Positions 1-64,000 of a stretch of 64,000 nt of DNA are shown one piece after another. This stretch comes from Gordonibacter sp. 28C (lineage in GTDB: Bacteria; Actinomycetota; Coriobacteriia; Coriobacteriales; Eggerthellaceae). The stretch lies in contig NZ_PPTR01000014.1 of the NCBI RefSeq assembly GCF_003339845.1, positions 1-64,000 on the forward strand. The letters are read 5' to 3'. Position numbers and translations under genes: made by a program. Under the pieces are notes generated by a model. The model made no database searches and was not told the origin of the DNA. It saw only the letters and a program-made list of their open reading frames with translations. How positions within the stretch are numbered: position 1 is the first letter of the stretch; each line of letters starts with the position of its first letter.

Positions 1-12
1 CAAGAGCATTTA

Positions 13-119
13 GGGTACACGTTTTGACCGAGTGCGCAGTTGATGCGATTCAACTGTAGAGACAAATTATCGAACGCTGGTCAGGCTTTATGACCTCAAT
101 TTGGGTACAAGTTTTGGCC
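13..119. repeat. Pair of 17-bp imperfect direct repeats at the left edge
   Basis: GGGTACACGTTTTGACC at 13-29 recurs as GGGTACAAGTTTTGGCC at 103-119, with two mismatches and exactly 90 bp from start to start. The 140 bases at the left edge contain no gene and are richer in A+T than the genes that follow. The repeats could be regulator sites or ends of a mobile element lying to the left of the window; the sequence does not decide. Confidence 0.5.
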
Positions 120-140
120 TATAACCCTCGCCCGACAGGA

Positions 141-1409
141 CTACCCGAACAGCGCCAGTAGGTACACGTTCGCCAGCAAAACGGTTGCGACCATGAGGGG
201 GAACCCTATCTTCAGGTAGCCGATGAACGTAACGGGATGCCCTTCCCGATTACCCATGGACGACAGAACGATGTTCGCGCTCGCGCCGACGAGCGTGCCG
301 TTGCCACCCAGGCAGGCGCCCAGCGACACCGCCCACCACAAAGGCGCGATGTCGGTGCCGCCCGCGCCGAGCGCCAGCACGATGGGAATGATGGTGGCGA
401 CGAAGGGGATGTTGTCGAGCACGGCAGACACCAAGGCGCTCGCCCACAGCAGAACCACCATGGTCAAAACGACGTCCCCGGCCGTGGCCGCGGCGATCGC
501 CTGCGCCAAAAGCCCGATGACGCCCGTCTCGACCAACCCGCCCACGACGATGAACAGACCGGCGAAAAAGCCAATGGTGGTCCACTCCACGTCCGTCACG
601 ACCTGCTCGATGCTCGTCCTCGTCACCACCAGCATGACGGCCGCTGCCGAAAGCGCGATAACGCCCGATTCGACGCCCAGGACCTCGTGGAAGGAGAACG
701 CCACCGCCACGACGCCCACCATGGTGATGCTCTTCGCGAACAAGCCGCGATCGAGGATGTATGCGCGCTCGTCGAGCGCCATGACGGCCTCGATCCTGCT
801 TGCGGCGGCCGTCAACTTCCTTCCGCCCAGCACCCACAGGTAGGCGACCAAAAACGCGAGCGCCACCGCCACGATGGGCCCGTTGACGACGACGAAGTCC
901 AGAAAGCCCAGGTTCGCCGCCGACCCCACCATGATGTTGGGTGGGTCGCCGATGAGCGTCGCGGTTCCTCCGATGTTCGAAGCCGCGATCTGCGAGATCA
1001 AAAACGGCACCGGATCGACCTCCAGCATCCGGCAGATGGTCAGCGTCATGGGACCTATGAGCAGCACGGTCGTGACGTTGTCGAGCAAGGCGGACAACAC
1101 GGCGGTGATCAGTATGAACGCCACCATGATGCGCCAAGGGCTCCCCTTCGCGATCTTGGCCGCCTTGACGGCCACGAACTGGAACAAGCCCGACGGCTTC
1201 ATGCAAGCGACGAGCAGCATCATGCCCAACAGCACGCCGAGCGTGTTGAAGTCGATGCACGCCACGCCGGCCTCGAAATCGAGCACGCCGACGAAGACGA
1301 GCACCATCGCGCCGATGAGAGCGGCCGTGCAGCGGTGGACCTTTTCGGTCACGACCAGGGCCATGACGCCCGCGAACACGGCGATGGCAGTGATTTGCTG
1401 AAAAGACAT
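141..1409 (-). CDS. Ion-transporter superfamily permease (ArsB/NhaD/SLC13-like)
   Basis: The 422-residue, strongly hydrophobic protein has roughly 10-12 membrane segments. It shows the two pseudo-repeat signatures of the ArsB/NhaD branch: GGTATLIGDPPNIMVG near residue 145 and GGNGTLVGASANIV near residue 370. Family members are secondary carriers for anions or Na+/H+ exchange; the substrate here cannot be read. It is the third gene of a leftward cluster after the decarboxylase (2999-3970) and a second carrier (1536-2945), so import of the acid or export of its product is a reasonable inference. The 126-bp gap before it holds an 11-bp inverted repeat. Confidence 0.85.
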   Translation of the reverse strand: MSFQQITAIAVFAGVMALVVTEKVHRCTAALIGAMVLVFVGVLDFEAGVACIDFNTLGVLLGMMLLVACMKPSGLFQFVAVKAAKIAKGSPWRIMVAFILITAVLSALLDNVTTVLLIGPMTLTICRMLEVDPVPFLISQIAASNIGGTATLIGDPPNIMVGSAANLGFLDFVVVNGPIVAVALAFLVAYLWVLGGRKLTAAASRIEAVMALDERAYILDRGLFAKSITMVGVVAVAFSFHEVLGVESGVIALSAAAVMLVVTRTSIEQVVTDVEWTTIGFFAGLFIVVGGLVETGVIGLLAQAIAAATAGDVVLTMVVLLWASALVSAVLDNIPFVATIIPIVLALGAGGTDIAPLWWAVSLGACLGGNGTLVGASANIVLSSMGNREGHPVTFIGYLKIGFPLMVATVLLANVYLLALFG

Positions 1410-1454
1410 GGGACGACCTTTGCTGAACCGCGGACGGACTGTTTTGCTTGATCG

Positions 1455-1494
1455 TCCGAAGAGGGAGCAGGGGAAGTAGCGCCCCCTCTTCGGA
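1455..1494. repeat. 11-bp perfect inverted repeat between the two transporter genes
   Basis: TCCGAAGAGGG at 1455-1465 is exactly complementary to CCCTCTTCGGA at 1484-1494, with an 18-base loop. There is no T-run on the leftward strand. It is more likely an mRNA-stabilising or processing hairpin between two genes of one operon than a full terminator. Confidence 0.45.
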
Positions 1495-1535
1495 GACCGG
1501 CGAGAAAAAGCCTGCGAAACCTGGCGCGCAGCCCG

Positions 1536-2945
1536 TCAGACCAACCCGACGAGCTGGGCCGCAAGCGGTATCCAGGCCGCCATGACCACCGCGATGCCCA
1601 CCTGCACGGGCGCGGAGACCTTGGGCAGGTCAGCCATCGAGTAGTAGCCTGGCGCGTACGTGATGGCCGGCACGGTGTCGAAGGGGAAGATGATGCAGTT
1701 GCCCGCGCACATGCCCAAGGGCAGCAGGAACAGCACGGGCGACAGGCCCGACACCGCCGCGAGCGCGGCGAGCGGGGCGGCCAGCAGGTTGATGATAGCC
1801 GGGGCCGAGGGGATGACGATCATGAGCGCGAAGATGATCAGCGACACAATGAGCACGGCCAAGAAGGAGCCCATCGCGAGCGTCTCGGGGAACACGAGCC
1901 CGCAAAGCCACGTGGTCACGCCGTTCTTCACCAGCGTCGTGCCCACCATGATCATGGTCGAGATGATGATGTAGGGAGTCCAGTTGATGCCCTTGATGTA
2001 CTCCTTGTAGGTGAGGATCTCGATCTTCGGGATGAACATGAAGATGCATCCGATGGTCGCCACGAGCGTGATGTCGAGGAAGGGCACCCACGACGACGCG
2101 ATCCAAAGCGCGAACATGACCACGATAACGCTCAGCACGTACTTTTCCTTGAAGTCCATCTTCGCCGGGATGGACTCCTCGCGTAGCTTGTTCCGGTAGG
2201 CCGCGATGTCCTCCTTGCTCAGCTCGGGCATCTTGAACACACGCGTCGTGAGGAACCATGCGAGCAGGGTGCACACGAAAGCCGCGGGGGTGCCGCACAC
2301 CATCCACTGCAGGAAGGTGATGCGCACGTCGGCGAACTCCTGAACGAACTCGATGATGAGCAGGTTCAGAGAGGAGCCCGCCGGAGTCGCCATGCCGCCC
2401 AGCGTGGCGGATATGGCGATGCCGATCATGAACAGCTTGCCGGCCTGCCTCCCTGTTGCCTCGTCGTCGTAGATGTCGAAGAACTTGATCGCGATGGCGA
2501 CGAAGATGGCCGCCGTGGCGACGTTGGAGATGAACGCCGACAGGATGCAGATCGTGATCATGAAGGCGAGGAGTATCTGCTTGATGTTCTTTCCGAAGAG
2601 CTTCATCATGTTGAACAGAAGCCGGTTGCCCAGCGGGACCTTGGTGATGGCGATGGAGAGCGCGAACGACACGATGACGAAGAAGGACGTCGTGTTCGTG
2701 AATCCCGCCAGGGTAGCGGCGAAGCTGTCGACCGCCCCGAACAGATACATCAAGGAGATGCAGATGAAGCAGGTGATGGGCGTGGCGAACGTCTCGGTCA
2801 GCAAAAGCGCCAGCGTGATGGCGAGCACCCCCACCGTGTGCAGGGCCACTTCCGAAGGCAGGCCCAACGCCTCGTAGGGAAGAACGAAGCTCAGGATGCC
2901 GAACAGAACCGACAGGCTCAGTCCGACGATCTGCTTGGTCTTCAT
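1536..2945 (-). CDS. DASS/SLC13-family anion symporter
   Basis: This 469-residue integral membrane protein resembles divalent anion:sodium symporters, which carry C4-dicarboxylates, citrate, sulfate or aromatic acids. A SNV motif (FISNVATAAI, near residue 140) sits where DASS carriers have their first substrate/Na+ site. The second site reads PSAPAI near residue 367, rather than the usual SNT, which suggests an altered substrate. An AAAGGA ribosome site lies 9 bases before the ATG. It begins 53 bases downstream of the decarboxylase and is almost certainly cotranscribed with it. The predicted job is carriage of the decarboxylase substrate, possibly in exchange for the product. Confidence 0.85.
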   Translation of the reverse strand: MKTKQIVGLSLSVLFGILSFVLPYEALGLPSEVALHTVGVLAITLALLLTETFATPITCFICISLMYLFGAVDSFAATLAGFTNTTSFFVIVSFALSIAITKVPLGNRLLFNMMKLFGKNIKQILLAFMITICILSAFISNVATAAIFVAIAIKFFDIYDDEATGRQAGKLFMIGIAISATLGGMATPAGSSLNLLIIEFVQEFADVRITFLQWMVCGTPAAFVCTLLAWFLTTRVFKMPELSKEDIAAYRNKLREESIPAKMDFKEKYVLSVIVVMFALWIASSWVPFLDITLVATIGCIFMFIPKIEILTYKEYIKGINWTPYIIISTMIMVGTTLVKNGVTTWLCGLVFPETLAMGSFLAVLIVSLIIFALMIVIPSAPAIINLLAAPLAALAAVSGLSPVLFLLPLGMCAGNCIIFPFDTVPAITYAPGYYSMADLPKVSAPVQVGIAVVMAAWIPLAAQLVGLV

Positions 2946-2998
2946 AAGGCTCGATCCTTTCTACTCGTCGGGAAGTCCAGACGATCCCGAAAAGGCCC

Positions 2999-3970
2999 TC
3001 ACAGCCCCAGCTTGAAGAACTCGTTGGCCGTGTCGCGGGCTATCTTCTTCTTGTCGGTCTCGCTTATCTGGAGCCCGTCGAACCACACGCAGGCGTCGGA
3101 CACCTCCTCGAACGGGTAGTCCGTGGCGAACATGATGCGGTCGGCGCCCATCTGCATCATGGTGCACACGAGCGGGGGCAGCGTGAACTGGCCGCTGGTC
3201 GTGACCCACACGTTCTCGTTCAGGTACTCGGGCAGGGGCTTCTGCGCGGGCATGCCCCTCCGGCGCTTGTTGAGGTGGTTCTGGGCGCGCCAGATCAAGA
3301 ACGGCAGCCCCTCGCCCAAGTGGCCCAGGACGATGCGCAGCTTGGGGTACTCGTCGAACAGGCCGCTGCACATCAAGCGGAGCGTGTGGGTGGCCGTCTC
3401 CACGCCGAACGCCCACGGCGCGCCGTGGATCCAGTAGTGCCCGTCGAGCGTGTGGGCATTGCAAGGCATGGGCTCGCGGGGATGCAGGTAGAACGGAACG
3501 TCCATCTTCTCCATCTCGGCCCAGAACGGCCGGTAGAGCGGATCGTCCAGATACAGGTAGTTGTCCTCGCTGCCGATCTGCGAGTAGCCGTTCGCCAGCA
3601 CGCCCACGAACCCCAGCTCGTCGATCGCGTAGTGGAGCTCCTCGATGGCGAGGTCGGGATCCTGCAGCGGCAGCGCGGCGAACCCGCGGAAGCGGTCGGG
3701 CTCCTTCGTTATCGCGTCGGCCAGCTCCTCGTTCGCCTTGCGCGAGAGCTCGGCCGCCCGCTGCGGGTCGCAGATGGACTGGATGGCCGGACTGTTGAGG
3801 GACAGGATCATCATGTCCATGCCGTTCTCGTCCATCTGCTGGATGCGCAGATCCAGCAGGTCCAGCAGGCGCGTCGTGCGCAGGTCCTGCTCGCCGGTGA
3901 AGTAGACGAGCGATCCCCCCAGGGTGTCGGGAATGGCGAAGTGCTCTTCCAGCCCAATTTTTCCGTACAT
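2999..3970 (-). CDS. Amidohydrolase-2 family decarboxylase, gamma-resorcylate type
   Basis: The 323-residue protein matches the known layout of metal-dependent, non-oxidative decarboxylases of hydroxybenzoates (2,6- and 2,3-dihydroxybenzoate). The N-terminal KIGLEEHFAIPDT gives ligands E8 and H10. H163 (FYLHPRE), H217 (VLGHLGEG) and D284 (FATDYPFE) fill the other metal and catalytic positions. Length equals that of characterised gamma-resorcylate decarboxylases (about 325). The start follows AAGGAGG in a 12-base spacing window; an in-frame upstream extension lacks family similarity. The gene heads a cluster with two carriers and lies opposite a LysR regulator. The exact substrate (resorcylate, dihydroxybenzoate or a related phenolic acid) is inferred. 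Confidence 0.85.
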   Translation of the reverse strand: MYGKIGLEEHFAIPDTLGGSLVYFTGEQDLRTTRLLDLLDLRIQQMDENGMDMMILSLNSPAIQSICDPQRAAELSRKANEELADAITKEPDRFRGFAALPLQDPDLAIEELHYAIDELGFVGVLANGYSQIGSEDNYLYLDDPLYRPFWAEMEKMDVPFYLHPREPMPCNAHTLDGHYWIHGAPWAFGVETATHTLRLMCSGLFDEYPKLRIVLGHLGEGLPFLIWRAQNHLNKRRRGMPAQKPLPEYLNENVWVTTSGQFTLPPLVCTMMQMGADRIMFATDYPFEEVSDACVWFDGLQISETDKKKIARDTANEFFKLGL

Positions 3971-4029
3971 GTTTTCCTCCTTGTTCGAAAAACCGTCTCG
4001 GAAAGCCCACGACAGGGCTTTCGGGGCGC

Positions 4030-4035
4030 AGGATA
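4030..4035 (-). promoter_or_regulatory. Candidate -10 box of the decarboxylase operon
   Basis: On the leftward strand TATCCT lies about 60 bases before the decarboxylase ATG, inside the 314-bp divergent intergenic region. No good -35 is present, as expected for a promoter that needs an activator such as the divergent LysR protein. Confidence 0.4.
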
Positions 4036-4142
4036 GCAAGTTCCCGCGGCATACGAAAAATGAAATAACAGCAGGCCGCACCTCTGTTTTCCCGATCCCC
4101 CGCCGTCCATCCCCCAAAGGCGGCCATCGCGAACCTCGAAAG

Positions 4143-4167
4143 CGCCTATCGACAATCGGCATAGGCG
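4143..4167. promoter_or_regulatory. Candidate LysR-type operator (CGCCTAT-N11-ATAGGCG)
   Basis: A perfect 7-bp inverted repeat is separated by exactly 11 bases, so it contains the T-N11-A core typical of LysR-type regulator boxes. It lies between the divergent LysR gene and the decarboxylase operon, about 110 bases upstream of the latter's candidate -10. This fits a recognition site used for both autoregulation and activation. Confidence 0.6.
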
Positions 4168-4250
4168 TCTTCTCGTTTCGGAAAACCCCTCGGCGAGGAA
4201 TCGATGCCGAACCGTGCCCCGATCGACGCGTCGCGGTCTCGTACGTTTGG

Positions 4251-4256
4251 TAGAAT
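4251..4256 (+). promoter_or_regulatory. Candidate -10 box of the LysR gene
   Basis: TAGAAT stands 28 bases before the preferred ATG of the regulator gene. A convincing -35 hexamer is not visible at the usual distance. Confidence 0.4.
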
Positions 4257-4284
4257 GGGGTATACGATGTCGAGGGGGTGCGGC

Positions 4285-5229
4285 ATGGATCTTCAAGTGC
4301 TCAAGGAATACGTCGAATTCGCCAAGTATCTGAACTTCAGCGCGGCCGCCAGGATGCTCCACATGTCCCAGTCGAGCCTGAGCAAGCACATCGCCGACCT
4401 CGAGAAGAACCTGGGCTTCGTCCTCGTCTCGCGCAAAGGGACGCCGACGCTGACCCCCGCGGGGCAGATCTTCCTCGAAACCGTCGAGGACGTGCTGTTC
4501 CAACTGGAGAAAACGGTGGAGAAGTGCAAGGAGGTCCAGCACGGCCACGTCGGGCGCATCGTGATCCAGGACCCCCTGATAGACGCCACCATCGGCAACC
4601 AGAGCATCAACGCCTTCATGTACTTCTCCGAGCACTACCCCATGATCAGCATCGACCTCCACACCATACGGGGCCAGACCTCCCTGGAGGCCCTGAACGA
4701 CGGGACGGTGGACATCGCGTACTACATGGCCTACGGAGACGAGGCCGAGATCATCGAGGAGCGGGCGCGCCTGGGGGTCACCGCCTTCCCCATGCGCCGT
4801 CGGCGGTTCGCGGTGTGGATGAGGAGGGACCATCGGCTCACCAACTTGGAGGAGCTGCACATGGCCGACTTGCACGACGTCCCCTTCCTGATTCCGGCGG
4901 ACCGGCTGTTCGACGACTGGAGGGTGGTTCTCGAGCAGGCGAGCTTGGCACACGGGTTCTTCCCGAAGGTCAACCTCAAGGTCACGCCCACGATCAACGG
5001 CTACTTCGCCCTCAACACGAAGGACGGGGTCGTCATCTTGAGCGAGGCGTTCCTCCGGGATCCCCGCTTCCTGATGCGCGACGACATGGTCACCCACGAA
5101 CTGGCCGATCCCGATTGCTACTACACGCTTTTCATCGTCTACCGGGAGGACAACGAGAACCCCGCCCTGCCCCCGTTCGTCGAGCGCCTGAAGATGGCGG
5201 CGGCGGAAGAGGTCGACCAAGGCCTGTGA
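4285..5229 (+). CDS. LysR-family transcriptional regulator
   Basis: The 314-residue protein begins MDLQVLKEYVEF, followed by a winged helix-turn-helix (SAAARMLHMSQSSLSKHIADLE, residues about 18-39) and a periplasmic-binding-protein-like effector domain from about residue 90. The ATG at 4285 is chosen because LysR proteins normally start just before this helix and GAGGGGG precedes it; an in-frame ATG at 4267 is the alternative. It is divergent from the decarboxylase/transporter operon, which is its likely target, with an aromatic acid as likely effector (inference). Confidence 0.9.
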   Translation: MDLQVLKEYVEFAKYLNFSAAARMLHMSQSSLSKHIADLEKNLGFVLVSRKGTPTLTPAGQIFLETVEDVLFQLEKTVEKCKEVQHGHVGRIVIQDPLIDATIGNQSINAFMYFSEHYPMISIDLHTIRGQTSLEALNDGTVDIAYYMAYGDEAEIIEERARLGVTAFPMRRRRFAVWMRRDHRLTNLEELHMADLHDVPFLIPADRLFDDWRVVLEQASLAHGFFPKVNLKVTPTINGYFALNTKDGVVILSEAFLRDPRFLMRDDMVTHELADPDCYYTLFIVYREDNENPALPPFVERLKMAAAEEVDQGL

Positions 5230-5302
5230 AGGTCGCCGGCACGACGCGCATGCCGGCCGAGCTTCGAGCAGGGGGCGAAGCAAGCGCTCCCGGCGCGCGA
5301 CG

Positions 5303-5321
5303 AAGCTTTCCCTGAAAGCTT
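5303..5321 (+). terminator. Weak hairpin after the LysR gene
   Basis: AAGCTTTC-CCT-GAAAGCTT forms an 8-bp stem 74 bases past the stop codon. No T-run follows. A second GC-rich hairpin (GGCGC/GCGCC) comes shortly after. The remaining bases up to 5510 hold no recognisable gene. Confidence 0.3.
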
Positions 5322-5524
5322 GCCCGAGTTAGAGGCGCGCCGGAGCGCCTTACGGGGCCAGTTTACCGGACGGCCGGCGGCGCGGCGTCCCGTCCGCCGT
5401 TCGTCACGGTTCTGTAACCATCGGGCTCATGGAAACCGCCAGGTTCCACTCGTTCCGTGAAGCCGAGGGCCGCTTGGCCGCGAAATCGCTCCGCAAGCGG
5501 GGACGTTGCGGTATGATGGAGGGC

Positions 5525-6943
5525 ATGGATATCGACGAGGCGGCAGCGCCGCAATCCCCATACGAGAACCCCGAGGGCGACCCCGCTCCCTCCGCGGACG
5601 GCGAAGAGCATGGCGACGAGCCCGTCGGCCTCGTCATGGCGGAACCCGAACCGGAGCCCGAGCCGCCCAAGCCGCGCGTCATCGTCATGCACGCGTCGGT
5701 CGGCTCGGGCCATCGCAGCGCGGCCATGGCCGTGGCCCAGGCCCTCGAGCTGCTGCGCGACGAGGCGGCGGCGAGGCGGCGGAACGCCGCGGACGGCGTC
5801 GACGAGGACCCGCTCGTCCCCGAGGACCTGGAGGTCGAGGTCGTCGACATCCTGGAGTGGGGGCGCATCGTGTTCGACGGCGACCACGCCGCATCGCTCT
5901 TCACGGGAGCTACCCGTCCCATCTACGACCTCACCTGGCGTTTCACGCTCACGGGCCGCTTGCTGTGGGGCGGAGGCACCGTGTGGTCGCGCGTCATGTA
6001 CCCCGCCTTCACCGACCACGTGCGCGAGGTGCGGCCCTTGGCCGTGGTGTGCACGCACATCACGGCGGCGAACGTGGCCGTGGGCGCGCGCATGCTCTCG
6101 GGCGTGGAGTTCCCCATCGTCTGCGTGCCCACCGACTACGAGACGGAGGGGCTCTGGCCGCATCGCAGCGCCGATTTGTTCTGCGTGGCGAACGAGTCCA
6201 TGGCCGAGACGCTGCGCCCGCGCAAGGTGGGCGACGAGCGCATCCTCATCACGGGCATCCCCACGCGCGAGGACTTCCGCCGCACCTACGACCAGCGCGC
6301 GACGCGCGAGCGCCTGGGGCTTCCGCTCGACAAGACCGTGGTGCTGGCGCTGGCCGGCGCGCAGCTCCCCCGCCCCTACGTGCACTTCCGCGAGGCGCTC
6401 GACAAGCTGCTGCCCTACGTGCACGCGCTTTCGGACATGCACTTCGTGCTCGTGGCGGGCAGCGACGCCGAATACGCGCGTCACCTGCGTCACGAATGCA
6501 CCGAGCTGGGGCTCTCCAACGTCACCGTGCTCGACTACGTGGAGGGCATGGCGGCGCTCATGGCGGCGAGCGACCTGGTGATCTGCAAGTCCGGCGGCCT
6601 GGTGGTCACGGAATGCCTGTGCGCGCAGGTGCCCATGATCCTGCTGGGCCGCGCCTACGGCCAGGAGAAGGTGAACGTGCTCATGCTCACCGCCGTGGGC
6701 GCGGCGATGCACGTGACCACGTCGCGCGAGCTCTTGGACGCCTTGCGGCACATCGAGAAGAACCCGGAGAGCATCCGGTCCATGCTCGTCAACGGCAGGT
6801 TCCTGCGCCACGAGTCCGCCGCGCGCGACGTCGCGCACGCCGCGCTGGAACTTGCCGCGCATCCCAAAAAACCCGACGACCCGCTGCGCAAGAGGCACTT
6901 CATGGGCTTCTACTGGGGCGGGAAACCCGCGCATATGCGCTAA
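5525..6943 (+). CDS. MGDG-synthase-like glycosyltransferase (GT28 family)
   Basis: The protein of about 472 residues has an N-terminal MGDG-synthase motif, VIVMHASVGSGHRSAAMAVAQAL, around residues 47-69. The C-terminal GT28 half carries GSDAEYARHL, then the nucleotide-sugar site SDLVICKSGGLVVTECL. Such enzymes transfer a hexose from UDP- or GDP-sugar to diacylglycerol at the inner face of the membrane, making glycolipid. The N-terminal ~45 residues are acidic and proline-rich. Start is uncertain: ATGs occur at 5513, 5516 and 5525. A TATGAT at 5512-5517 would put the RNA start at about 5525, favouring that ATG as leaderless. The helicase gene follows 27 bases later. Confidence 0.8.
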   Translation: MDIDEAAAPQSPYENPEGDPAPSADGEEHGDEPVGLVMAEPEPEPEPPKPRVIVMHASVGSGHRSAAMAVAQALELLRDEAAARRRNAADGVDEDPLVPEDLEVEVVDILEWGRIVFDGDHAASLFTGATRPIYDLTWRFTLTGRLLWGGGTVWSRVMYPAFTDHVREVRPLAVVCTHITAANVAVGARMLSGVEFPIVCVPTDYETEGLWPHRSADLFCVANESMAETLRPRKVGDERILITGIPTREDFRRTYDQRATRERLGLPLDKTVVLALAGAQLPRPYVHFREALDKLLPYVHALSDMHFVLVAGSDAEYARHLRHECTELGLSNVTVLDYVEGMAALMAASDLVICKSGGLVVTECLCAQVPMILLGRAYGQEKVNVLMLTAVGAAMHVTTSRELLDALRHIEKNPESIRSMLVNGRFLRHESAARDVAHAALELAAHPKKPDDPLRKRHFMGFYWGGKPAHMR

Positions 6944-6970
6944 CCATCGAAAGGAACGCAAGCGATACCC

Positions 6971-8536
6971 ATGACCGAATTCAACGAACTGGGGCTTTCC
7001 CCAGAAGTGCTCGACGCCGTCGCCCGCTTGGGCTATGAATCCCCCACCCCCGTGCAGGAGCAGGCCATCCCGCTGGTGCTGGAAGGACGCGACCTCATCG
7101 CCGCCGCCAAGACCGGCACGGGCAAGACGGCCGCGTTCTCGCTGCCCACGCTGGACGGCCTCGGCCACGCCAAGGGCGGCCAGGGGCCGCTCATGCTGGT
7201 GGTCACGCCCACGCGCGAGCTGGCGCAGCAGATAGGCGAGGTGTGCTCCGCCGTGGCGGTGTCCACGCACCACCGCATAGCCACCGTGGTGGGAGGGCTG
7301 TCCTACGAACCGCAGATCCAGAAGCTCAAGCACGGCGTCGACGTGCTCATCGCCACGCCGGGCCGTTTGGTGGACCTCATGGAGCAGGGCGCCGCGCGTC
7401 TGGGCGACGTGGAGGTGCTCGTGCTGGACGAGGCCGACCGCATGCTGGACATGGGCTTTCTGCCTTCTATGAAAAAGATCATCGGCGCGACGCCCGCCTC
7501 GCGGCAAACACTTCTGTTCTCGGCCACCATCGACCGGTCTATCATGGGCAGCGTGGGCAAGCTTTTGCACGACCCGGCCATGGTTGAGATCGCGCACAAG
7601 GGCGACACGGCCGACACGGTGGAGCAGTTCATCGTGCGCGCGCCGCAGACGCTCAAGCCGGCGCTGCTGAAAGCGGTGCTCGCCGAGAAAGGCCACGAGC
7701 GCGTCATCGTGTTCACGCGCACCCGCAGCCGGGCCGACGCCACGTGCCGCCGTCTGAAGAAGGCGGGCTACACGGCCGAGGCCATCCACTCCGACCGCAG
7801 CCAGAACCAGCGTCGGCGCGCACTCGACAACTTCATGAACGGGGCCACCGACGTGCTCGTGGCCACCGACGTGCTGGCGCGCGGCATCGACGTGGAGAGC
7901 GTCGACCACGTCATCAACTACGACCTGCCCACCGTGCCCGAGGACTACGTGCACCGCATCGGCCGCACCGGCCGCGCCGGCGAGGAAGGCTGGGCCATCT
8001 CGTTCGTGAGCCCCGAGACCGAGGACGCCCTGCGCGACATCCAGAAGCTCATCAAGCGCGAGATCCCCGAGATGGAGATATCCACGTTCGACGAGGAGGA
8101 GGCCCTGGCCGAATCCGCCGCCCACGCCACGCGCAAGGCGGCGCGCACCGATCCCGAGATCGCGCAGGCGGCCCGCGAGCTGAACGCGCGCGAGCGCAGG
8201 AAGCAGCGCGCCCGCGAGGCGGCCGCCGAGGAAGCGCAGGCCGCGCCCGCCAAGGGACAGGGCTCAGGCGCGAAGGGCGGCGCCAAGAAGCGCGCGACGA
8301 AGAAGCCGGCCGGCACGGCGGGAGCCCAACCCAACCGCCAGCGCCCCGCGCAGAAGGGCCCGAAGAAGCCCGCCGGCAGCAAGGGCGCGGCGAACGCGGC
8401 GGGTCGCCAAGCGCAGCCGAAGCAGCAGGCGTCGAAGGCGCCCTCCGCATCCAAGCCCGCGCGCGGCGGATCCGACCTGCGCCCCGGCCGTGCCCACCGC
8501 GCCGACGTGGCCAAGCGCCGCGGCAAGCAGCGGTAA
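6971..8536 (+). CDS. DEAD-box ATP-dependent RNA helicase
   Basis: The 521-residue protein has the full RecA-like helicase core: Q motif (YESPTPVQEQAIP), motif I AAKTGTGKTAAF, PTRELAQQ, TPGR, motif II LDEADRMLDMGF, motif III FSATI, then VATDVLARGIDV and HRIGRTGRAG. Residues from about 385 onward form a basic, Ala/Lys/Gln-rich tail typical of RhlE- or CshA-like helicases that bind structured RNA in ribosome assembly or mRNA decay. It is probably cotranscribed with the upstream glycosyltransferase gene (27-bp gap). Confidence 0.93.
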   Translation: MTEFNELGLSPEVLDAVARLGYESPTPVQEQAIPLVLEGRDLIAAAKTGTGKTAAFSLPTLDGLGHAKGGQGPLMLVVTPTRELAQQIGEVCSAVAVSTHHRIATVVGGLSYEPQIQKLKHGVDVLIATPGRLVDLMEQGAARLGDVEVLVLDEADRMLDMGFLPSMKKIIGATPASRQTLLFSATIDRSIMGSVGKLLHDPAMVEIAHKGDTADTVEQFIVRAPQTLKPALLKAVLAEKGHERVIVFTRTRSRADATCRRLKKAGYTAEAIHSDRSQNQRRRALDNFMNGATDVLVATDVLARGIDVESVDHVINYDLPTVPEDYVHRIGRTGRAGEEGWAISFVSPETEDALRDIQKLIKREIPEMEISTFDEEEALAESAAHATRKAARTDPEIAQAARELNARERRKQRAREAAAEEAQAAPAKGQGSGAKGGAKKRATKKPAGTAGAQPNRQRPAQKGPKKPAGSKGAANAAGRQAQPKQQASKAPSASKPARGGSDLRPGRAHRADVAKRRGKQR

Positions 8537-8816
8537 AAACGACAGGCACGCGGGCACCGCTCTTTCCGCCGCGATACGCGCTCGGCGGACGGGCGCGCAT
8601 CGCGGTGCGGCGCTCGAAGGGCGCGATGCGGCGCAGTGATTTTGACGCGCCCGCGCCACGCCGCGGGCGCACGGGCGCGGCGTGGCGTGCAAACCTCCGC
8701 ACGAAGCCTTCGCGAAAGGCTCCCTCGCACGGGGGCCACCATACGCCCCTCCCCGTGCGCTCCGGTTCGCAAACGGCAAGCGGCGGCACGTGTCGACGAC
8801 GGTTAGGCAGAAAGAA
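8537..8816. other. GC-rich intergenic stretch without a supported gene
   Basis: After the helicase stop the sequence is very GC-rich and full of short inverted CG repeats. Long open frames exist on both strands, but their proteins are arginine/alanine-rich translations without domains, and they run into the helicase gene. I see no gene, terminator with a T-run or RNA signature here. Confidence 0.4.
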
Positions 8817-8977
8817 CGGCGGTTTCTGCTAAAAAATTACGTTTGTGCATGACCTTTTTGAAGGATAATTAAAAGTACATTCCGACCATCAGGCCTTTTA
8901 GAAGATGACCTTTTTACATCTATATAAAAAGTCAGGGAAATTCGTTCACAAACGTCATTTTTTAGCAGAAACCGCCG
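8817..8977. repeat. 161-bp inverted-repeat element (MITE-like)
   Basis: Arms of 31 bp at 8817-8847 and 8947-8977 are complementary with a single mismatch and enclose 99 bp of AT-rich DNA, in sharp contrast to the GC-rich flanks. Inside are two direct copies of TGACCTTTTT (8850-8859, 8906-8915) and an inverted TGACTTTTT (8926-8934). Size, terminal arms and composition fit a miniature inverted-repeat transposable element. No clear target duplication is visible, so a bidirectional regulatory or RNA hairpin element remains possible. Confidence 0.55.
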
Positions 8978-9237
8978 GACAAGCGAGTTTTCTCCTTGGT
9001 TAGAGCGATCCGCCGTTAAACAAGAATTGACGCAAGCCCGTTCGAGGCCGTTAACGCCAGGCCGCCTTCAGACGCCAAGCAGAGGCGCGTCGATGGCGGC
9101 TTAACAGCGAAAAGAGCGGTAGCCACGTCACTCGGACGCGGACGGATGAGGGCGGCTTGTAAATGTTCTCGAGGTCGCCGCGTGCGATCGGGTACCCGGG
9201 CGGCTGCGGCTTCACCCGCTCTTGAGGCCTTTCGCCT

Positions 9238-9489
9238 CTATCCCATAGGATCCTTGTTCTGGTTGGCGGCCACGCGCACCAGGCGGTTGGCCAGCCACAC
9301 CGCCCCCACCAGCACCACCAGCGCGCCGCCCGCCAGCAACCAAGCCCCCTGCAGCAGCTCCCCCAGCAGAAGGAACGCGGCAGCGGCCGCAACGAATATG
9401 AGCGCGACCACGCCCACCGCAACGACGGCCGTTCCCGCAAGGCGCGCGCCGCGCCCTTCCTCGTGCTCCCGCTGTTCCTCGTCCGCCAT
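9238..9489 (-). CDS. Small two-helix membrane protein
   Basis: The 83-residue protein has a charged head (MADEEQREHEEGRG) and two closely spaced membrane segments: GTAVVAVGVVALIFVAAAAAF, then LLAGGALVVLVGAVWLANRLV. No family is recognised. A GTG three codons upstream (9498), with AAGGGA at short spacing, is an alternative start. It lies 36 bases after the DUF1667 gene on the same strand and may be the last gene of that operon. Confidence 0.6.
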   Translation of the reverse strand: MADEEQREHEEGRGARLAGTAVVAVGVVALIFVAAAAAFLLLGELLQGAWLLAGGALVVLVGAVWLANRLVRVAANQNKDPMG

Positions 9490-9525
9490 GGCGGCCACCC
9501 TGTCCCTTCGTTCGATCCGTGCCCG

Positions 9526-9900
9526 CTATGGTACGCTTTTCGTGGCCACCACGGCCACGCCGGTTCCGCACACGTCGGCGACGACGACGTCGCCCGCCGC
9601 GACCGGCGCCGCAAGGCGCGCGGCGGAACAGGCGGACAGCACGTCGGCCATGAGGTCTTTCGGCACGGGGGCGGACGTCTTCACGCTCACCGGCTCCAGG
9701 CACCCCTCAACGGGTAGAACGGCCGTCACCATGCGCTCGGGCGCCGTGGCCTCGCGCGCCGCGTAGTCGGCCCCGCGCTTGCACGTGTTGCCCGACACCT
9801 CGGCCACGCCCCCCTGCTCGTCCAAGGCCACCTCCAGCTGGCAGCCCAGCGGACAGCAGATGCAGGTGAACGTGGTTATCTCAGTGGCCAGCTGCATCAT
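9526..9900 (-). CDS. DUF1667 cysteine-motif protein
   Basis: The 124-residue protein opens with the hallmark cluster [12 protein letters not shown] (residues about 11-22) followed by [11 protein letters not shown], four or more cysteines that probably bind a metal or Fe-S cluster. DUF1667 proteins are the regular third partner of a GlpA-like dehydrogenase and an NAD(P)-linked flavoprotein. Here both partners are fused in the gene immediately upstream, which this gene overlaps by an ATGA (9897-9900), indicating coupled translation. It is probably an electron-transfer or assembly subunit of that complex. Confidence 0.85.
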
Positions 9901-12900
9901 TCGGCTCCCCCTCCCGCCACGTCGGAGCGGCCCTCGACACGGGAGGAGGCGCCGAGGGGCATTGCTTCGGAGGCATCCTCGAATCGGCCTTCCACGCGCA
10001 CGTGAAGCGAAGAGAGCCCCGCCACGTCGGCGCCTGTAAGCTTGATCTGCACCATCTCCGCCGGCACCGCCACCATGGTCTTGGCTTTCTTCACCGTGCG
10101 CATCGAGCCGTCGGCGGAGACGCCCTCCACGAAGAAGCGCGGTTCGCGCAGGGCGCGCGACACGCGCAGCGACAGCGTGAGTCGCTCGTCCGCGCCCGTG
10201 GCCGGATCGATGCGCTGGGGCACCACGTAGCGCACGCCGTCGTCGGGAAGCACCGGCACGGGCGCGGCTGAAGCAGGCGCGCCCGTGCTCTCAGGCGTTT
10301 CCAACGCATCGTCGACGACGCGCGCGGGCGAACCCGGCGCCTCCCGAACGCACGAGCCGCCCGCCGCGACGCGGCGCGCGTAGGCGGCGGCCGCCCTGCC
10401 GGCAACCTCCCCCTCCGCCGACGCGTGGTCCACCAAATCGTGCACGTGCAGCGCGTTTCCGCAGGCGAACAACCCGGGCACGCTCGTGGCCAGGCGGTTG
10501 TCCACGCGCGCGCCGCCCGTCGTCGCGTCGAGCTCCGCTCCGGCCGTCTTGGCCACCTCGTTCTCGGGAATGAGCCCCACCGACAAGAGCAGCGTGTCGC
10601 ACGGCACGCGCCGCTCGGTGCCCGGCACGGGCGCGAGCGTGACGGGGTCGACGTCCGAGACGTGCACGGCCCCCAAGCGCCCCTCCCCCTCCAGGCGCGT
10701 TACCGTGCGGCTCAGGTACAGCGGGATGCCGAAGTCGTCCAGGCACTGCACGATGTTGCGGCGCAGGCCCGAGGGATGGGGCATGAGCTCGTACACGCCC
10801 TCGACCTCGGCGCCTTGGGACGCCAGGCGGCGCGCCATGATGAGGCCGATGTCGCCCGACCCCAGGATGACGGCGCGCCGGCCCGGCAGGCAGCCCTGCA
10901 GGTTCATGAAGTTCTGGGCGCTTCCGGCCGAGAACACGCCCGAAGGACGGCTCCCAGCCATGTTGAGCGCGCCCGCCCCGCGCTCGCGCGACCCCGTGGC
11001 CAGCACGACGGCGCGGGCGCGCAGCACATGGGCGCCCGCCTCGCTGACCGCGTGCACCGCAAGCTCGCCCTCGCCGGCGCGCGCCGCGTCCACCGACAGC
11101 ACGGACGCGCCGCGCAGCACCTCCACGCGCCCGTCTCCGGCGCTTTCCCCTGCGTCGTCGATTTCAGGCGCGCGCCTCTCGAGCGAAGCGGCCTCGCGCG
11201 CCGCGTACTCGGGCCCGGTGAGCTCCTCGCCGAAGCGGTGCAGGCCGAAGCCGTTGTGCACGCACTGCTTCAGGATGCCGCCGAGCTTCGCCTCGCGATC
11301 CACCAGCAGCACCCGGGAGGCTCCCCCGTCCGCGGCCGCGCGCGCCGCCGCCATGCCCGCCGCGCCGCCGCCCACCACCACCACGTCGTAAAGGTCGTCC
11401 GGGAAACCCGCAGGCGGCCCGTCGAACGGCGACGCCCCCGTAGGGGCGCTCTCCAGAGCACCCGTTCCGGCACAGGCGGAAAACCGACGGGAATCGGCCC
11501 CCTGCCCCGCCCGCGCGTCCTCGAGACGCGCCAATTCCGCGTAATCCCCTCGCGCGGTCGCGACCAAGGGCGATCCCGGTAGCCGCTTGTCCAAACGGTC
11601 CGGCGCCACGCCTGTCTCGCGCGCGACGATCTTCGCGATCTCCGGCGAGCAGAACCCGCCGTGGCACCGTCCCATCGTGGCGCGGGTGCGCCATTTCAGC
11701 GCGTCGAGCGACAATACGGGCACCGGGCCGTGCAGCGCCTCTACGATCTCGGCCTCCGTCACGTCGCAGCAGCGGCACACCACGCGACCCGCGCGCGGGT
11801 CGGCGGCGACGGCCCGCGCCCGTCCGTCTTCGTCGAGCTCCGAGAACGGCACTGCACGGCGCCGGCGGGGGTCGAAGTCCGCGCGCGCCGGCGCGTCCAG
11901 CAACTCCGCCACGTCGCGGGCGACGTCTGCGGCCACGGCGGGCGCCGACGTGAGGCCGGGCGAGTCGAAACAGGCCACGTTGAAGAAGCCGGGGGCGTCG
12001 TCCGGCTGGCCGATGGCGAAGTCGCCGTCCGCCCCGGAGGCGCGCAGGCCCGCGAAGTTCGCTATCACGCCGCGCGTGCCGGCTCCGGGCCAGGTGCGGC
12101 GGGCCGCCTCGAGCACGAACGCGAGGCCCTCGGCGCTCGTGGACACGTCGTCTTTGCTCCCCTGCTCCACGGCGTTGGGCCCCACCAGCAGGTTGCCGTG
12201 CACGGTGGGCGTCACCAGCACGCCCTTGCCCGCCCGCGACGGCGCTTGGAACATCGTATGCGAGAACGTGCGGCCGAAGTCGGTGTCGTAGAGGCAGTAC
12301 TCCCCGCGGCGCGGGACGATGCGCAGGCGCCGCTCGCTCACCAGGTTGTTGATCTCGTCGGCATGCACCCCGGCCGCGTTCACCACGGCCCGGGCGGCCC
12401 AGCGCGCCCCCGACGCCGTTGCCACCAGATAGCGGGCGGCCGAGCCGGCATCGCCGTCCTGCGAAAGCCGCGCCACGGAGCTCACGCGCTCGTTGAAGCG
12501 CAAGCGCGCGCCGTGGGCGACCGCCTGCTCGACGCACGCGAACGCCGCTTCGTACGGATCGCAGATGGCGCCCGTCTCGGCGAGCAGCGCCCCCTTGACG
12601 GCCGCGTCGACCTGCGGCTCCAGCGCGCGCACCTCGCCTGCGTCCAGCTCGCGCACCCCTTCGACCCCGTTTCGGGCGGCGCGCGCCACGAGCGCTCGCA
12701 CGCTCGTCAGCTCCTCGTCGGAGAACGCCAGCACGAGCGACCCGTTGCGCCGGTACGCGAACCCCAGTTCGTCGGCCCAGCGCGCGTACAGGCGCGACCC
12801 CTCCACGTTGTAGCGCGCTTTGAGCGTGCCGGGCGCTGGGTCGTAGCCGGCGTGCACGATGCCGGAGTTGGCGCGGGTCGCCCCGCAGGCCACGTCGTTT

Positions 12901-13019
12901 CCCGCCTCGAGCAGGACGACGTCCAGCCGGTAGCGGGAAAGCTCGCGCGCGCAGGCCGCGCCGGCGACGCCCGCGCCGATGACGACGACGTCGCAAAGAG
13001 GTGCGTTCATGGTATCCAT
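9897..13019 (-). CDS. Fused GlpA-like FAD dehydrogenase / BFD [2Fe-2S] / pyridine-nucleotide oxidoreductase
   Basis: The 1040-residue protein joins two flavoenzymes. Residues about 8-375 are a DAO/GlpA-type dehydrogenase with dinucleotide fold [16 protein letters not shown]. Residues about 420-490 are a BFD-like [2Fe-2S] domain (CRCCDVTE with CHGGFC downstream). Residues about 545-900 are a second FAD/NAD(P) fold ([17 protein letters not shown], then [20 protein letters not shown]). In many bacteria these are separate genes followed by DUF1667, exactly the gene that follows here. Predicted role: oxidation of glycerol-3-phosphate or a 2-hydroxyacid, with electrons passed to the second flavin. 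The start is ATG 13019 or 13010; neither has a strong ribosome site. Confidence 0.82.
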
Positions 13020-13119
13020 GTCGTTCAGCTTACTATTTTTCCCCGTTGGGCGAAAGAGCGGATGCAAAATCGCGCGAACACGTTATCGTATGGCAGACGG
13101 ATTCAGCGAAAGGGTGCTC

Positions 13120-13494
13120 ATGAGGATCGCAGTGGCGAGCGAAGGCTTGGGGGTCGCCCCCCGTTTCAGTCAATGCTCGAGCTACATGTGTTACACGGTC
13201 GACCGGGGCGTCATCGTGGAATGCCAGAACATGCCGAACCCCGGCATGTCGACGGCCAAGCTCGTCACGTTGTTCTCCGAAATGGGCGTGGACACCATCA
13301 TCGTGGACGCCATCGACTACGACGTGGCGAACGTGTTCTGCCACGCGGGCATAGAGGTGATAGCCAGCGCACGCGGCGGCACGCGCGAGGTGGCGCAAGC
13401 CTACCTCACCCGCACGCTCACCGGCGTCGACGAGCTGTGCCATCTTGGCGACTGGGAACACGACGACCTCGACCACGATCTCGCCGAGGCGTAA
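13120..13494 (+). CDS. NifX/NifB-type dinitrogenase-cofactor family protein
   Basis: The 124-residue protein begins MRIAVASEGLGVAPRFSQCSSY and has the single-domain fold of the NifB/NifX (PF02579) family. Members bind or traffic Fe-S/Fe-Mo cluster intermediates, or act as small Fe-S-linked regulators. The tail DWEHDDLDHDLAEA is His/Asp-rich and may bind metal. The start is set by AAAGGG five bases before ATG 13120; an upstream in-frame ATG at 13090 overlaps a promoter-like TATCGT. It is divergent from the fused flavoenzyme gene, and a strong terminator follows. Confidence 0.8.
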   Translation: MRIAVASEGLGVAPRFSQCSSYMCYTVDRGVIVECQNMPNPGMSTAKLVTLFSEMGVDTIIVDAIDYDVANVFCHAGIEVIASARGGTREVAQAYLTRTLTGVDELCHLGDWEHDDLDHDLAEA

Positions 13495-13502
13495 AGCCTC
13501 GC

Positions 13503-13530
13503 AAGGCCGCCGCTGGCGGCCTTTTTTATC
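13503..13530 (+). terminator. Rho-independent terminator of the NifX-like gene
   Basis: AAGGCCGCC-GCT-GGCGGCCTT forms a perfect 9-bp stem followed directly by TTTT and further AT-rich bases, eight bases after the stop codon. Confidence 0.9.
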
Positions 13531-13677
13531 TTTCCAAATTGCCAGACGAAGCCGGCGAAGATCGCGCCGCTCGGTCCCTGGCTCCGAAATGCACCCCTTC
13601 CCCAGCAAAACGAAGGCACTGCCCCGCAGGATCCTCGCTCGCCGCGCCAGCGAAACGAGCCCTTCCGTCGATACAGC

Positions 13678-13695
13678 TTCGTGACACGTTCGTGA
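13678..13695 (+). promoter_or_regulatory. Tandem TTCGTGA boxes before the response-regulator gene
   Basis: TTCGTGA occurs at 13678-13684 and again at 13689-13695, an 11-bp repeat that places both copies on one DNA face. This is the usual layout of an OmpR/PhoB-family binding site. The same heptamer begins a similar array at 15791 before the secreted-protein gene, so autoregulation by the neighbouring response regulator is likely. GACAAT at 13696-13701 is a possible -10. Confidence 0.6.
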
Positions 13696-13737
13696 GACAA
13701 TGGCCTCTACGCACAACAGCAGGAAGGAGGGCCGGCC

Positions 13738-14400
13738 ATGGCGCGCATACTCGTAGCCGAAGACGAACGCCCCATCAACGACCTCGTCTGCCGCAACCTG
13801 GCGCTCGTGGGTCACGAGGCCGTTCCGTGCTTCGACGGCGACGAAGCCCTGCGGCTCGCCGGACAAGAGCGCTTCGACCTCGTGCTCCTGGACGTCATGA
13901 TGCCGGGGCCGACGGGCTTCGAGGTGAAGCGGCGCATGGACGCGGGCATCCCCGTGATATTCGTGACGGCGAAAGACGACCTGGCCAGCCGTTTGGACGG
14001 ACTGGGCATGGGAGCCGACGACTACGTGGTAAAGCCTTTCGAGATACTGGAGCTGCTGGCCCGCGTGGAGGCGGTGCTGCGGCGCACCGACCAGCACCAG
14101 CGCTCGTTCGAGCACCAAGGAGTGCGCGTCGACCTGGCCACGCGCCAAGCGTTCAAAGACGGCGTGGAGGTGGCGCTCGCACCCAAGGAGTTCGACCTTC
14201 TGGAGACGCTCGTGGTGAACCGCAACCTGGCCCTGTCGCGCGAGCAGCTGCTGCGGCTGGTGTGGGGCTACGACTTCGAAGGCGAGAGCCGCACCGTGGA
14301 CATGCACGTGCTGCGCCTGCGCAAGAAGCTGGGCTGGGAGGACGTCATCCAAACGGTGTACAAAGTGGGCTACCGCCTGAGCACGAGGCGGCGCGCATGA
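13738..14400 (+). CDS. OmpR-family response regulator
   Basis: The 220-residue protein has a receiver domain (acidic pocket AEDE at 7-10, phospho-acceptor D52 in LVLLDVMMPG, K in YVVKPFE) and an OmpR-type winged helix from about residue 125 (LAPKEFDLLETLVVN; TVDMHVLRLRKKLG). A strong ribosome site AGGAAGGAGG precedes the ATG. It overlaps the kinase gene by ATGA. Tandem TTCGTGA boxes lie upstream. Signal and regulon are unknown, but the secreted protein at 15892 is a likely target. Confidence 0.95.
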   Translation: MARILVAEDERPINDLVCRNLALVGHEAVPCFDGDEALRLAGQERFDLVLLDVMMPGPTGFEVKRRMDAGIPVIFVTAKDDLASRLDGLGMGADDYVVKPFEILELLARVEAVLRRTDQHQRSFEHQGVRVDLATRQAFKDGVEVALAPKEFDLLETLVVNRNLALSREQLLRLVWGYDFEGESRTVDMHVLRLRKKLGWEDVIQTVYKVGYRLSTRRRA

Positions 14401-15797
14401 GGTCGCTGCGCTTCTGGCAGAAAGCCTACCTGCTCACGTTGGCCCTGTTCCTGGCGGCGCTTTACGGAGGCGTCGCGTTCATCGGCTGGCAGAACCAGCA
14501 GCAAACCATGGCCAGCGAGGTGGAGAAGGCGCGCGGCGAGCAGAGCTTCGTCGCGCAAGGGCTCGCCCAGGATCTTGCCGCCGTCGAAGGCGGCAACGCG
14601 CGCTTGCAGAAAGCGTCGCTCGCCCGCTCGTACGGCACCTACTACGCGCAAAACGGCATCCTGCTGGCGGTTTCGCAAAACGGCGAGGAGATGTTCTCCA
14701 ACCTACCCGCTGGAGGCGACGCCGCCCTCGCGGCCGACAAGGGCCGGCAAAGCTGGGCGCTGCGCACGCTCGACGGCACGCCCTACCTGCTGGTGGCGTC
14801 CGCCCTGCCGGGCGGGCTGGACGACTACGCCCTCGTCTGCGGCCGCTCGATGGAGCAGCTGTACGCCACCTGGGCGCAGATGCGCGCGACGCTCGTGGTC
14901 AGCAGCACCATCGTGTCCGTCGTGCTGGCGGCGGGCCTGTTCCTCATCCTCAGACGCCTGGCGAAACCGCTCGAGCGCCTGGCAGGGGTCGCCGACGAGT
15001 TCGCCGCCGGCAACTACGCCGTGCGCGCCGAAAAACGCAGCGACGACGAGGTGGGCATGCTGGCGGCGAGCCTCAACGCCATGGCGGACGCCGCCGAGCG
15101 CGACATCGCCGAGATACGCCGCGTGGCCGAGCAGAACGCCCGCATGGCGGCGAACCTCTCCCACGAGATACGCACGCCCCTCACGGCCATCAAAGGGTAC
15201 GCCGAGTACCTGCGCATAGCAGAGCCGACGGACGACGAGCGCGAATCGGCCCTGCGCTACATGACGGAGCAGAGCACGCGCCTGCAGGGCATCGCGCAGC
15301 GCATCCTGCAGCTCTCATCTCTCGAGCACGGCGACGTGGAGTTCGAGCCCGTAGAACTGGGGGAGGTGATCGACCGGGTGACCCGGTCCGTGCAACCCCT
15401 TGCCGAGCGACAGGGGGTCGAAGTGCGCGTGAAGCCCTTTGACCCCGCCAGCGTGCTGGGCGACGCGATCCTCCTCGAAAGCCTGTTCACGAACCTCGTG
15501 GAGAACGCCGTGCGGGCCTGCGAGCCGGGCGGTCGCGTGGACGTGGGAATCGAGGCGCGCGGGTCCTCGGTCGCCGTGCGGGTGGCCGACGACGGGCGCG
15601 GCCTCGCGCCGGACGAGCTCGCGCGCCTCGGCGAGCCGTTCTACCGCCCCGACAAGGCGCGCAGCCGCGAAGCGGGCGGCGCGGGTCTCGGCGTGGCGCT
15701 CTGCAACGAGATAGCCCGAGCCCACGCCGCCGAGCTCGCCTTCGCCTCGGAACCGGGGCGGGGAACCACGGCCGCCGTTCTTTTTACCGGTTCGTGA
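14397..15797 (+). CDS. Sensor histidine kinase
   Basis: The 466-residue protein has two membrane helices (about 10-30 and 163-186) flanking a 130-residue extracytoplasmic sensor domain. HAMP follows (about 187-240), then HisKA with H256 in NLSHEIRTPL, and an HATPase domain with N box LFTNLVENAVRA, G1 VADDGRG and G2 GGAGLGVAL. It autophosphorylates and passes phosphate to the regulator encoded just upstream, with which it is translationally coupled (ATGA at 14397-14400). The TGA stop overlaps the first TTCGTGA box of the next promoter. Confidence 0.95.
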   Translation: MRSLRFWQKAYLLTLALFLAALYGGVAFIGWQNQQQTMASEVEKARGEQSFVAQGLAQDLAAVEGGNARLQKASLARSYGTYYAQNGILLAVSQNGEEMFSNLPAGGDAALAADKGRQSWALRTLDGTPYLLVASALPGGLDDYALVCGRSMEQLYATWAQMRATLVVSSTIVSVVLAAGLFLILRRLAKPLERLAGVADEFAAGNYAVRAEKRSDDEVGMLAASLNAMADAAERDIAEIRRVAEQNARMAANLSHEIRTPLTAIKGYAEYLRIAEPTDDERESALRYMTEQSTRLQGIAQRILQLSSLEHGDVEFEPVELGEVIDRVTRSVQPLAERQGVEVRVKPFDPASVLGDAILLESLFTNLVENAVRACEPGGRVDVGIEARGSSVAVRVADDGRGLAPDELARLGEPFYRPDKARSREAGGAGLGVALCNEIARAHAAELAFASEPGRGTTAAVLFTGS

Positions 15798-15836
15798 CAA
15801 CTCGGTGCCCGTGCCGTGACCGCCGCGGGCGATACT
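15791..15836 (+). promoter_or_regulatory. Three phased TTCGTGA-like boxes and -10 before the secreted-protein gene
   Basis: TTCGTGA at 15791, TCGGTGC at 15802 and GCCGTGA at 15813 are spaced exactly 11 bp apart. The last box ends 11 bases before a GATACT -10 candidate (15831-15836), replacing a -35. This is the geometry of activation by a PhoB/OmpR-type regulator and matches the paired boxes before the response-regulator gene. Confidence 0.55.
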
Positions 15837-15891
15837 TCGAAGCACCGAAGCGCGCACGGCGCCTCGACACCGAAAGACAAGGAGCGCACCC

Positions 15892-16824
15892 ATGAGATCG
15901 AAGATAGCGAGAGGCGAATCGTTCATCGTCATCGGCGTAGCCGCGGCCCTCATAGCCATCTGCGTCGCGGGCCTCGGCTCGTTTCTGGCCCACGCCGAAG
16001 GAGCCGAAGCCGACACCGTTCACGACGAGGCCCTGCCCACCGCCGACCTGACCCTCACCGACGAGGTGACCGCCCCGGAAGGGCTGACTGTGAAAGTGGA
16101 CACCCGCGGCATCGACCTGCCCGAAGACGCCGTATCGGCCCAGTACGCCGCAGCGCTCGCAGCCGATATCGCCGAGCACTCGTTCAACCTCGCGCCCTCC
16201 GGCCGTTGCGCCGTCTCGCTGTACGACAGCGCCACGACGCTCGACGAGGACTACTACGGTTTCTCCGGCCTGTACTGGAACGTGGAGCTGGAAACTGAAA
16301 ACGGCCTCATCAGAACGAGCATCGCGGCCTCCTCCGGCGTCGACTTCCAGTCGAACCTGGTCCTGCAAGACAAGGTGGACTGGCAATGGTTCGACACGTG
16401 GAACGGCGACGAGAGCAGCAGCGGATACTACGGCACCGAGCAGGAGCTTGTCGCGCAGTACGAAGAGGTAGTCGAAAAGTACGGCGAAGACTACGGCAAG
16501 CCGCTCATGACCGAAGACGAGATCGCCTACGTGCACGACATGAAGCGCGTCGCCATGATGGAGAACGCGGCGAGCTGGGTCGAACTCCCCCATGCCGAGA
16601 AGGCCGTCGAACTCGTGAACGACCGCGGCATCGGAAACGGCGCGACGGCCGTATCCGCCCGCACGCTCATGAGCGGAGGCAGCTCCAGCATCGGCTCCAT
16701 CTACGTGGTAGAGGTGACACTCGACGACGGCACCTACCTGTTCGTGAACGTCGGCGAGGAAAGCCTGGAACTGAGCGGCTACCAACGTTCGGCCACCGAC
16801 CTTCCCACCCTTATGTACGAATAG
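15892..16824 (+). CDS. Secreted or membrane-anchored protein of unknown function
   Basis: The 310-residue protein has a signal sequence or anchor at residues 12-33 (IVIGVAAALIAICVAGLGSFLA) and then a soluble acidic extracytoplasmic part. No known domain is recognised. Tyr-rich strands (YYGFSGLYWNVELE) and an exported beta-type composition are visible. It follows the two-component genes and carries similar promoter boxes, so it is a candidate member of their regulon, perhaps an envelope-stress or signal-modulating protein (inference). Confidence 0.75.
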   Translation: MRSKIARGESFIVIGVAAALIAICVAGLGSFLAHAEGAEADTVHDEALPTADLTLTDEVTAPEGLTVKVDTRGIDLPEDAVSAQYAAALAADIAEHSFNLAPSGRCAVSLYDSATTLDEDYYGFSGLYWNVELETENGLIRTSIAASSGVDFQSNLVLQDKVDWQWFDTWNGDESSSGYYGTEQELVAQYEEVVEKYGEDYGKPLMTEDEIAYVHDMKRVAMMENAASWVELPHAEKAVELVNDRGIGNGATAVSARTLMSGGSSSIGSIYVVEVTLDDGTYLFVNVGEESLELSGYQRSATDLPTLMYE

Positions 16825-16842
16825 TACTTCGAGAAACGAGGG

Positions 16843-16860
16843 AACCGGCCTTCCGGTCAT
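16843..16860 (+). terminator. Weak terminator after the secreted-protein gene
   Basis: ACCGG-CCTT-CCGGT followed by CATTTC stands about 20 bases after the stop codon. The stem is short and the T-run poor. Confidence 0.4.
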
Positions 16861-16867
16861 TTCAATG

Positions 16868-16896
16868 TCCTAAAAAGTGCCTGACCCCTTTTAGGA
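16868..16896. repeat. Hairpin TCCTAAAA / TTTTAGGA around GTGCCTGACCCC
   Basis: TCCTAAAA (16868-16875) and TTTTAGGA (16889-16896) form an 8-bp stem around a loop holding GTGCCTGACCCC. From memory, similar GTGCCTGACCCC units occur as dispersed repeats in many genomes, often near REP-associated transposases. No transposase is present here, so it would be an orphan repeat unit. Confidence 0.5.
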
Positions 16897-16917
16897 TACG
16901 GTCATTGCGAGACTCCC

Positions 16918-17023
16918 CGTAGGGGCGATCCCCTGATCGCCCCTTCCGGCGAAGCCGGAAAAGCAACCGGAACCCGCATTCCCGCGCTCCGCGCGAGCGG
17001 GCGATCTGGAGATCGCCCCTACG
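16918..17023. repeat. REP-like composite element of nested hairpins
   Basis: CGTAGGGGCGATC at 16918-16930 is inverted at 17011-17023. Inside are four perfect small hairpins in a row: GGGGCGATC/GATCGCCCC (16922-16943), TTCCGGC/GCCGGAA (16944-16960), CGCTC/GAGCG (16985-16999) and GGGCGATC/GATCGCCC (16999-17018). It is non-coding and has the structure of an extragenic palindromic repeat unit. Confidence 0.6.
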
Positions 17024-17059
17024 AAAGAGCAACGTGAGAACCCTCTTCCTCTCTCTCAT

Positions 17060-17100
17060 CGAACGAAGGCCCTGCCCCCCCCCCGCAGGACCTTCGTTCG
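17060..17100. repeat. Long hairpin with a poly-C loop
   Basis: CGAACGAAGG-c-CCTGC pairs with GCAGG-a-CCTTCGTTCG (one mismatch) around a homopolymer of C; in all ten C occur in a row from 17075. It is non-coding. Homopolymers of this length are slippage-prone, so its length may vary between isolates. Confidence 0.55.
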
Positions 17101-17148
17101 GCTCACCCGCAAGAAGCCCATCCCCGTGTTGGCTTCAGCTCGCGCCCA

Positions 17149-17221
17149 GGGCCGAGGGGGCCGTGCAGTGCGACGAACTTTCGCGAAGTGTGTGAGGAGT
17201 ACTGCACGGCCCCCTCGGCCC
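17149..17221. repeat. 21-bp perfect inverted repeat with 31-base loop
   Basis: The 21 bases at 17149-17169 are exactly complementary to 17201-17221, with no mismatch. The loop contains a smaller palindrome (ACTT-TCGCG-AAGT). The element sits between the hairpins above and the terminator of the infC operon. It could be a very stable RNA hairpin, a small RNA, or the remnant of a palindromic mobile unit. Confidence 0.6.
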
Positions 17222-17233
17222 GCCCCGCAGGTA

Positions 17234-17266
17234 GAAAAAAGCCCCGCGAGATTTCGCAGGGCTTTC
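17234..17266 (-). terminator. Rho-independent terminator of infC-rpmI-rplT
   Basis: On the leftward strand AAGCCCTGCGA-AATC-TCGCGGGGCTT is followed by TTTTTC. It lies about 30 bases past the rplT stop and ends the operon. Confidence 0.9.
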
Positions 17267-17294
17267 ATCAATCTATGACGGGTTAGCAGTCGGC

Positions 17295-17648
17295 CTACAG
17301 GGCCTTCTTCGCCACTTCCACCACGGCGGTGAACGCCGCAGGGTCGTTGACGGCCATGTCGGAGAGCACCTTGCGATCCAGCTGCACGCCGGCCTTCTTC
17401 AGGCCGTTCATCAGCACGGAGTAGCTCAGGCCGTTGATGCGGGCGGCCGCGTTGATGCGGGTGATCCACAGGCGGCGGATCTCGCGCTTCTTGTTGCGGC
17501 GATCGCGGTACATGTACTGCAGCGAGTGCTGCACCTGCTCCTTCGCGGCACGGTAGGAGCGGGACTTCGCGCCGTAGTAGCCCTTGGCGCGAGTAAGAAC
17601 GGTGCGACGCTTCTTATGGGCGTTGACTGCACGCTTGACACGAGGCAT
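17295..17648 (-). CDS. rplT: 50S ribosomal protein L20
   Basis: The 117-residue basic protein starts [18 protein letters not shown] and contains [19 protein letters not shown] and [16 protein letters not shown], the diagnostic L20 sequences. It binds 23S rRNA early in large-subunit assembly; in many bacteria L20 also represses its own operon. It is the last gene of infC-rpmI-rplT, 20 bases after rpmI. Confidence 0.98.
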
Positions 17649-17668
17649 GGATGATCACTCCTTATCGA

Positions 17669-17866
17669 TTAGCGAAGCCCGAGGTTGCGGGCGATGACCT
17701 TCTGGTCGGACTTGGCCACTTCGGTCTCGTGGCGGAAATTGCGCTTGCGCTTCTGGCTCTTCTTCGTCATGATGTGGCTCTTGAACGCCTTGGAGCGCAT
17801 GATCTTGCCGGAACCGGTGACGCGGAAACGCTTCGCGGTGCCGCGATGGGTCTTCATCTTAGGCAT
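17669..17866 (-). CDS. rpmI: 50S ribosomal protein L35
   Basis: The 65-residue protein [18 protein letters not shown] is unmistakable L35. The ATG overlaps the infC stop as TAATG (shared A at 17866), so translation is probably coupled to IF3. Confidence 0.98.
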
Positions 17867-18441
17867 TACTCGTCCTTCCCTTCAGCTTCCTTCTTCTCGT
17901 TTTCCTTTTTCTTCTTCGCCGCCACCACCGAAGGCAGGGGAGCGATGAGCATGTGCATGTTGCGGCCTTCCATCTTGGGCTGGTTCTCGATGACCGCTTC
18001 GTCTTTCAGGTCGTCGGCCAAGCGCTCGAGGATGGTCAGACCCAGTTCCGGGTGCGCCATCTCGCGGCCGCGGAACATGATGGTGATCTTCACCTTGTTG
18101 CCGTCGTCGAGGAAGCGCATGACGTGCTTCTTCTTCGTCGTGTAGTCGCCCACGTCGATCTTCGGCCGGAACTTCATTTCCTTCGTCTCGACCTTGCTCT
18201 GGTTCTTGCGGGCCTGCTTGGCCTTGATGGCCTGGTCGTACTTGAACTTGCCGTAGTCCATGATGCGGCATACGGGCGGTTCTGCGTTCGGCGCGATCTC
18301 CACGAGATCGAGTCCTTGGTTGTCGGCGACCCGCTGGGCCTCCGACGTCACGTAAATGCCCATCTGCTCGCCGTCGAAGCCGATCAAACGGCATTCGCGG
18401 ACGGTAATTTCTTCGTTGAGCCGAGGCTCTTGAGCAGCTAT
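17866..18441 (-). CDS. infC: Translation initiation factor IF-3, probable ATA start
   Basis: The 191-residue product contains the IF3 N-domain ([23 protein letters not shown]), the linker and the C-domain ([19 protein letters not shown]), with a Lys/Glu-rich tail. No ATG is available at the right place. The ribosome site GGGAGGTGA is five bases before an ATA codon (18441-18439), whereas a GTG at 18450 overlaps that site. Rare AUU/AUA/AUC starts are an established feature of infC used for autoregulation, because IF3 discriminates against them. The long leader carries a terminator. Confidence 0.93.
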
Positions 18442-18483
18442 CGCGCTCACCTCCCAATCTTTAAGCGTTTGTCGCGCTTCAAT

Positions 18484-18513
18484 GAAAAACCCGCCGCCTT
18501 GGCAGGCGACGGG
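18484..18513 (-). terminator. Leader terminator (attenuator) upstream of infC
   Basis: On the leftward strand CCCGTCGCC-TGCCAA-GGCGGCGGG forms a 9-bp stem (one U-G pair) followed by TTTTTC. It lies about 43 bases before the infC start and about 105 bases after the predicted transcription start. A terminator inside the leader implies regulated read-through into infC-rpmI-rplT. The pairing partner that would prevent it was not worked out. Confidence 0.8.
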
Positions 18514-18625
18514 TTCGCATTCAGATGACCGGGCCGCATGCGGCCCCGTATTCGAGCGACCCATCAGCAGCCGAAGCGCCGAATCAGGTGGAGGGTCTCC
18601 CCTCGCTTGAGTAAACAACTTGCTT

Positions 18626-18653
18626 ATTCTAACACAGCCGATTTCCAATGCAA
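18626..18653 (-). promoter_or_regulatory. Promoter of the infC operon
   Basis: On the leftward strand TTGCAT (18653-18648) and TAGAAT (18631-18626) are separated by 16 bases, inside a locally AT-rich patch. The predicted start near 18619 gives an untranslated leader of about 178 bases containing the attenuator. Confidence 0.8.
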
Positions 18654-18865
18654 TTGTTTTCGCACCTTTTCTGAAACCTTTTTTGCACGCCCTCTTCCTT
18701 CCCCGACACGGGGAGCACGCCGCGCTCCAGGCGCCCCACGGGAGAAACCCGCCGCTTCCCTCTTCGAGAACAACGGTGCCCGCGCGGTTTGCTATACTCG
18801 CGTCATCAGATGCCCGCATGCTTCGGCCTTGGCCCGGAGCCCGCCATTGACGACGGAAGGACACC

Positions 18866-19279
18866 ATGAAACGCCTGCCCCGCCTGCTCATGCTCGCCGG
18901 CGCCTGGATCGCCTGCATCCTGGGGTGCGTGGGCGTGTTCGTGCCGGTGCTTCCCACCACCCCGCTGTTGCTGCTGGCCACGTTCCTGTTCGCCAAATCC
19001 TCGCCGCGCTGCCATGCATGGATCGTCTCCACGAAGGTGTACCGCACCTACGTGGCCGCGTTCAAGGAGGCGGGGGGCATCCCCGCCGCGACGAAGGTGC
19101 GCATCCTCACCGTGTCGTTCGTGCTTATGGGAGCGAGCGCGCTTATTGTCCAGAAGCCCGTCGTCTGGATCGTCCTGGGCTGCGTGGCCGTGTTCCTGAT
19201 CTACCTCATGTGCGTGCGCATACCCACCATCTCGCTGGAAAACGCACGTACGGCACGAGATGCTAAAGAAGCGGATTAG
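18866..19279 (+). CDS. DUF454 (YbaN-like) inner-membrane protein
   Basis: The 137-residue protein has the DUF454 pattern: a first hairpin of membrane segments with GCVGVFVPVLPTTPLLLLATFLFAKSSPR (residues about 19-47), then W..TKVYRTYV, and two further helices at the C-terminus. The family is widespread and its function is unknown. A single-gene unit followed by a GC hairpin (CGTGCGGGG/CCCCGCACG). Confidence 0.9.
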   Translation: MKRLPRLLMLAGAWIACILGCVGVFVPVLPTTPLLLLATFLFAKSSPRCHAWIVSTKVYRTYVAAFKEAGGIPAATKVRILTVSFVLMGASALIVQKPVVWIVLGCVAVFLIYLMCVRIPTISLENARTARDAKEAD

Positions 19280-19323
19280 CCCCTCGTGCGGGGCGCACGG
19301 AAAACGCGCACCCCGCACGACCC

Positions 19324-19647
19324 CTAGTTCTTGTCTTCGTACAGCTCGATCACGGCGCCGTCCTTCTCGACGAAGGCCAGGCGCACGCCGGGGCCCGCAT
19401 CCATGGGGCCGCAGATGATGCGGTCGGCGTCGTCGGCGTAGGCGTCGAGGTCGTCCACCGCGTAGGCCACGTGCCAGCGGCGATGCAGCTCTTCAGGGAA
19501 AGGCGTGCCCTCTTCGAACTTGAGGTACTCCACCTTGTAGTCGTAGTCGTCGACGTTCGACACCCAGAACTTCATGGCCTCGTTGTAGGCCATGTTCGGC
19601 TTCTTCTCCGTTATGGGGATGCCGATGTGCATATAGGTTGCGGTCAT
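19324..19647 (-). CDS. Glyoxalase/VOC-fold small protein
   Basis: The 107-residue protein begins MTATYMHIGIPIT and shows a VOC-like beta-alpha-beta-beta-beta unit (HIGIP; MKFWVSNVDDYDYKVEYLKFEEG; WHVAYAVDDLDAYADDAD; VRLAFVEKDGAVIELYE). The His and Glu positions could form half a metal site of a dimer. It is the last gene of the dhaL-dhaK-aldolase cluster, so a role in carbonyl or sugar-phosphate chemistry (epimerase, lyase or methylglyoxal handling) is inferred. AGAGGAG precedes the ATG. Confidence 0.75.
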   Translation of the reverse strand: MTATYMHIGIPITEKKPNMAYNEAMKFWVSNVDDYDYKVEYLKFEEGTPFPEELHRRWHVAYAVDDLDAYADDADRIICGPMDAGPGVRLAFVEKDGAVIELYEDKN

Positions 19648-19730
19648 GATGCGCTCCTCTCGATTTCCCGGACGATGCCTGCTGGCGCCGCACGGGATCC
19701 TTCGACTTCGGCGGCTCGCGCCGCCTTCGC

Positions 19731-20576
19731 TCAGGATGACATCCTGAACATGTCCATGGCGGCTTCGGCGTCGGCCTGCATGGCTTCGGTGGCGGCGTTT
19801 GCCAGGGCATGGAAGTACTTCGGATGCTTCTCGGCGATGAGCGCCTCGACGGCGCGCACGCCCGCGTTGCTCATGTAGCTGAAGTAGTTGATCTTGCGGA
19901 TGCCGGCGCGGATGGCCGCGCGCGTGTCCTCGCACGACAGCCCGCTGCCGCCGTGCATGACGAGCGGCACGCCGCAGCGGATGCGAAGTTCCTCGATGAG
20001 CTTGAAGTCGAGCTTCGGAGCGGCCTTGTAGAAGCCGTGCACCGTGCCCACGGATGCCGCGAGCGCGTCGATACCCGTGTCGGCCACGAAGCGCGCGGCT
20101 TCGTCGGGGTCGGTGTACACGTTCTCCCGGTCGTCGTCGGCAAGCTCGAGTCCCTCGTGTCCCGTCGTGAAGCCGATCTCAGCCTCGACATCGGCTCCGT
20201 ACTCGTGAGCCAGCTCCACGGCACCCAACGTCAGCGCCACGTTCTCCTCGTAGGGCAGCTGCGAGCCGTCGATCATGACGGCCGAGAACCCCAGATCGAG
20301 CGCCCGACGCACGTAGTCGATGTCTTCGCCGTGGTCGAGCATGACGCACACCGGAACACGCGACGCCTCGGCGCGCGCCACCATGATGGGGCCGATCACG
20401 TCGATGGACGTCTCATCCTCGTGCAGCTGGGCGTGCTGGATGATGACGGGCTCGTCGCGATCCTCGGCCGCGCCGATGGCCGCCAGCAGCAGCTCGAGGT
20501 TCGGCGTGTCGAAGGCGGCCGCCGCGCAGCCTTGCTCTTCCGCCCAAGCGAGGACGGATCTCAGGGAAACCAGCAA
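19731..20576 (-). CDS. Class II ketose-bisphosphate aldolase
   Basis: The 281-residue protein follows the class II (Zn) aldolase template: CVMLDHGEDIDYVRRALDLGFSAVMIDGS with the Zn-binding His, EAEIG, ASVGTVHGFYK, and PLVMHGGSGL with another Zn ligand. Such enzymes (GatY/KbaY/FbaA group) split fructose-, tagatose- or related 1-(bis)phosphates into dihydroxyacetone phosphate plus an aldehyde. The start is TTG 20576, set by AAAGGAG seven bases before it; no ATG fits. Together with adjacent dhaK and dhaL it links dihydroxyacetone phosphate to a second aldehyde. Confidence 0.88.
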   Translation of the reverse strand: MLVSLRSVLAWAEEQGCAAAAFDTPNLELLLAAIGAAEDRDEPVIIQHAQLHEDETSIDVIGPIMVARAEASRVPVCVMLDHGEDIDYVRRALDLGFSAVMIDGSQLPYEENVALTLGAVELAHEYGADVEAEIGFTTGHEGLELADDDRENVYTDPDEAARFVADTGIDALAASVGTVHGFYKAAPKLDFKLIEELRIRCGVPLVMHGGSGLSCEDTRAAIRAGIRKINYFSYMSNAGVRAVEALIAEKHPKYFHALANAATEAMQADAEAAMDMFRMSS

Positions 20577-20665
20577 AAGGGGCTCCTTTCGGATCGAGGG
20601 GAGGGGGCCTCCCTGTCGCGCGGCGGCGAAACCGCGGTCGCCCACGCCGCGCGAGGGAGGGCGGG

Positions 20666-21658
20666 CTACTTCTTCAGATACGGCGTGTTGCAGGGGGCGT
20701 TCCACAGGCGCAGCAGCTCGTCGTCCATGCGCGCCATGAACATCTGGAACCCGGCCTGCTCCTGCACGGTCAGCATCTCGCCCACGAAGTTCGCGACCAC
20801 TTCGATATCCTGCTTCGCCAGCTCCTTGACCGCGGCGCGGTACACGATGAGCTGCTCCATGAGCGTGGTGGCGCCCGAGCCGTTAACGATGAGCATGACC
20901 TTCTCGCCCGGCTCGATGCCGATGTCCCGCACCAGCGCGTTCACCATGATCGCAGCGGTTTCGTCGGCGGACTTCATGGGCTGGCGGCCGCCGCCCTCCT
21001 CGCCGTGCTGCCCCATGCCGATCTCCATCTCGTCGTCGCCGAGCTCGGCCAGCAGCGTGCCCGTCTGCGGGTGCGTGGCGCCGCGCACGGCCACGGCCAG
21101 CGTGGCCATGTTGTCGGCGAAGCGCTGCGCGACGGCGGCAACCTCCTCCAGGCTCCCGCCCTCGGCGGCTGCGGCGCCGGCGATCTTGTACGTGGGAATG
21201 CAGCCCACCAGCCCGCGACGGTCGTCGGCGTTCTCGCGCGTGGCGTTCGACACGTCCTCCTGCGTGACCACGCGCGCCACGTTCAGACCCTGCTTCTTGC
21301 ACTGCTTCATGGTCATGTTGCCCGTGAGCATGTCGCCGGCGTGGTTGAGCACGATGTAGAGCACGCCCTTGCCCTTGTCGGCCAGCTTGATGGCGTCGAC
21401 GCAGGCCTGCGGGCCGGGCGCGGCGAAGATGTCGCCCACCACGTCGATGTCAACCATGCCCTCGCCCACGAAGCCCTCGATGGCCGGCTCGTGGCCGGCG
21501 CCGCCCTGCGTCACGATGGTCACGCGGTCCGCCTCGGCCAGCTTTTTGTTGACGACCATGTTGTCCTCGCCCAGCTCGAGGATGTCGGGGTTGGCCATGG
21601 CCAGGCCCTCCAGCAGCTCGGCAGTGAGGTTCTCGGGGTCGTTGATGAACTTCTTCAT
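20666..21658 (-). CDS. dhaK: Dihydroxyacetone kinase, substrate-binding subunit DhaK
   Basis: The 330-residue protein has the DhaK sequences TQGGAGHEPAIEGFVG (residues 49-64), NHAGDMLTGNM and the covalent-substrate histidine in GMGQHGEEGG. DhaK holds dihydroxyacetone as a hemiaminal on this His while DhaL phosphorylates it. The ribosome site AAGGAG favours a GTG six bases upstream (21664), adding two residues; ATG 21658 is the conservative start. The operon order is dhaL-dhaK-aldolase-VOC. Confidence 0.93.
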   Translation of the reverse strand: MKKFINDPENLTAELLEGLAMANPDILELGEDNMVVNKKLAEADRVTIVTQGGAGHEPAIEGFVGEGMVDIDVVGDIFAAPGPQACVDAIKLADKGKGVLYIVLNHAGDMLTGNMTMKQCKKQGLNVARVVTQEDVSNATRENADDRRGLVGCIPTYKIAGAAAAEGGSLEEVAAVAQRFADNMATLAVAVRGATHPQTGTLLAELGDDEMEIGMGQHGEEGGGRQPMKSADETAAIMVNALVRDIGIEPGEKVMLIVNGSGATTLMEQLIVYRAAVKELAKQDIEVVANFVGEMLTVQEQAGFQMFMARMDDELLRLWNAPCNTPYLKK

Positions 21659-21734
21659 CTGCACGGTGCGCTCCTTCTGGTCGGATGACAGCCGGAATAG
21701 AAAGGCCCGCCGCGCTCGCGGCAGGGCCGGTACC

Positions 21735-22370
21735 CTAGCGTTGCGCGGCGCCTTCCGCAAGCCCGCGGAAGAACAGCGAGGTGGACACGGCCCCCGCGTC
21801 GGGCGTGCCGATGGTGGCGTCGCCGTAGCTGCGGGCGCGGCCGAACTTCGAGGCGAAGCCCTCGGAGGCGCGCGCGCCGTTCTCGGCCGCCTCGGCCGCC
21901 GCCGCGAACACGGCCTCGGCGCCGCCCGGCGACGTCTCGACGGCCTGTGCGGCGGCTACGGCGGGGACGAGCGCGTCCATCATGGTCTTGTCGCCCACCC
22001 GCGCGTTCGTGATGTCTTGCATCTCGGCCAGACAGCCGGCGAGCATGCGCCGCGCCGTATCGGCGGAAAGCTCGTTCTCGTCATCGCCCAGCTCGACGCC
22101 CAAACCGCCTATCATCGTGCCGTAGAGCGGACCGGCGGAGCCTCCGCGCACGGCCATGGCGGCCGTGCCCAGGTCGTCAAGGAAGTCTTTGATGGACGCA
22201 TCGTTCCATGCGGCCACGTGGTCTTGCACGAGCTTGGCGATTTTGGTGATGGTGACGCCGTGGTCCCCGTCGCCGAACTTGGAATCGATGTCGCTCAAAA
22301 CGTCGGCGTTGTCCAGCATGAGCCGAGCGCTGGCCGAGAGCATGCGCCCGAACGTTTCGCGGTCGATCAT
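21735..22370 (-). CDS. dhaL: Dihydroxyacetone kinase, phosphotransfer subunit DhaL
   Basis: The 211-residue helical protein carries the Mg-nucleotide ligands in FGDGDHGVTI (residues about 32-41) plus GGSAGPLYG and GDKTMMDAL, all typical of DhaL. In PTS-type kinases DhaL bears tightly bound ADP that is rephosphorylated by DhaM. No dhaM is adjacent, so ATP exchange or an unlinked donor must be assumed. First gene of the operon; AAAGGGG precedes the ATG. Confidence 0.93.
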   Translation of the reverse strand: MIDRETFGRMLSASARLMLDNADVLSDIDSKFGDGDHGVTITKIAKLVQDHVAAWNDASIKDFLDDLGTAAMAVRGGSAGPLYGTMIGGLGVELGDDENELSADTARRMLAGCLAEMQDITNARVGDKTMMDALVPAVAAAQAVETSPGGAEAVFAAAAEAAENGARASEGFASKFGRARSYGDATIGTPDAGAVSTSLFFRGLAEGAAQR

Positions 22371-22621
22371 GGGAGCCCCTTTCCCGTCGGTAATCGCTTG
22401 CGCCCAACTCTACCCGCATCGTCCGGCTTGGTCAATGACGGAGCGGAAGGCTGCGGCAAAAGACCGCCAGGGGCGCAGGTGAGACGCCTGTCCTCTTCGC
22501 GTTCCCGCGACAGGCACGCGAAGAAAGGCTCTCTTTCCCGCGGTGTTTGCGCTATCATGGGCAACGTGACGCCGCAGGCTCAGGGAAAGCCCGGGCGCCG
22601 TGGACAGGACAGGGGATATCC

Positions 22622-23443
22622 ATGGGGAACGAATTCGCTCTCAGCGCGCGAGACGCGTGCGCCTACCTCGAACGCATCGGGCTTGGTCGGCCCGAGCAGC
22701 CCACGCGGGAAGCGCTCGACGACCTCGTCTACGCGCATCAATGCTCCATTCCGTTCGAGACCATCGACATGTACCGTTGCGCCGAACCGCCCGACCTCGC
22801 ACTCGACCGCGTGTTCGACAAGCTGATCACCCAGCACCGCGGAGGCTACTGCTTCGAGCTGAACGCCCTGTTCGAAGCGCTGCTCGCCAGCTTGGGCTAC
22901 GAGGTTCGCCCGTGTCTGTGCCGCGCCGTGTGCGGTGCCAAGGTGAAGGACCCCATCAACCACCGCGCCGTGCTCGTGAACTTGGACGGCGAAGAGGTGC
23001 TCGCGGACGTGGGCTTCGGAGGGCCGCTGCCCTCGGCCTCGCTCTCGCTGGTCGACGGGCAGGAGCAGATCATCCGCGGCGAGTCGTTCACCGCGCGCCG
23101 CATCGACGATTACTGGTGGGCCGTCGACCGTGTGACCGGGGCGAAGAAGGACCTCTACGGCATCGAGGGGCCGTCCCGCACGCAGACCGAGCTGGAACTG
23201 TGCCTGGCCGCCGTGACCGACAAGGACTTCGCCGCGCTCAACCTGGCCTGTTCGCAGCCGGGCATGGAGTTCTACGAGCACCGCATCGCCAACCTGCGCA
23301 CCAAAACGGGCTACTACGGCATCTGGGACGACACGCTCACCGTGCGCGAGAGGGGCGAGAAGGTCCGCACCGCGCTCGCCGACGAGGCGGCCTTCGCCGA
23401 CGCCTGCGAGCGGTACTTCGGCTTCCGTCCGCACGGCGCGTAG
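22622..23443 (+). CDS. Arylamine N-acetyltransferase
   Basis: The 273-residue protein has the NAT catalytic triad C77 (HRGGYCFELN), H114 (PINHRAVLVN) and D129 (ADVGFGG) at typical spacing and length. NATs transfer an acetyl or other acyl group from CoA to arylamines, arylhydrazines or related drugs. The start ATG 22622 follows GGACAGGGGATATCC. Its neighbours, dhaL (divergent) and a membrane protein (convergent), do not suggest a pathway. Confidence 0.95.
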   Translation: MGNEFALSARDACAYLERIGLGRPEQPTREALDDLVYAHQCSIPFETIDMYRCAEPPDLALDRVFDKLITQHRGGYCFELNALFEALLASLGYEVRPCLCRAVCGAKVKDPINHRAVLVNLDGEEVLADVGFGGPLPSASLSLVDGQEQIIRGESFTARRIDDYWWAVDRVTGAKKDLYGIEGPSRTQTELELCLAAVTDKDFAALNLACSQPGMEFYEHRIANLRTKTGYYGIWDDTLTVRERGEKVRTALADEAAFADACERYFGFRPHGA

Positions 23444-23532
23444 CGCGCTCGCCCGTCCGCTTCCGCCCGCAGGCGCAAAAGCGGACGGCAGGTTGGCGCA
23501 ACGGAACGGCGGGGCCGGCCGCAGCGTCGGCA

Positions 23533-23562
23533 GGTTCCGGCGGCCGGCAGGCTGCCGGAACC
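23533..23562. terminator. Hairpin between convergent genes
   Basis: GGTTCCGGC and GCCGGAACC form a 9-bp stem immediately before the end of the leftward membrane-protein gene and after the rightward NAT gene. It may serve both directions; no strong T-run. Confidence 0.45.
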
Positions 23563-24759
23563 CTAAGCGTTGATGTACACGTAGATGATGCGGACGGTGT
23601 CGGCCAGGTTGCCCGACATGTTGGCCGTGGTGTAGTTGTAGGACAGCACGGCCGACCATTCGTGGGCGGCGCCGTTCAGATCCACCGTGCCGGAGAACGA
23701 GCAGTTCTCCTTCACAAGCGTCGTGCCGTCGGTGTCGTACGTGGAGTACACGGTCTTGTCCTCGGGCAGCGTCGCCGCCCCTTCGGCCACGGGGATGCCG
23801 GCCTCCTGCAGCGTCTTCTCCACCACGTGCTCGTTCTTCACCGCGTCGGCGAAGCTGAGCGATCCGTAGCCGAGCGCGGCCGTGGAAGCGGAGTAGCCCG
23901 CCTGCACGACCTTGCCCTCCTCGTTCAATCCCAGGTACACCGTGGGAGTGCCCGTGCGCGTGTCGGCCGGCTCGTCGGTGAGCGCCACCGTCACGTTCTT
24001 CTTGACGGGGTTGCCCTCCTCGTTCACGTCCTTCGAGCTGGTCACCTCGGCGCCGTGTTTGAGTGCCGCCACGGCCTCGTCCTGGGTGAGGCCGAGCACG
24101 GAGGCCAGATCGGGGGCCTCGGTCTTTTTCGCCGTCTCGGTGGAGGCGTCCTTCGTCTCCTCCTGCTGGATGGCGGTGACCTCCTGCGCGTCCTGCTGCT
24201 GCTGCGTTTGCTGCGTCGCCAGCGTCTGGCTCTCGTCGATCAGGCGGAACGTGAAGTAGCCCAGCGCGGCCAGCAGGACCGCCAACAGCACCACCACCAC
24301 GATGAGCACGCGCCGCATGCGGCGCGATTTGCGCATATGAGGGGGCACGTCCGGCTTGTCCTTCTTGCCGTGGCGGCCCACCGGCTGCTCGGGCTCCAAG
24401 GGCAGCTCGTCCTCGGCGAGCAGAAGCGGGGGCACCTCGCGCGGCTCCAAGCTGTCGAAGGCGTCGGGGTACTCGTCGTCGGTGTCGCCTTTGTAGCTGA
24501 AGCCGCCGGCGTGCGCCGGGCCTTCGGAGGAGCCGCCCACCGGGGCGAACGCCTGCGTCAAGCCGATGGCGTTGTCGCGGCCTTCCGCAGGGGCGTCGGG
24601 CTCGTCGACGACGGGATCGACGCTCACCGGCGAGAACGCCTCCGTCAAGCCGATGCGGTCGTCGCGCTCGTCGTCCGGAACGGGAGCGTCGGAAGCCGAC
24701 ACGCGATCGGCGGGATTCGATGAGGTGCCATGGGGTTCGTTTGCAGCGTGTTTGGGCAT
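23563..24759 (-). CDS. Single-pass membrane protein with PASTA-like region and repeated cytosolic motif
   Basis: The 398-residue protein has a cytosolic acidic N-terminus containing a near-exact repeat: IGLTEAFSPV (residues 36-45) and IGLTQAFAPV (65-74). A basic stretch and a transmembrane helix (about 150-172) follow, then a Gln-rich coiled stalk (LATQQTQQQQDAQEV). The extracellular part begins with a PASTA-like helix (DLASVLGLTQDEAVAALKHGAEV). The layout resembles envelope proteins tied to Ser/Thr kinase or cell-wall signalling; the repeated Thr motif could be a phosphorylation or FHA-docking site (inference). It is followed 34 bases upstream by another acidic membrane protein. Confidence 0.7.
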   Translation of the reverse strand: MPKHAANEPHGTSSNPADRVSASDAPVPDDERDDRIGLTEAFSPVSVDPVVDEPDAPAEGRDNAIGLTQAFAPVGGSSEGPAHAGGFSYKGDTDDEYPDAFDSLEPREVPPLLLAEDELPLEPEQPVGRHGKKDKPDVPPHMRKSRRMRRVLIVVVVLLAVLLAALGYFTFRLIDESQTLATQQTQQQQDAQEVTAIQQEETKDASTETAKKTEAPDLASVLGLTQDEAVAALKHGAEVTSSKDVNEEGNPVKKNVTVALTDEPADTRTGTPTVYLGLNEEGKVVQAGYSASTAALGYGSLSFADAVKNEHVVEKTLQEAGIPVAEGAATLPEDKTVYSTYDTDGTTLVKENCSFSGTVDLNGAAHEWSAVLSYNYTTANMSGNLADTVRIIYVYINA

Positions 24760-24793
24760 CGATTAACCTTCCTACCAGAAAAAGGTGCGCTCG

Positions 24794-25162
24794 TTAGCGC
24801 ATGAAGAAGAAGTAGTACACGGCGAACCCGACTATGAGCAGCAGGGCCACCGCCAGAACGGCCTTCTGGGCTGCGGGCATAGGCGCGCTCGCCAGATCTT
24901 CGAGCTGTTGCTCGCGATACGAGCCCTCGCGCTCGGGGCGCGCGTCGTCCTGCCCGCCCGCATCCGGCGCGTCTCCCGCCGCGGCGTCCTCGGCGGGAAG
25001 GGGTTCGTCCGGCTCGGCGATCGGGACCTCCGGCTCGTCGACGGCCGTGACGGGCTCGGGCACGGCCCCGCTCGGCTCCGTGCGCGCCCCGGCCTGGATG
25101 ACGATATCGTCCTCGTCGTCGGCCGAAACGGTGATATGGGAAAACGCCTTCTCGTCAGCCAC
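24794..25162 (-). CDS. Acidic protein with C-terminal membrane anchor
   Basis: The 122-residue protein starts MADEKAFSHITVSADDEDDIVI with a GTG set by AAAGGA seven bases before it. A long Asp/Glu/Pro-rich disordered middle leads to one hydrophobic helix at the extreme C-terminus (QKAVLAVALLLIVGFAVYYFFF). This is a tail-anchored layout with nearly the whole protein in the cytosol. No family is recognised. It lies between the FetAB-type genes and the PASTA-like protein gene on the same strand. Confidence 0.7.
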   Translation of the reverse strand: MADEKAFSHITVSADDEDDIVIQAGARTEPSGAVPEPVTAVDEPEVPIAEPDEPLPAEDAAAGDAPDAGGQDDARPEREGSYREQQLEDLASAPMPAAQKAVLAVALLLIVGFAVYYFFFMR

Positions 25163-25202
25163 GGCAACGTCCTTTCGTGTCCTGCCGATTATAAGGTACG
25201 GT

Positions 25203-25997
25203 CTATCCGCGCAAGCCCTTGTCCAAATAATATCCATCGGGCGAGAAGCGCTTGCGGTACGTGAGGTAGCTTGCCATGACGATGGCGACGGTGTTGGCCG
25301 CGGACAGCATGAGCATGACCACGATCTGGTACTTCGCGGCCGCCACGGGGTCGGCGCCCGCCAACAGCTGGCCGGTCATCATGCCGGGAAACGTCACGAT
25401 GCCCGCAGCCGACATGTTCGCCAGCACCGGCGTCATGCCCGCCCCGATGGCGGCCTTGAGCGACGGCGCGGCCGCCTCTCCGGGAGAGGCCCCCAGGGCC
25501 ACGAGCGAGAACATCTCGTTTGCGCGCGCGTCCATGTCGGAGAAGAGCCGGTCGATGGCCACGGCCACGGACGACATTGCGTTGCCCATGATCATGCCCA
25601 CGATGGGCACCACCTGCCGCGCGTTGAACCACGGGTCGGCGTGGATGACGCCCTCCACCACGATGAAGCCGATGGCCGTGGACGACACCAGAAGCGACAC
25701 GAATACGGAGGGAACGAGCCCCGGGATGCGGTTCTTGACGCGTGACGTGGCGATCTGGGTGGCGGCTATCACCATGCCCGCCAGCACGAGCCCCACGAGC
25801 CACCACGTTTGGAACTCGAACAGGTACGTGAGCAAGAAGCCCGCGGCCAGAAGCTGCACGAAGCAGCGCACGGACGACACGGCGATGCGCCTCGTCTGCC
25901 CCAGCTCCAGCTTCCACGACACGAGGCCCGCCACCAACATGAGCGCGCTGGCCGCGAACAGCTCCACGTAGCCGATGTCGACCACGCCGCCGCTCAC
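25203..25997 (-). CDS. FetB/YbbM-type ABC transporter permease (UPF0014)
   Basis: The 264-residue protein has about seven membrane helices and family sequences VRCFVQLLAAGFLLTYLF, IVGMIMGNAMSSVAVAIDR and MTPVLANMSAAGIVTFPGMMTGQLLAG. The characterised member FetAB exports iron and protects against oxidative stress. The GTG start (25997) is set by AAGGGGAG and overlaps the ATPase stop as GTGA, so the two subunits are translated together. Confidence 0.9.
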   Translation of the reverse strand: MSGGVVDIGYVELFAASALMLVAGLVSWKLELGQTRRIAVSSVRCFVQLLAAGFLLTYLFEFQTWWLVGLVLAGMVIAATQIATSRVKNRIPGLVPSVFVSLLVSSTAIGFIVVEGVIHADPWFNARQVVPIVGMIMGNAMSSVAVAIDRLFSDMDARANEMFSLVALGASPGEAAAPSLKAAIGAGMTPVLANMSAAGIVTFPGMMTGQLLAGADPVAAAKYQIVVMLMLSAANTVAIVMASYLTYRKRFSPDGYYLDKGLRG

Positions 25998-26776
25998 GGT
26001 CGCTCCCCTTCCCCAACCGCCGCAGGTCTCTCGGACGCCAGGTCCTGCAGGGCGGCGTAGTCCGCCGGGTCGAACCCCTCCGCGCAGCTCGCGCCGTCCG
26101 CGGCGATCGCGGCGTCGGCGTAGGCGAGCCGCCCGTCGCGCAGCTCGAAGGAGCCGGACGCGAAGCCGTCCGCAGCCCGATGGCGGATGCGCAGGCACGT
26201 GGTGCGCTCGTCGACGAGCGCCTTCGTCAAACGGCCTATGGCGCAGGCCGACTCGTCGTCGAGGGCGGCGTCCACCTCGTCGAGCAGCATGACCGGGGGT
26301 CGCGTGGCGAACGCGCGCAAAAGCGCGACGCGGGCCGCCTGGCCGCCCGACAGCTGCGAGACGTCGCGGCCGAGCTCGACGTCGGCCAGCTCGGCGAGCG
26401 CGAGCATGCGGGCAAGGGCCTCGTCGGCGGGCGGGCGCTCCCCCGCGTTCACCTTGAGCGTCCACGGCAGGCGCAGGTTGTCGCGCACCGTACCCGCCAC
26501 GAGGGACGCCTGCTGCGGCACGAGGCACACCCGGCGCCTCCATTCCGACGGCTTGAACGACGAGGAAGGGACCCCGTCCAGATACAACTCGCCCGACGAG
26601 CGCTCCATCATGAGCGCGCACGCGCGCAAAAGCGTCGACTTGCCCGCCCCCGACGGGCCCACGAGATCGTAGACGGAGCCGGCCTCGAGCTCGAGGCCCA
26701 CGTCGTTCAGAAGCGGCACGGCTTGGCCGTCGCGCGAGTAGGATACCGAGAGATGTTCGACTGAAAACAATGGCAT
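25994..26776 (-). CDS. FetA/YbbL-type ABC transporter ATPase
   Basis: The 260-residue ATP-binding protein has Walker A GPSGAGKSTLL, Q-loop VPQQASL, signature LSGGQAARVALLRA and Walker B PVMLLDEVDAALD. It pairs with the overlapping FetB-like permease downstream to form a predicted metal exporter. The last ~70 residues extend beyond the ATPase fold and are acidic. Confidence 0.9.
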   Translation of the reverse strand: MPLFSVEHLSVSYSRDGQAVPLLNDVGLELEAGSVYDLVGPSGAGKSTLLRACALMMERSSGELYLDGVPSSSFKPSEWRRRVCLVPQQASLVAGTVRDNLRLPWTLKVNAGERPPADEALARMLALAELADVELGRDVSQLSGGQAARVALLRAFATRPPVMLLDEVDAALDDESACAIGRLTKALVDERTTCLRIRHRAADGFASGSFELRDGRLAYADAAIAADGASCAEGFDPADYAALQDLASERPAAVGEGERP

Positions 26777-26897
26777 GCGCCTATAGTATCACCGTTCCCC
26801 GGCGTCGTCCGAGCGCAGGGCTCGGAGCACGGAAAAGACCCCCGGATCGCCGGAGCCTTGCGGAGCGCGGGGGACGGAAGCCGTCGACGGCTGCGAG

Positions 26898-26987
26898 TCA
26901 GTGCTTCTTGTTCCACCACCACGCGCCGATGAGCAGCGCGCAGAACACGAGGTCGGCGAAAGCGGCGGTGTTGGCGGTGGCAAGCAC
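26898..26987 (-). CDS. Candidate 29-residue membrane peptide
   Basis: A short frame encodes M-L-A-T-A-N-T-A-A-F-A-D-L, then VFCALLIGAWWWNKKH: one hydrophobic helix ending in a Trp belt and a basic tail. It starts at GTG 26987, preceded by GGAAAGG at proper spacing, and a TATACT -10 (27030-27025) lies 38 bases further upstream on the same strand. It is below normal annotation size and has no recognised family. The agreement of promoter, ribosome site and membrane-like composition is the evidence. Confidence 0.4.
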   Translation of the reverse strand: MLATANTAAFADLVFCALLIGAWWWNKKH

Positions 26988-27024
26988 GAGAACCTTTCCG
27001 ATAGGGTGTTGTCGATCTGCCGTC

Positions 27025-27030
27025 AGTATA
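27025..27030 (-). promoter_or_regulatory. -10 box before the candidate small peptide
   Basis: TATACT on the leftward strand with a weak TTTCCC at 17-base spacing upstream. It would give a leader of about 35 bases to the GTG at 26987. Confidence 0.4.
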
Positions 27031-27144
27031 GCGCCCGTCGCGCCGCAGGGAAAGAGGTCGGCGCGGCCCGTATGCGAGCCGATCGATTTTGTTACCTTTC
27101 ACCCGCCGTCCCGAGCAAGCCCCGTCCCGGTCGGGGCCCTGTCG

Positions 27145-27166
27145 AAGCGGCCCTTGCCGGCCGCTT
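27145..27166. repeat. Hairpin before the nitroreductase promoter
   Basis: AAGCGGCC-CTTGCC-GGCCGCTT is a perfect 8-bp stem directly abutting the TTGACG -35 box. It might shield the promoter from upstream rightward transcription or be an operator; no rightward gene precedes it. Confidence 0.4.
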
Positions 27167-27195
27167 TTGACGACCCGCCCCGTTTGGCGTAGCAT
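27167..27195 (+). promoter_or_regulatory. Promoter of the nitroreductase gene
   Basis: TTGACG (27167-27172) and TAGCAT (27190-27195) with an ideal 17-base spacer, about 40 bases before the ATG. Confidence 0.75.
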
Positions 27196-27233
27196 CGAGG
27201 GACGCGCTAACCGACCGAGAAAAAGGAGCTGCC

Positions 27234-27755
27234 ATGGAAGCGTTTGACATGTTGAGGAACCGTCGGAGCATTCGGAAGTTCAAGTCGGATCAAGTGTCGG
27301 AAGACGCCCTCGAACAGGTGCTGGAGGCCGGGCTGTACGCCGCGTCCGGCGCCGGGCGGCAGAGCGCCGTGACGGTGGTCGTGCAAGACCCCGCGACCGT
27401 CGCGAAGATCGACGAGTTGAACGCCAAGGTCCTCGACTCCGACCAGGCCGTGCACCCCTATTACGGCGCCCCCACCATCCTCGTCGTCCTCGCGCCGAAA
27501 GACGCGCTGACGCCGACGGAGGACGCGGTGCTCATGGCCGGCAACATGCTCAACGCGGCCTACGCCGCAGGTCTGGGCTCGTGCTGGATCCACCGCTCGA
27601 AAGAGGTGTTCGAGATGCCCGAGGGCAAGGAGCTTCTGCGCGCCTGGGGCCTGCCCGAGGACATGGCGGGCGTGTCCTCCATCGCCCTGGGCTACGCCGA
27701 CTGCCCGCAGCCCGAGGCCGCTCCTCGCAAAGAGGGGCGCGTCGTCCGAGCGTAG
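27234..27755 (+). CDS. Nitroreductase-family flavoprotein
   Basis: The 173-residue protein starts MEAFDMLRNRRSIRKFKSDQV, the FMN-phosphate-binding RRSIRKF motif of the family. It continues with NAAYAAGLGSCWIHR and ends with GYADCPQPEAAPRKEGRVV. This is the compact NfsA/FRP-like, NAD(P)H- and FMN-dependent type that reduces nitro compounds, quinones or flavins. AAAAAGGAG precedes the ATG. It stands alone between its own promoter and a strong hairpin. Confidence 0.93.
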   Translation: MEAFDMLRNRRSIRKFKSDQVSEDALEQVLEAGLYAASGAGRQSAVTVVVQDPATVAKIDELNAKVLDSDQAVHPYYGAPTILVVLAPKDALTPTEDAVLMAGNMLNAAYAAGLGSCWIHRSKEVFEMPEGKELLRAWGLPEDMAGVSSIALGYADCPQPEAAPRKEGRVVRA

Positions 27756-27775
27756 CGCCCCGTTCCACCTGGACA

Positions 27776-27807
27776 GCGCCCGGAGGCGGGCCCTCGCCTC
27801 CGGGCGC
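27776..27807 (+). terminator. 13-bp GC hairpin after the nitroreductase gene
   Basis: GCGCCCGGAGGCG-GGCCCT-CGCCTCCGGGCGC is a perfect 13-bp stem 20 bases past the stop. There is no T-run, so it may act with Rho or as a 3' stabiliser. Confidence 0.55.
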
Positions 27808-28072
27808 CCGCCGTTTCACGCCGTTGCGGCCTCCTTCCCCCTCTCCTTTCGCAGCCTGCGGCGCTTCCGAGCGCGCCTTTAGTCGGATTTTCGCACCGCA
27901 GGCGGACAAAAATCGTTTCAATGCGGTAAATTACCTGCTGCACCTTGCTCTATTGTACTAAAGTATACGGATACGCAACGGTTGCCCCCAAGGCGCGACC
28001 GGGCGTAGCGAGCTGAAAGCTCGAAGGAGGGCCCCGTTGGGAAGCGGGGTTTGAGGGAAGGAGACATCCTTT
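27808..28072. other. Intergenic region with probable promoter of the peptide transporter
   Basis: GC-rich up to 27890 and then AT-rich. TTACCT (27931-27936) and TGTACT (27954-27959) with 17-base spacing form a possible promoter. The leader that follows contains a GGCCCCG/CGGGGTT hairpin, and GGGAAGGAG stands ten bases before the ATG at 28073. No gene seen. Confidence 0.4.
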
Positions 28073-29707
28073 ATGGAAAGTAAGAGTTCGTTCAGCAGGC
28101 GTCAGTTCATGGAGCTGCTCGGCGTGTCTGCGGCAGGCTTCGGCCTCGTCAGCATGGCGGGCTGCGGCGGCGGTGGCGATGACGCCAAGAATGACGGCGG
28201 CTCGGACGGCGCGGCCGGCGGCGGCGCGTCCGACACCATCACGTACAGCCTGACGGCCGACCCGCGCGCGGTCGACCCGGCGTACTTCGACGACGGCGAG
28301 TCCGCCGTGGTGTCCTGCAACATGTACGAGGGCCTGTACCAGTACGGCAAGACCGACGCGAAAGTGTCGCCCTGCCTGGCCAAGGAGCTGCCCGAGATCT
28401 CGGACGACGGCCTGGTCTACACGATCAAGCTCAACGAGGGCATCAAGTTCCACGACGGCACCGACTTCAACGCCGACGCCGTGAAGCAGTCCATCGAGCG
28501 CCAGCTCGAGCCCAACCGCAACTCCGACATGCCCTACGCGTCGTTCGTGTTCGGCGAGAAGGAGCTCGAAAACGGCGTGGACACGGTCGAGGCCGTTGAC
28601 GATTACACCGTGAAGATCACGATGCGCGCGGCTTCCGCCCCGTTCGTGAAGAACCTCGCCATGGCCCTGGCCTCCCCCATCGTGGCGCCGAGCGCCATCG
28701 AGAAGGCCACCGACGGCCAGGCCATCACCGAGCCCGTGGGCACCGGCCCCTACAAGTTCGTCAACTGGACGAAGGGCGCCTCCATCACGCTCGTGGCGAA
28801 CGAGGACTACTGGGGCGACGCTCCCAAGACGAAGAACCTCATCTTCAAGATCATCACCGAGGGCAACACCCGCATCACGTCGCTCATCAACGGCGAGTGC
28901 GACATCATCTCGAGCGTCGACCCCTCCGCGGTCGACCAGATCGTCGACGGCGGCTTCGAGCTGTTCTCCGAAGACGGCATGACCATCAACTACATGGCGT
29001 TCAACACCGAGACCGGCAAGTGCACCGACCAGGAGGTCCGCAAGGCGGTGGCCCAGGCCATCAACGTCGAGGAGATGGTGAAGTCCATCTACGGCGACTA
29101 CGCCACCGTGGCGAACTCGGTCATGCCCCTGTGGATGGCCCCCTACGACAAGGACGTCAAGCAGACGGCCTACGATCCCGAGGCCGCCAAGAAGACGCTG
29201 GCCGACAAGGGCATCACGTCGCTGCAGTGCATCACCTACACCACCGCCCGCCCCTACAACCAGAAGGGCGGCAGCGACCTGGCCCGCATGATCCAGGGCT
29301 ACCTGGCCGAGGTCGGCGTGGACGTGAGCATCACCGAGTACGACTGGACCACCTACAAGACCAAGGTTCAGACCGACCCGTACGACATCTGCTTCTACGG
29401 CTGGACGGGCGACAACGGCGACCCGGACAACTTCATGAACCTGCTCGCTGACACGAACTGGTCCATGAACGTGGCCCACTGGCAGGACGACGAGTACAAG
29501 GCGCTCATCGCCGAGGGCCTGGCCACGCCGGACGGCGACGAGCGTGACGCCATCTACCTGAAGTGCGAGGAAATGGTTGCCGAGAAGCAGCCGTGGGTGC
29601 TCATCTCCCACTCCAAGAACCTGCTGGGCTACAGCCCGAAGGTCAAGGACTTCTACTACCATCCCACGGGAGTCGCGTTCTTCAAGGGCGTCTCGAAGGA
29701 AGCGTAA
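28073..29707 (+). CDS. Peptide ABC transporter substrate-binding lipoprotein with Tat-type signal
   Basis: The 544-residue family-5 extracellular binding protein has an N-terminus with a twin-arginine motif (SRRQFMELLG, R9-R10) and a lipobox (SMAGC, C31), so it is probably exported folded by Tat and lipid-anchored. A Gly/Asp-rich linker follows, and then the mature domain: SLTADPRAVDPAYFDDGES, YTIKLNEGIKFHDGTDFNADAVKQSIER, EPVGTGPYKFVNWTKG. It captures oligopeptides or similar solutes for the permease encoded downstream. Two strong hairpins after the gene suggest it is made in excess over the other subunits. Confidence 0.93.
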   Translation: MESKSSFSRRQFMELLGVSAAGFGLVSMAGCGGGGDDAKNDGGSDGAAGGGASDTITYSLTADPRAVDPAYFDDGESAVVSCNMYEGLYQYGKTDAKVSPCLAKELPEISDDGLVYTIKLNEGIKFHDGTDFNADAVKQSIERQLEPNRNSDMPYASFVFGEKELENGVDTVEAVDDYTVKITMRAASAPFVKNLAMALASPIVAPSAIEKATDGQAITEPVGTGPYKFVNWTKGASITLVANEDYWGDAPKTKNLIFKIITEGNTRITSLINGECDIISSVDPSAVDQIVDGGFELFSEDGMTINYMAFNTETGKCTDQEVRKAVAQAINVEEMVKSIYGDYATVANSVMPLWMAPYDKDVKQTAYDPEAAKKTLADKGITSLQCITYTTARPYNQKGGSDLARMIQGYLAEVGVDVSITEYDWTTYKTKVQTDPYDICFYGWTGDNGDPDNFMNLLADTNWSMNVAHWQDDEYKALIAEGLATPDGDERDAIYLKCEEMVAEKQPWVLISHSKNLLGYSPKVKDFYYHPTGVAFFKGVSKEA

Positions 29708-29715
29708 CCGCTGTT

Positions 29716-29745
29716 CCCGGCGTTCGCGAGGACGCCGGGTTTTTC
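29716..29745 (+). terminator. Intra-operon terminator after the binding-protein gene
   Basis: CCCGGCGT-TCGCGAGG-ACGCCGGG followed by TTTTTCC, nine bases after the stop. Partial termination here would keep binding-protein mRNA above permease mRNA. Confidence 0.85.
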
Positions 29746-29748
29746 CTT

Positions 29749-29790
29749 GTGCGGCCCGTGCGTCGTATTCTCGTAGCGCACGGGCCGCAC
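29749..29790 (+). repeat. Second 14-bp hairpin in the transporter operon
   Basis: GTGCGGCCCGTGCG (29749-29762) pairs perfectly with CGCACGGGCCGCAC (29777-29790). It lies immediately after the terminator and may block 3' decay. TACACT at 29796-29801 beyond it may be a -10 for the permease genes. Confidence 0.55.
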
Positions 29791-29938
29791 TTGCGCTACA
29801 CTGTCATCCGGTCGTAACGATCCGATGATCTGCACGTCAAAGACGAGTTGGCGTGCTCGAAGCCGGGGGCCACGGGTCTCCGGCTTCGTTCCTGTATCCG
29901 TTCGGATAGCGGTGCAGGGCAGGCAAGAAAGGTGCTCT

Positions 29939-30958
29939 ATGCTCAAATACATCCTCAAACGAATCCTTATGGTGATTCCCGTTTTGCTGGGTGTTACGAT
30001 CATCATCTTCCTCATCACGCGCGTGTTGGCCCCGGACCCGGCTCCGGTGGTTCTGGGCGAGCACGCAACCCCCGAGGCGATGGCGACGTGGCGCGCGGAC
30101 AACGGGTTGGACAGCCCCATCTGGATGCAGTACATCAACTTCATCGTGGGCGCCGTGCAGGGCGACCTCGGCTTGTCCTACTACACCCACCAGCCGGTCA
30201 CGGCCGAGATCGCCGCGCGCTTCCCCGCCACGGCCGAGCTCGCCATCTGCGCCATCATCGTGGCGTCGCTTCTGGGCGTGACGCTGGGCGTGCTGGCGGC
30301 GGTGAAGAAGAACAAGCTCGCCGACAACGTGAGCATGCTCATAGCCCTGGTGGGCGTGTCGATGCCCATCTTCTGGTCGGGCATCCTGCTCATCTTGCTG
30401 TTCGCCGGCATCCTGCACGTGCTGCCGTCCAGCGGGCGCGTGACGCCCCTGCTCCAACCAACCGGAGGAACCGGGTTCTTCATACTGGACACCATCATGC
30501 GGGCCGATTGGACGGCTTTGGGCGACGTGCTCATCCATCTGATCCTGCCCACGCTGGCGCTGTCGTTGTACTCCATGGCCATCATCACGCGCATGACGCG
30601 CTCGAGCATGCTCGAGACGCTGAACGCCGACTACATCCGCACGGCGCGCGCCAAGGGCCTGAAGAAGGGCACGGTGAACATCAAGCACGCGCTGCGCAAC
30701 GCCATGCTGCCCGTGTCGACGGTCATCGGCCTGCAGTTCGGCAGCCTGCTGGGCGGCGCACTGCTCACCGAGACGGTGTTCGCCTGGCCCGGCATCGGCA
30801 AGTTCGCCGTGGACTGCGTGCTGAAGAGCGACTTCCCCGTGGTGCAGGGCATCGTGCTTTTGGTGGCCGTCATCTTCGTTATCATGAACCTGGTCGTCGA
30901 TATCGTGTACGCCTACCTTGACCCCCGCATCAAGTACGGCGCGAAGGAAGAGGGGTGA
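29939..30958 (+). CDS. DppB/OppB-type permease
   Basis: The 339-residue inner-membrane subunit starts [26 protein letters not shown]. It shows the family's inner-membrane component motif with the EAA loop [28 protein letters not shown] near residues 230-257 and ends in [14 protein letters not shown]. It forms the translocation channel with the DppC-like protein encoded five bases downstream. Confidence 0.95.
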
Positions 30959-30963
30959 TATCG

Positions 30964-31893
30964 ATGAGCAAGAACGAGAAGCTCGCCACCGAGCCGGCCG
31001 CAGGCGCGGCCTTGGCCGTGCAACCGGTCAAGGAGAAGCGCGAGAGCATCTGGAAAGACGTGTTCGCCGGCATCGTGTCGAACAAGGCGTCGCTCATCAG
31101 CGGCATATTCATACTGATACTCGTCATCATCGCCTTGGTCACGAAGTTCGTGCCGGGCGTGCTGCCCTACGACCCGTACGCGCAGAACCTGAGCGAGTCG
31201 CTGGTCGGGCCTTCGGCCGCGCATTGGTTCGGAACCGACATCCAGGGCCGCGACATCTTCAGCCGCGTGCTCGTGGGCACGCAGATCACGCTCACCGTGG
31301 GCCTGGCCGCCGTGGCCATCTCGCTCACCATCGGCGTGCTGCTGGGCTCCATCGCGGGCTACAAGGGAGGCAAGACGGACACGGTCATCATGCGCGTCAT
31401 GGACATGATGCTGGCCATCCCCTCCATCCTTCTGGCCATCGCCATCATGGCGGCCCTCGGGCCCGGCATCGAGAAGGCGGTCGTGGCCATCGGCCTGGTG
31501 TCCATTCCCGAGTACGCGCGCATCGTGCGCTCGGAGATACTGTCCATCAAGGAGAACGACTACGTGGCAGCGGCGCGCGTCGTGGGCGACTCCAACGCCG
31601 CCATCATCTTCCGCCACGTGCTGCCGAACGTGCTGCCCTCCATCATCGTGCGCGCCACGCTGGGCATCTCCACCGCCATCCTGGACGCCGCGGCGCTCGG
31701 CTTCTTGGGCCTGGGCGTGCAGCCGCCGGCGGCCGAATGGGGCGACATGCTGGGCCGCGGCCGCAACGAGCTGTTCCGCGCTCCGTGGCTCATGATCTTC
31801 CCCGGCCTGGCCATCACGCTGACCGTGCTGGCGTTCAACCTGCTGGGCGACGGCATCCGCGACGGCCTCGACCCCAAAGCAAGGAAGAGGTGA
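30964..31893 (+). CDS. DppC/OppC-type permease
   Basis: The 309-residue permease has the OppC N-terminal region ([19 protein letters not shown]) and [19 protein letters not shown]. The EAA loop is [27 protein letters not shown] and the C-terminus is [17 protein letters not shown]. The ATG at 30964 follows AGGGGTG. It partners the upstream DppB subunit. Confidence 0.95.
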
Positions 31894-31897
31894 TCGC

Positions 31898-33012
<1,115 letters not shown>

Positions 33013-33016
<4 letters not shown>

Positions 33017-34083
33017 GCGAGCACAACGAGCAAGTCGCTGGCGCCGCCCAGCCGCAGGCGGGCGCGGACGGCGCGTCCGCGCCCGAGCAGGATATCCTGC
33101 TCGACGTCCAGCACCTCACGAAGCGCTTCGCCGCCGAGACGAACTTCTTCGGCAAGGCGACCTCGCACGTGCAGGCCGTGGACGACGTGAGCTTCCACAT
33201 CCGTCGCGGCGAGGCGTTCGGCCTCGTGGGCGAGTCGGGTTGCGGCAAGACCACCGTGGGCAAGATGCTGGTGAACCTGCTGCGCCCCACGTCGGGCAAG
33301 ATCGTCTTCGACGGCCACGACCTCACGGCCATGAAGCCGGGCGAGCGCAAGCAGTACTGCAAGGACATCCAGCTGATCTTCCAGGATCCCTACGCGTCGC
33401 TCAACCCGCGCATGCGCATCGGCGACATCATCGCCGAGCCCATCCTCACGAACAACATCCTGCCGAAGGACAAGGTCGAGGATCGTGTGAACGAGCTTCT
33501 GGAGTGCGTGGGCCTGGCGAACTACATGCGCAACCGCTACCCCCACGAGTTCTCGGGCGGGCAGCGCCAGCGCGTGGGCATCGCACGCGCCCTGGCCGTG
33601 AACCCGAAGCTCATCGTATGCGACGAGCCCGTGAGTGCGCTCGACGTGTCCATCCAGGCGCAGGTGCTGAACCTGCTGGACGACCTTAAAGAGCAGTTCG
33701 GCCTCACGTACCTGTTCATCGCCCACGGCCTGAACGTGGTGAAGCACGTGTCCGACCGCGTGGGCGTCATGTACCTGGGCAAGATGATGGAGATCGCCCC
33801 GAAGAAGGCGCTGTACGCCGACCCGCTGTCGCCGTACACCCAGGCGCTGCTGTCGGCCATTCCGTCGGTCGACCCCGCCACCAAGAAGGACCGCATCATC
33901 CTGGAGGGCGACGTGCCCTCTCCCATCGACCCGCCGCCGGGCTGCCGCTTCGCCGGCCGCTGCTTCGCGAAGGTCGAGGGCTGCGACGAGGTCATGCCGC
34001 CGCTCGTCGAGGTGAAGCCGAACCATCAGTGCGCTTGCCATCGGTACGACGAAGGCGGGCCGGGGACGGCGGTCGTGGCGTAG
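33013..34083 (+). CDS. DppF/OppF-type ABC ATPase
   Basis: The 356-residue ATPase has Walker [14 protein letters not shown], signature [16 protein letters not shown], Walker [13 protein letters not shown], and the C-terminal [14 protein letters not shown] motif of the oligopeptide subgroup. It completes a full A-B-C-D-F transporter and is translationally coupled to the DppD-like gene. Confidence 0.95.
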
Positions 34084-34154
34084 CGCGACTTGCGTTATTC
34101 AACCTGCGACGGGAGGCATCCAGGACATGCCCAGTCGCTCAAACAGTCCTGACT

Positions 34155-34190
34155 CGCACGGAGGCCCCACTGGGGCCTCCGGCTCGTGCG
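34155..34190. terminator. Long hairpin between convergent transcription units
   Basis: GGAGGCCCC-ACT-GGGGCCTCC, extended outward by CGCAC/GTGCG, lies 70 bases past the transporter operon and upstream of the end of the leftward LysR gene. No T-run. The rest of 34084-34329 shows nothing recognisable. Confidence 0.5.
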
Positions 34191-34329
34191 GAACTCGCTT
34201 GGTGGGCACGCCCTGGATGCCTCCCTGCTGCAAGAGGGCAGGACGGGTCGACGAGCGGGTCAGGGAGAAGGGGGATCGACCTGCGAGGTTTGGGTTGATG
34301 GGGGGCGTTTTAGGACCTGGCGCTCGGCC

Positions 34330-35217
34330 TCAGCTCGCTCGGAAGCCGGCGGTGCGGAGGTGAGCAGCTAGGAAGTCGAGGAACTTGAGCGACTCGGCGC
34401 TGGCGCGGACGCGGGACGGGGTGCCCACGACGATGCGGCGCTGGAAGTCGGGTTCGGCAAGGCGGACGAGGCGCACGCTCGATCGGTCGGGCGTACCCCA
34501 GCTGATCTCCGGCCAGAAGCCCACGCCCTGCCCGAGGCCGATCATGCGCTGCACGACCGACGGGTTGTCGCTCTCGAACGCCACGACGGGCTTGAACCCG
34601 TGGCGCGCGCACAGGTCGTCGCAGATGCCGCGGAAGCGGCGCGACCCGGCCAGGCACACGAATTCCCAGCCCTCCAGATCGTGCAGCGACAGCTCGGACC
34701 CGGCCAGGGGGAAGTTTGAGGGAACGGCTGCGAAGATGTCCTCCACCAAGGACACGGCCGCCTCGCCACCGGCCAACGCTGCGTTGGCCGAAGCCGAAGC
34801 CGGAACGGTATCCACCAGCACGTCAGCCTCGAAGCCCCGATCGCCCTGCCCTATCTTGAACAGGGTTCCGGGATGCGCCGCGCGATAGGCCGTGACGGCG
34901 TCGATGGCGATGCTCGAGGCGGACATCAGGCTGATGCGGACCGTGCGCGCCCCTTCCTCATCAAGAGAGGCGAGCTCGGCCGCCACGCCGTCGAGGGCGC
35001 GCACAAGCGGGGCCACGCGATCCCTGAGCAGGCGCCCGCCCGGGGTGAGCCGTATGTTCCGCCCCACGCGCTCGAACAACGGGGAGCCCAGCTCGTCCTC
35101 CAGACGATGCAGCGAGCGCGAGAGCGCCGGTTGCGCGACACGGAGGCGCTGCGCGCTTCTGGTGACGTGCTCGCTTTCGGCAACGTCGAGGAAGTACCTC
35201 AACTGCACCAGGTCCAT
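34330..35217 (-). CDS. LysR-family transcriptional regulator
   Basis: The 295-residue protein begins MDLVQLRYFLDVAESEHVTRSAQRLRVAQPALSRSLHRLE (winged HTH, residues 18-40), followed by the effector domain. AAAGGAA precedes the ATG at 35217. It is divergent from a small PQ-loop-like membrane protein across a 264-bp AT-rich region holding two dyad elements, so that gene is the likely target, with an unknown effector. Confidence 0.93.
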   Translation of the reverse strand: MDLVQLRYFLDVAESEHVTRSAQRLRVAQPALSRSLHRLEDELGSPLFERVGRNIRLTPGGRLLRDRVAPLVRALDGVAAELASLDEEGARTVRISLMSASSIAIDAVTAYRAAHPGTLFKIGQGDRGFEADVLVDTVPASASANAALAGGEAAVSLVEDIFAAVPSNFPLAGSELSLHDLEGWEFVCLAGSRRFRGICDDLCARHGFKPVVAFESDNPSVVQRMIGLGQGVGFWPEISWGTPDRSSVRLVRLAEPDFQRRIVVGTPSRVRASAESLKFLDFLAAHLRTAGFRAS

Positions 35218-35345
35218 GTCGCACCGTTCCTTTCGCCGTCGAAACGTCGCCGAAAGACGCGTTTTCGACAACCGCCTCGTGGGGCAGAGGCGCTGCACTT
35301 GCCCCACGAAAAACGCTCCGGCGGCATGCTTGCCCCCGCCATCGT

Positions 35346-35372
35346 CGTTCTCGTTCTCGTTCTCGTTCTCGT
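35346..35372. repeat. (CGTTCT) x4.5 hexanucleotide microsatellite
   Basis: Four perfect CGTTCT units plus CGT in the leader side of the LysR gene, next to an AT-rich promoter region. Copy-number change by slippage would alter promoter or leader spacing. Confidence 0.7.
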
Positions 35373-35377
35373 GATAC

Positions 35378-35393
35378 ATATCATAATTGATAT
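35378..35393. promoter_or_regulatory. Dyad ATATCA-TAAT-TGATAT
   Basis: Six-base inverted arms around four bases, in the divergent LysR/PQ-loop intergenic region. A candidate operator, though its AT-rich makeup lowers significance. Confidence 0.35.
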
Positions 35394-35403
35394 TGATTTT
35401 GCT

Positions 35404-35432
35404 TGAAACATATATTTGATTGCATTGTTTCA
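35404..35432. promoter_or_regulatory. Dyad TGAAACA-N15-TGTTTCA across a -35 box
   Basis: A perfect 7-bp inverted repeat with a 15-base spacer that encloses the TTGATT -35 of the PQ-loop-protein promoter. That position fits a regulator binding site. Confidence 0.45.
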
Positions 35433-35444
35433 GAATCATATCAT
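35416..35444 (+). promoter_or_regulatory. Promoter of the PQ-loop-like gene
   Basis: TTGATT (35416-35421) and TATCAT (35439-35444) are separated by 17 bases, about 38 bases before the ATG at 35482. Confidence 0.7.
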
Positions 35445-35481
35445 CGTACAGGACGTCAAGAGAAAGAAAGGTCGTTTCAGC

Positions 35482-35799
35482 ATGGCTGAGATACTCGAGG
35501 CGGCGATGCTGGTCTGTTTCGGACTGTCGTGGCCGCTCAACGCGTTCAAGAACTACAAGGCGGCCACCGCCGTCGGAACGAGCTGGCAGTTCATAGCGCT
35601 CATCACCGTCGGCTACGTGGCCGGCATCGCGGCGAAGTTCGCGTCGGGCCAGACCAACTGGGTGCTCGTCGTGTACTTCGTCAACATGGTGTGCTTGGCG
35701 GCGAACTGGCTCGTGTACTTCAGGAACCGCCGGCTCGACAAGGCGCAGGCCGCCGCTCGCGAAGAGGGGCGCTCCTTCGAGCAGGCAACGGTAATCTGA
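35482..35799 (+). CDS. Small PQ-loop/SemiSWEET-like membrane protein
   Basis: The 105-residue protein has three membrane helices: ILEAAMLVCFGLSWPLNAFKNYKA, SWQFIALITVGYVAGIAAKFA and WVLVVYFVNMVCLAANWLVYFRN. The WPLNAFKNYKAATAVGTS segment resembles a degenerate PQ-loop as in SemiSWEET half-transporters, which dimerise to carry small solutes. The assignment rests on pattern only. It is divergent from a LysR regulator and precedes an M16C protease gene by 102 bases. Confidence 0.55.
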   Translation: MAEILEAAMLVCFGLSWPLNAFKNYKAATAVGTSWQFIALITVGYVAGIAAKFASGQTNWVLVVYFVNMVCLAANWLVYFRNRRLDKAQAAAREEGRSFEQATVI

Positions 35800-35901
35800 T
35801 GATGCGGTGAACGGCTCGGACGCCGGCAAGCGGCCGGTCGGGGGTTGTGCGACAATGAGGGGAAACTCTTATGGCGCACTCCTTACGAAAGGCGACCTCC
35901 C

Positions 35902-38900
35902 ATGGAACTGGAAATCGACGACCGATTGCACGGGTTCACCGTGCTCACGCGCGAAGAACTGCCCGAGATCGACGGCACGGCGTACACGCTCGCACACCGG
36001 AAGAGCGGCGCGAGGCTGCTCTACCTGGCGAACGACGACGCCAACAAGGCGTTCTCCATCGCGTTCAAGACCCCGCCGGCCGACGACACGGGCGTGTTCC
36101 ACATCCTTGAGCACTCGGTGCTGTGCGGGTCGGACAAGTTCCCCGTGAAGGAGCCGTTCGTCGACCTGCTGAAAAGCTCCATGCAGACGTTCCTGAACGC
36201 CATGACGTTCCCCGACAAGACCATGTACCCGGTGGCCAGCACCAACGAGCAGGACCTGCTCAACCTCATGGACGTGTACCTGGACGCGGTGCTTCATCCG
36301 GCCATCTACCGCAAGCCCGCCATCTTCGAGCAGGAGGGATGGCACTACGAGCTGGCGGCCGACGTGGAGGCCGACGAGGGCGATTCCGTGGCGGGCGAGA
36401 TGGTGGCGAGCACCGAGGCGCAGGACGGCTCCGCCGAGCTCGTGCTCAACGGCGTGGTGTACAACGAGATGAAGGGCGCGCTGTCCGACCCGAACTCCGT
36501 GCTCTACGACGAGTTGCAAGCGGCGCTTTTCCCCGACACGGCCTACCGCTTCGAGTCGGGCGGCACGCCCCGCGCCATTCCCGACCTCACCTACGAGCGG
36601 TTCCTCGAGGAGCACGCGCGCCACTACCGCCTGAGCAACAGCTACCTCACGCTCTACGGCGATGTGGACCTCGACCGCATGCTGGCGTTCTTGGACGAGG
36701 AGTACCTCTCCCCCGTGTCGGACGAGGAGGCTGCCCGCGACGCCGCGCGCACGGAGGCCGGCGAGCCGCCGCTCGCCCCCCACGCGCTGGAGGCCCAGGC
36801 CCCGGTGACGAACCCCGACGTGGTGAGGATCATGGACACGGCCCCCGAGAACGCCTGCGCGGGCTTGGGCTACGTCATTGGCGACGTCGCCGAACGGACG
36901 CGCATCGTGGCGGTGGACATACTGCTGGACGCGCTCATGGGCAGCAACGAGGCGCCCGTGAAACGGGCCCTGCTGGACGCCGACTTGGCCGACGACGTGC
37001 AGGCTTTCCTGGCCGACTCGCTGCTGCAGCCGTTCGCGGTCGTGCAGTTGCGGGGCTCGAAGCCCGGGGCCGCCGAGCGGTTCCGAGGCGCCTTCGAGGA
37101 CGCGCTGCGCGCCGTGGCGGAGCAGGGCGTCGACCGCACGCTGGTGGAGGCGTCGCTCTCGCGCGCCGAGTTCGTCATGCGCGAGCGCGAGTTCGGCATT
37201 CCCGACGGCGTGGCGCTTTCCATGACGGCGCTGTCGGGCTGGCTCTACGACGACGAGATGGCCACGACCTACCTGCGCTATGAGGACGACTTCGCCTTCC
37301 TGCGCCGCGAGCTGGACAACGGCTACTTCGAACGCCTGCTGGTCGACGTGTTCCTGGAGAGCGACCACTGGGCGCTGGCCGAGGTGCGCCCCGTGGAGGG
37401 CGGCGAGGACGCCTACGAGGCCGACCGCCTGCGCGCCGCCGAAGCGGGCATGGGACCGGACGACTTTGCGCGCGTGGCCGACGAGGAGGCCGAGCTGCGC
37501 CGCCTGCAGACCGAACCGGACGCGCCCGAGGCGCTCGCCACCCTGCCGCGCCTGTCCGTGGCCGACATCGGAGGCGCACCCGAGGAGCCTTCCTACGGGC
37601 TGGTGGACGGCACCCCCGTTCCCTGCCTGCGCCACGACGTGGCAACGCACGGCATCGCGTACGCCTATCGCTACTTCGATCTGGAGCGCGCGAGCTTCGA
37701 GGAGCTGCCGTACGTGAGCGTGCTGGGGCTCGTGCTGGGCAAGCTGGGCACCGCGCGGCACACGGCCGCCGAGATCGACACGCTGGTGAACGGGCGGTTG
37801 GGCAACCTCTCGTTCTACGCCGAGATCCACGAGAGCGAGAACGATCCCCACGCGCTGACGCCGAAGCTCGTGGTGAGCGCGAGCGCGTTGACCGAGAACG
37901 TGGAGGCCACCTGCGAGCTGCCGCTGGAGATCATGCTGGAAACCGATTTCTCGGACACGGGAAAGATCAAAGATGTGCTGCAGCAGAAGCGCATAAGCAT
38001 GGAGCAGAGCTTCGCCGCGGCGGGGCACGCGGCCGCCATGGCTCGCGTGGCGTCGTACTACCTGCCCGCCGGCGTGCTGCGCGAGCAGCTGGGCGGCGTC
38101 GACTTCTACCGCTTCCTGAAGGATTTGCTGGCCCATTACGACGAGCGCGCGGACGAGTTGGCCGAGCGTCTGGCCGACCTTGCCGGGCGCCTGTTCGTGG
38201 ACGACGGCTGCACGGTGAGCTTCACGGGCGCCGACGGGGACTTCGAGCGCTTCTGGAAGGCCGGCGCCGTCACGGGCCGCACGGGCTCCTCCGCCCGTCC
38301 GCTGGCCGCTCCCGAGCCCGTCGTGCGCAACGAGGCGTTCGTCGTGCCCTCCGACGTGTGCTACGCGGCGCAGGGCTTCGACCGGCGCGCCACGGGCGGT
38401 GCCTACACGGGCGCCTGGCAGGTGGCGGCACGGGCGCTGTCCTACGACTTCCTCTGGAACGAGGTGCGCGTGAAGGGCGGTGCCTACGGCGCCGGCTTCG
38501 GCGCGACGCGCACGGGCAACCTGCGCTTCTACTCGTACCGCGACCCGCACCTGGACGAGACGCTCGCGCGCTTCGCCGACTCCGCCGCCTGGCTCGCAGC
38601 GTTCGAGCCGGAACCCGAGGCCATGGAGGGGTACGTGGTGAGCACGGTGGCCGGCTTCGACGCGCCGCTCAAGGCCCGCATGCTGGCCCGCCGCCAGGAC
38701 GGCGACTTCTTCGGCGGCCGCACGCCCGAGGCGCGGAGGCAGACCCGCGAGGAGATGGTGGGCGCCGATCCGCAGGCCGTGCGCGCGCTGGGCGCCCCGC
38801 TGGCCGACGCCGTGTCGCGCGACGCCGTGTGCGTGTTCGGCGGCAAGGACATCCTCGAGGCCTCCCGTGCCGGCCTTGCCATGGTGGACCTGTTGAACGA

Positions 38901-38904
38901 GTAG
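35902..38904 (+). CDS. M16C-family zinc metalloprotease (PreP-like)
   Basis: The 1000-residue protein has the inverted zinc motif HILEH (H67, E70, H71), with the distal Glu ligand in the VVYNEMKGALSDP region near residue 190, and two halves each of about 480 residues as in presequence protease/insulinase-like M16C enzymes. It encloses and degrades peptides up to about 60 residues, in the cytosol because no signal peptide is present. Start at ATG 35902 after AAAGG. In this amino-acid-using genome, peptide recycling is the natural role (inference). Confidence 0.93.
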   Translation: MELEIDDRLHGFTVLTREELPEIDGTAYTLAHRKSGARLLYLANDDANKAFSIAFKTPPADDTGVFHILEHSVLCGSDKFPVKEPFVDLLKSSMQTFLNAMTFPDKTMYPVASTNEQDLLNLMDVYLDAVLHPAIYRKPAIFEQEGWHYELAADVEADEGDSVAGEMVASTEAQDGSAELVLNGVVYNEMKGALSDPNSVLYDELQAALFPDTAYRFESGGTPRAIPDLTYERFLEEHARHYRLSNSYLTLYGDVDLDRMLAFLDEEYLSPVSDEEAARDAARTEAGEPPLAPHALEAQAPVTNPDVVRIMDTAPENACAGLGYVIGDVAERTRIVAVDILLDALMGSNEAPVKRALLDADLADDVQAFLADSLLQPFAVVQLRGSKPGAAERFRGAFEDALRAVAEQGVDRTLVEASLSRAEFVMREREFGIPDGVALSMTALSGWLYDDEMATTYLRYEDDFAFLRRELDNGYFERLLVDVFLESDHWALAEVRPVEGGEDAYEADRLRAAEAGMGPDDFARVADEEAELRRLQTEPDAPEALATLPRLSVADIGGAPEEPSYGLVDGTPVPCLRHDVATHGIAYAYRYFDLERASFEELPYVSVLGLVLGKLGTARHTAAEIDTLVNGRLGNLSFYAEIHESENDPHALTPKLVVSASALTENVEATCELPLEIMLETDFSDTGKIKDVLQQKRISMEQSFAAAGHAAAMARVASYYLPAGVLREQLGGVDFYRFLKDLLAHYDERADELAERLADLAGRLFVDDGCTVSFTGADGDFERFWKAGAVTGRTGSSARPLAAPEPVVRNEAFVVPSDVCYAAQGFDRRATGGAYTGAWQVAARALSYDFLWNEVRVKGGAYGAGFGATRTGNLRFYSYRDPHLDETLARFADSAAWLAAFEPEPEAMEGYVVSTVAGFDAPLKARMLARRQDGDFFGGRTPEARRQTREEMVGADPQAVRALGAPLADAVSRDAVCVFGGKDILEASRAGLAMVDLLNE

Positions 38905-38930
38905 CGCGCCCTCCCGCAGCCCGCACCGAA

Positions 38931-38974
38931 AATGCGCTCCAGCAAGCTAACGCGCTGGAGCGCATTCGTTTTTT
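38931..38974 (+). terminator. Rho-independent terminator of the M16C gene
   Basis: AATGCGCTCCAGC pairs with GCTGGAGCGCATT (13 bp), followed by CGTTTTTTC, 27 bases past the stop. Confidence 0.9.
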
Positions 38975-39076
38975 CATCCTCCTTTTTCCATCGTCCGGTC
39001 TTCACCACCCGTTTCCTTAAACGCCCCCTCCTCGATGCTCGTTTTTTCCTCGGCGTCGACAGGCGTTCGCACACGA

Positions 39077-39092
39077 TGTTTCATGTGAAACA
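39077..39092. promoter_or_regulatory. parS-like palindrome TGTTTCATGTGAAACA
   Basis: This 16-mer differs by one base from the well-known ParB-binding parS consensus TGTTTCACGTGAAACA. It sits in a 462-bp intergenic region between a terminator and the sufC promoter. A true parS would load ParB and usually lies in the origin-proximal part of the chromosome. No parA or parB gene is in the window. Confidence 0.55.
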
Positions 39093-39366
39093 TTTGTACG
39101 TTTTTCCGAACGGTGCGCTCGCCTTGTCGCAAACAAAAAGAACATTCATGTTTCCGCACCGGTCATTTGAGCTAGAATTAGCGGTTGGAACGAATCGGCG
39201 CATGAGAGGGTCGCCCGACCTTCGCGATCGACCGGCCGCGCCTGCGGACCGGTGGCCCGAAGGCGGCACGCGTTCAGGGGGTTCGCGGCCGCCGCCGCTT
39301 GACCTCATGCGCCATAAATGGTAGTAATAGAGTATCAATTAGAGGGAGAGACGGAGAGCACCTGCC
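39093..39366. other. Leader/promoter region of the SUF-type pair
   Basis: TAGAAT at 39173-39178, with TTTCCG 16 bases upstream, is a possible promoter. TATCAAT near 39335 is a second -10-like element closer to the gene. GGAGAG stands before the ATG. No gene is supported between 39093 and 39366. Confidence 0.4.
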
Positions 39367-40143
39367 ATGTTGGAACTGAAGAACCTCACGTTTGAAGTGC
39401 CGCTGTCAGAGGGCGCCCAAGAGACGAAACGCATCATCGACGACCTCACGCTCACGATCCCCGACGACCGGTTCACGGTCATCACGGGCCCGAACGGCGG
39501 CGGCAAGTCGACGCTCGCCAAGCTCATCATGGGCGTGGAGCAACCGACGGGCGGCCAGATCCTGTTCGACGGCGAGGATATCACGAACCTGTCCATATCC
39601 GAGCGCGCCAAGAAGGGCATCGGCTACGGCTTCCAGCAGCCCGCCCGCTTCAAGGGCATGAAGGTGAAGAAGCTGCTGGACATCGCCGCCGGCAAGAAGC
39701 TGCCCATGCTGGCGTGCAACGAGTACCTGGCCCGCGTGGGCCTGTGCTCGGCGAACTACCTCACCCGCGAGGTGGACAAGAACCTGTCCGGCGGCGAGGT
39801 GAAGCGCATCGAGATAGCCACCATCTTGGCCCGCGATCCGAAACTGGCCATCTACGACGAGCCCGAGGCGGGCATCGACCTGTGGAGCTTCGACCGTCTG
39901 ACCGAGACGTTCCGCGACATCCACGAGGCGCGCGACGGCCGCTCCATCGTCATCATCTCGCACCAGGAGCGCATCATCCAGCTGGCCGACGAGATCGTGT
40001 TGCTGCGCAACGGCAAGGTTGTCGAGACGGGCTCTCCCGCCGACCTCATGCCGAAGCTCGGCTTCGTGGCGAAGGGCATACCCGGCTGCACGTTCACCGA
40101 GCCGCCCGAGCTGCACCTCACCGAAATCGCCACGACCTGCTAA
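39367..40143 (+). CDS. sufC: SufC/SmsC-type Fe-S cluster assembly ATPase
   Basis: The 258-residue ABC ATPase has Walker A GPNGGGKSTLAKL, Q-loop GFQQPARFKGM, signature NLSGGEVKRIEIA and Walker B LAIYDEPEAGIDLWSF, the SufC form. SufC drives conformational change of the SufB/D scaffold during [Fe-S] assembly in the cytosol. Only one partner scaffold gene follows (40200), 56 bases downstream; sufS, sufU, sufE and sufD are absent from the neighbourhood. Confidence 0.92.
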   Translation: MLELKNLTFEVPLSEGAQETKRIIDDLTLTIPDDRFTVITGPNGGGKSTLAKLIMGVEQPTGGQILFDGEDITNLSISERAKKGIGYGFQQPARFKGMKVKKLLDIAAGKKLPMLACNEYLARVGLCSANYLTREVDKNLSGGEVKRIEIATILARDPKLAIYDEPEAGIDLWSFDRLTETFRDIHEARDGRSIVIISHQERIIQLADEIVLLRNGKVVETGSPADLMPKLGFVAKGIPGCTFTEPPELHLTEIATTC

Positions 40144-40199
40144 CCCCTGGCGGCGCGCCAACGCGCGCGGGCCGCACGAACCCTGAAAAGGAGGCCATC

Positions 40200-41129
40200 A
40201 TGGCCGTTGATCTTTCCCCTATCGACGAGAGCCTGCTCGCCGAGATCGCCAACATACACGGCATGCCGAAAGGCGCGTTCAACATCCGCAAGGACGGACA
40301 GCTCGTGGAACGCCATTCCTCGGCGAACATCGAGATTTCCACCAAAACGGACAACCCCGGCATCGACATCCGCATCAAGGCCGGCACGAAGGGCGAGACG
40401 GTGTACATCCCCGTCATCGTCACGCAGGCGGGCCTGAAGGACGTGGTGTACAACACGTTTTACATCGAGGACGACTGCGACGTGACCATCGTGGCCGGCT
40501 GCGGCATCCACAACGAGAGCCACCAGGCCTCCGAGCACGACGGCATCCATACGTTCTACTGCGGCAAGAACAGCCACGTGAAGTACGTGGAGAAGCACTA
40601 CGGCGAGGGAACCGGCACCGGCGAGCGCATTTTGAACCCCGTGACGAACGTCGTCATGGAGGAGAACTCCAGCTGCGAGATGGAGCTCACCCAGCTGCGC
40701 GGCGTGTCGTCCACCGTGCGCGACACGAACGCCGAGCTGGGAGCGAACGCGAAGCTCGTGCTGACGGAGAAGCTGCTGACGCACGACGACCAGGTGGCGA
40801 CGTCGAACATGAAGATCGAGCTCAAGGGAGACGACTCCAGCGTGCAGGTGGTCTCGCGCTCGGTGGCGCAGGACAACTCCAAGCAGATCTTCAACCCGCT
40901 GGTCATCGGCGAGGCGGCCTGCCGCGGGCACGTCCAGTGCGACGCCATTATCATGGGCAAGGCCAAGGTCACGGCCATCCCCGGCATCGAGGCCGCCAGC
41001 GAGGACGCCATGCTGGTGCACGAGGCCGCCATCGGCAAGATCGCCGGCGACCAGATCGTCAAGCTCATGACGCTGGGCCTGAACGAGGAAGAGGCCGAGC
41101 AGGAGATCCTGGAGGACTTCCTGAACTGA
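40200..41129 (+). CDS. Short SufB/SufD-type scaffold protein (SmsB-like)
   Basis: The 309-residue protein has the SufBD beta-helix core, e.g. IKAGTKGETVYIPVIVTQAG, TQLRGVSSTVRD and KQIFNPLVIGEAACRGHVQCDAIIMG. Its C-terminus is EASEDAMLVHEAAIGKIAGDQIVKLMTLGLNEEEAEQEIL, where His and Glu match SufB/D cluster ligands. It lacks the ~150-residue N-terminal extension of classical SufB (about 470 residues). One SufC plus one short SufB corresponds to the minimal SMS layout described in archaea and anaerobes. AAAAGGAGG precedes the ATG. Confidence 0.88.
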   Translation: MAVDLSPIDESLLAEIANIHGMPKGAFNIRKDGQLVERHSSANIEISTKTDNPGIDIRIKAGTKGETVYIPVIVTQAGLKDVVYNTFYIEDDCDVTIVAGCGIHNESHQASEHDGIHTFYCGKNSHVKYVEKHYGEGTGTGERILNPVTNVVMEENSSCEMELTQLRGVSSTVRDTNAELGANAKLVLTEKLLTHDDQVATSNMKIELKGDDSSVQVVSRSVAQDNSKQIFNPLVIGEAACRGHVQCDAIIMGKAKVTAIPGIEAASEDAMLVHEAAIGKIAGDQIVKLMTLGLNEEEAEQEILEDFLN

Positions 41130-41177
41130 TCCGTTACGTTGGCCTTGCGGCCGGCGAGATAGAAGATTCGATGCAGG

Positions 41178-41206
41178 AAAGGGGCCGCGAAGGCCCCTTT
41201 CCTTTT
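41178..41206 (+). terminator. Terminator of the SUF-type pair
   Basis: AAAGGGGCC-GCGAA-GGCCCCTTT followed by CCTTTT, about 50 bases past the stop. Confidence 0.85.
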
Positions 41207-41281
41207 GAGGGCCGCATTGCAGGTCGTCGGAAGAAGGGGCATCGGCCGAGGCGGACAAGGTCGCCGCCTGCATGAACGAGC

Positions 41282-41315
41282 AAGCGCCCGTCGCTTTGCA
41301 TGGCGACGGGCGCTT
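41282..41315 (-). terminator. Hairpin ending the solute-binding protein gene
   Basis: AAGCGCCCGTCGC and GCGACGGGCGCTT form a 13-bp stem about 50 bases past the leftward stop. No T-run of note. Confidence 0.6.
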
Positions 41316-41367
41316 GCTTGCGAATCCCGGCAGGCTCAAGCCTCCCGCCGACGTTCGATCGGAAACG

Positions 41368-42348
41368 CTATGCGGCCTGCGGCTGGACGGCGTTCTCGCC
41401 GGCGTTGTCTCCTGCGTCGCCCTCTTCCTCATCGGCATCCGACCCGTCGCCGTCCGAGGTGCTGCTCGCCGCCGCGTTGCCCTGCTGGGTGGTGGTGCCC
41501 GTGCCATTCGTCTTCGTGGACGTGGCGCCCGCCGTGAGCGGCAGCGTCGACGTGTCGAGCGCGGAGCCGAGCCACTTCTTCTCTATGACCGACACCATGC
41601 CGCCGCCCGTGAGCGACTCGACCGCAGCGGACACGGCCTGCTTCAGCTCGGTGTTCGTGTCGAGCACGCCGACGCAGTAGCCGCCGGGCTGCTGCATGAG
41701 CGCAACGATGTGCGCGTCGTAGCCGTTGCCGTTCGCGGCGTACATGCCGATGATGGCGTCGGCCGCCACGTACTGCACGGTTCCCGCGTCGAGGTCGGAG
41801 AACGCGCTCTTCAGATCGTTCTCGGCCACGAGGGAGTCCTCGCCGAACTCGTTGGTGACCTGCCAGGAGCTCGTGGACGACACCTGGGCGGCTATCTTGG
41901 GTGCGGACGCCTTCGTGGGCACCGTCGTGTTCGATGTCGTGGAGAACAGCGCAACGCCCTTGGGCAGGTACGCCGCCGACCGCCAGAACGACACATCGGT
42001 TTCGGAGCCGATACCCATGGCGATGTCGACCTTGCCCTCCTTGAGCGCGGTTTCGGGGTCCGTGCCCACGTCGACGATCTCCAGCTTCAAACCCAGTTCG
42101 TCGGCGAGCGCGGCGGCCACGTCGACGTCGATGCCCACGATCTTGGACGAGGACGAGGGTGATCCGGCCATCGGCGGGGATCCGGCGTTCACGCCCACGC
42201 GCAGCGTGCCGTCCTTGCCGATGGTCGGCGTCGTTACGGTCGGGCTCTTCTCGGGAGGGGTGTAGCTTTGCTGCGACGAGCACCCTGCCAGCACCATCGC
42301 CAGGCAAGCGGCCGCCGCGCAGCATGCGAGCGCCTTCATACGCTTCAT
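41368..42348 (-). CDS. Orphan amino-acid-type solute-binding lipoprotein
   Basis: The 326-residue protein has a lipoprotein signal ending in LAGC (C23) and a family-3 periplasmic-binding fold: LRVGVNAGSPPMAG, IVGIDVDVAAALADELGLKLEIVDV, LKEGKVDIAMGIG, VIEKKWLGSAL. It would bind polar amino acids at the cell surface. Residues after about 275 form an unusual Ser/Thr/Asn then Asp/Glu-rich low-complexity tail. No permease or ATPase gene is adjacent. GGAGG stands ten bases before the ATG. Confidence 0.88.
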   Translation of the reverse strand: MKRMKALACCAAAACLAMVLAGCSSQQSYTPPEKSPTVTTPTIGKDGTLRVGVNAGSPPMAGSPSSSSKIVGIDVDVAAALADELGLKLEIVDVGTDPETALKEGKVDIAMGIGSETDVSFWRSAAYLPKGVALFSTTSNTTVPTKASAPKIAAQVSSTSSWQVTNEFGEDSLVAENDLKSAFSDLDAGTVQYVAADAIIGMYAANGNGYDAHIVALMQQPGGYCVGVLDTNTELKQAVSAAVESLTGGGMVSVIEKKWLGSALDTSTLPLTAGATSTKTNGTGTTTQQGNAAASSTSDGDGSDADEEEGDAGDNAGENAVQPQAA

Positions 42349-42492
42349 ATTCGGTGTGCCTCCATCCGTTTCTCTCTCAAAGCGCCCCTTTCGACTGACC
42401 TAGTCTTTGCCCCCACACTCGCGCACCGGAGCCCAAGCTTGCACCGGGAACCCTCTCGCCCGTCGCGGCCGTATGTCGCGTTTGTAAACGGG

Positions 42493-42553
42493 CGGTGCGA
42501 CTTACCTCTAGGATGCGCCATGATCGCCGACCGACCGAGCCGGTGCGACTTAC
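42493..42553. repeat. 13-bp direct repeat CGGTGCGACTTAC
   Basis: Perfect copies at 42493-42505 and 42541-42553, 48 bp apart, in the 572-bp region between the binding-protein gene and comF. Possibly paired regulator sites; no gene is supported in 42349-42770. Confidence 0.5.
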
Positions 42554-42772
42554 GTGGATCCTTTCGACCGCATCTGCCATGGACTTGGGGCAAACGCCCC
42601 GCAACTACAGACTCGAAAGAAGCACCGTTCAGTTTACCAGATAGGGAAAACCCTCGGAAGCACAGCCCCCAGAAACGCACGAATAGGTCCGGAGGAGCGC
42701 TACCGTTCGCATTCGCCATCTTGTACGCGGGCCGGAGTCGAAGCGGCTTCGCACGGCGGCCGCACGATCATG

Positions 42773-42904
42773 CAAGGTTGCGGTGGCGGGCGCGCAAGGC
42801 TCGCGCGGCCGACGAGCAAGGTCCGCGCGGTTTTCGCGCAAGATCCGTGCAAGGTTCGCGCGACGCGGCGACGGTCGGAATACGGTCGGCGGGCAAGGTT
42901 GCGG
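42773..42904. repeat. Array of twelve degenerate 11-mers (CAAGGTTCGCG-type) before comF
   Basis: Cut into 11-base units from 42773, the sequence reads CAAGGTTGCGG, TGGCGGGCGCG, CAAGGCTCGCG, CGGCCGACGAG, CAAGGTCCGCG, CGGTTTTCGCG, CAAGATCCGTG, CAAGGTTCGCG, CGACGCGGCGA, CGGTCGGAATA, CGGTCGGCGGG, CAAGGTTGCGG. Every CAAGG/CAAGA lies at a multiple of 11 bp from the first. Units begin with C(A/G)(A/G)G and often end CGCG. The 11-bp period is not a multiple of three, so it is not a coding repeat. It runs directly into the comF promoter region. Confidence 0.7.
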
Positions 42905-42920
42905 CGCTATGCTCGAAGGC

Positions 42921-43655
42921 ATGTCCTTCCTTGTCGAAAGAGCGCACGTGTACGCCGCCGGCGCGGCCGAGGCCTTGGCCGAAACGCTGTGGCCGACCCG
43001 CTGCGCTGTGTGCGACGCGCCCGGGGAGGTGCTGTGCGGCTCTTGCCTGCGCGCCCTGCCCTATCTGGACTGGTGGCGCGCCTGCCCGAGATGCGGGGCC
43101 CCGTTCGGGCGCGTGCAGTGCAGCGAGTGCAACCCCGTGACGCTTTCGCGCGCGGGTCGGGACGGCGTGCCCTTCGACGGGTGCGCGAGCGCCGTCACGT
43201 TCGAGGAGGATGCCGCCCGCATCGTGCGCGCGTACAAGGACCAGGGGGAGCGCCGTCTGTCCGAGTCCATGGCCCTGCTCATGGCTCGCGCCTGCCCGCC
43301 CACCTGGGAGGCCGACGCAGTGGCATTCGTGCCGGCCTCGTCCGCCGCAAGGCGGCGACGCGGATTCGACCATGCGGAGCTGCTGGCGCAGGGCGCGGCG
43401 CGGCGTCTCGGCCTGCCGTGCACGTCGCCGCTCGCCCGCCCCCGCACCCGCGACCAGCGCTCGCTGTCGCGCCGGGCGCGCCTGGACAACACGGCCGGCC
43501 GCTTCGAGGCCCTGCCGGGGGCCACCGTGCCCGAGCGCGTGCTGCTGGTGGACGACGTGTGCACCACGGGCGCCACGCTGTTCGACGCCACCGACGCCCT
43601 GCGCCGCGCCGGCGCCGAACGCGTGTGGTGCCTCACCTTCGCCCGCGTTTGGTAG
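42921..43655 (+). CDS. comF: ComF-family phosphoribosyltransferase-like protein
   Basis: The 244-residue protein has an N-terminal double zinc ribbon (CAVCDAPGEVLCGSC, CPRCGAPFGRVQCSEC). A PRTase domain follows with VRAYKDQGERRLS, FVPASSAARRRRGFDHAELLA and the phosphoribosyl-pyrophosphate loop VLLVDDVCTTGATL. ComF is needed for DNA uptake in competent bacteria; elsewhere its role is unclear. The start is ATG 42921 or 42909; TATGCT at 42908-42913 could be a -10 that makes the 42921 ATG leaderless. No other competence gene is nearby. Confidence 0.9.
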   Translation: MSFLVERAHVYAAGAAEALAETLWPTRCAVCDAPGEVLCGSCLRALPYLDWWRACPRCGAPFGRVQCSECNPVTLSRAGRDGVPFDGCASAVTFEEDAARIVRAYKDQGERRLSESMALLMARACPPTWEADAVAFVPASSAARRRRGFDHAELLAQGAARRLGLPCTSPLARPRTRDQRSLSRRARLDNTAGRFEALPGATVPERVLLVDDVCTTGATLFDATDALRRAGAERVWCLTFARVW

Positions 43656-43722
43656 AACCGGCCCGCAATGCAGAAAGGACGGCCTTCATGAACGACCCGT
43701 AGGCGGCATCGGCTTGGCCAAC

Positions 43723-43751
43723 TTGACCGAAAATCAAACGATCATTATACT
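43723..43751 (+). promoter_or_regulatory. Promoter of the toxin-antitoxin-like pair
   Basis: TTGACC (43723-43728) and TATACT (43746-43751), with a 17-base spacer, stand 29 bases before the first ATG. Confidence 0.8.
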
Positions 43752-43779
43752 TATGCAATACAAAAGTAGGAGCCTTGAT

Positions 43780-44052
43780 ATGGATCCAAACATCACCGTG
43801 CATCGTCGCGTTCGAGATCGTCACCCGGAACTTGCGAACGACGACGTACTCGCAGCTTGGAAGAACGCCATCGCATCTACGCAGAGAATACGGAAGAGCC
43901 CGAACGAATACGTTGCCATCGGCTTCGACGGCAACGGGAGACTCGTAGAGATGGTGGCAACCCGGCTCGCCAACGGCAATTGGCCCATATACCACGCCAT
44001 GACGCCGCCTTCCGCGAACACGTTCAAAGAGCTGAGGATCGAAAGGAGCTGA
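43780..44052 (+). CDS. Putative toxin of a BrnTA-like module
   Basis: The 90-residue protein contains VAIGFDGNGRLVEMVATRL and WPIYHAMTPPSANTFKEL after a helical start (DVLAAWKNAIAS). Size, beta-rich core and position just before a ribbon-helix-helix gene match BrnT-type RNase toxins, though close sequence identity cannot be claimed. AGGAG is seven bases before the ATG. Base composition is visibly lower in GC than in the neighbours, suggesting transfer. A gene outside toxin-antitoxin systems remains possible. Confidence 0.6.
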   Translation: MDPNITVHRRVRDRHPELANDDVLAAWKNAIASTQRIRKSPNEYVAIGFDGNGRLVEMVATRLANGNWPIYHAMTPPSANTFKELRIERS

Positions 44053-44054
44053 AA

Positions 44055-44321
44055 ATGGAATACAAAGCAGACGACGGCACTGTCTTGACCGACGAAATGC
44101 TCGACAAAATGGCGGAAGAATACGAAAAAGGCACGTGGCGCGGACACGGAGAGGTTGTCATGGGACGTCCGAAACTCTACGACGAGGACATGGAGACGGT
44201 GTCTTTCCGCCTCCCCCGCTCTCGCATCCGAGCCGTCGAGGCCGCAGCGAAGCAACGAGGCGAAAGCAAGTCGGATTTCTTCCGCAAAGCCATCGACAGA
44301 GAGCTTATGAACAGCAGGTAG
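44055..44321 (+). CDS. Ribbon-helix-helix (CopG-like) antitoxin/regulator
   Basis: The 88-residue protein has a C-terminal RHH fold (ETVSFRLPRSRIRAVEAAAKQRGESKSDFFRKAIDREL) behind a 35-residue acidic N-terminal arm, typical for antitoxins that cover the toxin with one end and bind the operator with the other. The gene starts two bases after the stop of the putative toxin gene, with AAAGGAG before the ATG, so the two are cotranscribed. Confidence 0.8.
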   Translation: MEYKADDGTVLTDEMLDKMAEEYEKGTWRGHGEVVMGRPKLYDEDMETVSFRLPRSRIRAVEAAAKQRGESKSDFFRKAIDRELMNSR

Positions 44322-44488
44322 CCTCGGCGGAGGCGAACCAAACGCGGTGCCCCCCCTACGCCCTGCGACGCCCCCGGCACCGAGCGCGGCTCCCTCCGCC
44401 GTCCCTCCCTTCGCCGGCGAGAGTGTTCCGGCTTCGCCGGAATCGACGGACTGCGCGGTTTTCGCCATCGCGTGCCATATCGAAGGCG

Positions 44489-44518
44489 AAAAAAACGGCG
44501 GGCCCGCAGGCCCGCCGT
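44489..44518 (-). terminator. Terminator of the glycosyltransferase gene
   Basis: On the leftward strand ACGGCGGGCC-TGCG-GGCCCGCCGT is followed by TTTTTT, 28 bases past the stop. Confidence 0.92.
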
Positions 44519-44545
44519 GCGATGTTTCCGGCTTTCAGCCGAACG

Positions 44546-45871
44546 TTATATCGTGCGCTCGCGCTTGGCGTTCGCGGCGGCGTCGGAGAACTCGGCCACG
44601 TCCACCGAAATGCTGTGCTGGATGGGCTTCCACTTGCACTTCTTCACCAGCGCGACCAGCGCGATGGGGATGTAGGTGAGCATGAAGAAGGGGAACGTGA
44701 ACATGTAGAGCACCTTCTTGCCCGTGGCGGCGTGGATGGAGTCCCACTCCACGAACGTGGTGAGCACGCCGAACATGAACATGAACACCAGGTAGTTGAA
44801 CAGGCAGAAGAAGATGGACGAGAGGGACGAGGCTATCATGATGCCCGTGGACATCATGCCCGTGGCCGCCAGCACGATGATGATGGCGTTGAACAGCACC
44901 GACACGATGGTGAGCAGCATGCCCGGCGCGATGGTCATGAGCATGTCGTAGCAGGCGAAGCGCGCGCCCTTGGGATTTGCCACGGTGCCCTTCACCAAAC
45001 GGGCGCCGTAGTGCCAGAAAACCTGGTAGAAGCCCTTGGCCCAACGGAAGCGCTGGTTCCACGAGTCGCGGAACGTGGTGGGCTGCTCGTCGTAGAGGAT
45101 GGCCGTGGGGGTGTAGCTGATGCGCACGCCCTCCAAGATGCTGTTCGTGGAGAACTCGATGTCCTCGGTGAGCAGGTGCCACTTCCAACCGCCGTGCTTC
45201 TCGATGATGTCGGCGGCGATGAAGAAGCCCGTGCCCGACACCACGCAGCTCGTGTTGAGCGTGAGGCGCGCCTGGCTCAGGAACTTCGCCTCGCGCAGGA
45301 ACCACACGGCGTAGCCGGCGGAGATCCAGTTCGAGTCGTAGTTCTTGGAGTTGCGGTAGCTGGTGGACGCCTTGGCGCCGTTGTCGAACGTGGCGTTCAT
45401 CTCGCGGAAGTAGTTCACGTCGAGCACGTTGTCGGCGTCGAACACGAAATAGGCCTCGTAGCCGCGGTCGGCGTACTGCTCGCGGATGACCTGGAAGCCG
45501 TAGTCGAGCGCGTAGCCCTTGCCCACTTCCTTGTCGTTGCGGCGGGGGAACACGATGGCGCCGGCCTCGCGGGCCACGTCGGCCGTGTCGTCCGTGCAGT
45601 TGTCGGCGATGACGAACACGTCGATGAGCTCGGTCGGGTAGTTCTGCACCTTGATGGAGTGGATGAGGTCGCCGATGACGGCGCTCTCGTTGCGGGCCGA
45701 GATGACGGCGGCGAAGCGGTGGTTCTTCTTGGCGACGAGCTTCTTGGGCTTGCGCGTGAGCACCACGAACACGTAGTAGAGCTGATAGGTGTAGCAGATG
45801 CTGAAAGTGAGAAACACGCAGAAATTGAAGATGTCGACGAACGATATCTGCGAGAAAAATTGGTCTAGCAC
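44546..45871 (-). CDS. Membrane glycosyltransferase family 2 (processive type)
   Basis: The 441-residue protein has one or two N-terminal helices and then a GT-A domain: FAAVISARNESAVIGDLIHS, VFVIADNCTDDTADVA, DxD-type FVFDADN, TEDIEFS and QRFRWAKG (the Q-x-x-R-W motif). Three or four C-terminal helices follow. This combination marks processive or polyprenyl-linked synthases related to cellulose, hyaluronan or poly-N-acetylglucosamine synthases. The start is GTG 45871, eight bases after AAAAGGAG. It is monocistronic; the polysaccharide made is unknown. Confidence 0.88.
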   Translation of the reverse strand: MLDQFFSQISFVDIFNFCVFLTFSICYTYQLYYVFVVLTRKPKKLVAKKNHRFAAVISARNESAVIGDLIHSIKVQNYPTELIDVFVIADNCTDDTADVAREAGAIVFPRRNDKEVGKGYALDYGFQVIREQYADRGYEAYFVFDADNVLDVNYFREMNATFDNGAKASTSYRNSKNYDSNWISAGYAVWFLREAKFLSQARLTLNTSCVVSGTGFFIAADIIEKHGGWKWHLLTEDIEFSTNSILEGVRISYTPTAILYDEQPTTFRDSWNQRFRWAKGFYQVFWHYGARLVKGTVANPKGARFACYDMLMTIAPGMLLTIVSVLFNAIIIVLAATGMMSTGIMIASSLSSIFFCLFNYLVFMFMFGVLTTFVEWDSIHAATGKKVLYMFTFPFFMLTYIPIALVALVKKCKWKPIQHSISVDVAEFSDAAANAKRERTI

Positions 45872-46022
45872 TCCATTTGCTCCTTTTACGGGCCGTCCCG
45901 CTTTCGCGACCGGCCGTCCTCTGCCCACTCGCACGCGCGCCGGCAGAAGGGCCTCGGCGCCCGTTAGCTGCCTGGTGCGTTTGAAATGCATGTGCCGTTG
46001 TGCGAGTTCGCAAGCTCGGACG
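45872..46022 (-). other. Long leader of the glycosyltransferase gene
   Basis: The promoter candidate at 46023-46028 implies about 145 bases of untranslated RNA. The rest of the divergent region (46029-46296) shows no gene and no riboswitch-like fold that I recognise. Confidence 0.35.
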
Positions 46023-46028
46023 ATTATA
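46023..46028 (-). promoter_or_regulatory. Consensus -10 of the glycosyltransferase gene
   Basis: A perfect TATAAT lies on the leftward strand; the -35 is weak (TTAGGA at 19-base spacing). Confidence 0.5.
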
Positions 46029-46296
46029 GCGACTTCGCGGCCGTTCGTCCTAACGGGGAGTCTCTTCGTTGCCGTTTCTTCCGTTTTTTGCGAGGGAAAT
46101 GCCAAGGATTCACAAACGTTGTGCATACGAACTCCACAAACGCCGCCGCTCGCACGTGCGGCGAAAGCGCGCGAGGCGCCCTTCTTCCGTCGCTTTTATG
46201 AAACGGACGGCGGCGGGTGCCGTGGCGATCGGAGCGTGTGCTACGCTTGCGGTTACGAGATTCTCCCTTGCTTGAGCACCATATACAGGAGGCATC

Positions 46297-47562
46297 ATGC
46301 CCGAGAACTACGACATCAAAGACATCGCGCTGGCCGACGAGGGCCTCGCCCGCATCCGATGGGCCGACCGCGACATGCCCGTGCTCGCGTCCATCCGCGA
46401 GCGCTTCGAGCGCGAGCGCCCGCTGGAGGGCGTGCGCATCGGCGCGTGCATGCACGTGACCACCGAGACGGCGAACCTCATGCGCGCCCTCACCGCTTCG
46501 GGCGCCAAGGTGACGCTGTGCGCGTCGAACCCGCTGTCCACCCAGGACGACACGGCGGCCGCGCTCGTGCGCGACTTCGGCATCTCCGTGCACGCCGTGG
46601 CCGGCGAGGACATGGGAACCTACGAGAAGCACATCGAGGCCGTCATCGCCACGAACCCGCAGATCATCATGGACGACGGCGCCGACCTTGACACGGCGCT
46701 GCACACGAGGTTCACCGACAAGCTGGAACACGTGCTGGGCGGCACCGAGGAGACCACCACGGGCGTGGTGCGCCTCATGTCCATGGCGGCCGAGGGCACG
46801 CTCGCCTATCCCGTGTTCAACATCAACGACGCCAACACGAAGCACTGCTTCGACAACCACTACGGCACCGGCCAGTCCACGCTCGACGGCATCATCCGCG
46901 CCACGAACCGCCTCATGTGCGGGCGCACCATCGTCATCTCGGGTTACGGCTACTGCGGCAGCGGCCTGGCCCTGCGCGCGAAGGGCATGGGCATGCGCGT
47001 GATCGTGTGCGAGGTGAACCCCCTGAAGGCGCTCGAGGCGCACATGGAGGGCTACGAGGTGATGCCCGCGGCCGAAGCCGCACGCTTCGCCGACGTGTGG
47101 GTCACGGTGACGGGCAACTGCAAGGTGGTGGACGCCCCCGCCTTCGAGAACATGAAGGACGGCGCCATCGTGTGCAACTCCGGCCACTTCGACTCCGAGA
47201 TCAACCTGGTGTGGCTCGAGGAGCACGCCGTGAAGAAGACGGAGCTCAAGCCGCTGGTCGAGGAGTACACGCTGGGCGACGGCCGCACGGTCATCGTGCT
47301 GGCTCAGGGGCGCCTCGTGAACCTGTCGTGCGCCGAGGGGCACCCCGCATCCGTGATGGACATGAGCTTCGCGAACCAGGCCCTGGCCGCCGAGTACCTG
47401 TACCTCCACGCCGGCGAGCTGGAGAACAAGGTGTACGACGTGCCGGCCGAGATCGACGACGGCGTGGCCCGCGTGAAGCTGGAAACGCTCGGCATCGAGA
47501 TAGACACGCTGACCGAGGAGCAGATCAAGTACATGAACTCCTGGGACTTCAGCCAGGCGTAG
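46297..47562 (+). CDS. ahcY: S-adenosylhomocysteine hydrolase (short form)
   Basis: The 421-residue protein has the SAHH landmarks ACMHVTTETANLMRAL, SNPLSTQDDTAAALV, DDGADLD, ETTTGVVRL, FNINDANTKHCFDNHYGTGQS, the NAD fold VISGYGYCGSGLALRAKGMG, and GHPASVMDMSFANQ. It lacks the ~40-residue insertion of many bacterial/eukaryotic enzymes, as in archaeal and thermophile types. It splits SAH to adenosine and homocysteine, recycling methyl-donor by-product. AGGAGG precedes the ATG. Confidence 0.96.
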   Translation: MPENYDIKDIALADEGLARIRWADRDMPVLASIRERFERERPLEGVRIGACMHVTTETANLMRALTASGAKVTLCASNPLSTQDDTAAALVRDFGISVHAVAGEDMGTYEKHIEAVIATNPQIIMDDGADLDTALHTRFTDKLEHVLGGTEETTTGVVRLMSMAAEGTLAYPVFNINDANTKHCFDNHYGTGQSTLDGIIRATNRLMCGRTIVISGYGYCGSGLALRAKGMGMRVIVCEVNPLKALEAHMEGYEVMPAAEAARFADVWVTVTGNCKVVDAPAFENMKDGAIVCNSGHFDSEINLVWLEEHAVKKTELKPLVEEYTLGDGRTVIVLAQGRLVNLSCAEGHPASVMDMSFANQALAAEYLYLHAGELENKVYDVPAEIDDGVARVKLETLGIEIDTLTEEQIKYMNSWDFSQA

Positions 47563-47606
47563 GAACCGCATAGGACGCGGAAACCCGATGACGCCCACGT
47601 GCCTCG

Positions 47607-47642
47607 ACGCCCCGTTCGCACCAGCGAGCGGGGCGTTGCTTT
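47607..47642 (+). terminator. Terminator after ahcY
   Basis: ACGCCCCGTTCGC-ACCA-GCGAGCGGGGCGT (13 bp with one wobble), followed by TGCTTTG. Confidence 0.75.
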
Positions 47643-47716
47643 GAACTCGCGGACAACCCGCAAAAAGAGACAAGCCGGCGCGAACCTCGGCCGAGAACGA
47701 GGAAAGGCGGTAGCCC

Positions 47717-48205
47717 ATGGACGTGACGTATTCGACGAGCGAGGGACGATTCAACTACCGGGTGGGCGCGGTTGCGGTCGACGCGGGGCGGCTGCTCGTC
47801 ATGCGCGATTGGCACTGCCCTTACCTTTACCTGCCCGGCGGCAAGGTGGAGCTCCACGAAACGGCGGAGGACGCCGTGCTGCGCGAGCTGCGGGAGGAGA
47901 TGCAGGCGGAGGCGCGCATCGTGCGGCCGTTGTGGCTCAGCCAGGCGTTCTTCACCGAAGACGCCAGCGGAGAGCGGTTCCACGAGCTGTGCCTCTACTT
48001 CCTGGTGAGCCTGCCCGACTCCCTTTTGCCCTCGCACGGCGAAACGTTCTCGCGCGAGGAGAACGGGCGGCGGAACTCCTTTTTCTGGCTGCCGTTCGAG
48101 CAGCTGGAGCGGGAGTACCTCCACCCCTCGTTCGTCAAGTCCGCGATATTCAACCTGCCCGAGCACTTGGAACTGGTGAGCGAGAGCGAGTTGCTTCTAG
48201 CATAG
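47717..48205 (+). CDS. Nudix hydrolase
   Basis: The 162-residue protein carries the Nudix box GGKVELHETAEDAVLRELREEMQ (residues about 41-63), with one variation (final G replaced by Q). It resembles the (d)NTP/ADP-sugar pyrophosphatase branch; the substrate cannot be told. ATG after AAAGGCGG. Monocistronic. Confidence 0.9.
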   Translation: MDVTYSTSEGRFNYRVGAVAVDAGRLLVMRDWHCPYLYLPGGKVELHETAEDAVLRELREEMQAEARIVRPLWLSQAFFTEDASGERFHELCLYFLVSLPDSLLPSHGETFSREENGRRNSFFWLPFEQLEREYLHPSFVKSAIFNLPEHLELVSESELLLA

Positions 48206-48303
48206 ATTCAGTCGTTTCGGCCCGCATGATTCTCATTTTCTTGCGTCGTATAGTATTATTATATATAATTAATACTATTGAACGAAACGAGGGAGGCGGA
48301 GGC

Positions 48304-48849
48304 ATGGACAAAACGGAACTCGTTGACAAGCTTGCTCGCGTTGACGAAGATGCGTTCTTCTCCGGAGTTGGGCGGGACGGTCGCAAGGTGCGGGTGATCG
48401 TCGTTGGAGCGAGCGCCCTTTTGCTGAACGACCTGTCGGCAACTCAGAAAACGAAAGACGTTGACATTTTCGAAGCGGAATCGTCGGTACGCGAGTGCTT
48501 GTACCGCGACCCGGACTTCAACTCGCAGTGCCAGGCTTTCTGCTCCTGCCTCCCCTACAACTTCGAGGACAGGTTGGTGGAAATCGGGCTCGACACCATG
48601 TCGATAACGTATCAAACTCCTTCCGTGGAGGATTTGGCGGTAATGAAGCTCTATCGTTGGGAGGACCCCGACAAAGCCGACCTAACTGCCGAGGGTTTCC
48701 TCTCCAAACTCGACTGGCAACAGCTCGATTACCTTGTTCACGATCCGAGCGAAGCCGCCGCTTCGAGATCGGTCCCTCCCGAGCGCGACCGGGAGTTCCA
48801 GAACTTGCTGCACAACTACGACGAATACCGAAAGGAGTGGAGAAGATGA
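48304..48849 (+). CDS. Nucleotidyltransferase-fold protein (DUF6036/AbiEii-like)
   Basis: The 181-residue protein has a minimal nucleotidyltransferase core: VRVIVVGASALLLNDLSATQKTKDVDIF (residues about 28-55). The GAS turn and the DVD carboxylates correspond to the GS...DxD motif of the fold. Later come EIGLDTMSITYQTPSVEDLAVMKLYRWEDPDKAD and a final helix, as in AbiEii/DUF6036 proteins used as toxins or phage-defence effectors. GC content is clearly below the surroundings and an AT-rich promoter patch precedes it. GGAGGCGGAGG is the ribosome site. It overlaps the next gene by ATGA. Confidence 0.75.
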   Translation: MDKTELVDKLARVDEDAFFSGVGRDGRKVRVIVVGASALLLNDLSATQKTKDVDIFEAESSVRECLYRDPDFNSQCQAFCSCLPYNFEDRLVEIGLDTMSITYQTPSVEDLAVMKLYRWEDPDKADLTAEGFLSKLDWQQLDYLVHDPSEAAASRSVPPERDREFQNLLHNYDEYRKEWRR

Positions 48850-49373
48850 GGGGGAGCTTCGGCCATTTTCTCCTCGGATACTGCCAGGAGCTTACCGGGT
48901 GCGACGGCACCTCAAGCCTGAAACGCCTCTTTCAGGCTATGCGCTCGAACAATCCGCGCGCCGCCGAACCGTTGCTGCTGCTCGCCCTTTGCCAAGGGCG
49001 CGAAGGATATCTTCTGAAAACGGCTTCGAATACGAAAGTGGAATCGTCCTACCGTGCTTTCCTGTCCGATTATCGCGAATCCGGCAAAGCGCTGGAAACG
49101 TACCTCGACACCCTTCCGGAAGGAAACCGCTTCAAGAAAGCCTACGTTGCCTGGCAAGCGGAGCGAACCCGACTCCAGCGCGATCGGCTCACGCTCGAAA
49201 ACGTAAGCAGAGACATAAGCGAAATGCTTGACGAGAAGAGGATTTCTCGTGCCGATGCCTGCCGTGCTCTGAGTTTGAACAAGGGAAACTTCTACGCGTT
49301 TCTCAAGGGGGATACTTCGAAGCTGAGTCGCAAAACCGCCGTCGATGCCTACAAAAAACTCGCGAACATCTAA
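48846..49373 (+). CDS. HTH-tailed partner of the nucleotidyltransferase
   Basis: The 175-residue helical protein has a C-terminal helix-turn-helix (RISRADACRALSLNKGNFYAFLKGDTSKLSRKTAVDAYKKL). The N-terminal three quarters is helical with Arg/Glu-rich coiled segments, unlike any family I recognise. It is translationally coupled (ATGA) to the nucleotidyltransferase gene and shares its lower GC. Predicted to neutralise and autoregulate, like an antitoxin, but in the reverse order to abiEi-abiEii. Confidence 0.65.
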   Translation: MRGSFGHFLLGYCQELTGCDGTSSLKRLFQAMRSNNPRAAEPLLLLALCQGREGYLLKTASNTKVESSYRAFLSDYRESGKALETYLDTLPEGNRFKKAYVAWQAERTRLQRDRLTLENVSRDISEMLDEKRISRADACRALSLNKGNFYAFLKGDTSKLSRKTAVDAYKKLANI

Positions 49374-49398
49374 ACGGGCGGCGAGGAAGGCGGCAACC

Positions 49399-49908
49399 AT
49401 GGCTAAGGTGCTGGTGCTGGTAAGGCACGGGAAGGCGCAGAAGCGCTCCGCCGACGTGCCCGACGAGCTGCGCGCGCTCACAGAGGCCGGGCGGAAGGCG
49501 CTCGCCGCCCATCTGCCGCAGGCGCTCGCGCTGCTCGACGTCGCGGACGGGCCGGACGTCGCGGTGCTCGCAAGCCCGGCCGTGCGGACGAGGCAGACGG
49601 CCGACGAAGTCGCGAAGGCCCTAGGCGCCGGGGCGCCCGTCGACTGCGAGAGCCTTTTCGCCCAGGACGCCGAATCGTTCATGCAGGATGTCGCGAACGC
49701 GTCGGCGGACATCGTGGTGGCCGTGGGGCACAACCCGTTCGCGGAAGAGCTGACCGAACGGCTCTGCGGGGCGCGCATCGGGTTCTCGACCGGGGCGATG
49801 GCGGCGATCGAGCTGTCCGAGGACACGGACGACGGAACCGCACGGCTCCTTTGGTTCGTGCAGGGACCCCGGCCGCGCCCGTCGTTGAAAGCGACGGCCC
49901 TCCGGTAA
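49399..49908 (+). CDS. SixA-like histidine phosphatase
   Basis: The 169-residue branch-2-type histidine phosphatase begins MAKVLVLVRHGKAQKRSADVPD with the catalytic RHG, then VLASPAVRTRQTADEVAKAL and the second catalytic His in VAVGHNPFAEEL. SixA dephosphorylates phosphohistidine on HPt or PTS proteins; small homologues can act on other phosphoesters. AAGGCGGC precedes the ATG. GC content returns to the genome norm. Confidence 0.9.
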   Translation: MAKVLVLVRHGKAQKRSADVPDELRALTEAGRKALAAHLPQALALLDVADGPDVAVLASPAVRTRQTADEVAKALGAGAPVDCESLFAQDAESFMQDVANASADIVVAVGHNPFAEELTERLCGARIGFSTGAMAAIELSEDTDDGTARLLWFVQGPRPRPSLKATALR

Positions 49909-49954
49909 CCGGAAAGATGGTATGATCTGGTCATCCGAGGGAAAGGCGGCCGTC

Positions 49955-50119
49955 ATGAAAATCTTGGGCATGGGCGTTCCGGAGATGTTCATCCTTGTTA
50001 TGTACGTCTTCTTTATCGCGATCTTCGCCGCCGTCGTCTACGCGGTGGTGAAAGCCGCGGTCAAGAAAGCCATCATCGAGGCGCACGACGAGATAGAGGC
50101 GCGCGGCAAGCAGGGCTGA
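49955..50119 (+). CDS. Small single-pass membrane protein
   Basis: The 54-residue protein MKILGMGVPEMFILVMYV has one helix (MFILVMYVFFIAIFAAVVYAVVKAAV) followed by a charged amphipathic tail (KKAIIEAHDEIEARGKQG). TATGAT at 49920-49925 is a plausible -10 and GGGAAAGG a ribosome site. The layout recalls small inner-membrane proteins of unknown function. Confidence 0.65.
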   Translation: MKILGMGVPEMFILVMYVFFIAIFAAVVYAVVKAAVKKAIIEAHDEIEARGKQG

Positions 50120-50237
50120 CGCCGGACGTGCGACGCAGGGCTGAACGGGCGGCGCGCAGGGCCGGTTGCGCCGACGCGCGGCGAACCGCACCGCGCCGGG
50201 CAGGCGCGCGTTCGGTCGAACACCGTCCGGCGCGACG

Positions 50238-50930
50238 CTAGTCGGCGATAACGACGCCGAGGCGCTGGGCGATGCCGGCGGCTTGGTACAGGTCCATGCG
50301 ACAGCCGCGCAGCTCCCCCATGGCGTCGGACAGCACGATGTCGGCCAGCTGGCAGGCGGTGAAGTCGATGCCGGACAGGCTCGTGCGGAAGAAGCTCGTG
50401 CCCACGAAGCGCACGTCGTCGAACGCCGTGCGCTTGAGGCGCGCCTCGGACACGTCGGCGTGCGAGAAGTCGGTCGCACGGGCCGTCGCGTCTTCGATCT
50501 TGGCCTTCGCGAGCGACGCATAGGAAAGCGTCGAGTCGCGCACCTCGACGCGGCGCAGCACGGCCTCGGTGAAGTTCGCTCCCGTGAACTTGCACGACGC
50601 GAACGTGCAGCGTGTGAAGTTCGCCTCGGAGAAGTCGCTGTTGGAGAAGTCGCAGCCGGAAAACGCCACATCGGCGAACGAGGCACGGGAGAAATCGCAG
50701 CCCGCGTAGCGGCAGCCCTCGACGCGCGCCTCGGACAACTCGAGCAGCGCGAAGTCAACGCGCGCGGCCTCGTCGCCCGAGACGAGCACGTGCGCCACAA
50801 GGGGGTCGCCGTCGCTCTCGTGCTCGATCCACGCCGCAAGGGATCCCGCATCGGCCAGCTCGCCGGGAACGGCCGGGTTCGCAGGCATCGGCGAAGCGTG
50901 TCGGAACGAGTCGTGCGAACGGTCTTGCAT
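50238..50930 (-). CDS. Pentapeptide-repeat protein
   Basis: The 230-residue protein contains from about residue 60 to 190 a run of A(D/N)(L/F)xx units (e.g. CDFSRASFADVAFSGCDFSNSDFSEANFT), which fold as a right-handed quadrilateral beta-helix. Related proteins mimic DNA and protect gyrase (Qnr, MfpA), but most members are uncharacterised. AAGGAGG precedes the ATG at 50930. It is divergent from a MerR/GyrI regulator. Confidence 0.88.
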   Translation of the reverse strand: MQDRSHDSFRHASPMPANPAVPGELADAGSLAAWIEHESDGDPLVAHVLVSGDEAARVDFALLELSEARVEGCRYAGCDFSRASFADVAFSGCDFSNSDFSEANFTRCTFASCKFTGANFTEAVLRRVEVRDSTLSYASLAKAKIEDATARATDFSHADVSEARLKRTAFDDVRFVGTSFFRTSLSGIDFTACQLADIVLSDAMGELRGCRMDLYQAAGIAQRLGVVIAD

Positions 50931-51053
50931 GGGACGGCCTCCTTCTCTCCCCGCCATTCTACCTGAACGAGAAGATGCGGGAGCGGCAGGCGGCCTGGGT
51001 TTCGCATGGCGCACAAGCAGGGCGCTGGCGGGCCGAATCGCAACGCTCCCCTA

Positions 51054-51084
51054 ATCATCAGGTGAAACGTTTTTCCTGTATGAT
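51054..51084. promoter_or_regulatory. Imperfect dyad at the MerR-gene promoter
   Basis: ATCATCAGG (51054-51062) and CCTGTATGAT (51075-51084) are inverted with one unpaired base, next to -10 candidates TATGAT/TAGAAT. A candidate operator for the MerR-type regulator. Confidence 0.4.
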
Positions 51085-51210
51085 AGAATCGAGCCGATGG
51101 CCAGCCCCGGCGCCCCTTTCGGGCGACTCCGGGCGAACCGCCCGACCGCTCTCCTGACGCCGGCGCGACGCACCGGGCGGAATCGGCGTCGTCGGCATAA
51201 GGAGGTTGCC

Positions 51211-52074
51211 ATGCAACAGCCCTTGCTCCTGTCCACCGGCGAGTTCGCGCAGATGTGCAACGTCAGCCGGGAGCTCTTGGTGCATTACGACAAGATCGGC
51301 CTGCTCAAGCCAAAAGAGGTCAAGGGCAACGGCTACCGCTACTACTCGCTCAAGCAGCTGTACCTGTTCGACGTCATCAGGTTCTTCATGGACACGGGCA
51401 TGTCCACGAAGGAGATCAAGGAGTATTTGGACGGCCGCACGACCCAGCTGTTCCTCGACAGCATCCAGACGAGCATCGACCGCATGCAGTTGCAGCGCGA
51501 CATACTGGACGCCCGCATCGGCATGATGGAGAAGATGCGCTACATCACCCAGCGCGCCGTGACGTTCCCCAAGGAGCAGCCGCGGCTCTCGTATTGGGAC
51601 GAGATCTGGTTCCTCACCACCGACGTGCGTCGCGAGCGCACGCAGCAGGTGTACGCGCAGGCCGTGAGCGAGCACTCCGACTTCTGCCGCAACACCGCCG
51701 GCATGGCCACGTTCCCCCTGGGACGCGTCATCGACATCCCCGACCCCCGCAACCCCGCCGAGTTCTACTACACGAAGCTCGTCACCTGGGTGTCCCCGCC
51801 GAAGAACCCCGAACGGCTCGAAGGGCGCATCGAGCGCAAGCCGAAGGGCAACTACGCCGTCATCCTGCACCAAGGGGGCACGAGCACGGTCGAACGCTCC
51901 TACGAGAAGCTGCTGGACTACGTGGAGCGGGAGGGCTTCGAGATGCGGGGGCCGCTGTACGAGCTGGACATGAACTCGTATCTCATGTCGGACTCGGCCG
52001 ACGACTACCTGCTGCACATCTCGGTGCTCGTGGACGTGGAGGACGCCGCCGACGCGTTCGCGCCGAGGTTCTGA
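51211..52074 (+). CDS. MerR-family regulator with GyrI-like effector domain
   Basis: The 287-residue protein has an N-terminal MerR wing-HTH (STGEFAQMCNVSRELLVHYDKIGLLKPKEVKGNGYRYYSLKQL, residues about 8-50). A dimerisation coil (about 85-120) and a C-terminal GyrI/Rob-like domain follow, as in BmrR-type multidrug sensors. It probably senses small amphipathic compounds. The ribosome site AAGGAGG is ideal. Targets may be itself or the divergent pentapeptide-repeat gene; exporters lie several kb away. Confidence 0.9.
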   Translation: MQQPLLLSTGEFAQMCNVSRELLVHYDKIGLLKPKEVKGNGYRYYSLKQLYLFDVIRFFMDTGMSTKEIKEYLDGRTTQLFLDSIQTSIDRMQLQRDILDARIGMMEKMRYITQRAVTFPKEQPRLSYWDEIWFLTTDVRRERTQQVYAQAVSEHSDFCRNTAGMATFPLGRVIDIPDPRNPAEFYYTKLVTWVSPPKNPERLEGRIERKPKGNYAVILHQGGTSTVERSYEKLLDYVEREGFEMRGPLYELDMNSYLMSDSADDYLLHISVLVDVEDAADAFAPRF

Positions 52075-52112
52075 CGCCCCTTCCCAGCTCGGATAAGCCG
52101 GGAAACGCGCAA

Positions 52113-52141
52113 CCGCCCGCGAAGGAGAACGTCGCGGGCGG
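52113..52141. terminator. Hairpin between MerR and acs genes
   Basis: CCGCCCGCG and CGCGGGCGG form a 9-bp stem between two convergent genes. No T-run. Confidence 0.45.
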
Positions 52142-52192
52142 CACGCCAAGGAGGAGGTAGGCCGCCCGGGTGGGGTGGGCGGCAGCGTATGG

Positions 52193-54184
52193 TTAGGCGC
52201 TCAAGCGCTTGGTTTCCCGAATGAGGTCGCGAACCACGGAGGGCTCGGACAACGTGGAAACGTCGCAGAGGTCCTCGGTCTCCTGCGCGGCGATCTTGCG
52301 CAGGATGCGGCGCATGATCTTGCCGCTGCGGGTCTTGGGCAGCGCGGCCGTGAAGTGGATGACGTCGGGCGTGGCGATGGGGCCGATGCTCTCGCGCACG
52401 TGCCCGACCAGCTTGGCGCGCAGATCGTCGTTGATGACCGTGCCCTCCTTCACCGTGACGTAGGCGTAGATTCCCTCGCCTTTCACCGGGTGCGGGCAAC
52501 CCACGACCGCGGCCTCGGCAACTTGCAGGTACGACACGAGCGCGCTTTCCACCTCGGCCGTGCCGATGCGGTGTCCCGACACGTTGATGACGTCGTCGAT
52601 GCGACCCGTGATCCAGAAGTAGCCGTCCTCGTCGCGGTAGGCGCCGTCGCCGGTGAGGTAGCGTCCCGGCACGGGGAAGTACACGTCCTTGAACGCGGTC
52701 TCGTTCTGGTACACGCCCAGCATCATGCCCGGCCAAGGCCGCGAGACGACCAGGGTGCCGCCCTCGTTCGGGGCCGCCTCGGTGCCGTCGGGACGCAGGA
52801 CCTGCGGGGCCACGCCGAAGAACGGCAGGGCCGCCGAGCCCGGCTTCATGTCGACCGCGCCGGGCAGGGACGTGATCATCACGCCGCCGGTCTCGGTCTG
52901 CCACCACGTGTCGGCGATGGGGCAGCGGCCCTGGCCGATGGCGGAGTAGTACCACATCCACGCCTTCGACGTGATGGGCTCGCCCACCGATCCCAGAAGG
53001 CGCAGGCTGCTGATGTCGTGGCCGTTCACCCAGCGCTCGCCCTCCTTCATCATGGCGCGGACGGCGGTGGGGGCGGTATAGAGGATGTTCACGCCGAACT
53101 TCTCGACGACCTCCCAGAAGCGGTCGTGCTTCGGGTAGCTGGGCACGCCCTCGAACATGAGCGACGTGGCGCCGTTGGCCAGCGGGCCGTACACCAGGTA
53201 GGAGTGCCCCGTGATCCAGCCGACGTCGGCCGTGCACCAGTAGATGTCGGTTTCCTTGAGGTCGAACACGTACTTCATGGTGAGCGTGGCGTACAGCAGG
53301 TAGCCTCCGGTGCCGTGCACGATGCCCTTGGGCTTGGCCGTGCTGCCGCTGGTGTAGAGCACGAACAGCGGATCGTTGGACTCCATGCGCTCCGGCTCGC
53401 AGACCGGCGACGCGCCCGCCATGAGGTCGTCCCACCACAGGTCGCGCTCGGCCTCCATCACGGTGCGCTTCTCGATGCGGCGCACCACGACGCAGCTCTT
53501 CACCTGCGGGCATCCTTCGAGGGCCTTGTCGCAGATGCCCTTGAGCTGCAGGATCTTGCCCGAGCGGTAGCCGTAGTTGGCCGTGACCACCACGCTGGCG
53601 CCCGAATCGACGATGCGGTCCTTCAGCGCCTCGGCCGACAGCCCGCTGAACACGACGCAGTGAATGGCCCCGATGCGGGCGCACGCCAGCATTGCGATGG
53701 CCAGCTGGGGGATCATGGGAAGGTAGAGCACCACGCGGTCGCCCCTCTTCACGCCCAGGCCCTTCAGCACGTTCGCGGCCTTGCTCACCTCGCGGTGCAG
53801 GCGCTGGTACGTGTAGACCTCCACTTCCTCGGAGGGCTCGCCCTGCCAGATGAGGGCGGCCTTGTTGCGGCGCGGGCCGTCGAGGTGCCTATCGAGGCAG
53901 TTGTGGGACGCGTTGAGCTCGGCGCCGCGGAAGTAGCGGACGAACGGCTTGTCGGAGTCGAAGTCGTACTCCTCCACCGCGTCCCACGGACGGTACCAGT
54001 CGAGCGTCTCGCGGGCCATCTGCCCCCAGAACGCCTCGGGCTCGTCGATGGAACGGCGGTACAGCTCGTCGTAGTCTTGGCGGCTCTTCACCAGGGCCTT
54101 GTAGCTGAACTCGGGGGAAGGCTCGATCGTTCGCTCGTCTTTGAGCATCTGCCTGATAAAGGCGGCACGGGTGTTGTGCTCCAT
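52193..54184 (-). CDS. acs: Acetyl-CoA synthetase (AMP-forming)
   Basis: The 663-residue adenylate-forming enzyme has P-loop [37 protein letters not shown], the hinge [14 protein letters not shown] and the acetylatable lysine [13 protein letters not shown]. It converts acetate, ATP and CoA to acetyl-CoA. It is preceded 45 bases upstream by an unknown gene on the same strand, forming a two-gene unit. Confidence 0.97.
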
Positions 54185-54229
54185 GGTGGGTCCCTTCTAC
54201 TCGTCTTGGGAGGATTCGCGGATGCGCGC

Positions 54230-54868
54230 TTAGGCGACGTTGTCTTCTCGGGTGAGGTCGATGTACACCACGTTGTTGGCCACGACGGGCATGTACATGG
54301 CCTTCAGGTGCAATTCTCCGGGGCTGCAGGCGCGCAGGCTTCCGCCCAAGTCCGGACGGGCGTGCATGAGGTGGGCGAACGTGTCCTCCAAAAGGACGGT
54401 CTCGTGCATGCCCTGGCACTCGTGCAGGGCGAGGCACAGCGCGTCGACCGTGCCCGAATCGCATCGGGCGCACCAGTCGAAGTCGGCGATGTCCATGAGC
54501 ACCACGGCGTAGGCGATGAGGTCCTTGTCGCGCAGGCAGGGCACGAGGCGCTCGAGGTCGACGCGGGAGAGGGGCTTGCCGTCCAGCAGTTCGTCGAGGC
54601 GCAGAAGCGCGTCCCTCCTCAGGTAAACGGGGGCGTCGCTGGCGGCGAGAGCCACGAGGGGCAGCGTGTCGATGAGTCGGGAAACGGCGGCGATCTTCGT
54701 CGCGCGGCTGGCGTCCTCGTCGAAGACGCGGGCGAGCGGCTCGAGTCCGCGGGCGTCGACGCGGGCGGTCTGAGCGAGCAAGGCGCTCAAGGTAACCGGG
54801 GGCCGATTGGTTGCGGGGTTCTGGTTTTGGCTCTTCGTCAGTTCGATGACTCTTTCCTTCGCGTTCAT
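54230..54868 (-). CDS. Conserved-looking protein of unknown function upstream of acs
   Basis: The 212-residue, mostly helical, soluble protein has Cys/Asp patches (DIADFDWCARCDSGTVDALC) and a helical-repeat feel in its first two thirds (ATKIAAVSRLIDTLPLVALAASDAPVYLRRDALLRLDELL). I recognise no family. A perfect AAGGAGG precedes the ATG at 54868. Cotranscription with acs (45-bp gap) suggests a role in acetate activation, for instance regulation of the synthetase; this is inference only. Confidence 0.7.
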   Translation of the reverse strand: MNAKERVIELTKSQNQNPATNRPPVTLSALLAQTARVDARGLEPLARVFDEDASRATKIAAVSRLIDTLPLVALAASDAPVYLRRDALLRLDELLDGKPLSRVDLERLVPCLRDKDLIAYAVVLMDIADFDWCARCDSGTVDALCLALHECQGMHETVLLEDTFAHLMHARPDLGGSLRACSPGELHLKAMYMPVVANNVVYIDLTREDNVA

Positions 54869-55120
54869 GATGCGCCTCCTTCGCGTTCAACTCATATTGT
54901 CCTCACGGTTCGGATCGCCGCCGATCGGTTTCGATCGACGAAGGTTCGGGCCGACGCCGGGACTCGGAGTGCACCAGCGTCGGTCGCCGTGGGCCCATCA
55001 TGGGGGTTGCAACGATTACAAGGTCAAGGAAGCGCGCGCACGGACCCCTCCGGCCGGTGGAATTTCGACCGCGAGCGGAGGAAAAACGGGCGAAAAGAAT
55101 CGTGCGGGACGGGTCGAAGG

Positions 55121-55290
55121 CTAGGCGGCGTTGAGGTCCAACTGCATCAAGTACACCTCTTCGCGCAGGTCGCGGGCCGTTTCGCGGCTGATCTCGCCCC
55201 GTTCGCGATCAAGCCAGCGGTTCAGTCGCTGACCCAGTGAGTGACTCGGTGACCCAGTAACTGACCCAGTAAGTGACCAAGTTGAGTTCC
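55121..55290 (-). pseudogene. Possible gene remnant ending in REEVYLMQLDLNAA
   Basis: On the leftward strand an open frame without a start codon reads through SLTGSVTGSPSHSLGQ, then RLNRWLDRERGEISRETARDLREEVYLMQLDLNAA and a stop at 55123-55121. The second part looks like a genuine helical protein end; the first is encoded by the 12-bp repeats and runs back into the MFS gene. It may be the truncated 3' end of a lost gene. Low certainty. Confidence 0.3.
55230..55286. repeat. Tandem ~12-bp repeats (TGACCCAGTRAS)
   Basis: TGACCCAGTGAG, a short TGACTCGG, TGACCCAGTAAC, TGACCCAGTAAG and TGACCAAGTTGAG follow one another without gaps, just after the end of the leftward MFS gene. The rest of 54869-55325 shows no gene. 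Confidence 0.65.
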
Positions 55291-55325
55291 GCGCGACCGC
55301 CCCGACAGGGCCGCGCTCGCCTGCT

Positions 55326-56777
55326 TCAGCGGCCGCTGCACGGCGGTTCGACCGGCTCGGTCGCCGAACCGCCTCGCTTCTCGCGCGCTCGCAAAGCCCT
55401 GGAGTAAAAGAACGCGAGCACCAGCCCCGCCGCCGCGATGCCCACGGCTATCGTCAGCGTGTGCGCGAACGCCGACGCGTACGCCGGGGCCTTCGCGAGC
55501 CCTGCCGCCGTGTCCCTGAGCACGTCGGCCGAGAGCACGCCCACGAACAGCGACGACCCGATGGCCGAAGCTATCTGGACGGCCGTCGAGTTGATGGAGG
55601 CGCCGTGCGGGTACAGGTCGGGCGGCAGCTGGCCGAGCGCCGCGGTCTTGGACGGGGCGACCACGAAGCCCGCGCCCGCGTACACCGCGGCCGAGGACGC
55701 AACCACCAAAGCGACCAGCAGGCCCTCCGCCGAGAAGAACGCGCCAGCCTGCCCTATCAGCACCAGCACCAGGCCGCCCGGCACGAGCGGCCATATGCCC
55801 CACCGGTCGAACACCTTGCCGCCCAAAAACGTGAACGCCGCGTTCACCAGAACGGGACCCATGAGCAGCATGCCGGCGAGGAACGGCGTGTACCCCAGCG
55901 CGCCCTCGTAGTACAGCGGAAGCAGGATGCTCATGGAGAAGGACGTGAGCATGCCCACCATGACCAGCACGATGCCCGCCGCGAACCTCGCATGGCCCAA
56001 CGGCCGCAGGTTCAAAAGCGGGTCGTCCAAAACGAGTTGGCGCCAGACGAACAACCCGAGCACCGCCGCGCCGGCTACGAGGGCCGCGATCGACGGCGCC
56101 GGATCGTGGGTGACCTCCCCCAGCCCGTACATGAGCGCCCCCAGACCCACCGGGCCGAGCACGACGCTGAGAAGGTCGATGGAGGAGCGCTCCGTCGCGC
56201 GCGTCCCATGAATCAAGAAGTATCCCGTCGCCAGCAGCGCAAGGGCCATGACGAGCGGCGTGACGAACAGGGCGCTCCAACCGAAATACGTCAGCACCAA
56301 GCCCGACGCGGTGGGGCTCACTGCCAATCCCACCGCGATGACGCCGCTGTTCAACGCCAGGCGGGCGCCCCTGCTCCCGGCCGGCGAGTTCGTCATGATG
56401 GCGCTGGTCACCAGGGGGAAGAACAGCCCCGTGCAAACCGCCTGCACCAGACGGCATCCGAACAGCGTAGGGAAATCGGGGGCGAGCAGGGCCAGCCCGC
56501 TGCCCAGGGCCATCGCTCCGCAGCCCGCGAAGAACACCCGGCGCAAACCGAAGCGTTTGAGCAGGAAGGCCGACAGCATGATGGACGTGGCGGCCACCAC
56601 CATGTACCCCACGATCAACCAGTTCGCCACGGAGAGCGTGACGTCGAAGCGGCGCGCCACCTCGGGCAGGGCGGCGTTCATCATGCTCTGCCCGAACGAC
56701 GCGGTGAACGAGCATCCCAAAAGGGCGGGCAGCAGCGCGCCCGCAGCGCCCTTTCCCGACTCCGCAGCCTTGCCCAT
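55326..56777 (-). CDS. MFS exporter, DHA2 (EmrB/QacA-like) family
   Basis: The 483-residue protein has about 14 membrane segments. It starts with ALLPALLGCSFTASFGQSMMNAALPEVARRFDV, then IVGYMVVAATSIMLSAFLLKRFGLRRVFF (motif A-like) and a tail KRGGSATEPVEPPCSGR. It is a proton-driven drug or metabolite exporter; the substrate is unknown. AAAGAAGGG precedes the ATG. It resembles the MFS protein at 61662 in organisation. Confidence 0.88.
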   Translation of the reverse strand: MGKAAESGKGAAGALLPALLGCSFTASFGQSMMNAALPEVARRFDVTLSVANWLIVGYMVVAATSIMLSAFLLKRFGLRRVFFAGCGAMALGSGLALLAPDFPTLFGCRLVQAVCTGLFFPLVTSAIMTNSPAGSRGARLALNSGVIAVGLAVSPTASGLVLTYFGWSALFVTPLVMALALLATGYFLIHGTRATERSSIDLLSVVLGPVGLGALMYGLGEVTHDPAPSIAALVAGAAVLGLFVWRQLVLDDPLLNLRPLGHARFAAGIVLVMVGMLTSFSMSILLPLYYEGALGYTPFLAGMLLMGPVLVNAAFTFLGGKVFDRWGIWPLVPGGLVLVLIGQAGAFFSAEGLLVALVVASSAAVYAGAGFVVAPSKTAALGQLPPDLYPHGASINSTAVQIASAIGSSLFVGVLSADVLRDTAAGLAKAPAYASAFAHTLTIAVGIAAAGLVLAFFYSRALRAREKRGGSATEPVEPPCSGR

Positions 56778-57005
56778 CCGACCCTTCTTTCCGCGCTCTC
56801 CGCACCATCTTAACGCCGCACCAAGGCGGCCAACCTCCTCAGTCTAGCGACGGCCCGGCAGGAAGACGAAAACTCCCCAGAGGCGCTACGATACGGTAAT
56901 CGAGCCGATCGTCTCCTGGCACAAAATCCACCGTTCGAGGTTCGACGGACGCGTATAATGGGCGCGTGCGCAGTCGGGCGCATCGGCGAAGGAACGGGAG
57001 GGCGC

Positions 57006-58151
57006 ATGGACGTTGACGTCGGCATCGCCCTCGACTCCCTATCCGTCGTGTTCATGCTCGTCCTGGTGGGGGGCATGTGGGGCTCCCGCGCCAAAAGCGC
57101 GTCGAGCAAGCTCTACTTTTCGCTGGTCGTGGCCGTCATCGTCCTTTTGTGCTCCGACATCGGGTACATGGCCCTGCTCGGCAACGAGGAGGCGCGCGGC
57201 GCGCTGACGGCCGTGAAGAGCCTCTACTTCGTTGCGAACGCCGCCGTCATCTGGATCTGGGCGATCTACGTCGACTACACGGTGCTCGGAGACCGCACGC
57301 GCTTCAACGCCTTCGGAAAGCTGTGCACCGCCATCTTGGCCGTCAACCTCGTCCTGGTCGCCATCAACGCCGTCACCGGCTGCATGTTCTCCATCACCAA
57401 AGCCGGAACGTTCGAGGCGAACCCCGCAGGCATGTGGGCGTTCACCACCCTCAACTACCTGAGCGCCATCGTCATGCTGGTGGCGCTTCTCATGCACAGC
57501 GCCGAGATCAGGCGCGGGGTGCTCGTCCGCTTCGTGCTGTTCCCCATGATCCCCTTCGCGGCCGAATCGGTTCACCTGGCCGACCCGAGCTTGGTGCTGA
57601 CGTGCTCTTACGCCGTTTCGGCGCTGATGGTGTTCCAAATATCCCAAAGCAACCTGGTGTACACCGACGAGCTGACGGGGCTCGGCAACCGAAGGCGGCT
57701 GACCGACCGTCTGAGCCGCTGGTTCCACGGCGTGCAGAACGCCGCCGTATGCGGGATCATGATCGACCTCGACGGCCTGAAGAGCATCAACGACACGCAC
57801 GGGCACGCCGCGGGCGACGAGGCCCTGATTTTGGTGGGCGACGCGATCCGCGCGAGCGCGCCCAGGGAGTCCGTCGCGGTCCGCTACGGCGGCGACGAGT
57901 TCATCATAGCGTGGAATGCGGACGAAGGGCCCGAACCCGAGGCCGTCGCGGCGCAGCTCGAAACCGAGAAGGCGACGGCGAACGAGCGCCCCCGCCCCTG
58001 GGGGCCGCTCGACTTCAGCGTGGGGTTCTTGCGAAGCGACGCGGCGTCGTGCCCGGATCCCGAGGCGTTCGTCGAGCGGCTCGACGCGCTCATGTACGAG
58101 GCGAAGCGCCTCAAGAGGCCCGTCGGCTCCGGGCAAGCGCAGACGGACTGA
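57006..58151 (+). CDS. Membrane-bound diguanylate cyclase (GGDEF)
   Basis: The 381-residue protein has an N-terminal domain of about seven helices (residues 5-215) and a GGDEF domain with TDELTGLGNRRRL, IDLDGLKSINDTHGHAAGDEAL and an intact RYGGDEF (GGDEF at 295-299). It should make cyclic di-GMP from two GTP. The RxxD inhibitory site before GGDEF is not present (RESV). TATAAT near 56955 and GGGAGG before the ATG are visible. It stops three bases from the convergent dehydrogenase gene. Confidence 0.92.
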   Translation: MDVDVGIALDSLSVVFMLVLVGGMWGSRAKSASSKLYFSLVVAVIVLLCSDIGYMALLGNEEARGALTAVKSLYFVANAAVIWIWAIYVDYTVLGDRTRFNAFGKLCTAILAVNLVLVAINAVTGCMFSITKAGTFEANPAGMWAFTTLNYLSAIVMLVALLMHSAEIRRGVLVRFVLFPMIPFAAESVHLADPSLVLTCSYAVSALMVFQISQSNLVYTDELTGLGNRRRLTDRLSRWFHGVQNAAVCGIMIDLDGLKSINDTHGHAAGDEALILVGDAIRASAPRESVAVRYGGDEFIIAWNADEGPEPEAVAAQLETEKATANERPRPWGPLDFSVGFLRSDAASCPDPEAFVERLDALMYEAKRLKRPVGSGQAQTD

Positions 58152-58154
58152 ACT

Positions 58155-58967
58155 CTACCCCTTCCGCTTCGGCAGCTGCAGCGCGGCGGCGGCGTAGGCC
58201 ATCCAGCTGCGCGGGACCAGGCGCGTGGCGAACACGAGCGCCTTCGGCACGATGCCGGGCACGCAGAGCGTCTTGTTCCAGCGCAACGCCCGCAAGCCGG
58301 CTCGCGCGACGCGCGGGGCGCCCATCGCCGCGTGCGCGAGCAGCGTCTGGCCGGCGTCGGCCGCGTTCCAGAACTCGGTGCGCACGGGGCCGGGACACAG
58401 CGCGGTCACGTGCACGCCGGAAAGCCGCAGCTCGGCGTGAAGCCCCTGCGTGAACGTTTGGACGAACGCCTTCGAGGCGTAGTAGGTGGACATGAAGGGG
58501 CCGGCCATGAAGCCGGCCATGGACGCGACGTTGAGGATGCCTCCCGCGCCCCGCTCGACCATGCCGGGGGCGAACGCGCGGCACAGCTCCACGACGGCGG
58601 CGACGTTGACCTGCATCAAAGCGCGCTGACGCGCAGGGTCGCTCTCCACGAAGGGCGCGTCGCAGCCGAAGCCGGCGTTGTTCGCCAGCACGTCCACCTC
58701 GAGCCCCAGCTCGTCCACCGCGGCCTTGACGCGTCCCGCCGCGCCGCGGTCGGAAAGATCCTGCGCCACCACCTGCGCCGCGATGCCGTAGGCCCCTTCC
58801 AGCTCCGACGCCGCCTCGCGCAACCGCTCCTCGCTGCGCGCGACGAGGACCACGTCGCAGCCGTCGGCCGCGAGCAGGCGCGCCAATTCCAACCCGATGC
58901 CTCCCGACGCGCCGGTGACGAGCGCCACGCGCCTTCCGTCCGCCTTCGCCGCACCCGCGCCCGCCAT
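58155..58967 (-). CDS. Short-chain dehydrogenase/reductase
   Basis: The 270-residue classical SDR has the NAD(P) motif VTGASGGIGLELARLL, NNAG, the catalytic Ser in ILNVASMAG, and YYASKAF (Tyr and Lys). R-E-E-R after the second strand suggests NADP preference. The hydrophobic C-terminus (ALVFATRLVPRSWMAYAAAALQL) may attach it to membrane, as in DltE/steroid-type SDRs. GAAGGAGG precedes the ATG. The substrate is unknown. Confidence 0.92.
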   Translation of the reverse strand: MAGAGAAKADGRRVALVTGASGGIGLELARLLAADGCDVVLVARSEERLREAASELEGAYGIAAQVVAQDLSDRGAAGRVKAAVDELGLEVDVLANNAGFGCDAPFVESDPARQRALMQVNVAAVVELCRAFAPGMVERGAGGILNVASMAGFMAGPFMSTYYASKAFVQTFTQGLHAELRLSGVHVTALCPGPVRTEFWNAADAGQTLLAHAAMGAPRVARAGLRALRWNKTLCVPGIVPKALVFATRLVPRSWMAYAAAALQLPKRKG

Positions 58968-59333
58968 AGCCGCCTCCTTCGCTCGCCTGCCGCCAGCATA
59001 GCAAAACGCGCGGACGTGCGCGCGGCACAAGGCGGAAGCGAAACGCAACGGCAACCGCAGCGGGCGAACCCGCGGCGCCGAACGATCCAAGCGGACGCAA
59101 GAACCGACCGCCGGGCCGTGCGGGCATGCCGGAGCCGACCGCCCCGTCCGCAGGGGCCGATCGGCGAACCCGCGACCGCCGCCCGTGCGCTCGATGGAGG
59201 CTTTGTCGCGTTCCGAGCGAATTTTGTCATGTTCTCGGCAAATTCCCACCGGCCCGGCCGGACGCATGGCATACTGTCCCAGCCGAATTCGAGCACCCGT
59301 GCAAACATCGTCCGGAAAGGAACCGCGCCGCCC
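58968..59333. other. Divergent intergenic region, no gene seen
   Basis: GC-rich with runs of CG repeats. CATACT at 59269-59274 is a weak -10 candidate for the rightward MFS gene, and GGAAAGGAA is its ribosome site. No regulator dyad stands out. Confidence 0.35.
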
Positions 59334-60545
59334 ATGAAGAAGAGCCTCCTCGCCCTCGCCAGCGGGTCGTTCGCCCTCGGTTTCGCCGAGTTCGTGATGA
59401 TGGGCATCCTCGCGAACACGGCCGCCGGGCTGAACGTGAGCGTGCCCGCCGCCGGAGACTTCGTGTCCGCCTACGCCCTGGGCGTGTGCGCGGGCACGCT
59501 GTTCCTGGTGTTCGGCCGGCGCGTGCCGCCGAAACGCCTGCTGCTCTTCTTCGTCGCGCTCGTGGCGGCGGGCAACGCCTCGGCCGCCCTCGCCCCGAGC
59601 GCCGAGGCCCTCGTTGCGGCGCGCTTCGTGTCCGGACTGCCGCACGGGGCGTTCTTCGGCACGGCCACCATCGTGGCCAAGGAGCTCGCCGACCCCGGCC
59701 GCGAGGGTCGGGCCGTATCCGTCATGGTTCTGGGCCAGACGCTCGCGAACATGCTGGGGGTGCCCGGCGGAACGCTCTTGGCGAGCCTCGTGTCGTGGCG
59801 CGCGGCTTTCCTGTTCGTCGCCGTGTGGGCGGTGGGCTCCCTCGTCTTGGTCGCGCGCTTCGTGCCGCGCGTCTCCCCTATCCCCGACGCAGGGCTGGCA
59901 GGCCAGTTCCGCTTCCTGAAGAAACCTGCGCCCTGGCTGATCATCGGGGCGGTGCTGCTGGGCAACACCGGCATCTTCTGCTGGTGGAGCTACGTGTCGC
60001 CCTGGCTCACCGACGTCGGGGGCTTCCCCGCCGTCGACCTGCCGGCGCTGCTCGTGCTGGCAGGGCTGGGCATGGTGGCGGGCTCGCTCGTGGGCGGAAG
60101 GCTTGCCGACCGCACCACGCCCGGCAAGATGGCGGCCCTCGGGCAGGCCATCGCCGGAGGCGTGCTCGCGCTGATATTCCTGTTCTCGGGCGCGCAGGTT
60201 TCGGCCGCCGGGCTCATGTTCCTGTGCTCGTTCGGCATGTTCTTCGTGTCGAGCCCCCAGCAGCTGCTCATGGTGGAAGTGGGCCGGGGCGGCGGCGAGA
60301 TGATAGGGTCGGCCTGCGTGCAGGTGGCCTTCAACCTGGGCAACGCCTTCGGCGCGATGATCGGCCAGGCGGTGCTGAACGCCGGGGCCACCTACGCGTG
60401 GCCGAGCCTGGCCGGCGTGCCGTTCTCGCTGGCGGCCGTGGCGTTGCTGGTGGCGTTCTTCACGCGCTACGAGCACCGCTACCGCGGAGGCGGGCCGCGA
60501 CGGGCTCAAGAGGCCCCCGTCGGCCCCAGCGCGCAGCGGGCGTGA
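59334..60545 (+). CDS. MFS exporter, DHA1 family (AraJ/Cmx-like)
   Basis: The 403-residue, 12-helix protein starts MKKSLLALASGSFALGFAEFVMMGIL, with family sequences GLPHGAFFGTATIVAKEL and QTLANMLGVPGGTLLASLVSWRAAF and a motif-A-like GGRLADRT. It is of the AraJ/chloramphenicol-efflux group that exports sugars or drugs; the substrate is unknown. It ends seven bases before the convergent rhomboid gene. Confidence 0.9.
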   Translation: MKKSLLALASGSFALGFAEFVMMGILANTAAGLNVSVPAAGDFVSAYALGVCAGTLFLVFGRRVPPKRLLLFFVALVAAGNASAALAPSAEALVAARFVSGLPHGAFFGTATIVAKELADPGREGRAVSVMVLGQTLANMLGVPGGTLLASLVSWRAAFLFVAVWAVGSLVLVARFVPRVSPIPDAGLAGQFRFLKKPAPWLIIGAVLLGNTGIFCWWSYVSPWLTDVGGFPAVDLPALLVLAGLGMVAGSLVGGRLADRTTPGKMAALGQAIAGGVLALIFLFSGAQVSAAGLMFLCSFGMFFVSSPQQLLMVEVGRGGGEMIGSACVQVAFNLGNAFGAMIGQAVLNAGATYAWPSLAGVPFSLAAVALLVAFFTRYEHRYRGGGPRRAQEAPVGPSAQRA

Positions 60546-60552
60546 CGCGCCC

Positions 60553-61365
60553 CTAAAGCGCAAGCAGCCCCTGGCTTGCCAGCAGGTAGCCCAACGCGGC
60601 CACCCAGAGCACAGCCGTCGCGACCCGCACGGCGTTCGGCACGCGCAGGTTCTTGGAAGGCAGCATGAACATGGCCACCAGCCCGCCCAGCGCGCCGCCC
60701 AAATGCCCGCTCACGGATATGCCCGGCACCAGGAAGGTGTACGCCACGTTGACGGCGATGATGGTGAGCATGCTCTTGCTGTACTGGGCGAACACCGAAC
60801 GGTTGCCCTTGTGCAGAAGGCCGAGCAGGGCAACGGCCACGAACAGGCCGAACACGCTCGTGGAGGCGCCGGCGCTCACGGTGGCCCCGCCGCCCAGGAA
60901 CACGTCGGCCGCGTAGGACACGGCGTTGCCCGTGATGCCGCCCACGAAGTAGAGCGCCAGGAAGTTCCCTTTGCCCAGCACGCGCTCCAGCACCTCGCCC
61001 ACGCTGTAGAGCGCCACCATGTTGAAGCCCAGGTGCATGAGGTCCATGTGCAGGAACATGGGCGTGACGAACCGGTACAGGTCTGCCGCCGACTGCACCC
61101 ACGGCGCGTACATGGCGCCCATCTCCACGAGCACCCGGGTCGATATGTTCACGCGAAAACCGGACAGCACGGCCTCGACGGCGAACACGGCGACGTTGAA
61201 GGCGATGAGGCAGAGCGTGACCATGCGGAAGCGGTTGCGCTGGAGGAAACCGCGCTGGTTCTGCTTCATCATCCGCTTCAGCTGCTCGTCGTCGATCACG
61301 TTGCGGGCGGGAATCGGCGCGCTGCTCTGGTCTTCCGGCACGGCTTGCTCCTTGGGGAACGGCAT
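60553..61365 (-). CDS. Rhomboid-family intramembrane serine protease
   Basis: The 270-residue protein has a cytosolic N-terminus and six helices, with the rhomboid signatures HMDLMHLGFNMVAL (oxyanion His/Asn), GASTSVFGLF (catalytic Ser in GxS; the usual GASG is GAST here) and SGHLGGALGG (catalytic His). It cleaves substrates within the membrane. No strong ribosome site lies before ATG 61365. Confidence 0.9.
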   Translation of the reverse strand: MPFPKEQAVPEDQSSAPIPARNVIDDEQLKRMMKQNQRGFLQRNRFRMVTLCLIAFNVAVFAVEAVLSGFRVNISTRVLVEMGAMYAPWVQSAADLYRFVTPMFLHMDLMHLGFNMVALYSVGEVLERVLGKGNFLALYFVGGITGNAVSYAADVFLGGGATVSAGASTSVFGLFVAVALLGLLHKGNRSVFAQYSKSMLTIIAVNVAYTFLVPGISVSGHLGGALGGLVAMFMLPSKNLRVPNAVRVATAVLWVAALGYLLASQGLLAL

Positions 61366-61661
61366 GGCTGCTTGTTGTTTCTACGGCATCCTACCACGAC
61401 CGCCACCGGTTCCGCGTTACGGTTGAATCGACGACAACCCCTCGCCCGGCCGCCGAGGGCGGCGAAACCACAACCTCTCCACTTACGCCGGCTTGAAGAT
61501 TCCGCTAGGATGAATGCGATACGAACGTCTGCGCCTATTTCTCACGGAACCGAACACGAACCGAATACCGTCGCCGCCGCGCGACCCCGCCCCCGTGCGC
61601 CCTGGTGCGGGAGGGCTCGGCCGCGCACGGCATCCCGCACCCAGAAAGAGGTACCAACCGC

Positions 61662-63098
61662 ATGAGTTCAACCCCCATCCGCAACGCGGCAGCCGTGCTT
61701 TTCACCGTGGCGTTCGCCACGCTGCTCGCCACGTTCAACGAGACGTTCCTCAACGTCGCCCTCACGCCCATCATGGCCGACTTCGGCATCGACGCCGGCA
61801 CCGTGCAGTGGGTGACCACCGCCTACATGCTGGCCGCCGCCGTCATGGTGCCCGTGACCGGCTTCCTGTACCGCAGCGTGCCCACGAAGCGCCTGCTGAT
61901 CGTCGCGCTCGCCTTGCTGCTTGCCGGCACCGTCGCGGGCGCGTTCGCCCCGAGCTTCCCCGCCCTGCTCGCAGGCCGCATCGTGCAGGCGCTCGGCACC
62001 GGCATGATCGTGCCCATCGGCATGAACCTGACGCTGGCCGTGGCGCCGCAGGGCAAGCTGGGAACCTACATGGGCGTGGTGAGCGCCATGACCACGCTCG
62101 GACCCGCGTTCGGCCCCATCGTCGCCGGCGCCGTGCTGGCCGCAGGCAGCTGGCATATGCTGTTCGCGGTGTTCGGCGTGCTGGTGGTGGCGTGCCTGAT
62201 TGCCGCCGTGGCGTTCGTGCCCGACGCGGCGGAGCTCACGAACCCCAAGCTCGACCTCGCGTCCACGGTGCTGGTGGGCCTCGCGCTCATCGGCATCCTC
62301 TACGGCATCTCCACCGCGTTCTCGGGCGCGACGGCGATTGCGGCGATTGCACTCGTCGCGGGCGTCGGCTGCCTGGTCGGCTTCGTCGCGCGCCAGCGCG
62401 TCGTTCCCGAACCGCTCATCGACCTGCGCCCGTTCTCGAACCGCGGGTTCGTCTGCGGGCTTCTGGTCATCGTCATCGCGCTCATGACGGTGTTCTCCAT
62501 GAACATGATCCTGCCGCTGTTCATGCAGGGGTCGCTGGGCTTCTCGGCGCTCGACGCGGCCATGACGCTGCTGCCCGCGTGCGTGCTCTCCTGCGTGCTG
62601 GCGCCCGTGGCCGGCAAGGTGTACGACCGGTTCGGCCTGCGCCTCATGCTGCCGGCGGGCCTCGCGCTCATGACCGCGTTCGGGTTCGCGCTGTCCACGT
62701 GCACCGAGCAGGCGGGCTCGCTTCAGATCGTGGCGTTCTACGCGCCCGTCATCATCGGTTGCGCGCTGTCCATGGGGCCGGCGCAGAGCTTCGCGCTGTC
62801 CAGCCTGAAGCCCGAGCTGTACCCGCACGGCGTGACCGTGGTGTCCACGTCGTTCCAGATCGCCGGCTGTCTGGGATCGTCGCTGTTCGTGGGCGTGCTC
62901 TCCGGCGTGCAGGCCGCCTCGCTCGCGCAGGGCGCGGACGCGGCCGTCGCCACGGCCGGCGGGTTCCAGACGGCGTGCCTCGTGGCCGTGGCGCTGGGCG
63001 CGGCGGGCTTCTGCCTGTCGTTGGCGCTCGGCCGCATCGAGCGGAAGCGCCGCGCGAAGAACGCGCCCGCGGCGAAGGCGGCCGCGCAAGCTCTGTAG
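61662..63098 (+). CDS. MFS exporter, DHA2 (EmrB/QacA-like) family
   Basis: The 478-residue, 14-helix protein has ATFNETFLNVALTPIMADF and WVTTAYMLAAAVMVPVTGFLYR. Motif C-like sequences are present in helix 5 (TLGPAFGPIVAGAVL), and the tail is basic and Ala/Lys-rich. It is a proton-linked exporter of drugs or metabolites. AGAAAGAGG precedes the ATG at 61662; TAGGAT about 150 bases upstream, with TTACGC at 17-base spacing, is a possible promoter. Confidence 0.9.
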   Translation: MSSTPIRNAAAVLFTVAFATLLATFNETFLNVALTPIMADFGIDAGTVQWVTTAYMLAAAVMVPVTGFLYRSVPTKRLLIVALALLLAGTVAGAFAPSFPALLAGRIVQALGTGMIVPIGMNLTLAVAPQGKLGTYMGVVSAMTTLGPAFGPIVAGAVLAAGSWHMLFAVFGVLVVACLIAAVAFVPDAAELTNPKLDLASTVLVGLALIGILYGISTAFSGATAIAAIALVAGVGCLVGFVARQRVVPEPLIDLRPFSNRGFVCGLLVIVIALMTVFSMNMILPLFMQGSLGFSALDAAMTLLPACVLSCVLAPVAGKVYDRFGLRLMLPAGLALMTAFGFALSTCTEQAGSLQIVAFYAPVIIGCALSMGPAQSFALSSLKPELYPHGVTVVSTSFQIAGCLGSSLFVGVLSGVQAASLAQGADAAVATAGGFQTACLVAVALGAAGFCLSLALGRIERKRRAKNAPAAKAAAQAL

Positions 63099-63309
63099 GG
63101 CGAAGGCGCCCGGCGAGCGGAACGGATGCGACCCCACGGGTTCTCGGCAGCTCGGCAGGCGCGATCCCTCCGCCCTGTCCGCTCGCCTGCAAGTCGACGT
63201 TCGGCGCAGGCGCCCCTTCGCCCGCGCCGCGCTGTCGGGTACAATGCGGCGTGCGGGCACCAAGCCGGAGGAAGCCGGCGTCGAGCACCCCGCGGGCGAG
63301 GAGGCGCGC

Positions 63310-63705
63310 ATGCGCAAGATGAGCGACAAGGAGTTCGAGGACGCCGTCGAGGAGGCGCTGGAACGCATTCCCGCGCGATTCCTGGAGGCGCTCGAGAACG
63401 TGGCCGTGGTGGTGGAGGACGAGCCGAACGACTACCACTGGGACGCGCTGGAGGCGCCCGACTCGCTCGGTGCGGCGACGTGCGGCGACGAGCTGCTCGG
63501 GCTCTACGACGGCGTGAACCTGCTCGATCGGGCCGACGGCTACGACGGGGACCTGCCCGACGTCATCACCGTGTTCAAGGGCCCGCACGAGCGCTGCTTC
63601 GGCTCGCGCGAAGAGATCGTCGAGGAGATAGGCAAGACGGTCGTCCACGAGATAGGCCACTACTTCGGCCTCGACGACGACCGCCTGTACGAGCTGGGCT
63701 ACTAG
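63310..63705 (+). CDS. Minimal zincin metallopeptidase-like protein
   Basis: The 131-residue protein has VVHEIGHYFGLDDDRL near its end, the HExGHxxGxxD zinc-binding pattern of the small possible-zinc-metalloprotease family (COG3824-like). N-terminal helix MSDKEFEDAVEEALERIPARFLEALENVAVVVED is typical of the family. The start ATG 63310 follows GAGGAGG; an ATG three codons later is possible. TACAAT near 63240 is a -10 candidate. Proteolytic activity in this family is unproven. Confidence 0.9.
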   Translation: MRKMSDKEFEDAVEEALERIPARFLEALENVAVVVEDEPNDYHWDALEAPDSLGAATCGDELLGLYDGVNLLDRADGYDGDLPDVITVFKGPHERCFGSREEIVEEIGKTVVHEIGHYFGLDDDRLYELGY

Positions 63706-63734
63706 CGCGGCAGGCGGAGCATCGCCGATAACAG

Positions 63735-63760
63735 GGGGAGGGGGCTTTCACCCCCTCCCC
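63735..63760 (+). terminator. Hairpin after the zincin gene
   Basis: GGGGAGGGGG-CTTTCA-CCCCCTCCCC is a perfect 10-bp stem 30 bases past the stop, shared with the convergent gene. No T-run. Confidence 0.6.
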
Positions 63761-63781
63761 TCGACGCCGTGCCTCAACCGG

Positions 63782-64000
63782 TCAGTCCCGCTGCGGCCGC
63801 ACGATGACGGCCTGATGCGGCCGGAGCTTGGCCGCGAGCACGTCCGTTCCGTCGGCGGCGCTCACACGTCCCGCCTCCGCCAGATGCTCCAGCTCGCTGC
63901 GCGAAACGCCCAGCTTCTTCCGCAGCACCTCGGCAAGCCGCATGCCCGCAAGGGGCCCGCCATCGATCTCGACCCGGCAATCCTCGCCGTCGTCGGGCGC
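63782..64000 (-). CDS. C-terminal part of an S4-like/DUF1062-like protein (cut by window edge)
   Basis: The last 72 codons read RVEIDGGPLAGMRLAEVLRK, then KLGVSRSELEHLAEAGRVSA and LAAKLRPHQAVIVRPQRD, then stop. The helix-turn LAEVLRKKLGVSRSELEHLAEAGRV resembles S4-like RNA-binding modules at the end of DUF1062-type proteins. The start lies beyond base 64000, so the full domain structure cannot be seen. Confidence 0.6.
   Translation of the reverse strand, partial: APDDGEDCRVEIDGGPLAGMRLAEVLRKKLGVSRSELEHLAEAGRVSAADGTDVLAAKLRPHQAVIVRPQRD

Follow-up and report, generated by a model that had tools for sequence, protein, structure and literature searches.

Why should an intrinsic terminator stand just ahead of an infC gene that appears to start with ATA? 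The question is raised by the minus strand of contig NZ_PPTR01000014.1 of Gordonibacter sp. 28C (assembly GCF_003339845.1), of which positions 1 to 64,000, here called the window, were analysed. A first-pass annotation of this locus had proposed two layers of control, attenuation in the leader that depends on L20 or on the ribosome and start-codon discrimination by initiation factor IF3, and as far as the nucleotide sequence can speak to it this reading is supported. We propose, with a probability of roughly 0.85, that this leader is homologous to L20 leaders of the Bacillus type, carrying a terminator that would be controlled by ribosomal protein L20, and that an AUA-based feedback by IF3 is added to it. 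The mechanism would be of a known kind; novelty probably lies in the phylum, in the divergence of the sequence and in the identity of the Streptomyces RNA Scr1601. Among open-licence papers we found no report of this leader in Coriobacteriia.

The genes infC, rpmI and rplT form a tight minus-strand cluster in which infC and rpmI overlap by one base, and the encoded IF3 shares 98% identity with that of G. pamelaeae. The features discussed below are collected in Table 1.

Table 1. Features of the infC leader and its operon in the window, in order of transcription.
Feature	Position	Strand	Basis
Promoter: -35 TTGCAT, 16-nt spacer, extended -10 TGTTAGAAT	18626..18653	-	sequence; conservation of -10
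L20-leader-like core, model R1 65.4 bits	18553..18611	-	covariation; the window's core is among the 47 training rows of R1
AA dimer	18607..18608	-	in 86/86 A2 rows, selected by a model expecting AA
Hairpin P1, GAGGG/CCCUC	18591..18604	-	covariation
Helix H2: base ACC/GGU (18587-18589 with 18559-18561), inner CGGCGC/GC-U-GCUG stem	18559..18589	-	covariation, fold
Antiterminator 5' strand, overlapping the 3' strand of H2	18556..18568	-	duplex, fold, co-variation test
Variable hairpin GGGCCGCATGCGGCCC inside the antiterminator	18531..18546	-	sequence, fold
Terminator 5' arm (antiterminator 3' strand), able to pair with 18556-18568	18506..18518	-	duplex, fold, co-variation test
Intrinsic terminator, 13-bp stem and U tract	18485..18516	-	sequence; terminator in 112/128 core-bearing leaders
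Shine-Dalgarno GGGAGGTGA, with in-frame GTG 18450 inside	18447..18455	-	sequence; relatives similar
ATA start codon of infC	18439..18441	-	sequence; assigned start in 88/90 Eggerthellaceae loci
infC (translation initiation factor IF3, 191 residues from ATA)	17866..18441	-	TIGR00168, 234.9 bits, and translation
rpmI (ribosomal protein L35)	17669..17866	-	TIGR00001
rplT (ribosomal protein L20, proposed ligand)	17295..17648	-	TIGR01032

Promoter and terminator of the leader

The near-consensus promoter of the first-pass annotation stands in part. Its -10 element, TAGAAT, matches five of six consensus positions and carries the extended TG; "near-consensus" is nevertheless generous, the -35 element TTGCAT matching only three of six, and a simple promoter scan at a threshold of 9/12 reported no promoter here. 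A -10 of at least 4/6 occurs in the same interval of 82 of 86 Eggerthellaceae leaders, 57 of them with TG, against means of 31 and 2.5, respectively, in letter-shuffled upstream DNA, and the distance of the extended -10 is nearly constant among relatives. The leader length of ~178 nt presumes a transcription start ~7 nt after the -10, placed from sequence. The strong terminator that had been claimed 43 bases before infC is found at 18485-18516: on the minus strand, 18516-18485 reads GAACCCGTCGCCT-GCCA-AGGCGGCGGGTTTTT, followed by 43 bases to ATA. A U-tract terminator lies after the core described below in 112 of the 128 Coriobacteriia leaders that have this core (83 of 86 in Eggerthellaceae); the script, which misses complex stems, detected none in the other 16. 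With the terminator in 112/128 leaders and ATA in 88/90 Eggerthellaceae loci, the arrangement of the leader is not a matter of chance.

A covarying core upstream of infC

The leaders share a core whose consensus runs AAG, G-rich hairpin, CCACCU, CGGC...GCUG stem, GGU. Cores were collected with a search pattern that required AAG, CACCT and GGT and kept the best-folding candidate, which found 128 of 140 loci. From 97 non-redundant cores, 47 were picked for short P1 loops and spread to give alignment A1, in which the invariance of AAG, CACCT and GGT is by construction but the pairing of P1 and of inner H2 was not demanded. Standard pairs fill 97.3% of paired cells in A1 against 89.3% after shuffling, and the covariation score is 0.318 against 0.168, with 0 of 500 shuffles as high; shifting the partners by one, two or three columns makes it collapse. 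RNAalifold, run unaided on A1, returned P1, the H2 base, four of the six inner H2 pairs and two further pairs.

A covariance model trained on the Coriobacteriia cores of A1, termed R1, was then the source of a second alignment, A2, of 86 R1 matches. A2 is fitted to R1 and hence biased towards it, and it holds one stray wrong-strand row (L121) that was kept in the covariation and element counts. Its covariation score is 0.313 against 0.155 shuffled. The AA dimer is present in 86/86 rows and the two C-G pairs in 86/86 and 85/86, in rows chosen by a model that expects these elements; 25 of the 86 rows fail the pattern by which the training cores were picked. At the H2 base the A-U pair is replaced by G-C in locus L165 and by G-U in L142 and L143, loci that the pattern had missed, and the G-C pair is the form found in the Rfam L20_leader consensus. 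We read these changes as covariation at the proposed L20 site.

Two other readings of conserved words were dropped. A leader peptide seemed unlikely, as the AUG of GAUGGGU is missing from rows with GUCUGGU and similar. The word CUGGUCGAG of the deep clade, which we had taken to resemble 23S rRNA, was compared with rRNA locus L221, where GGTCGAG occurs solely between 16S and 23S; the 23S there reads CUGGUCAAG after AGCUCA.

Relation of the core to known L20 leaders

Mimicry of rRNA by L20 leaders is well studied. The L20 leader fold suggested by the first-pass annotation received a divided answer from covariance searches of the window: the Rfam scan made no L20_leader call (RF00558, gathering cut-off 58.7 bits), whereas the relatives' model R1 scored 65.4 bits, with the window in its training set. 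Weak matches of the window to CC1840, DUF3800-IX and similar families lie over the terminator region, far below their cut-offs, and were rejected. Under strict filters L20_leader exceeded its cut-off in none of the 99 Coriobacteriia genomes; ten of them held 12 weak matches, all away from infC. When 14 Coriobacteriia leaders were scanned singly with Rfam, L20_leader was found in L184 only; that match covers the full model at 31.2 bits, below the cut-off, and its anatomy follows the L20_leader consensus.

Further afield the two models converge on the same sites. In the Firmicutes locus L038, from Acidaminococcus, R1 matches 1352-1407 (15.6 bits) and Rfam L20_leader 1349-1457 (54.4 bits, just below the cut-off); in Actinomycetota locus L237, R1 matches 244-302 (20.5 bits) and L20_leader 193-305 (65.6 bits, above it); and in L255, L20_leader scores 42.9 bits at the R1 site. 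Twenty of 40 other Actinomycetota leaders were scanned with Rfam, and L20_leader reached E≤1 in 11 of them, each time in the leader on the infC strand, with L237 alone above the cut-off. R1 in turn misses L036, which Rfam L20_leader scores at 56.8 bits. This coincidence in L038, L237 and L255, together with the retention of the elements given as conserved in L20 sites, an AA dimer next to two G-C pairs in succession (PMC7247131), supports the suggested fold.

The L20-interacting infC leader of B. subtilis (RF00558) likewise lies upstream of infC-rpmI-rplT. It is described as a hairpin and a following helix, at whose junction the L20 site lies, with an intrinsic terminator after them (PMC6097659, PMC10931766), and it shares the AA dimer and the two consecutive G-C pairs (PMC7247131). 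The sequences differ: the H2 base is mostly ACC/GGU here and GCC/GGC in Rfam L20_leader, and P1 is G-rich here where Rfam has AGAAGC. The host belongs to the phylum Actinomycetota, whereas the B. subtilis RNA, whose terminator is stabilised by L20, is described in PMC6097659 as having a narrow distribution, in Firmicutes. L20 leaders have also been described in Gammaproteobacteria, with a candidate in Deltaproteobacteria (PMC7247131, in part). The Deltaproteobacterial candidate resembles the present leader in a proposed L20 site with an AA dimer and two G-C pairs, and differs in being termed another structural scaffold (same source).

We conclude from these comparisons that the core is probably a homologous, diverged L20 leader that lies outside the Rfam record as curated; it is not filed under RF00558 because the cut-off is not reached. 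The failure of Rfam L20_leader to exceed that cut-off in any of the 99 Coriobacteriia genomes would also suit a different leader that merely resembles L20 leaders, with a core sensing IF3, L35, tRNA or ribosome state and working the same terminator/antiterminator switch, and infC and rpmI do share the operon. We regard another ligand as unlikely, given that differently trained models coincide in L038, L237 and L255, that the elements of the described L20 site are retained, and that L184 is built along the L20_leader consensus.

Mutually exclusive pairings and the proposed switch

Two pairings compete in the leader: the 3' strand of H2 can close that helix or, together with the bases that follow, can pair with the 5' arm of the terminator. 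Partner-swap tests of the latter pairing drew on 104 of the 112 terminator-bearing leaders, 61 of the 104 being kept as representatives; L148, L168, L179, L187, L195, L200, L201 and L208, which have odd cores or terminators, were left out after the terminator results had been seen. In the 61 representatives the leaders' own antiterminator partners gave a mean of -15.95 kcal/mol, a value reached in 0/20000 permutations, whose mean was -12.48 (sd 0.36), and the outcome was 0/20000 both within Eggerthellaceae and within the rest. Control segments had no such effect (P1 strand 542/5000, H2 5' strand 4078/5000). The effect is one of averages: a leader's own partner was the best in 3/61 cases, with a median rank of 11th. 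Shuffle tests of single loci were significant in 55/81, 9/14 and 3/9 leaders of three groups, the last being the deep Coriobacteriia, and support for the antiterminator from this deep group alone is weak because only 3/9 leaders passed.

Computed folds of the window include an alternative antiterminator structure that excludes the terminator. When the 5' arm of the terminator has just been made, the antiterminator is at -45.8 kcal/mol and H2 at -40.3, ~5.5 kcal/mol in favour of the antiterminator; once the whole terminator has been made, the values are -64.0 (antiterminator) and -63.1 (H2), within 1 kcal/mol of each other. A protein acting through stabilisation of H2 would require a predicted balance of this kind. 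An L20-stabilised intrinsic terminator and two alternative leader folds are described for the known system (PMC10931766, in part).

We infer L20 as the ligand, the direction of control and the feedback by IF3. RNA polymerase would first produce hairpin P1 and helix H2. By default the 3' strand of H2 with its following bases (18556-18568) would then pair with the terminator 5' arm (18506-18518), so that the terminator could not close and transcription would continue into infC-rpmI-rplT. L20 in excess of free rRNA would bind the P1/H2 junction and lock H2, which would release the terminator arm and stop transcription, as in Bacillus. Transcripts that read through would be translated from AUA behind the strong Shine-Dalgarno sequence; IF3 should discriminate against AUA, which would provide a second feedback, on IF3 itself.

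A terminator near a gene start can simply insulate the gene, and this one might be an unregulated, fixed leak control or a stop for upstream transcripts, in a leader conserved for mRNA stability or ribosome loading; we hold this to be very improbable, since the terminator is preceded by a promoter with a conserved -10, the antiterminator strands co-vary where control segments do not, and the two folds lie within 1 kcal/mol.

Probable initiation of infC at AUA

The first-pass annotation had placed the start of infC at an ATA five bases after a Shine-Dalgarno sequence, and we find the same arrangement: on the minus strand, GGGAGGTGA (18455-18447) is separated by five bases from ATA (18441-18439). 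A script that scores Shine-Dalgarno sequences assigned the infC start in each of 140 Coriobacteriia loci. By this assignment the start is ATA in 88/90 loci of Eggerthellaceae, the family of the window, and TTG in 2/90 (L141 and L170); ATA in 20/21 and ATT in 1/21 loci of the other families of its order; and ATC (13), ATA (10) or ATT (6) in the remaining 29 loci. ATA, ATT or ATC with a strong Shine-Dalgarno sequence is accordingly the script-assigned start in 138/140 loci. In 40 other Actinomycetota loci the start is ATC in 17, ATA in 11, ATT in 4, TTG in 4 and CTG in 1, with 3 unresolved.

The start of infC in E. coli is AUU. As proposed for the present case, IF3 feedback on infC and L20 autocontrol act there on the same cluster, but L20 controls the translation of the two ribosomal-protein genes and not of infC, according to PMC10931766. 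The infC gene of S. aureus, like that of the window, has an AUA start and an extended Shine-Dalgarno sequence; it belongs to another phylum, and its start was mapped experimentally, by Ribo-Ret (PMC13009471, in part), where ours is placed from sequence. AUH starts of infC are therefore already known, and the AUA here is a conserved case.

Within the window the IF3 reading frame runs for 393 codons without a stop, ~200 of which precede ATA, and a usual start codon occurs somewhere in frame upstream in 61/90 Eggerthellaceae loci. IF3 could on these grounds begin at an upstream in-frame ATG or TTG, or at GTG 18450, with AUA an internal isoleucine codon, and there is hardly any likelihood in this. 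GTG 18450, which the first-pass annotation had named as the start that would overturn its own, lies inside the Shine-Dalgarno sequence. No in-frame upstream ATG, GTG or TTG exists in 29/90 Eggerthellaceae loci, apart from the Shine-Dalgarno GTG in 27 and with none at all in 2; the codons after ATA and the Shine-Dalgarno sequence before it are conserved among the relatives compared, whereas the DNA further upstream is not; ATA itself is retained in 88/90 loci; and in S. aureus ribosome mapping gives an AUA start (PMC13009471, in part).

Distribution of the core

In the genome of the window R1 has a single strong match, at 65.4 bits, the next scoring 14.1 bits. Matches at E≤0.001 occur in 94/99 Coriobacteriia genomes, and in 94/94 of these the best match lies directly upstream of infC on the same strand. 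This placement was compared by script in 56 genomes, where the R1 match lies 87 to 206 bases from the start of the IF3 match, and by eye in 38. The genomes with no R1 match at this threshold are G138, G142, G154, G194 and G223, of which G223 has no IF3 match and G194 a partial one. The 12 loci missed by the search pattern were L142, L143, L164, L165, L191, L193, L197, L205, L207, L209, L213 and L220; R1 recovers L142, L143, L164, L165, L191, L207, L209 and L220 at E≤1e-6, gives L213 an E of 0.11 and L197 one of 0.26, and does not list L193 and L205.

Outside the class, 134 genomes gave an IF3 match, and 40 infC leaders were hand-picked from these, in most cases a single one from each family. 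R1 matched 15/40 of these other Actinomycetota leaders at E≤0.01, all upstream on the infC strand (39 leaders were full-length; L243 comprised 290 bases). A phylum-wide search of whole genomes gave mostly low-scoring R1 matches outside Coriobacteriia. Weaker but well-placed matches occur in Acidimicrobiia-labelled records and in Acidaminococcus, and R1 also matches L055 and L078, from metagenome bins labelled Acidobacteria (labels taken as given), whose leaders resemble those of Acidimicrobiia. Additional matches in G214, G001 and G207, with no convincing infC match nearby, were put down to chance. In the Acidimicrobiia-labelled loci L029, L047, L048, L061 and L065 an R1 match is present but our script, which can miss complex terminators, detected no U-tract terminator beyond it; regulation in these loci may therefore work at a different level.

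Scr1601 and possibly related leaders in Actinomycetota

In L242, from a 9.2-Mb Streptomyces-like Actinomycetota genome, the infC leader is covered by Rfam Scr1601 (RF02830; 171 bits, 245-470, minus strand), and the R1 core (26.3 bits) lies inside it. Scr1601 ends there in an intrinsic terminator, ...GGGGCAUUUUUU, with 87 bases left to the ATC assigned as the start of infC; our terminator script found none in L242 even so. Scr1601 thus coincides with an infC leader and contains the R1 core, but it is annotated as an sRNA and not as a leader, and it is longer and has additional stems separating the core from the terminator. PMC8388888 lists scr1601 in a set of 11 S. coelicolor RNAs whose expression was confirmed and, for the set as a whole, mostly varied with growth phase; a UTR is given there as the location of the S. 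ambofaciens homologue. We infer that Scr1601 is a terminated infC leader.

A similar case may be the 326-nt infC 5' UTR of M. tuberculosis, which is 2.6 (exponential phase) to 4.9 (stationary phase) times as abundant as the gene and is homologous to the infA 5' UTR; the authors cite L20 control in B. subtilis (PMC3207917, in part). On balance we lean towards a wider reading, in which the Bacillus-type L20 leader would be an old element retained throughout Actinomycetota (in Coriobacteriia, Acidimicrobiia, Streptomyces-like and deep lineages) and might extend past this phylum, the Rfam model would be too Firmicutes-like and miss most of its members, and Scr1601, and perhaps the M. tuberculosis infC 5' UTR, would be prematurely terminated transcripts. 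If this is true, the occurrence of a homologous switch in 94/99 Coriobacteriia genomes, and of lower-scoring forms in other Actinomycetota, would place it among the wider ribosomal-protein leaders, and an annotated Streptomyces sRNA would be explained as an attenuated leader. R1 can already serve as a covariance model for this class of gut bacteria.

Other features of the window

The sole Rfam match over its cut-off in the window is a full-length raiA RNA (RF03072) at 42386-42621 on the minus strand, with 143.6 bits. Soon after the end of rplT, at ~17150-17220 on the minus strand, lies a long inverted repeat, GGCCGAGGGGGCCGTGCAGT ... ACTGCACGGCCCCCTCGGCC, and beyond it, at 17075-17084, a run of ten G.

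Follow-up and report, generated by a model that had tools for sequence, protein, structure and literature searches.

Immediately upstream of comF in Gordonibacter sp. 28C, degenerate 11-base units follow one another in tandem, raising the question of what such an array does at the head of a DNA-uptake gene. The window, that is, the whole stretch of DNA analysed (64,000 nucleotides), corresponds to C6:1-64000 of the genome (G000; 3.86 Mb in 32 contigs). The elements of the locus are read as follows.

42773..42904, + strand: putative operator array of twelve 11-bp units of two kinds (CAAGGTTCGCG-like and CGGTTTCGCGA-like), from the sequence, the period-11 statistics and the register in orthologous promoters
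42861..42904, + strand: promoter-proximal core CGACGCGGCGA CGGTCGGAATA CGGTCGGCGGG CAAGGTTGCGG, common to the dispersed sites, from the alignment of the genome copies
42893..42899, + strand: last heptamer GCAAGGT, 8 bp 5' of the -10, from the conservation of GNAAGGT-N8-TANNNT
42908..42913, + strand: -10-like element TATGCT, from the sequence and the conservation of TANNNT at the same position across sites
42921..43655, + strand: comF (comFC), 244 aa, ATG at 42921, from TIGR00201 and the Pfam phosphoribosyltransferase and zinc-ribbon domains

The units are contiguous, with CAAGGTTGCGG TGGCGGGCGCG CAAGGCTCGCG CGGCCGACGAG CAAGGTCCGCG CGGTTTTCGCG forming the first half from 42773, and CAAGATCCGTG CAAGGTTCGCG CGACGCGGCGA CGGTCGGAATA CGGTCGGCGGG CAAGGTTGCGG the second half to 42904. 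CAAGG or CAAGA starts at 42773, 42795, 42817, 42839, 42850 and 42894, all in a single phase with spacings of 22, 22, 22, 11 and 44. The column identity of 42773-42904 is 0.448 at period 11, as compared to 0.27-0.30 at periods that are not multiples of 11, and the array has a period-11 z of 9.7 (null 0.301, sd 0.015; maximum of 20,000 shuffles at most 0.397), making it the strongest period-11 stretch of the 64 kb window. Tandem Repeats Finder (score 30) overlooks the array, because the degeneracy of the units is too high. The initial annotation had described twelve gapless 11-mers over 132 bp with CAAGG at multiples of 11, and these numbers are exact. Its argument that the period is incompatible with a coding repeat is also borne out, as the period of 11 and the intergenic position at all loci examined rule out such a repeat. 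The placement of all units on one helical face is correct only in part: the 11-bp phasing is real, but one turn of B-DNA takes 10.5 bp, which 11 bp slightly exceeds, and the alignment over twelve units is thus approximate.

The last unit runs directly into TATGCT, and the array is therefore part of the promoter. In the 3' direction, the array is followed by CGC, TATGCT (42908-42913), CGAAGGC and the ATG at 42921, the probable start codon of comF. Because the -10 ends 7 nt 5' of this ATG, the sequence predicts that the comF transcript is leaderless. The core at 42861..42904 covers the -35 region, and a consensus scan of the comF array promoter found neither a TTGACA-like hexamer nor a sigma-70-type site. 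The comF product matches TIGR00201 with an E value of 1.6e-19, under the curated cut-off of this NCBIfam family.

A raiA RNA (RF03072; 42386-42621, minus strand; 143.6 bits, gathering score 101.3) sits between the gene for a solute-binding protein and comF, reading away from comF. Its region contains an exact 13-bp direct repeat, CGGTGCGACTTAC, at 42493-42505 and 42541-42553, 48 bp apart. Except for this RNA on the other strand, Rfam detected no structured RNA at the comF array locus. The array is unlikely to control this RNA, which reads away from it and is equipped with a -10-like element of its own, TAAACT, at a distance of more than 100 bp from the array.

A nucleotide search of the genome revealed six further copies of the array, and the aligned copies have in common an ordered series of units that ends at a -10-like box. 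The sequence-only profile R1, built from six copies (its seeds include comF, recA and rpsF-ssb-rpsR), returned 16 sites at E < 1e-3 and one extra at 0.004 in the 3.86 Mb, for a total of about 17. The search for other 11-mer arrays that the initial annotation had proposed thus yields about 16 further ones. All of the sites examined are intergenic and in 11-bp register, with a length of about 8-15 units, and with few exceptions they have the same orientation as the gene that follows. Two registers exist: at some loci, among them comEA, dprA and tad, the final two units are offset by one base from those upstream. ORF calling with Pfam and NCBIfam identified the following genes, each with an array upstream.

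L046: comEA-comEC, unseeded
L047: yraN-comM(yifB)-dprA, unseeded
L050: tad genes cpaB-tadZ-cpaF, unseeded
L038: recA, seed locus
L041: rpsF-ssb-rpsR, seed locus
L048: DUF559 nuclease, unseeded
L045: Gp49/HigB-HTH toxin-antitoxin pair
L052: HI1420-type antidote
L040: SpaA-like surface protein
L049: ECF sigma factor
L051: NAD(P)HX-dehydratase-like gene

Toxin-antitoxin genes are also among the loci that profile R1 reached without seeding. As a rough inference that assumes about 2,000 transcription units, the chance of finding comEA-EC, comM-dprA and tad among ten random unseeded sites is about 1e-7. A common promoter element thus precedes comEA-comEC, comF, dprA, recA, ssb and pilus genes, the composition expected of a competence regulon, and the roughly 17 matching promoters before nearly all of the DNA-uptake and recombination genes point to a common, so far undescribed control system. 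In the ComK and ComX regulons of Bacillota, one regulator likewise governs comEA/EC, comF, dprA, recA, ssb and pilus genes; the gene set is alike, whereas the operators and the regulator are unrelated. Unlike those regulons, the array regulon contains a Tad/Flp pilus, as in Micrococcus luteus, where Tad/Flp pili are required for transformation (PMC4322843). The ECF sigma factor at L049 is ruled out as the regulator, as it is absent from the array loci of relatives.

Profile R1 has 21, 14, 12 and 6 matches in four other Gordonibacter genomes, where the arrays stand before the same orthologues. The comF promoters of the five species all keep an unbroken 11-bp register beside the -10 while many bases differ, with about 12-14 units in four of the five species and fewer in the most distant. 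Random divergence in close relatives, with loss of phase, had been named as evidence against a functional array; we observed the opposite, with the register preserved in the four other Gordonibacter as the units diverge. Cooperative protein binding along the helically phased array and control of comF, both suggested by the initial annotation, are supported by the abutment of the array on the -10, the register kept in four other species and the same arrangement before other DNA-uptake operons.

The comEA upstream regions of 60 genomes, taken by the position of comEC and without reference to any motif, extend the pattern beyond Gordonibacter. Period-11 z values of 18.7, 14.6, 13.1, 12.0, 9.9, 9.5, 8.6, 8.2, 8.0, 7.3 and 7.1 were obtained before comEA in eleven Eggerthellaceae genomes of seven genera, and within this 60-genome set no long array precedes comEA in other families. 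In a genome of a second genus (G007), the units of the comEA array read CTGGATCCGCG, and a two-unit pattern derived from them has 108 matches, as compared to 16 for the reversed control. Clusters of these matches precede comEA, comF (66% identity), recA (92%), rpsF-ssb (90%), yraN-comM-dprA (66-72%) and tad (59-72%), as well as DUF559, toxin-antitoxin genes and a SpaA-like protein. As the gene set and the architecture are the same and the unit is different, the regulon and its architecture are older than the unit sequence. This drift of the unit also leaves profile R1 mostly blind in other genera; in a family-wide count, the G007 pattern is enriched over the reversed control in many genera and uninformative where the unit has drifted. 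Judging by sequence comparison, we hold with high confidence that the array is real, that it is the operator and promoter of comF and that it belongs to a conserved DNA-uptake regulon.

Could the arrays instead be a dispersed REP- or MITE-like repeat, or a DNA-uptake sequence, without any regulatory role? The copies are indeed dispersed, and a 59-bp promoter-proximal stretch is 86% identical between two loci. However, the arrays precede the same orthologues across species and genera, with a diverging sequence and a constant register and -10, and orthologous promoters that keep the register and not the sequence rule out a dispersed mobile repeat. DNA-uptake sequences occur in hundreds or more copies per genome, within genes too, and the arrays, nearly all co-oriented with the next gene, are too few for this role; we regard such a reading as very improbable. 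The uptake-related or nucleoid-binding element considered in the initial annotation is likewise not borne out by about 17 sites in 3.86 Mb, all of those examined being intergenic and nearly all co-oriented with the following gene. The intrinsic curvature that it had also considered would find some basis in the 11-bp periodicity, but the array has no phased A-tracts, its longest A run is 2 and its units are GC-rich, while the promoter geometry is fixed at many loci. Accordingly, we give practically no credence to intrinsic curvature or to a site for a nucleoid protein near comF.

The geometry of the promoters resembles that of the targets of SARP regulators, in which direct repeats recur at intervals of 11 or 22 bp and 8 bp separate the 3' one from the -10; AfsR protomers lie side by side on 11-bp repeats and contact sigma region 4 (PMC10936776). 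At comF, the repeats are 11 or 22 bp apart, the 3' repeat is 8 bp from the -10, and units cover a -35 region in which the consensus scan found no good -35 hexamer. GNAAGGT-N8-TANNNT is present in 52 of 68 Gordonibacter sites, and the spacing is 8 bp in 52 of the 53 in which it could be measured, with one other spacing seen, a count that is partly built in, as profile R1 spans these positions. Of 15 G007 sites, found by an independent route, 13 have a spacing of 8 bp to the -10 and two a spacing of 9 bp; the 8-bp figure rests on the choice of GCAAGGT as the heptamer. PimR binds heptamers, CGGCAAG, with 4-bp spacers as cooperative monomers (PMC5930380), and this heptamer resembles the GGCAAGG of the comF array. 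The SARP operators of Streptomyces (the afs box of AfsR, PimR, DnrI and ActII-ORF4) thus share with the array the 11-bp direct repeats, the 8 bp to the -10 and the coverage of the -35 region, and cooperative monomers are a feature of SARP systems. On the other hand, the arrays have about 8-15 units (12 at comF), as compared to 2-3 in known SARP operators, and they stand before many operons, for DNA uptake and in Coriobacteriia, whereas the known SARP systems serve antibiotic synthesis. By this analogy, a SARP is the probable regulator of the arrays.

The genome encodes a candidate, an 872-aa protein (L253:4220-6838; contig C5, about 19.2-21.8 kb) with a Walker-A-like GFGKS near its N-terminus and a SARP region at its C-terminus. 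The BTAD domain was detected at residues 727-826 of an 834-aa frame (E 3e-13), and EmbR aligns with the entire C-terminal region (6.5e-14) and AfsR with its BTAD end (5.5e-11). An OmpR-like winged helix accompanies the BTAD domain, as derived from the EmbR alignment and not called by Pfam. The SARP domain is C-terminal, unlike that of the known SARPs AfsR and PimR, in which an N-terminal position is typical but not defining. In 21 of 24 relatives, the BTAD search returned exactly one protein each; across the order, 141 of 149 Coriobacteriales genomes encode a BTAD protein, 140 of them in a single copy. The SARP gene is located 5' of secA, and a toxin-antitoxin module driven by an array is about 3.4 kb away; this arrangement recurs in G007 (3-4 kb). 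The gene's own promoter is sigma-70-like and carries no array, with no sign of autoregulation through one. The one genome that lacks comEC (G006) also lacks the SARP, as do 7 of the 148 comEC-bearing genomes; this co-occurrence across the 149 genomes is weak evidence, because both genes are near-universal. None of the eight SARP-less genomes has a period-11 array adjoining comEA; in one of them (G027), a period-11 score of 4.6 lies far upstream of comEA, where period 17 is stronger. Many SARP-bearing genomes, of several families, are without a long array before comEA.

The same DNA-uptake regulon could also be read by an OmpR/PhoB-type response regulator, bound in tandem and head to tail on 7-bp motifs with 4-bp spacers. 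The array can be divided into such motifs and spacers, and the period alone cannot separate OmpR/PhoB from SARP operators. Operators of the former family (M. tuberculosis PhoP, the pho box of PhoB) are similar 7+4 bp tandem direct repeats occupied by head-to-tail oligomers, and M. tuberculosis PhoP, with a strict 4-bp spacer, has a higher affinity for three or four consecutive motifs than for two (PMC4832192). In Streptomyces, the sites of PhoP overlap those of AfsR (PMC10972967). The array at L045 is directly 3' of a PhoP/PhoR-like gene pair. However, the literature ascribes the 8-bp spacing to the -10 specifically to SARPs (PMC10936776), and no single conserved response regulator is tied to the arrays, the regulator survey having covered BTAD proteins. 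We consider a binder of this type unlikely. Quite improbable is a binder from another family, be it BldC-like, a ParR-like ribbon-helix-helix protein or an unknown one. A ParR-like binder would agree with the 11-bp repeats of R1 parC, but ParR sites are partition loci and not promoters with a fixed -10. BldC forms head-to-tail filaments on a variable number of direct repeats, in which its targets resemble the comF array, but these repeats are 9 bp long with AATT cores (PMC5859096); as the array has a period of 11 and is GC-rich, a BldC operator is ruled out.

The array is thus likely to be the operator of a positively controlled comF promoter in a DNA-uptake and recombination regulon of Gordonibacter and other Eggerthellaceae, activated by a SARP; we infer both the activation and the competence of the cells. 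The most likely activator, the conserved, single-copy STAND-like ATPase/SARP protein (872 aa), would bind the 11-bp repeats, its protomers associating head to tail and cooperatively. The protomer on the final repeat, which is separated from the -10 by 8 bp, would substitute for the -35 contact and recruit or adapt sigma region 4 of RNA polymerase in the manner of AfsR, while the extended arrays upstream, of about 8-15 units, probably increase the occupancy or give a switch-like response. More tentatively, and in our view with less than even probability, the SARP-ATPase could be the competence master regulator of the Eggerthellaceae, which nucleates at the -10-proximal repeat and spreads over 8-15 repeats in an all-or-none manner, controlling toxin-antitoxin modules and small hydrophobic peptides together with the uptake genes, with growth arrest during uptake. 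The switch-like filament and the coupling to growth arrest are speculative.

The regulation of competence in Actinomycetota is an open question: in Micrococcus luteus, a 2026 study states that the upstream signals and the regulatory cascade of competence remain to be identified (PMC12849477). Our literature search, with subscription papers outside its scope, found no study of competence or transformation in Eggerthella, Gordonibacter or Coriobacteriia. For a family of bacteria common in the human gut, the present analysis offers a concrete putative operator, a regulon and a single, conserved protein as the candidate regulator. It would widen the role of SARP regulators from antibiotic synthesis, where they are known, to DNA uptake, with arrays of unusual length, and it predicts joint regulation of DNA uptake and toxin-antitoxin modules.

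Toxin-antitoxin modules (HigBA/Gp49, HI1420, BrnTA) are found repeatedly downstream of arrays and next to the SARP gene (L045, L052, L164, L167, L170, L185, L191, L194, L208, L358, L364 and L365), which suggests competence-linked growth arrest or addiction. Array promoters with a -10 of TAGGAT, TAAGAT or TAGAAT precede recurring small ORFs with hydrophobic products of about 36-54 aa, such as MTDLVLISAVLQLIASAVYLAAVILERLPARKDREP, directly 3' of the arrays at L042, L043, L044, L162, L165, L166, L168, L180, L182, L195 and L196. These ORFs have no match in NCBIfam and are possibly type I toxins or signalling peptides. A T-box was considered for the TAGGAT class and rejected, as it has no Rfam support and the loci hold the small ORFs instead; across 14 array loci, Rfam returned one tRNA and nothing else.

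Between the array promoter and recA (L038, about 5090-5188), there is another promoter, which carries a LexA-like box (CAAACATTTGTACG), and a similar stretch is found in G007 (L361); recA seems to be under dual SOS and array control. Finally, L039:4974-5056 holds an array without a -10 (CCGAGAGGG), whose orthologue in another genome (G001, L164) precedes a BrnTA-like pair, and the L039 array looks like a relic left after loss of the module.

Follow-up and report, generated by a model that had tools for sequence, protein, structure and literature searches.

A DUF6036 nucleotidyltransferase and a helical helix-turn-helix partner as a probable toxin-first toxin-antitoxin cassette in Gordonibacter sp. 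28C

Introduction

Toxin-antitoxin (TA) systems built around a nucleotidyltransferase (NTase) are already known. In AbiE, a type IV TA and abortive infection (Abi) system composed of AbiEi (COG5340) and AbiEii (DUF1814, COG2253), the toxin is an NTase marked by G..., (S/T)xDxD, K, and D motifs, and its two-gene operon also encodes a DNA-binding antitoxin, which recognizes inverted repeats and acts as a repressor of its own promoter (PMC3985639). In the MenAT systems of mycobacteria (MenT1 to MenT4), the toxicity of MenT1 requires D41, K137, and D152, part of a T39/D41/K137/D152 pattern (PMC10435456), and the threonine two residues before the first aspartate is auto-phosphorylated in MenT1 and MenT3; in MenT1 this residue is T39, modified upon antitoxin action (PMC11375011, PMC10435456). 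Small NTases of the DUF1814 superfamily also lie beside predicted regulators in the COG4849-COG4861 pairs, in which the regulator gene precedes the NTase gene (PMC3985639).

Here, we describe a two-gene locus of Gordonibacter sp. 28C (class Coriobacteriia) within a 64,000-nucleotide stretch of contig NZ_PPTR01000014.1, the whole of which is referred to below as the window. Its first gene encodes a member of DUF6036, a family labeled in Pfam as a "nucleotidyltransferase of unknown function"; the literature searched yielded no mention of DUF6036 or PF19502 and no experiment on it. Judged from sequence comparisons, the pair is probably a toxin-first, two-gene TA cassette, with the DUF6036 NTase as toxin and the downstream helix-turn-helix (HTH) partner as antitoxin. 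What is new in this proposal is the toxin-first order and the antitoxin fold.

Results and Discussion

The NTase open reading frame (ORF; positions 48304-48849, + strand) encodes 181 amino acids and is followed by the partner ORF (48846-49373, + strand; 175 amino acids), the stop of the former overlapping the start of the latter in the tetranucleotide ATGA. A sequence-only reading had given these coordinates and this junction correctly, and had also noted a drop in GC content, which we likewise find: the pair has a GC of 0.57-0.58, the minimum of the window, against roughly 0.62-0.69 on both sides. It is flanked by genes that we take, from reading their sequences, to be NUDIX-like (47717-48205) and SixA-like (49399-49908). 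A genome search returned one copy of each gene of the pair in the host. Elsewhere in this genome are three matches to true AbiEii-family proteins, including G000:C4:28893-29573 and G000:C12:341840-342529.

The NTase matches DUF6036 (PF19502) with E = 1e-31 and 110 bits against a gathering cut-off of 23.6, and the same family is matched by all 30 aligned homologues. Thirteen residues are invariant among these 30 sequences (D14, G35, A38, T50, D52, D54, R90, E109, D110, K115, L116, D123, and D126). The GAS...DVD motif of the sequence-only reading lies at the right place and can be refined to GASALLLNDLSATQKTKDVDI, which holds G35, A38, T50, D52, and D54. The AlphaFold2 (AF2) model (pLDDT 95.9) has an NTase-type fold, for which Foldseek returned weak NTase matches only, among them the mycobacterial toxin TglT/MenT3 (E = 0.37) and ANT(2'')-Ia. 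The succession of TxDxD, then K, then D is the active-site order of the MenT/AbiEii type and is invariant in the 30 sequences; loss of catalytic acidic residues in orthologues, which would have counted against a toxin, was seen in none of them. Sequence searches of the PDB with the proteins gave chance matches only, and PADLOC and NCBIfam held no family for either the NTase or the partner. A single weak PADLOC match of protein P0001 to pAgo (E = 0.01) was dismissed as chance.

How close the enzyme stands to AbiEii depends on what is compared. The designation "DUF6036/AbiEii-like" holds for DUF6036 and, with respect to fold and active site, for AbiEii, but fails at the level of family: aligned with hhalign, the NTase and AbiEii profiles gave E = 0.015 and a probability of 3%. 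Against AbiEii proteins from the same family of bacteria, hhalign placed TxDID on TMDID, with K115 out of register. The window NTase, which is shorter and not recognized by the AbiEii model (PF08843), had no match to that family, and 3 of 30 relatives had one (best E = 0.002); the partner had no match to AbiEi. As the sequence-only reading had remarked, the gene order is the reverse of abiEi-abiEii, with the NTase first here and the antitoxin gene first in AbiE, and the partner is not of the AbiEi type: AbiEi joins an N-terminal winged HTH to an AbiEi C-terminal domain, whereas the partner joins a new helical body to a C-terminal Cro/C1-type HTH. Membership in AbiE was rejected on all three counts of sequence family, partner fold, and gene order.

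The catalytic residue set is that of the MenTs, whose phosphorylated threonine corresponds to the invariant T50, although MenTs belong to another Pfam family than DUF6036. MenT antitoxins are diverse and unrelated, and the partners of DUF6036 enzymes are similarly swapped outside the class. The domain plan of the partner here matches no MenA type in PMC11375011, from which it is set apart by description (MenA1 being small and helical, MenA3 and MenA4 having a winged HTH). The KLYxxR of the NTase resembles motif III of COG4849, KLxAaxxR (PMC3985639), but the COG4849-COG4861 pairs differ in that the regulator gene, there in front, lies behind the NTase gene here, and in their partner domains, again set apart by that paper's description. 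Outside the class, two DUF6036-like NTases (L165:2-998 and L166:3335-4521) are each overlapped by a different, probable regulator gene. These pairs are alike in that the enzyme adjoins a probable regulator, which in L166 starts with a Cro/C1-like HTH; they differ in that the regulator lies upstream, carries its HTH at the N-terminus, and has no match to the partner profile. That DUF6036 enzymes are joined to other proteins there counts against the TA reading.

Since TxDxD-K-D is invariant, as in MenT1, and the TxDID and TMDID motifs align between the NTase and AbiEii profiles, we propose that the NTase would transfer nucleotides onto RNA. By analogy with MenT and AbiEii, the most likely acceptor would be the 3' end of tRNA, and the result would be a stop of translation.

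The partner is all-helical in its AF2 model (pLDDT 96.8). Its last ~60 residues superpose on the HTH domains of Xre, HipB, and C-proteins when the model is compared with known structures, and no credible structural counterpart to the first ~115 residues came up either in the PDB or in viral models, so that the description of this protein as a C-terminal HTH on an unrecognized helical body was borne out. In sequence, the HTH_26 match of this copy is weak (E = 0.013), and HTH_26 is found at E <= 0.05 in 27 of 41 relatives (best 1e-7). The only residues invariant among 41 homologues, N148 and S161, both lie within the HTH.

An all-helical protein beside a small NTase also calls to mind the reverse polarity, as in HEPN-MNT (type VII) systems, in which small NTases are the antitoxins (PMC11586414): the NTase would AMPylate the partner, and the helical protein would be the toxin. 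We rejected this reading as highly improbable. The partner lacks a HEPN-type R-x4-6-H motif, and neither R nor H is invariant anywhere in the 41-homologue alignment, its invariant positions being confined to the HTH; its C-terminal part is a DNA-binding domain by fold match to Xre and HipB; and it persists intact without the NTase at 23 loci, under purifying selection where this is measurable, which a free toxin should not do. With the partner as antitoxin, its novel N-terminal body would bind and block the NTase, with or without phosphorylation of T50, and the ATGA junction, through translational coupling, would set the ratio of the two proteins.

An AT-rich promoter ahead of the pair, suspected from sequence, is indeed predicted at 48241-48269 on the + strand, with a weak -35 element (TTGCGT, 48241-48246), a 17-bp spacer, and a perfect -10 element (TATAAT, 48264-48269); a consensus promoter scan lists another, overlapping site at 48230-48259. 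Overlapping the -10 element is an operator-like palindrome, ATAGTATTA-N11-TAATACTAT (48250-48279, no strand assigned), a perfect 9+9 bp inverted repeat. The 9-mer AATACTATT at 48271-48279, the conserved core of this palindrome, is the sole AATASTATT in the 64 kb (0.01 expected). Across the class, an AT-rich palindrome of the same words recurs as AGTATTATT...AATAATACT or as GAATAGTATTC, within ~60 bp or less of most NTase starts. Operator words precede 26 of the 33 NTase genes scored but occur in just 3 of 464 AT-rich background windows and in 3 of the full set of 3,887, a very large gap even though the motif was read off the very sequences scored and the Fisher p value is inflated accordingly. 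Because the cassette has no other conserved DNA-binding protein, the partner is the obvious candidate to occupy the predicted operator, and we infer that it binds this palindrome. Binding of its C-terminal HTH over the -10 box would repress the operon, making the partner an autorepressor as well as an antitoxin. A palindrome at the operon promoter is, at the level of sequence, what an autoregulated TA system has.

The pair was surveyed in 398 genomes of the class. The NTase occurs in 47 of these (32 genera) and the partner in 65 (37 genera), and at each of the 34 loci where the NTase is near full length, the partner gene comes directly after it, in most cases with an overlap of 4 or 13 nt. The two proteins co-diverge (correlation of identity matrices, r = 0.89, against a maximum of 0.35 in 2,000 permutations). 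A phylum sample searched with the partner profile returned the partner inside the class only. At locus L017 (1489-2583), an additional A within a stretch of A residues places NTase and partner in a single 365-amino-acid frame, which may be a sequencing error or a natural fusion and was left out of the evidence. At L075, an intact cassette is closely preceded by an HTH fragment (6318-6746) that looks like another copy of the partner and is perhaps the relic of a solitary one.

The genes flanking the pair vary from locus to locus, indicating unrelated sites, and its spread is patchy. Universal chromosomal conservation, which would have spoken against an acquired cassette, does not apply: the pair is absent from the four other genomes of the genus, and its site is empty in the closest congener, G074, where the flank is 94% identical. 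There, the NUDIX-like gene is followed by a short unrelated stretch and then by what seems to be left of a SixA-like gene after an internal deletion, an arrangement that implies insertion or loss of the pair between two conserved genes. In place of the pair, G074 carries an inverted-repeat element with TCATCCTGAGC ends (L160:4501-5400), next to the SixA-like gene that looks internally deleted.

Scans of viral contigs with the NTase and partner alignments and a tblastn search of plasmids gave no relatives of the pair. A search of a phage collection gave one match, the 4-kb faecal contig MT839758.1, which contains the end of the NTase and the partner (L195:3-2629). Directly after the partner is a large ORF that we read as a presumed serine recombinase, an arrangement that suggests a mobile carrier of the pair. 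The contig is filed as a phage ("Bacteriophage sp.", unverified) but, holding the pair and the serine-recombinase-like ORF, is not clearly one.

The surroundings of the pair also bear on the second half of the sequence-only reading, a dedicated phage-defense module in which infection would free the toxin and cause abortive infection. Such a role is compatible with the TA reading, and AbiE, with its related mechanism, is itself an Abi system (PMC3985639). Among 101 flanking genes, we found a type IIG enzyme twice, PtuA once, AbiEi once, PIN three times, and ParE three times, raw counts in a set of mostly housekeeping or transport genes. With housekeeping, TA, and restriction genes all present, the neighborhood lends defense no specific support, and the repeated loss of the toxin with retention of the partner (see below) is explained at least equally well by addiction and anti-addiction. 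We therefore regard a dedicated defense role as possible but doubtful.

The pattern of loss also bears on which protein is which. At 23 loci, an intact partner remains where the NTase is gone, truncated, or frameshifted, a count that leaves out L093, cut by a contig end and included in the full list of 24; the reverse, an intact NTase without a partner, occurred 0 times in the sampled class. Remnants at L070, L095, L096, L100, L108, L109, L111, and L112 show that these loci formerly held an NTase. At L104 (5370-6044), an internal deletion has kept the NTase start and reduced the gene to a 29-codon mini-ORF (MDKAELISKLNRVDEGVFFSETLQEGWRR) between an intact operator and a coupled, intact partner. 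Some loci share a site and differ in the enzyme (L065 with the NTase versus L107 to L110 without; L072 with it versus L101, L116, and L117 without), and therefore the NTase was lost in place. Grouping by site and genus, by eye and without a tree, suggests that the NTase was lost independently about 14 times and the partner 0 times from loci where the NTase is intact. Just two partners are broken, L097 and L098, and both stand without an NTase. Where dS was measurable, solitary partners had dN/dS values of 0.04-0.28, indicating purifying selection. This pattern, of a useful, harmless partner and an enzyme unable to persist on its own, fits the prediction for an antitoxin and a toxin.

Another explanation would dispense with toxicity: the partner would be an HTH repressor of an ordinary NTase that modifies a small molecule or drug, as ANT enzymes do, or a cellular protein. 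The presence of ANT(2'')-Ia among the weak structural matches would suit it, as would the operator words within 200 bp of 14 of the 24 partners listed as solitary (L093 among them), the operator being retained as by an ordinary regulator. However, an intact NTase was never found without the partner, though the partner often stands without an intact NTase; the cassette has a patchy distribution at unrelated sites; and a repressor deprived of its only enzyme target should decay, where strong purifying selection is seen instead. We therefore consider an ordinary NTase unlikely, although some solitary partners could be regulators instead of antitoxins.

Taken as a TA system, the locus presents the general features of one: a coupled two-gene operon at unrelated sites, whose partner is tolerated alone (23 loci) and whose intact NTase, in the sampled class, is never alone (0). 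The toxin-antitoxin half of the sequence-only reading is thus well supported by comparative genomics, through recurrence of the unit in 32 genera, the operator, the catalytic residues, and one-sided loss. From these we infer toxicity of the NTase, neutralization by the partner, a tRNA target, and operator binding by the partner. More speculatively, and with considerable reserve, the cassette might represent a new class of NTase TA system, with an undescribed helical HTH antitoxin that possibly forces auto-phosphorylation of Thr50, and with solitary antitoxins kept together with their operator as stand-alone anti-addiction immunity against incoming copies.

If the TA reading is true, it would give a function to the unnamed DUF6036 family in gut actinobacteria and would add a toxin-first type of NTase TA system whose antitoxin has a new fold. 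Loci with the cassette intact, frameshifted, internally deleted, or reduced to a solitary partner, some of them at the same site, would then form a natural series for testing anti-addiction by retained antitoxins.
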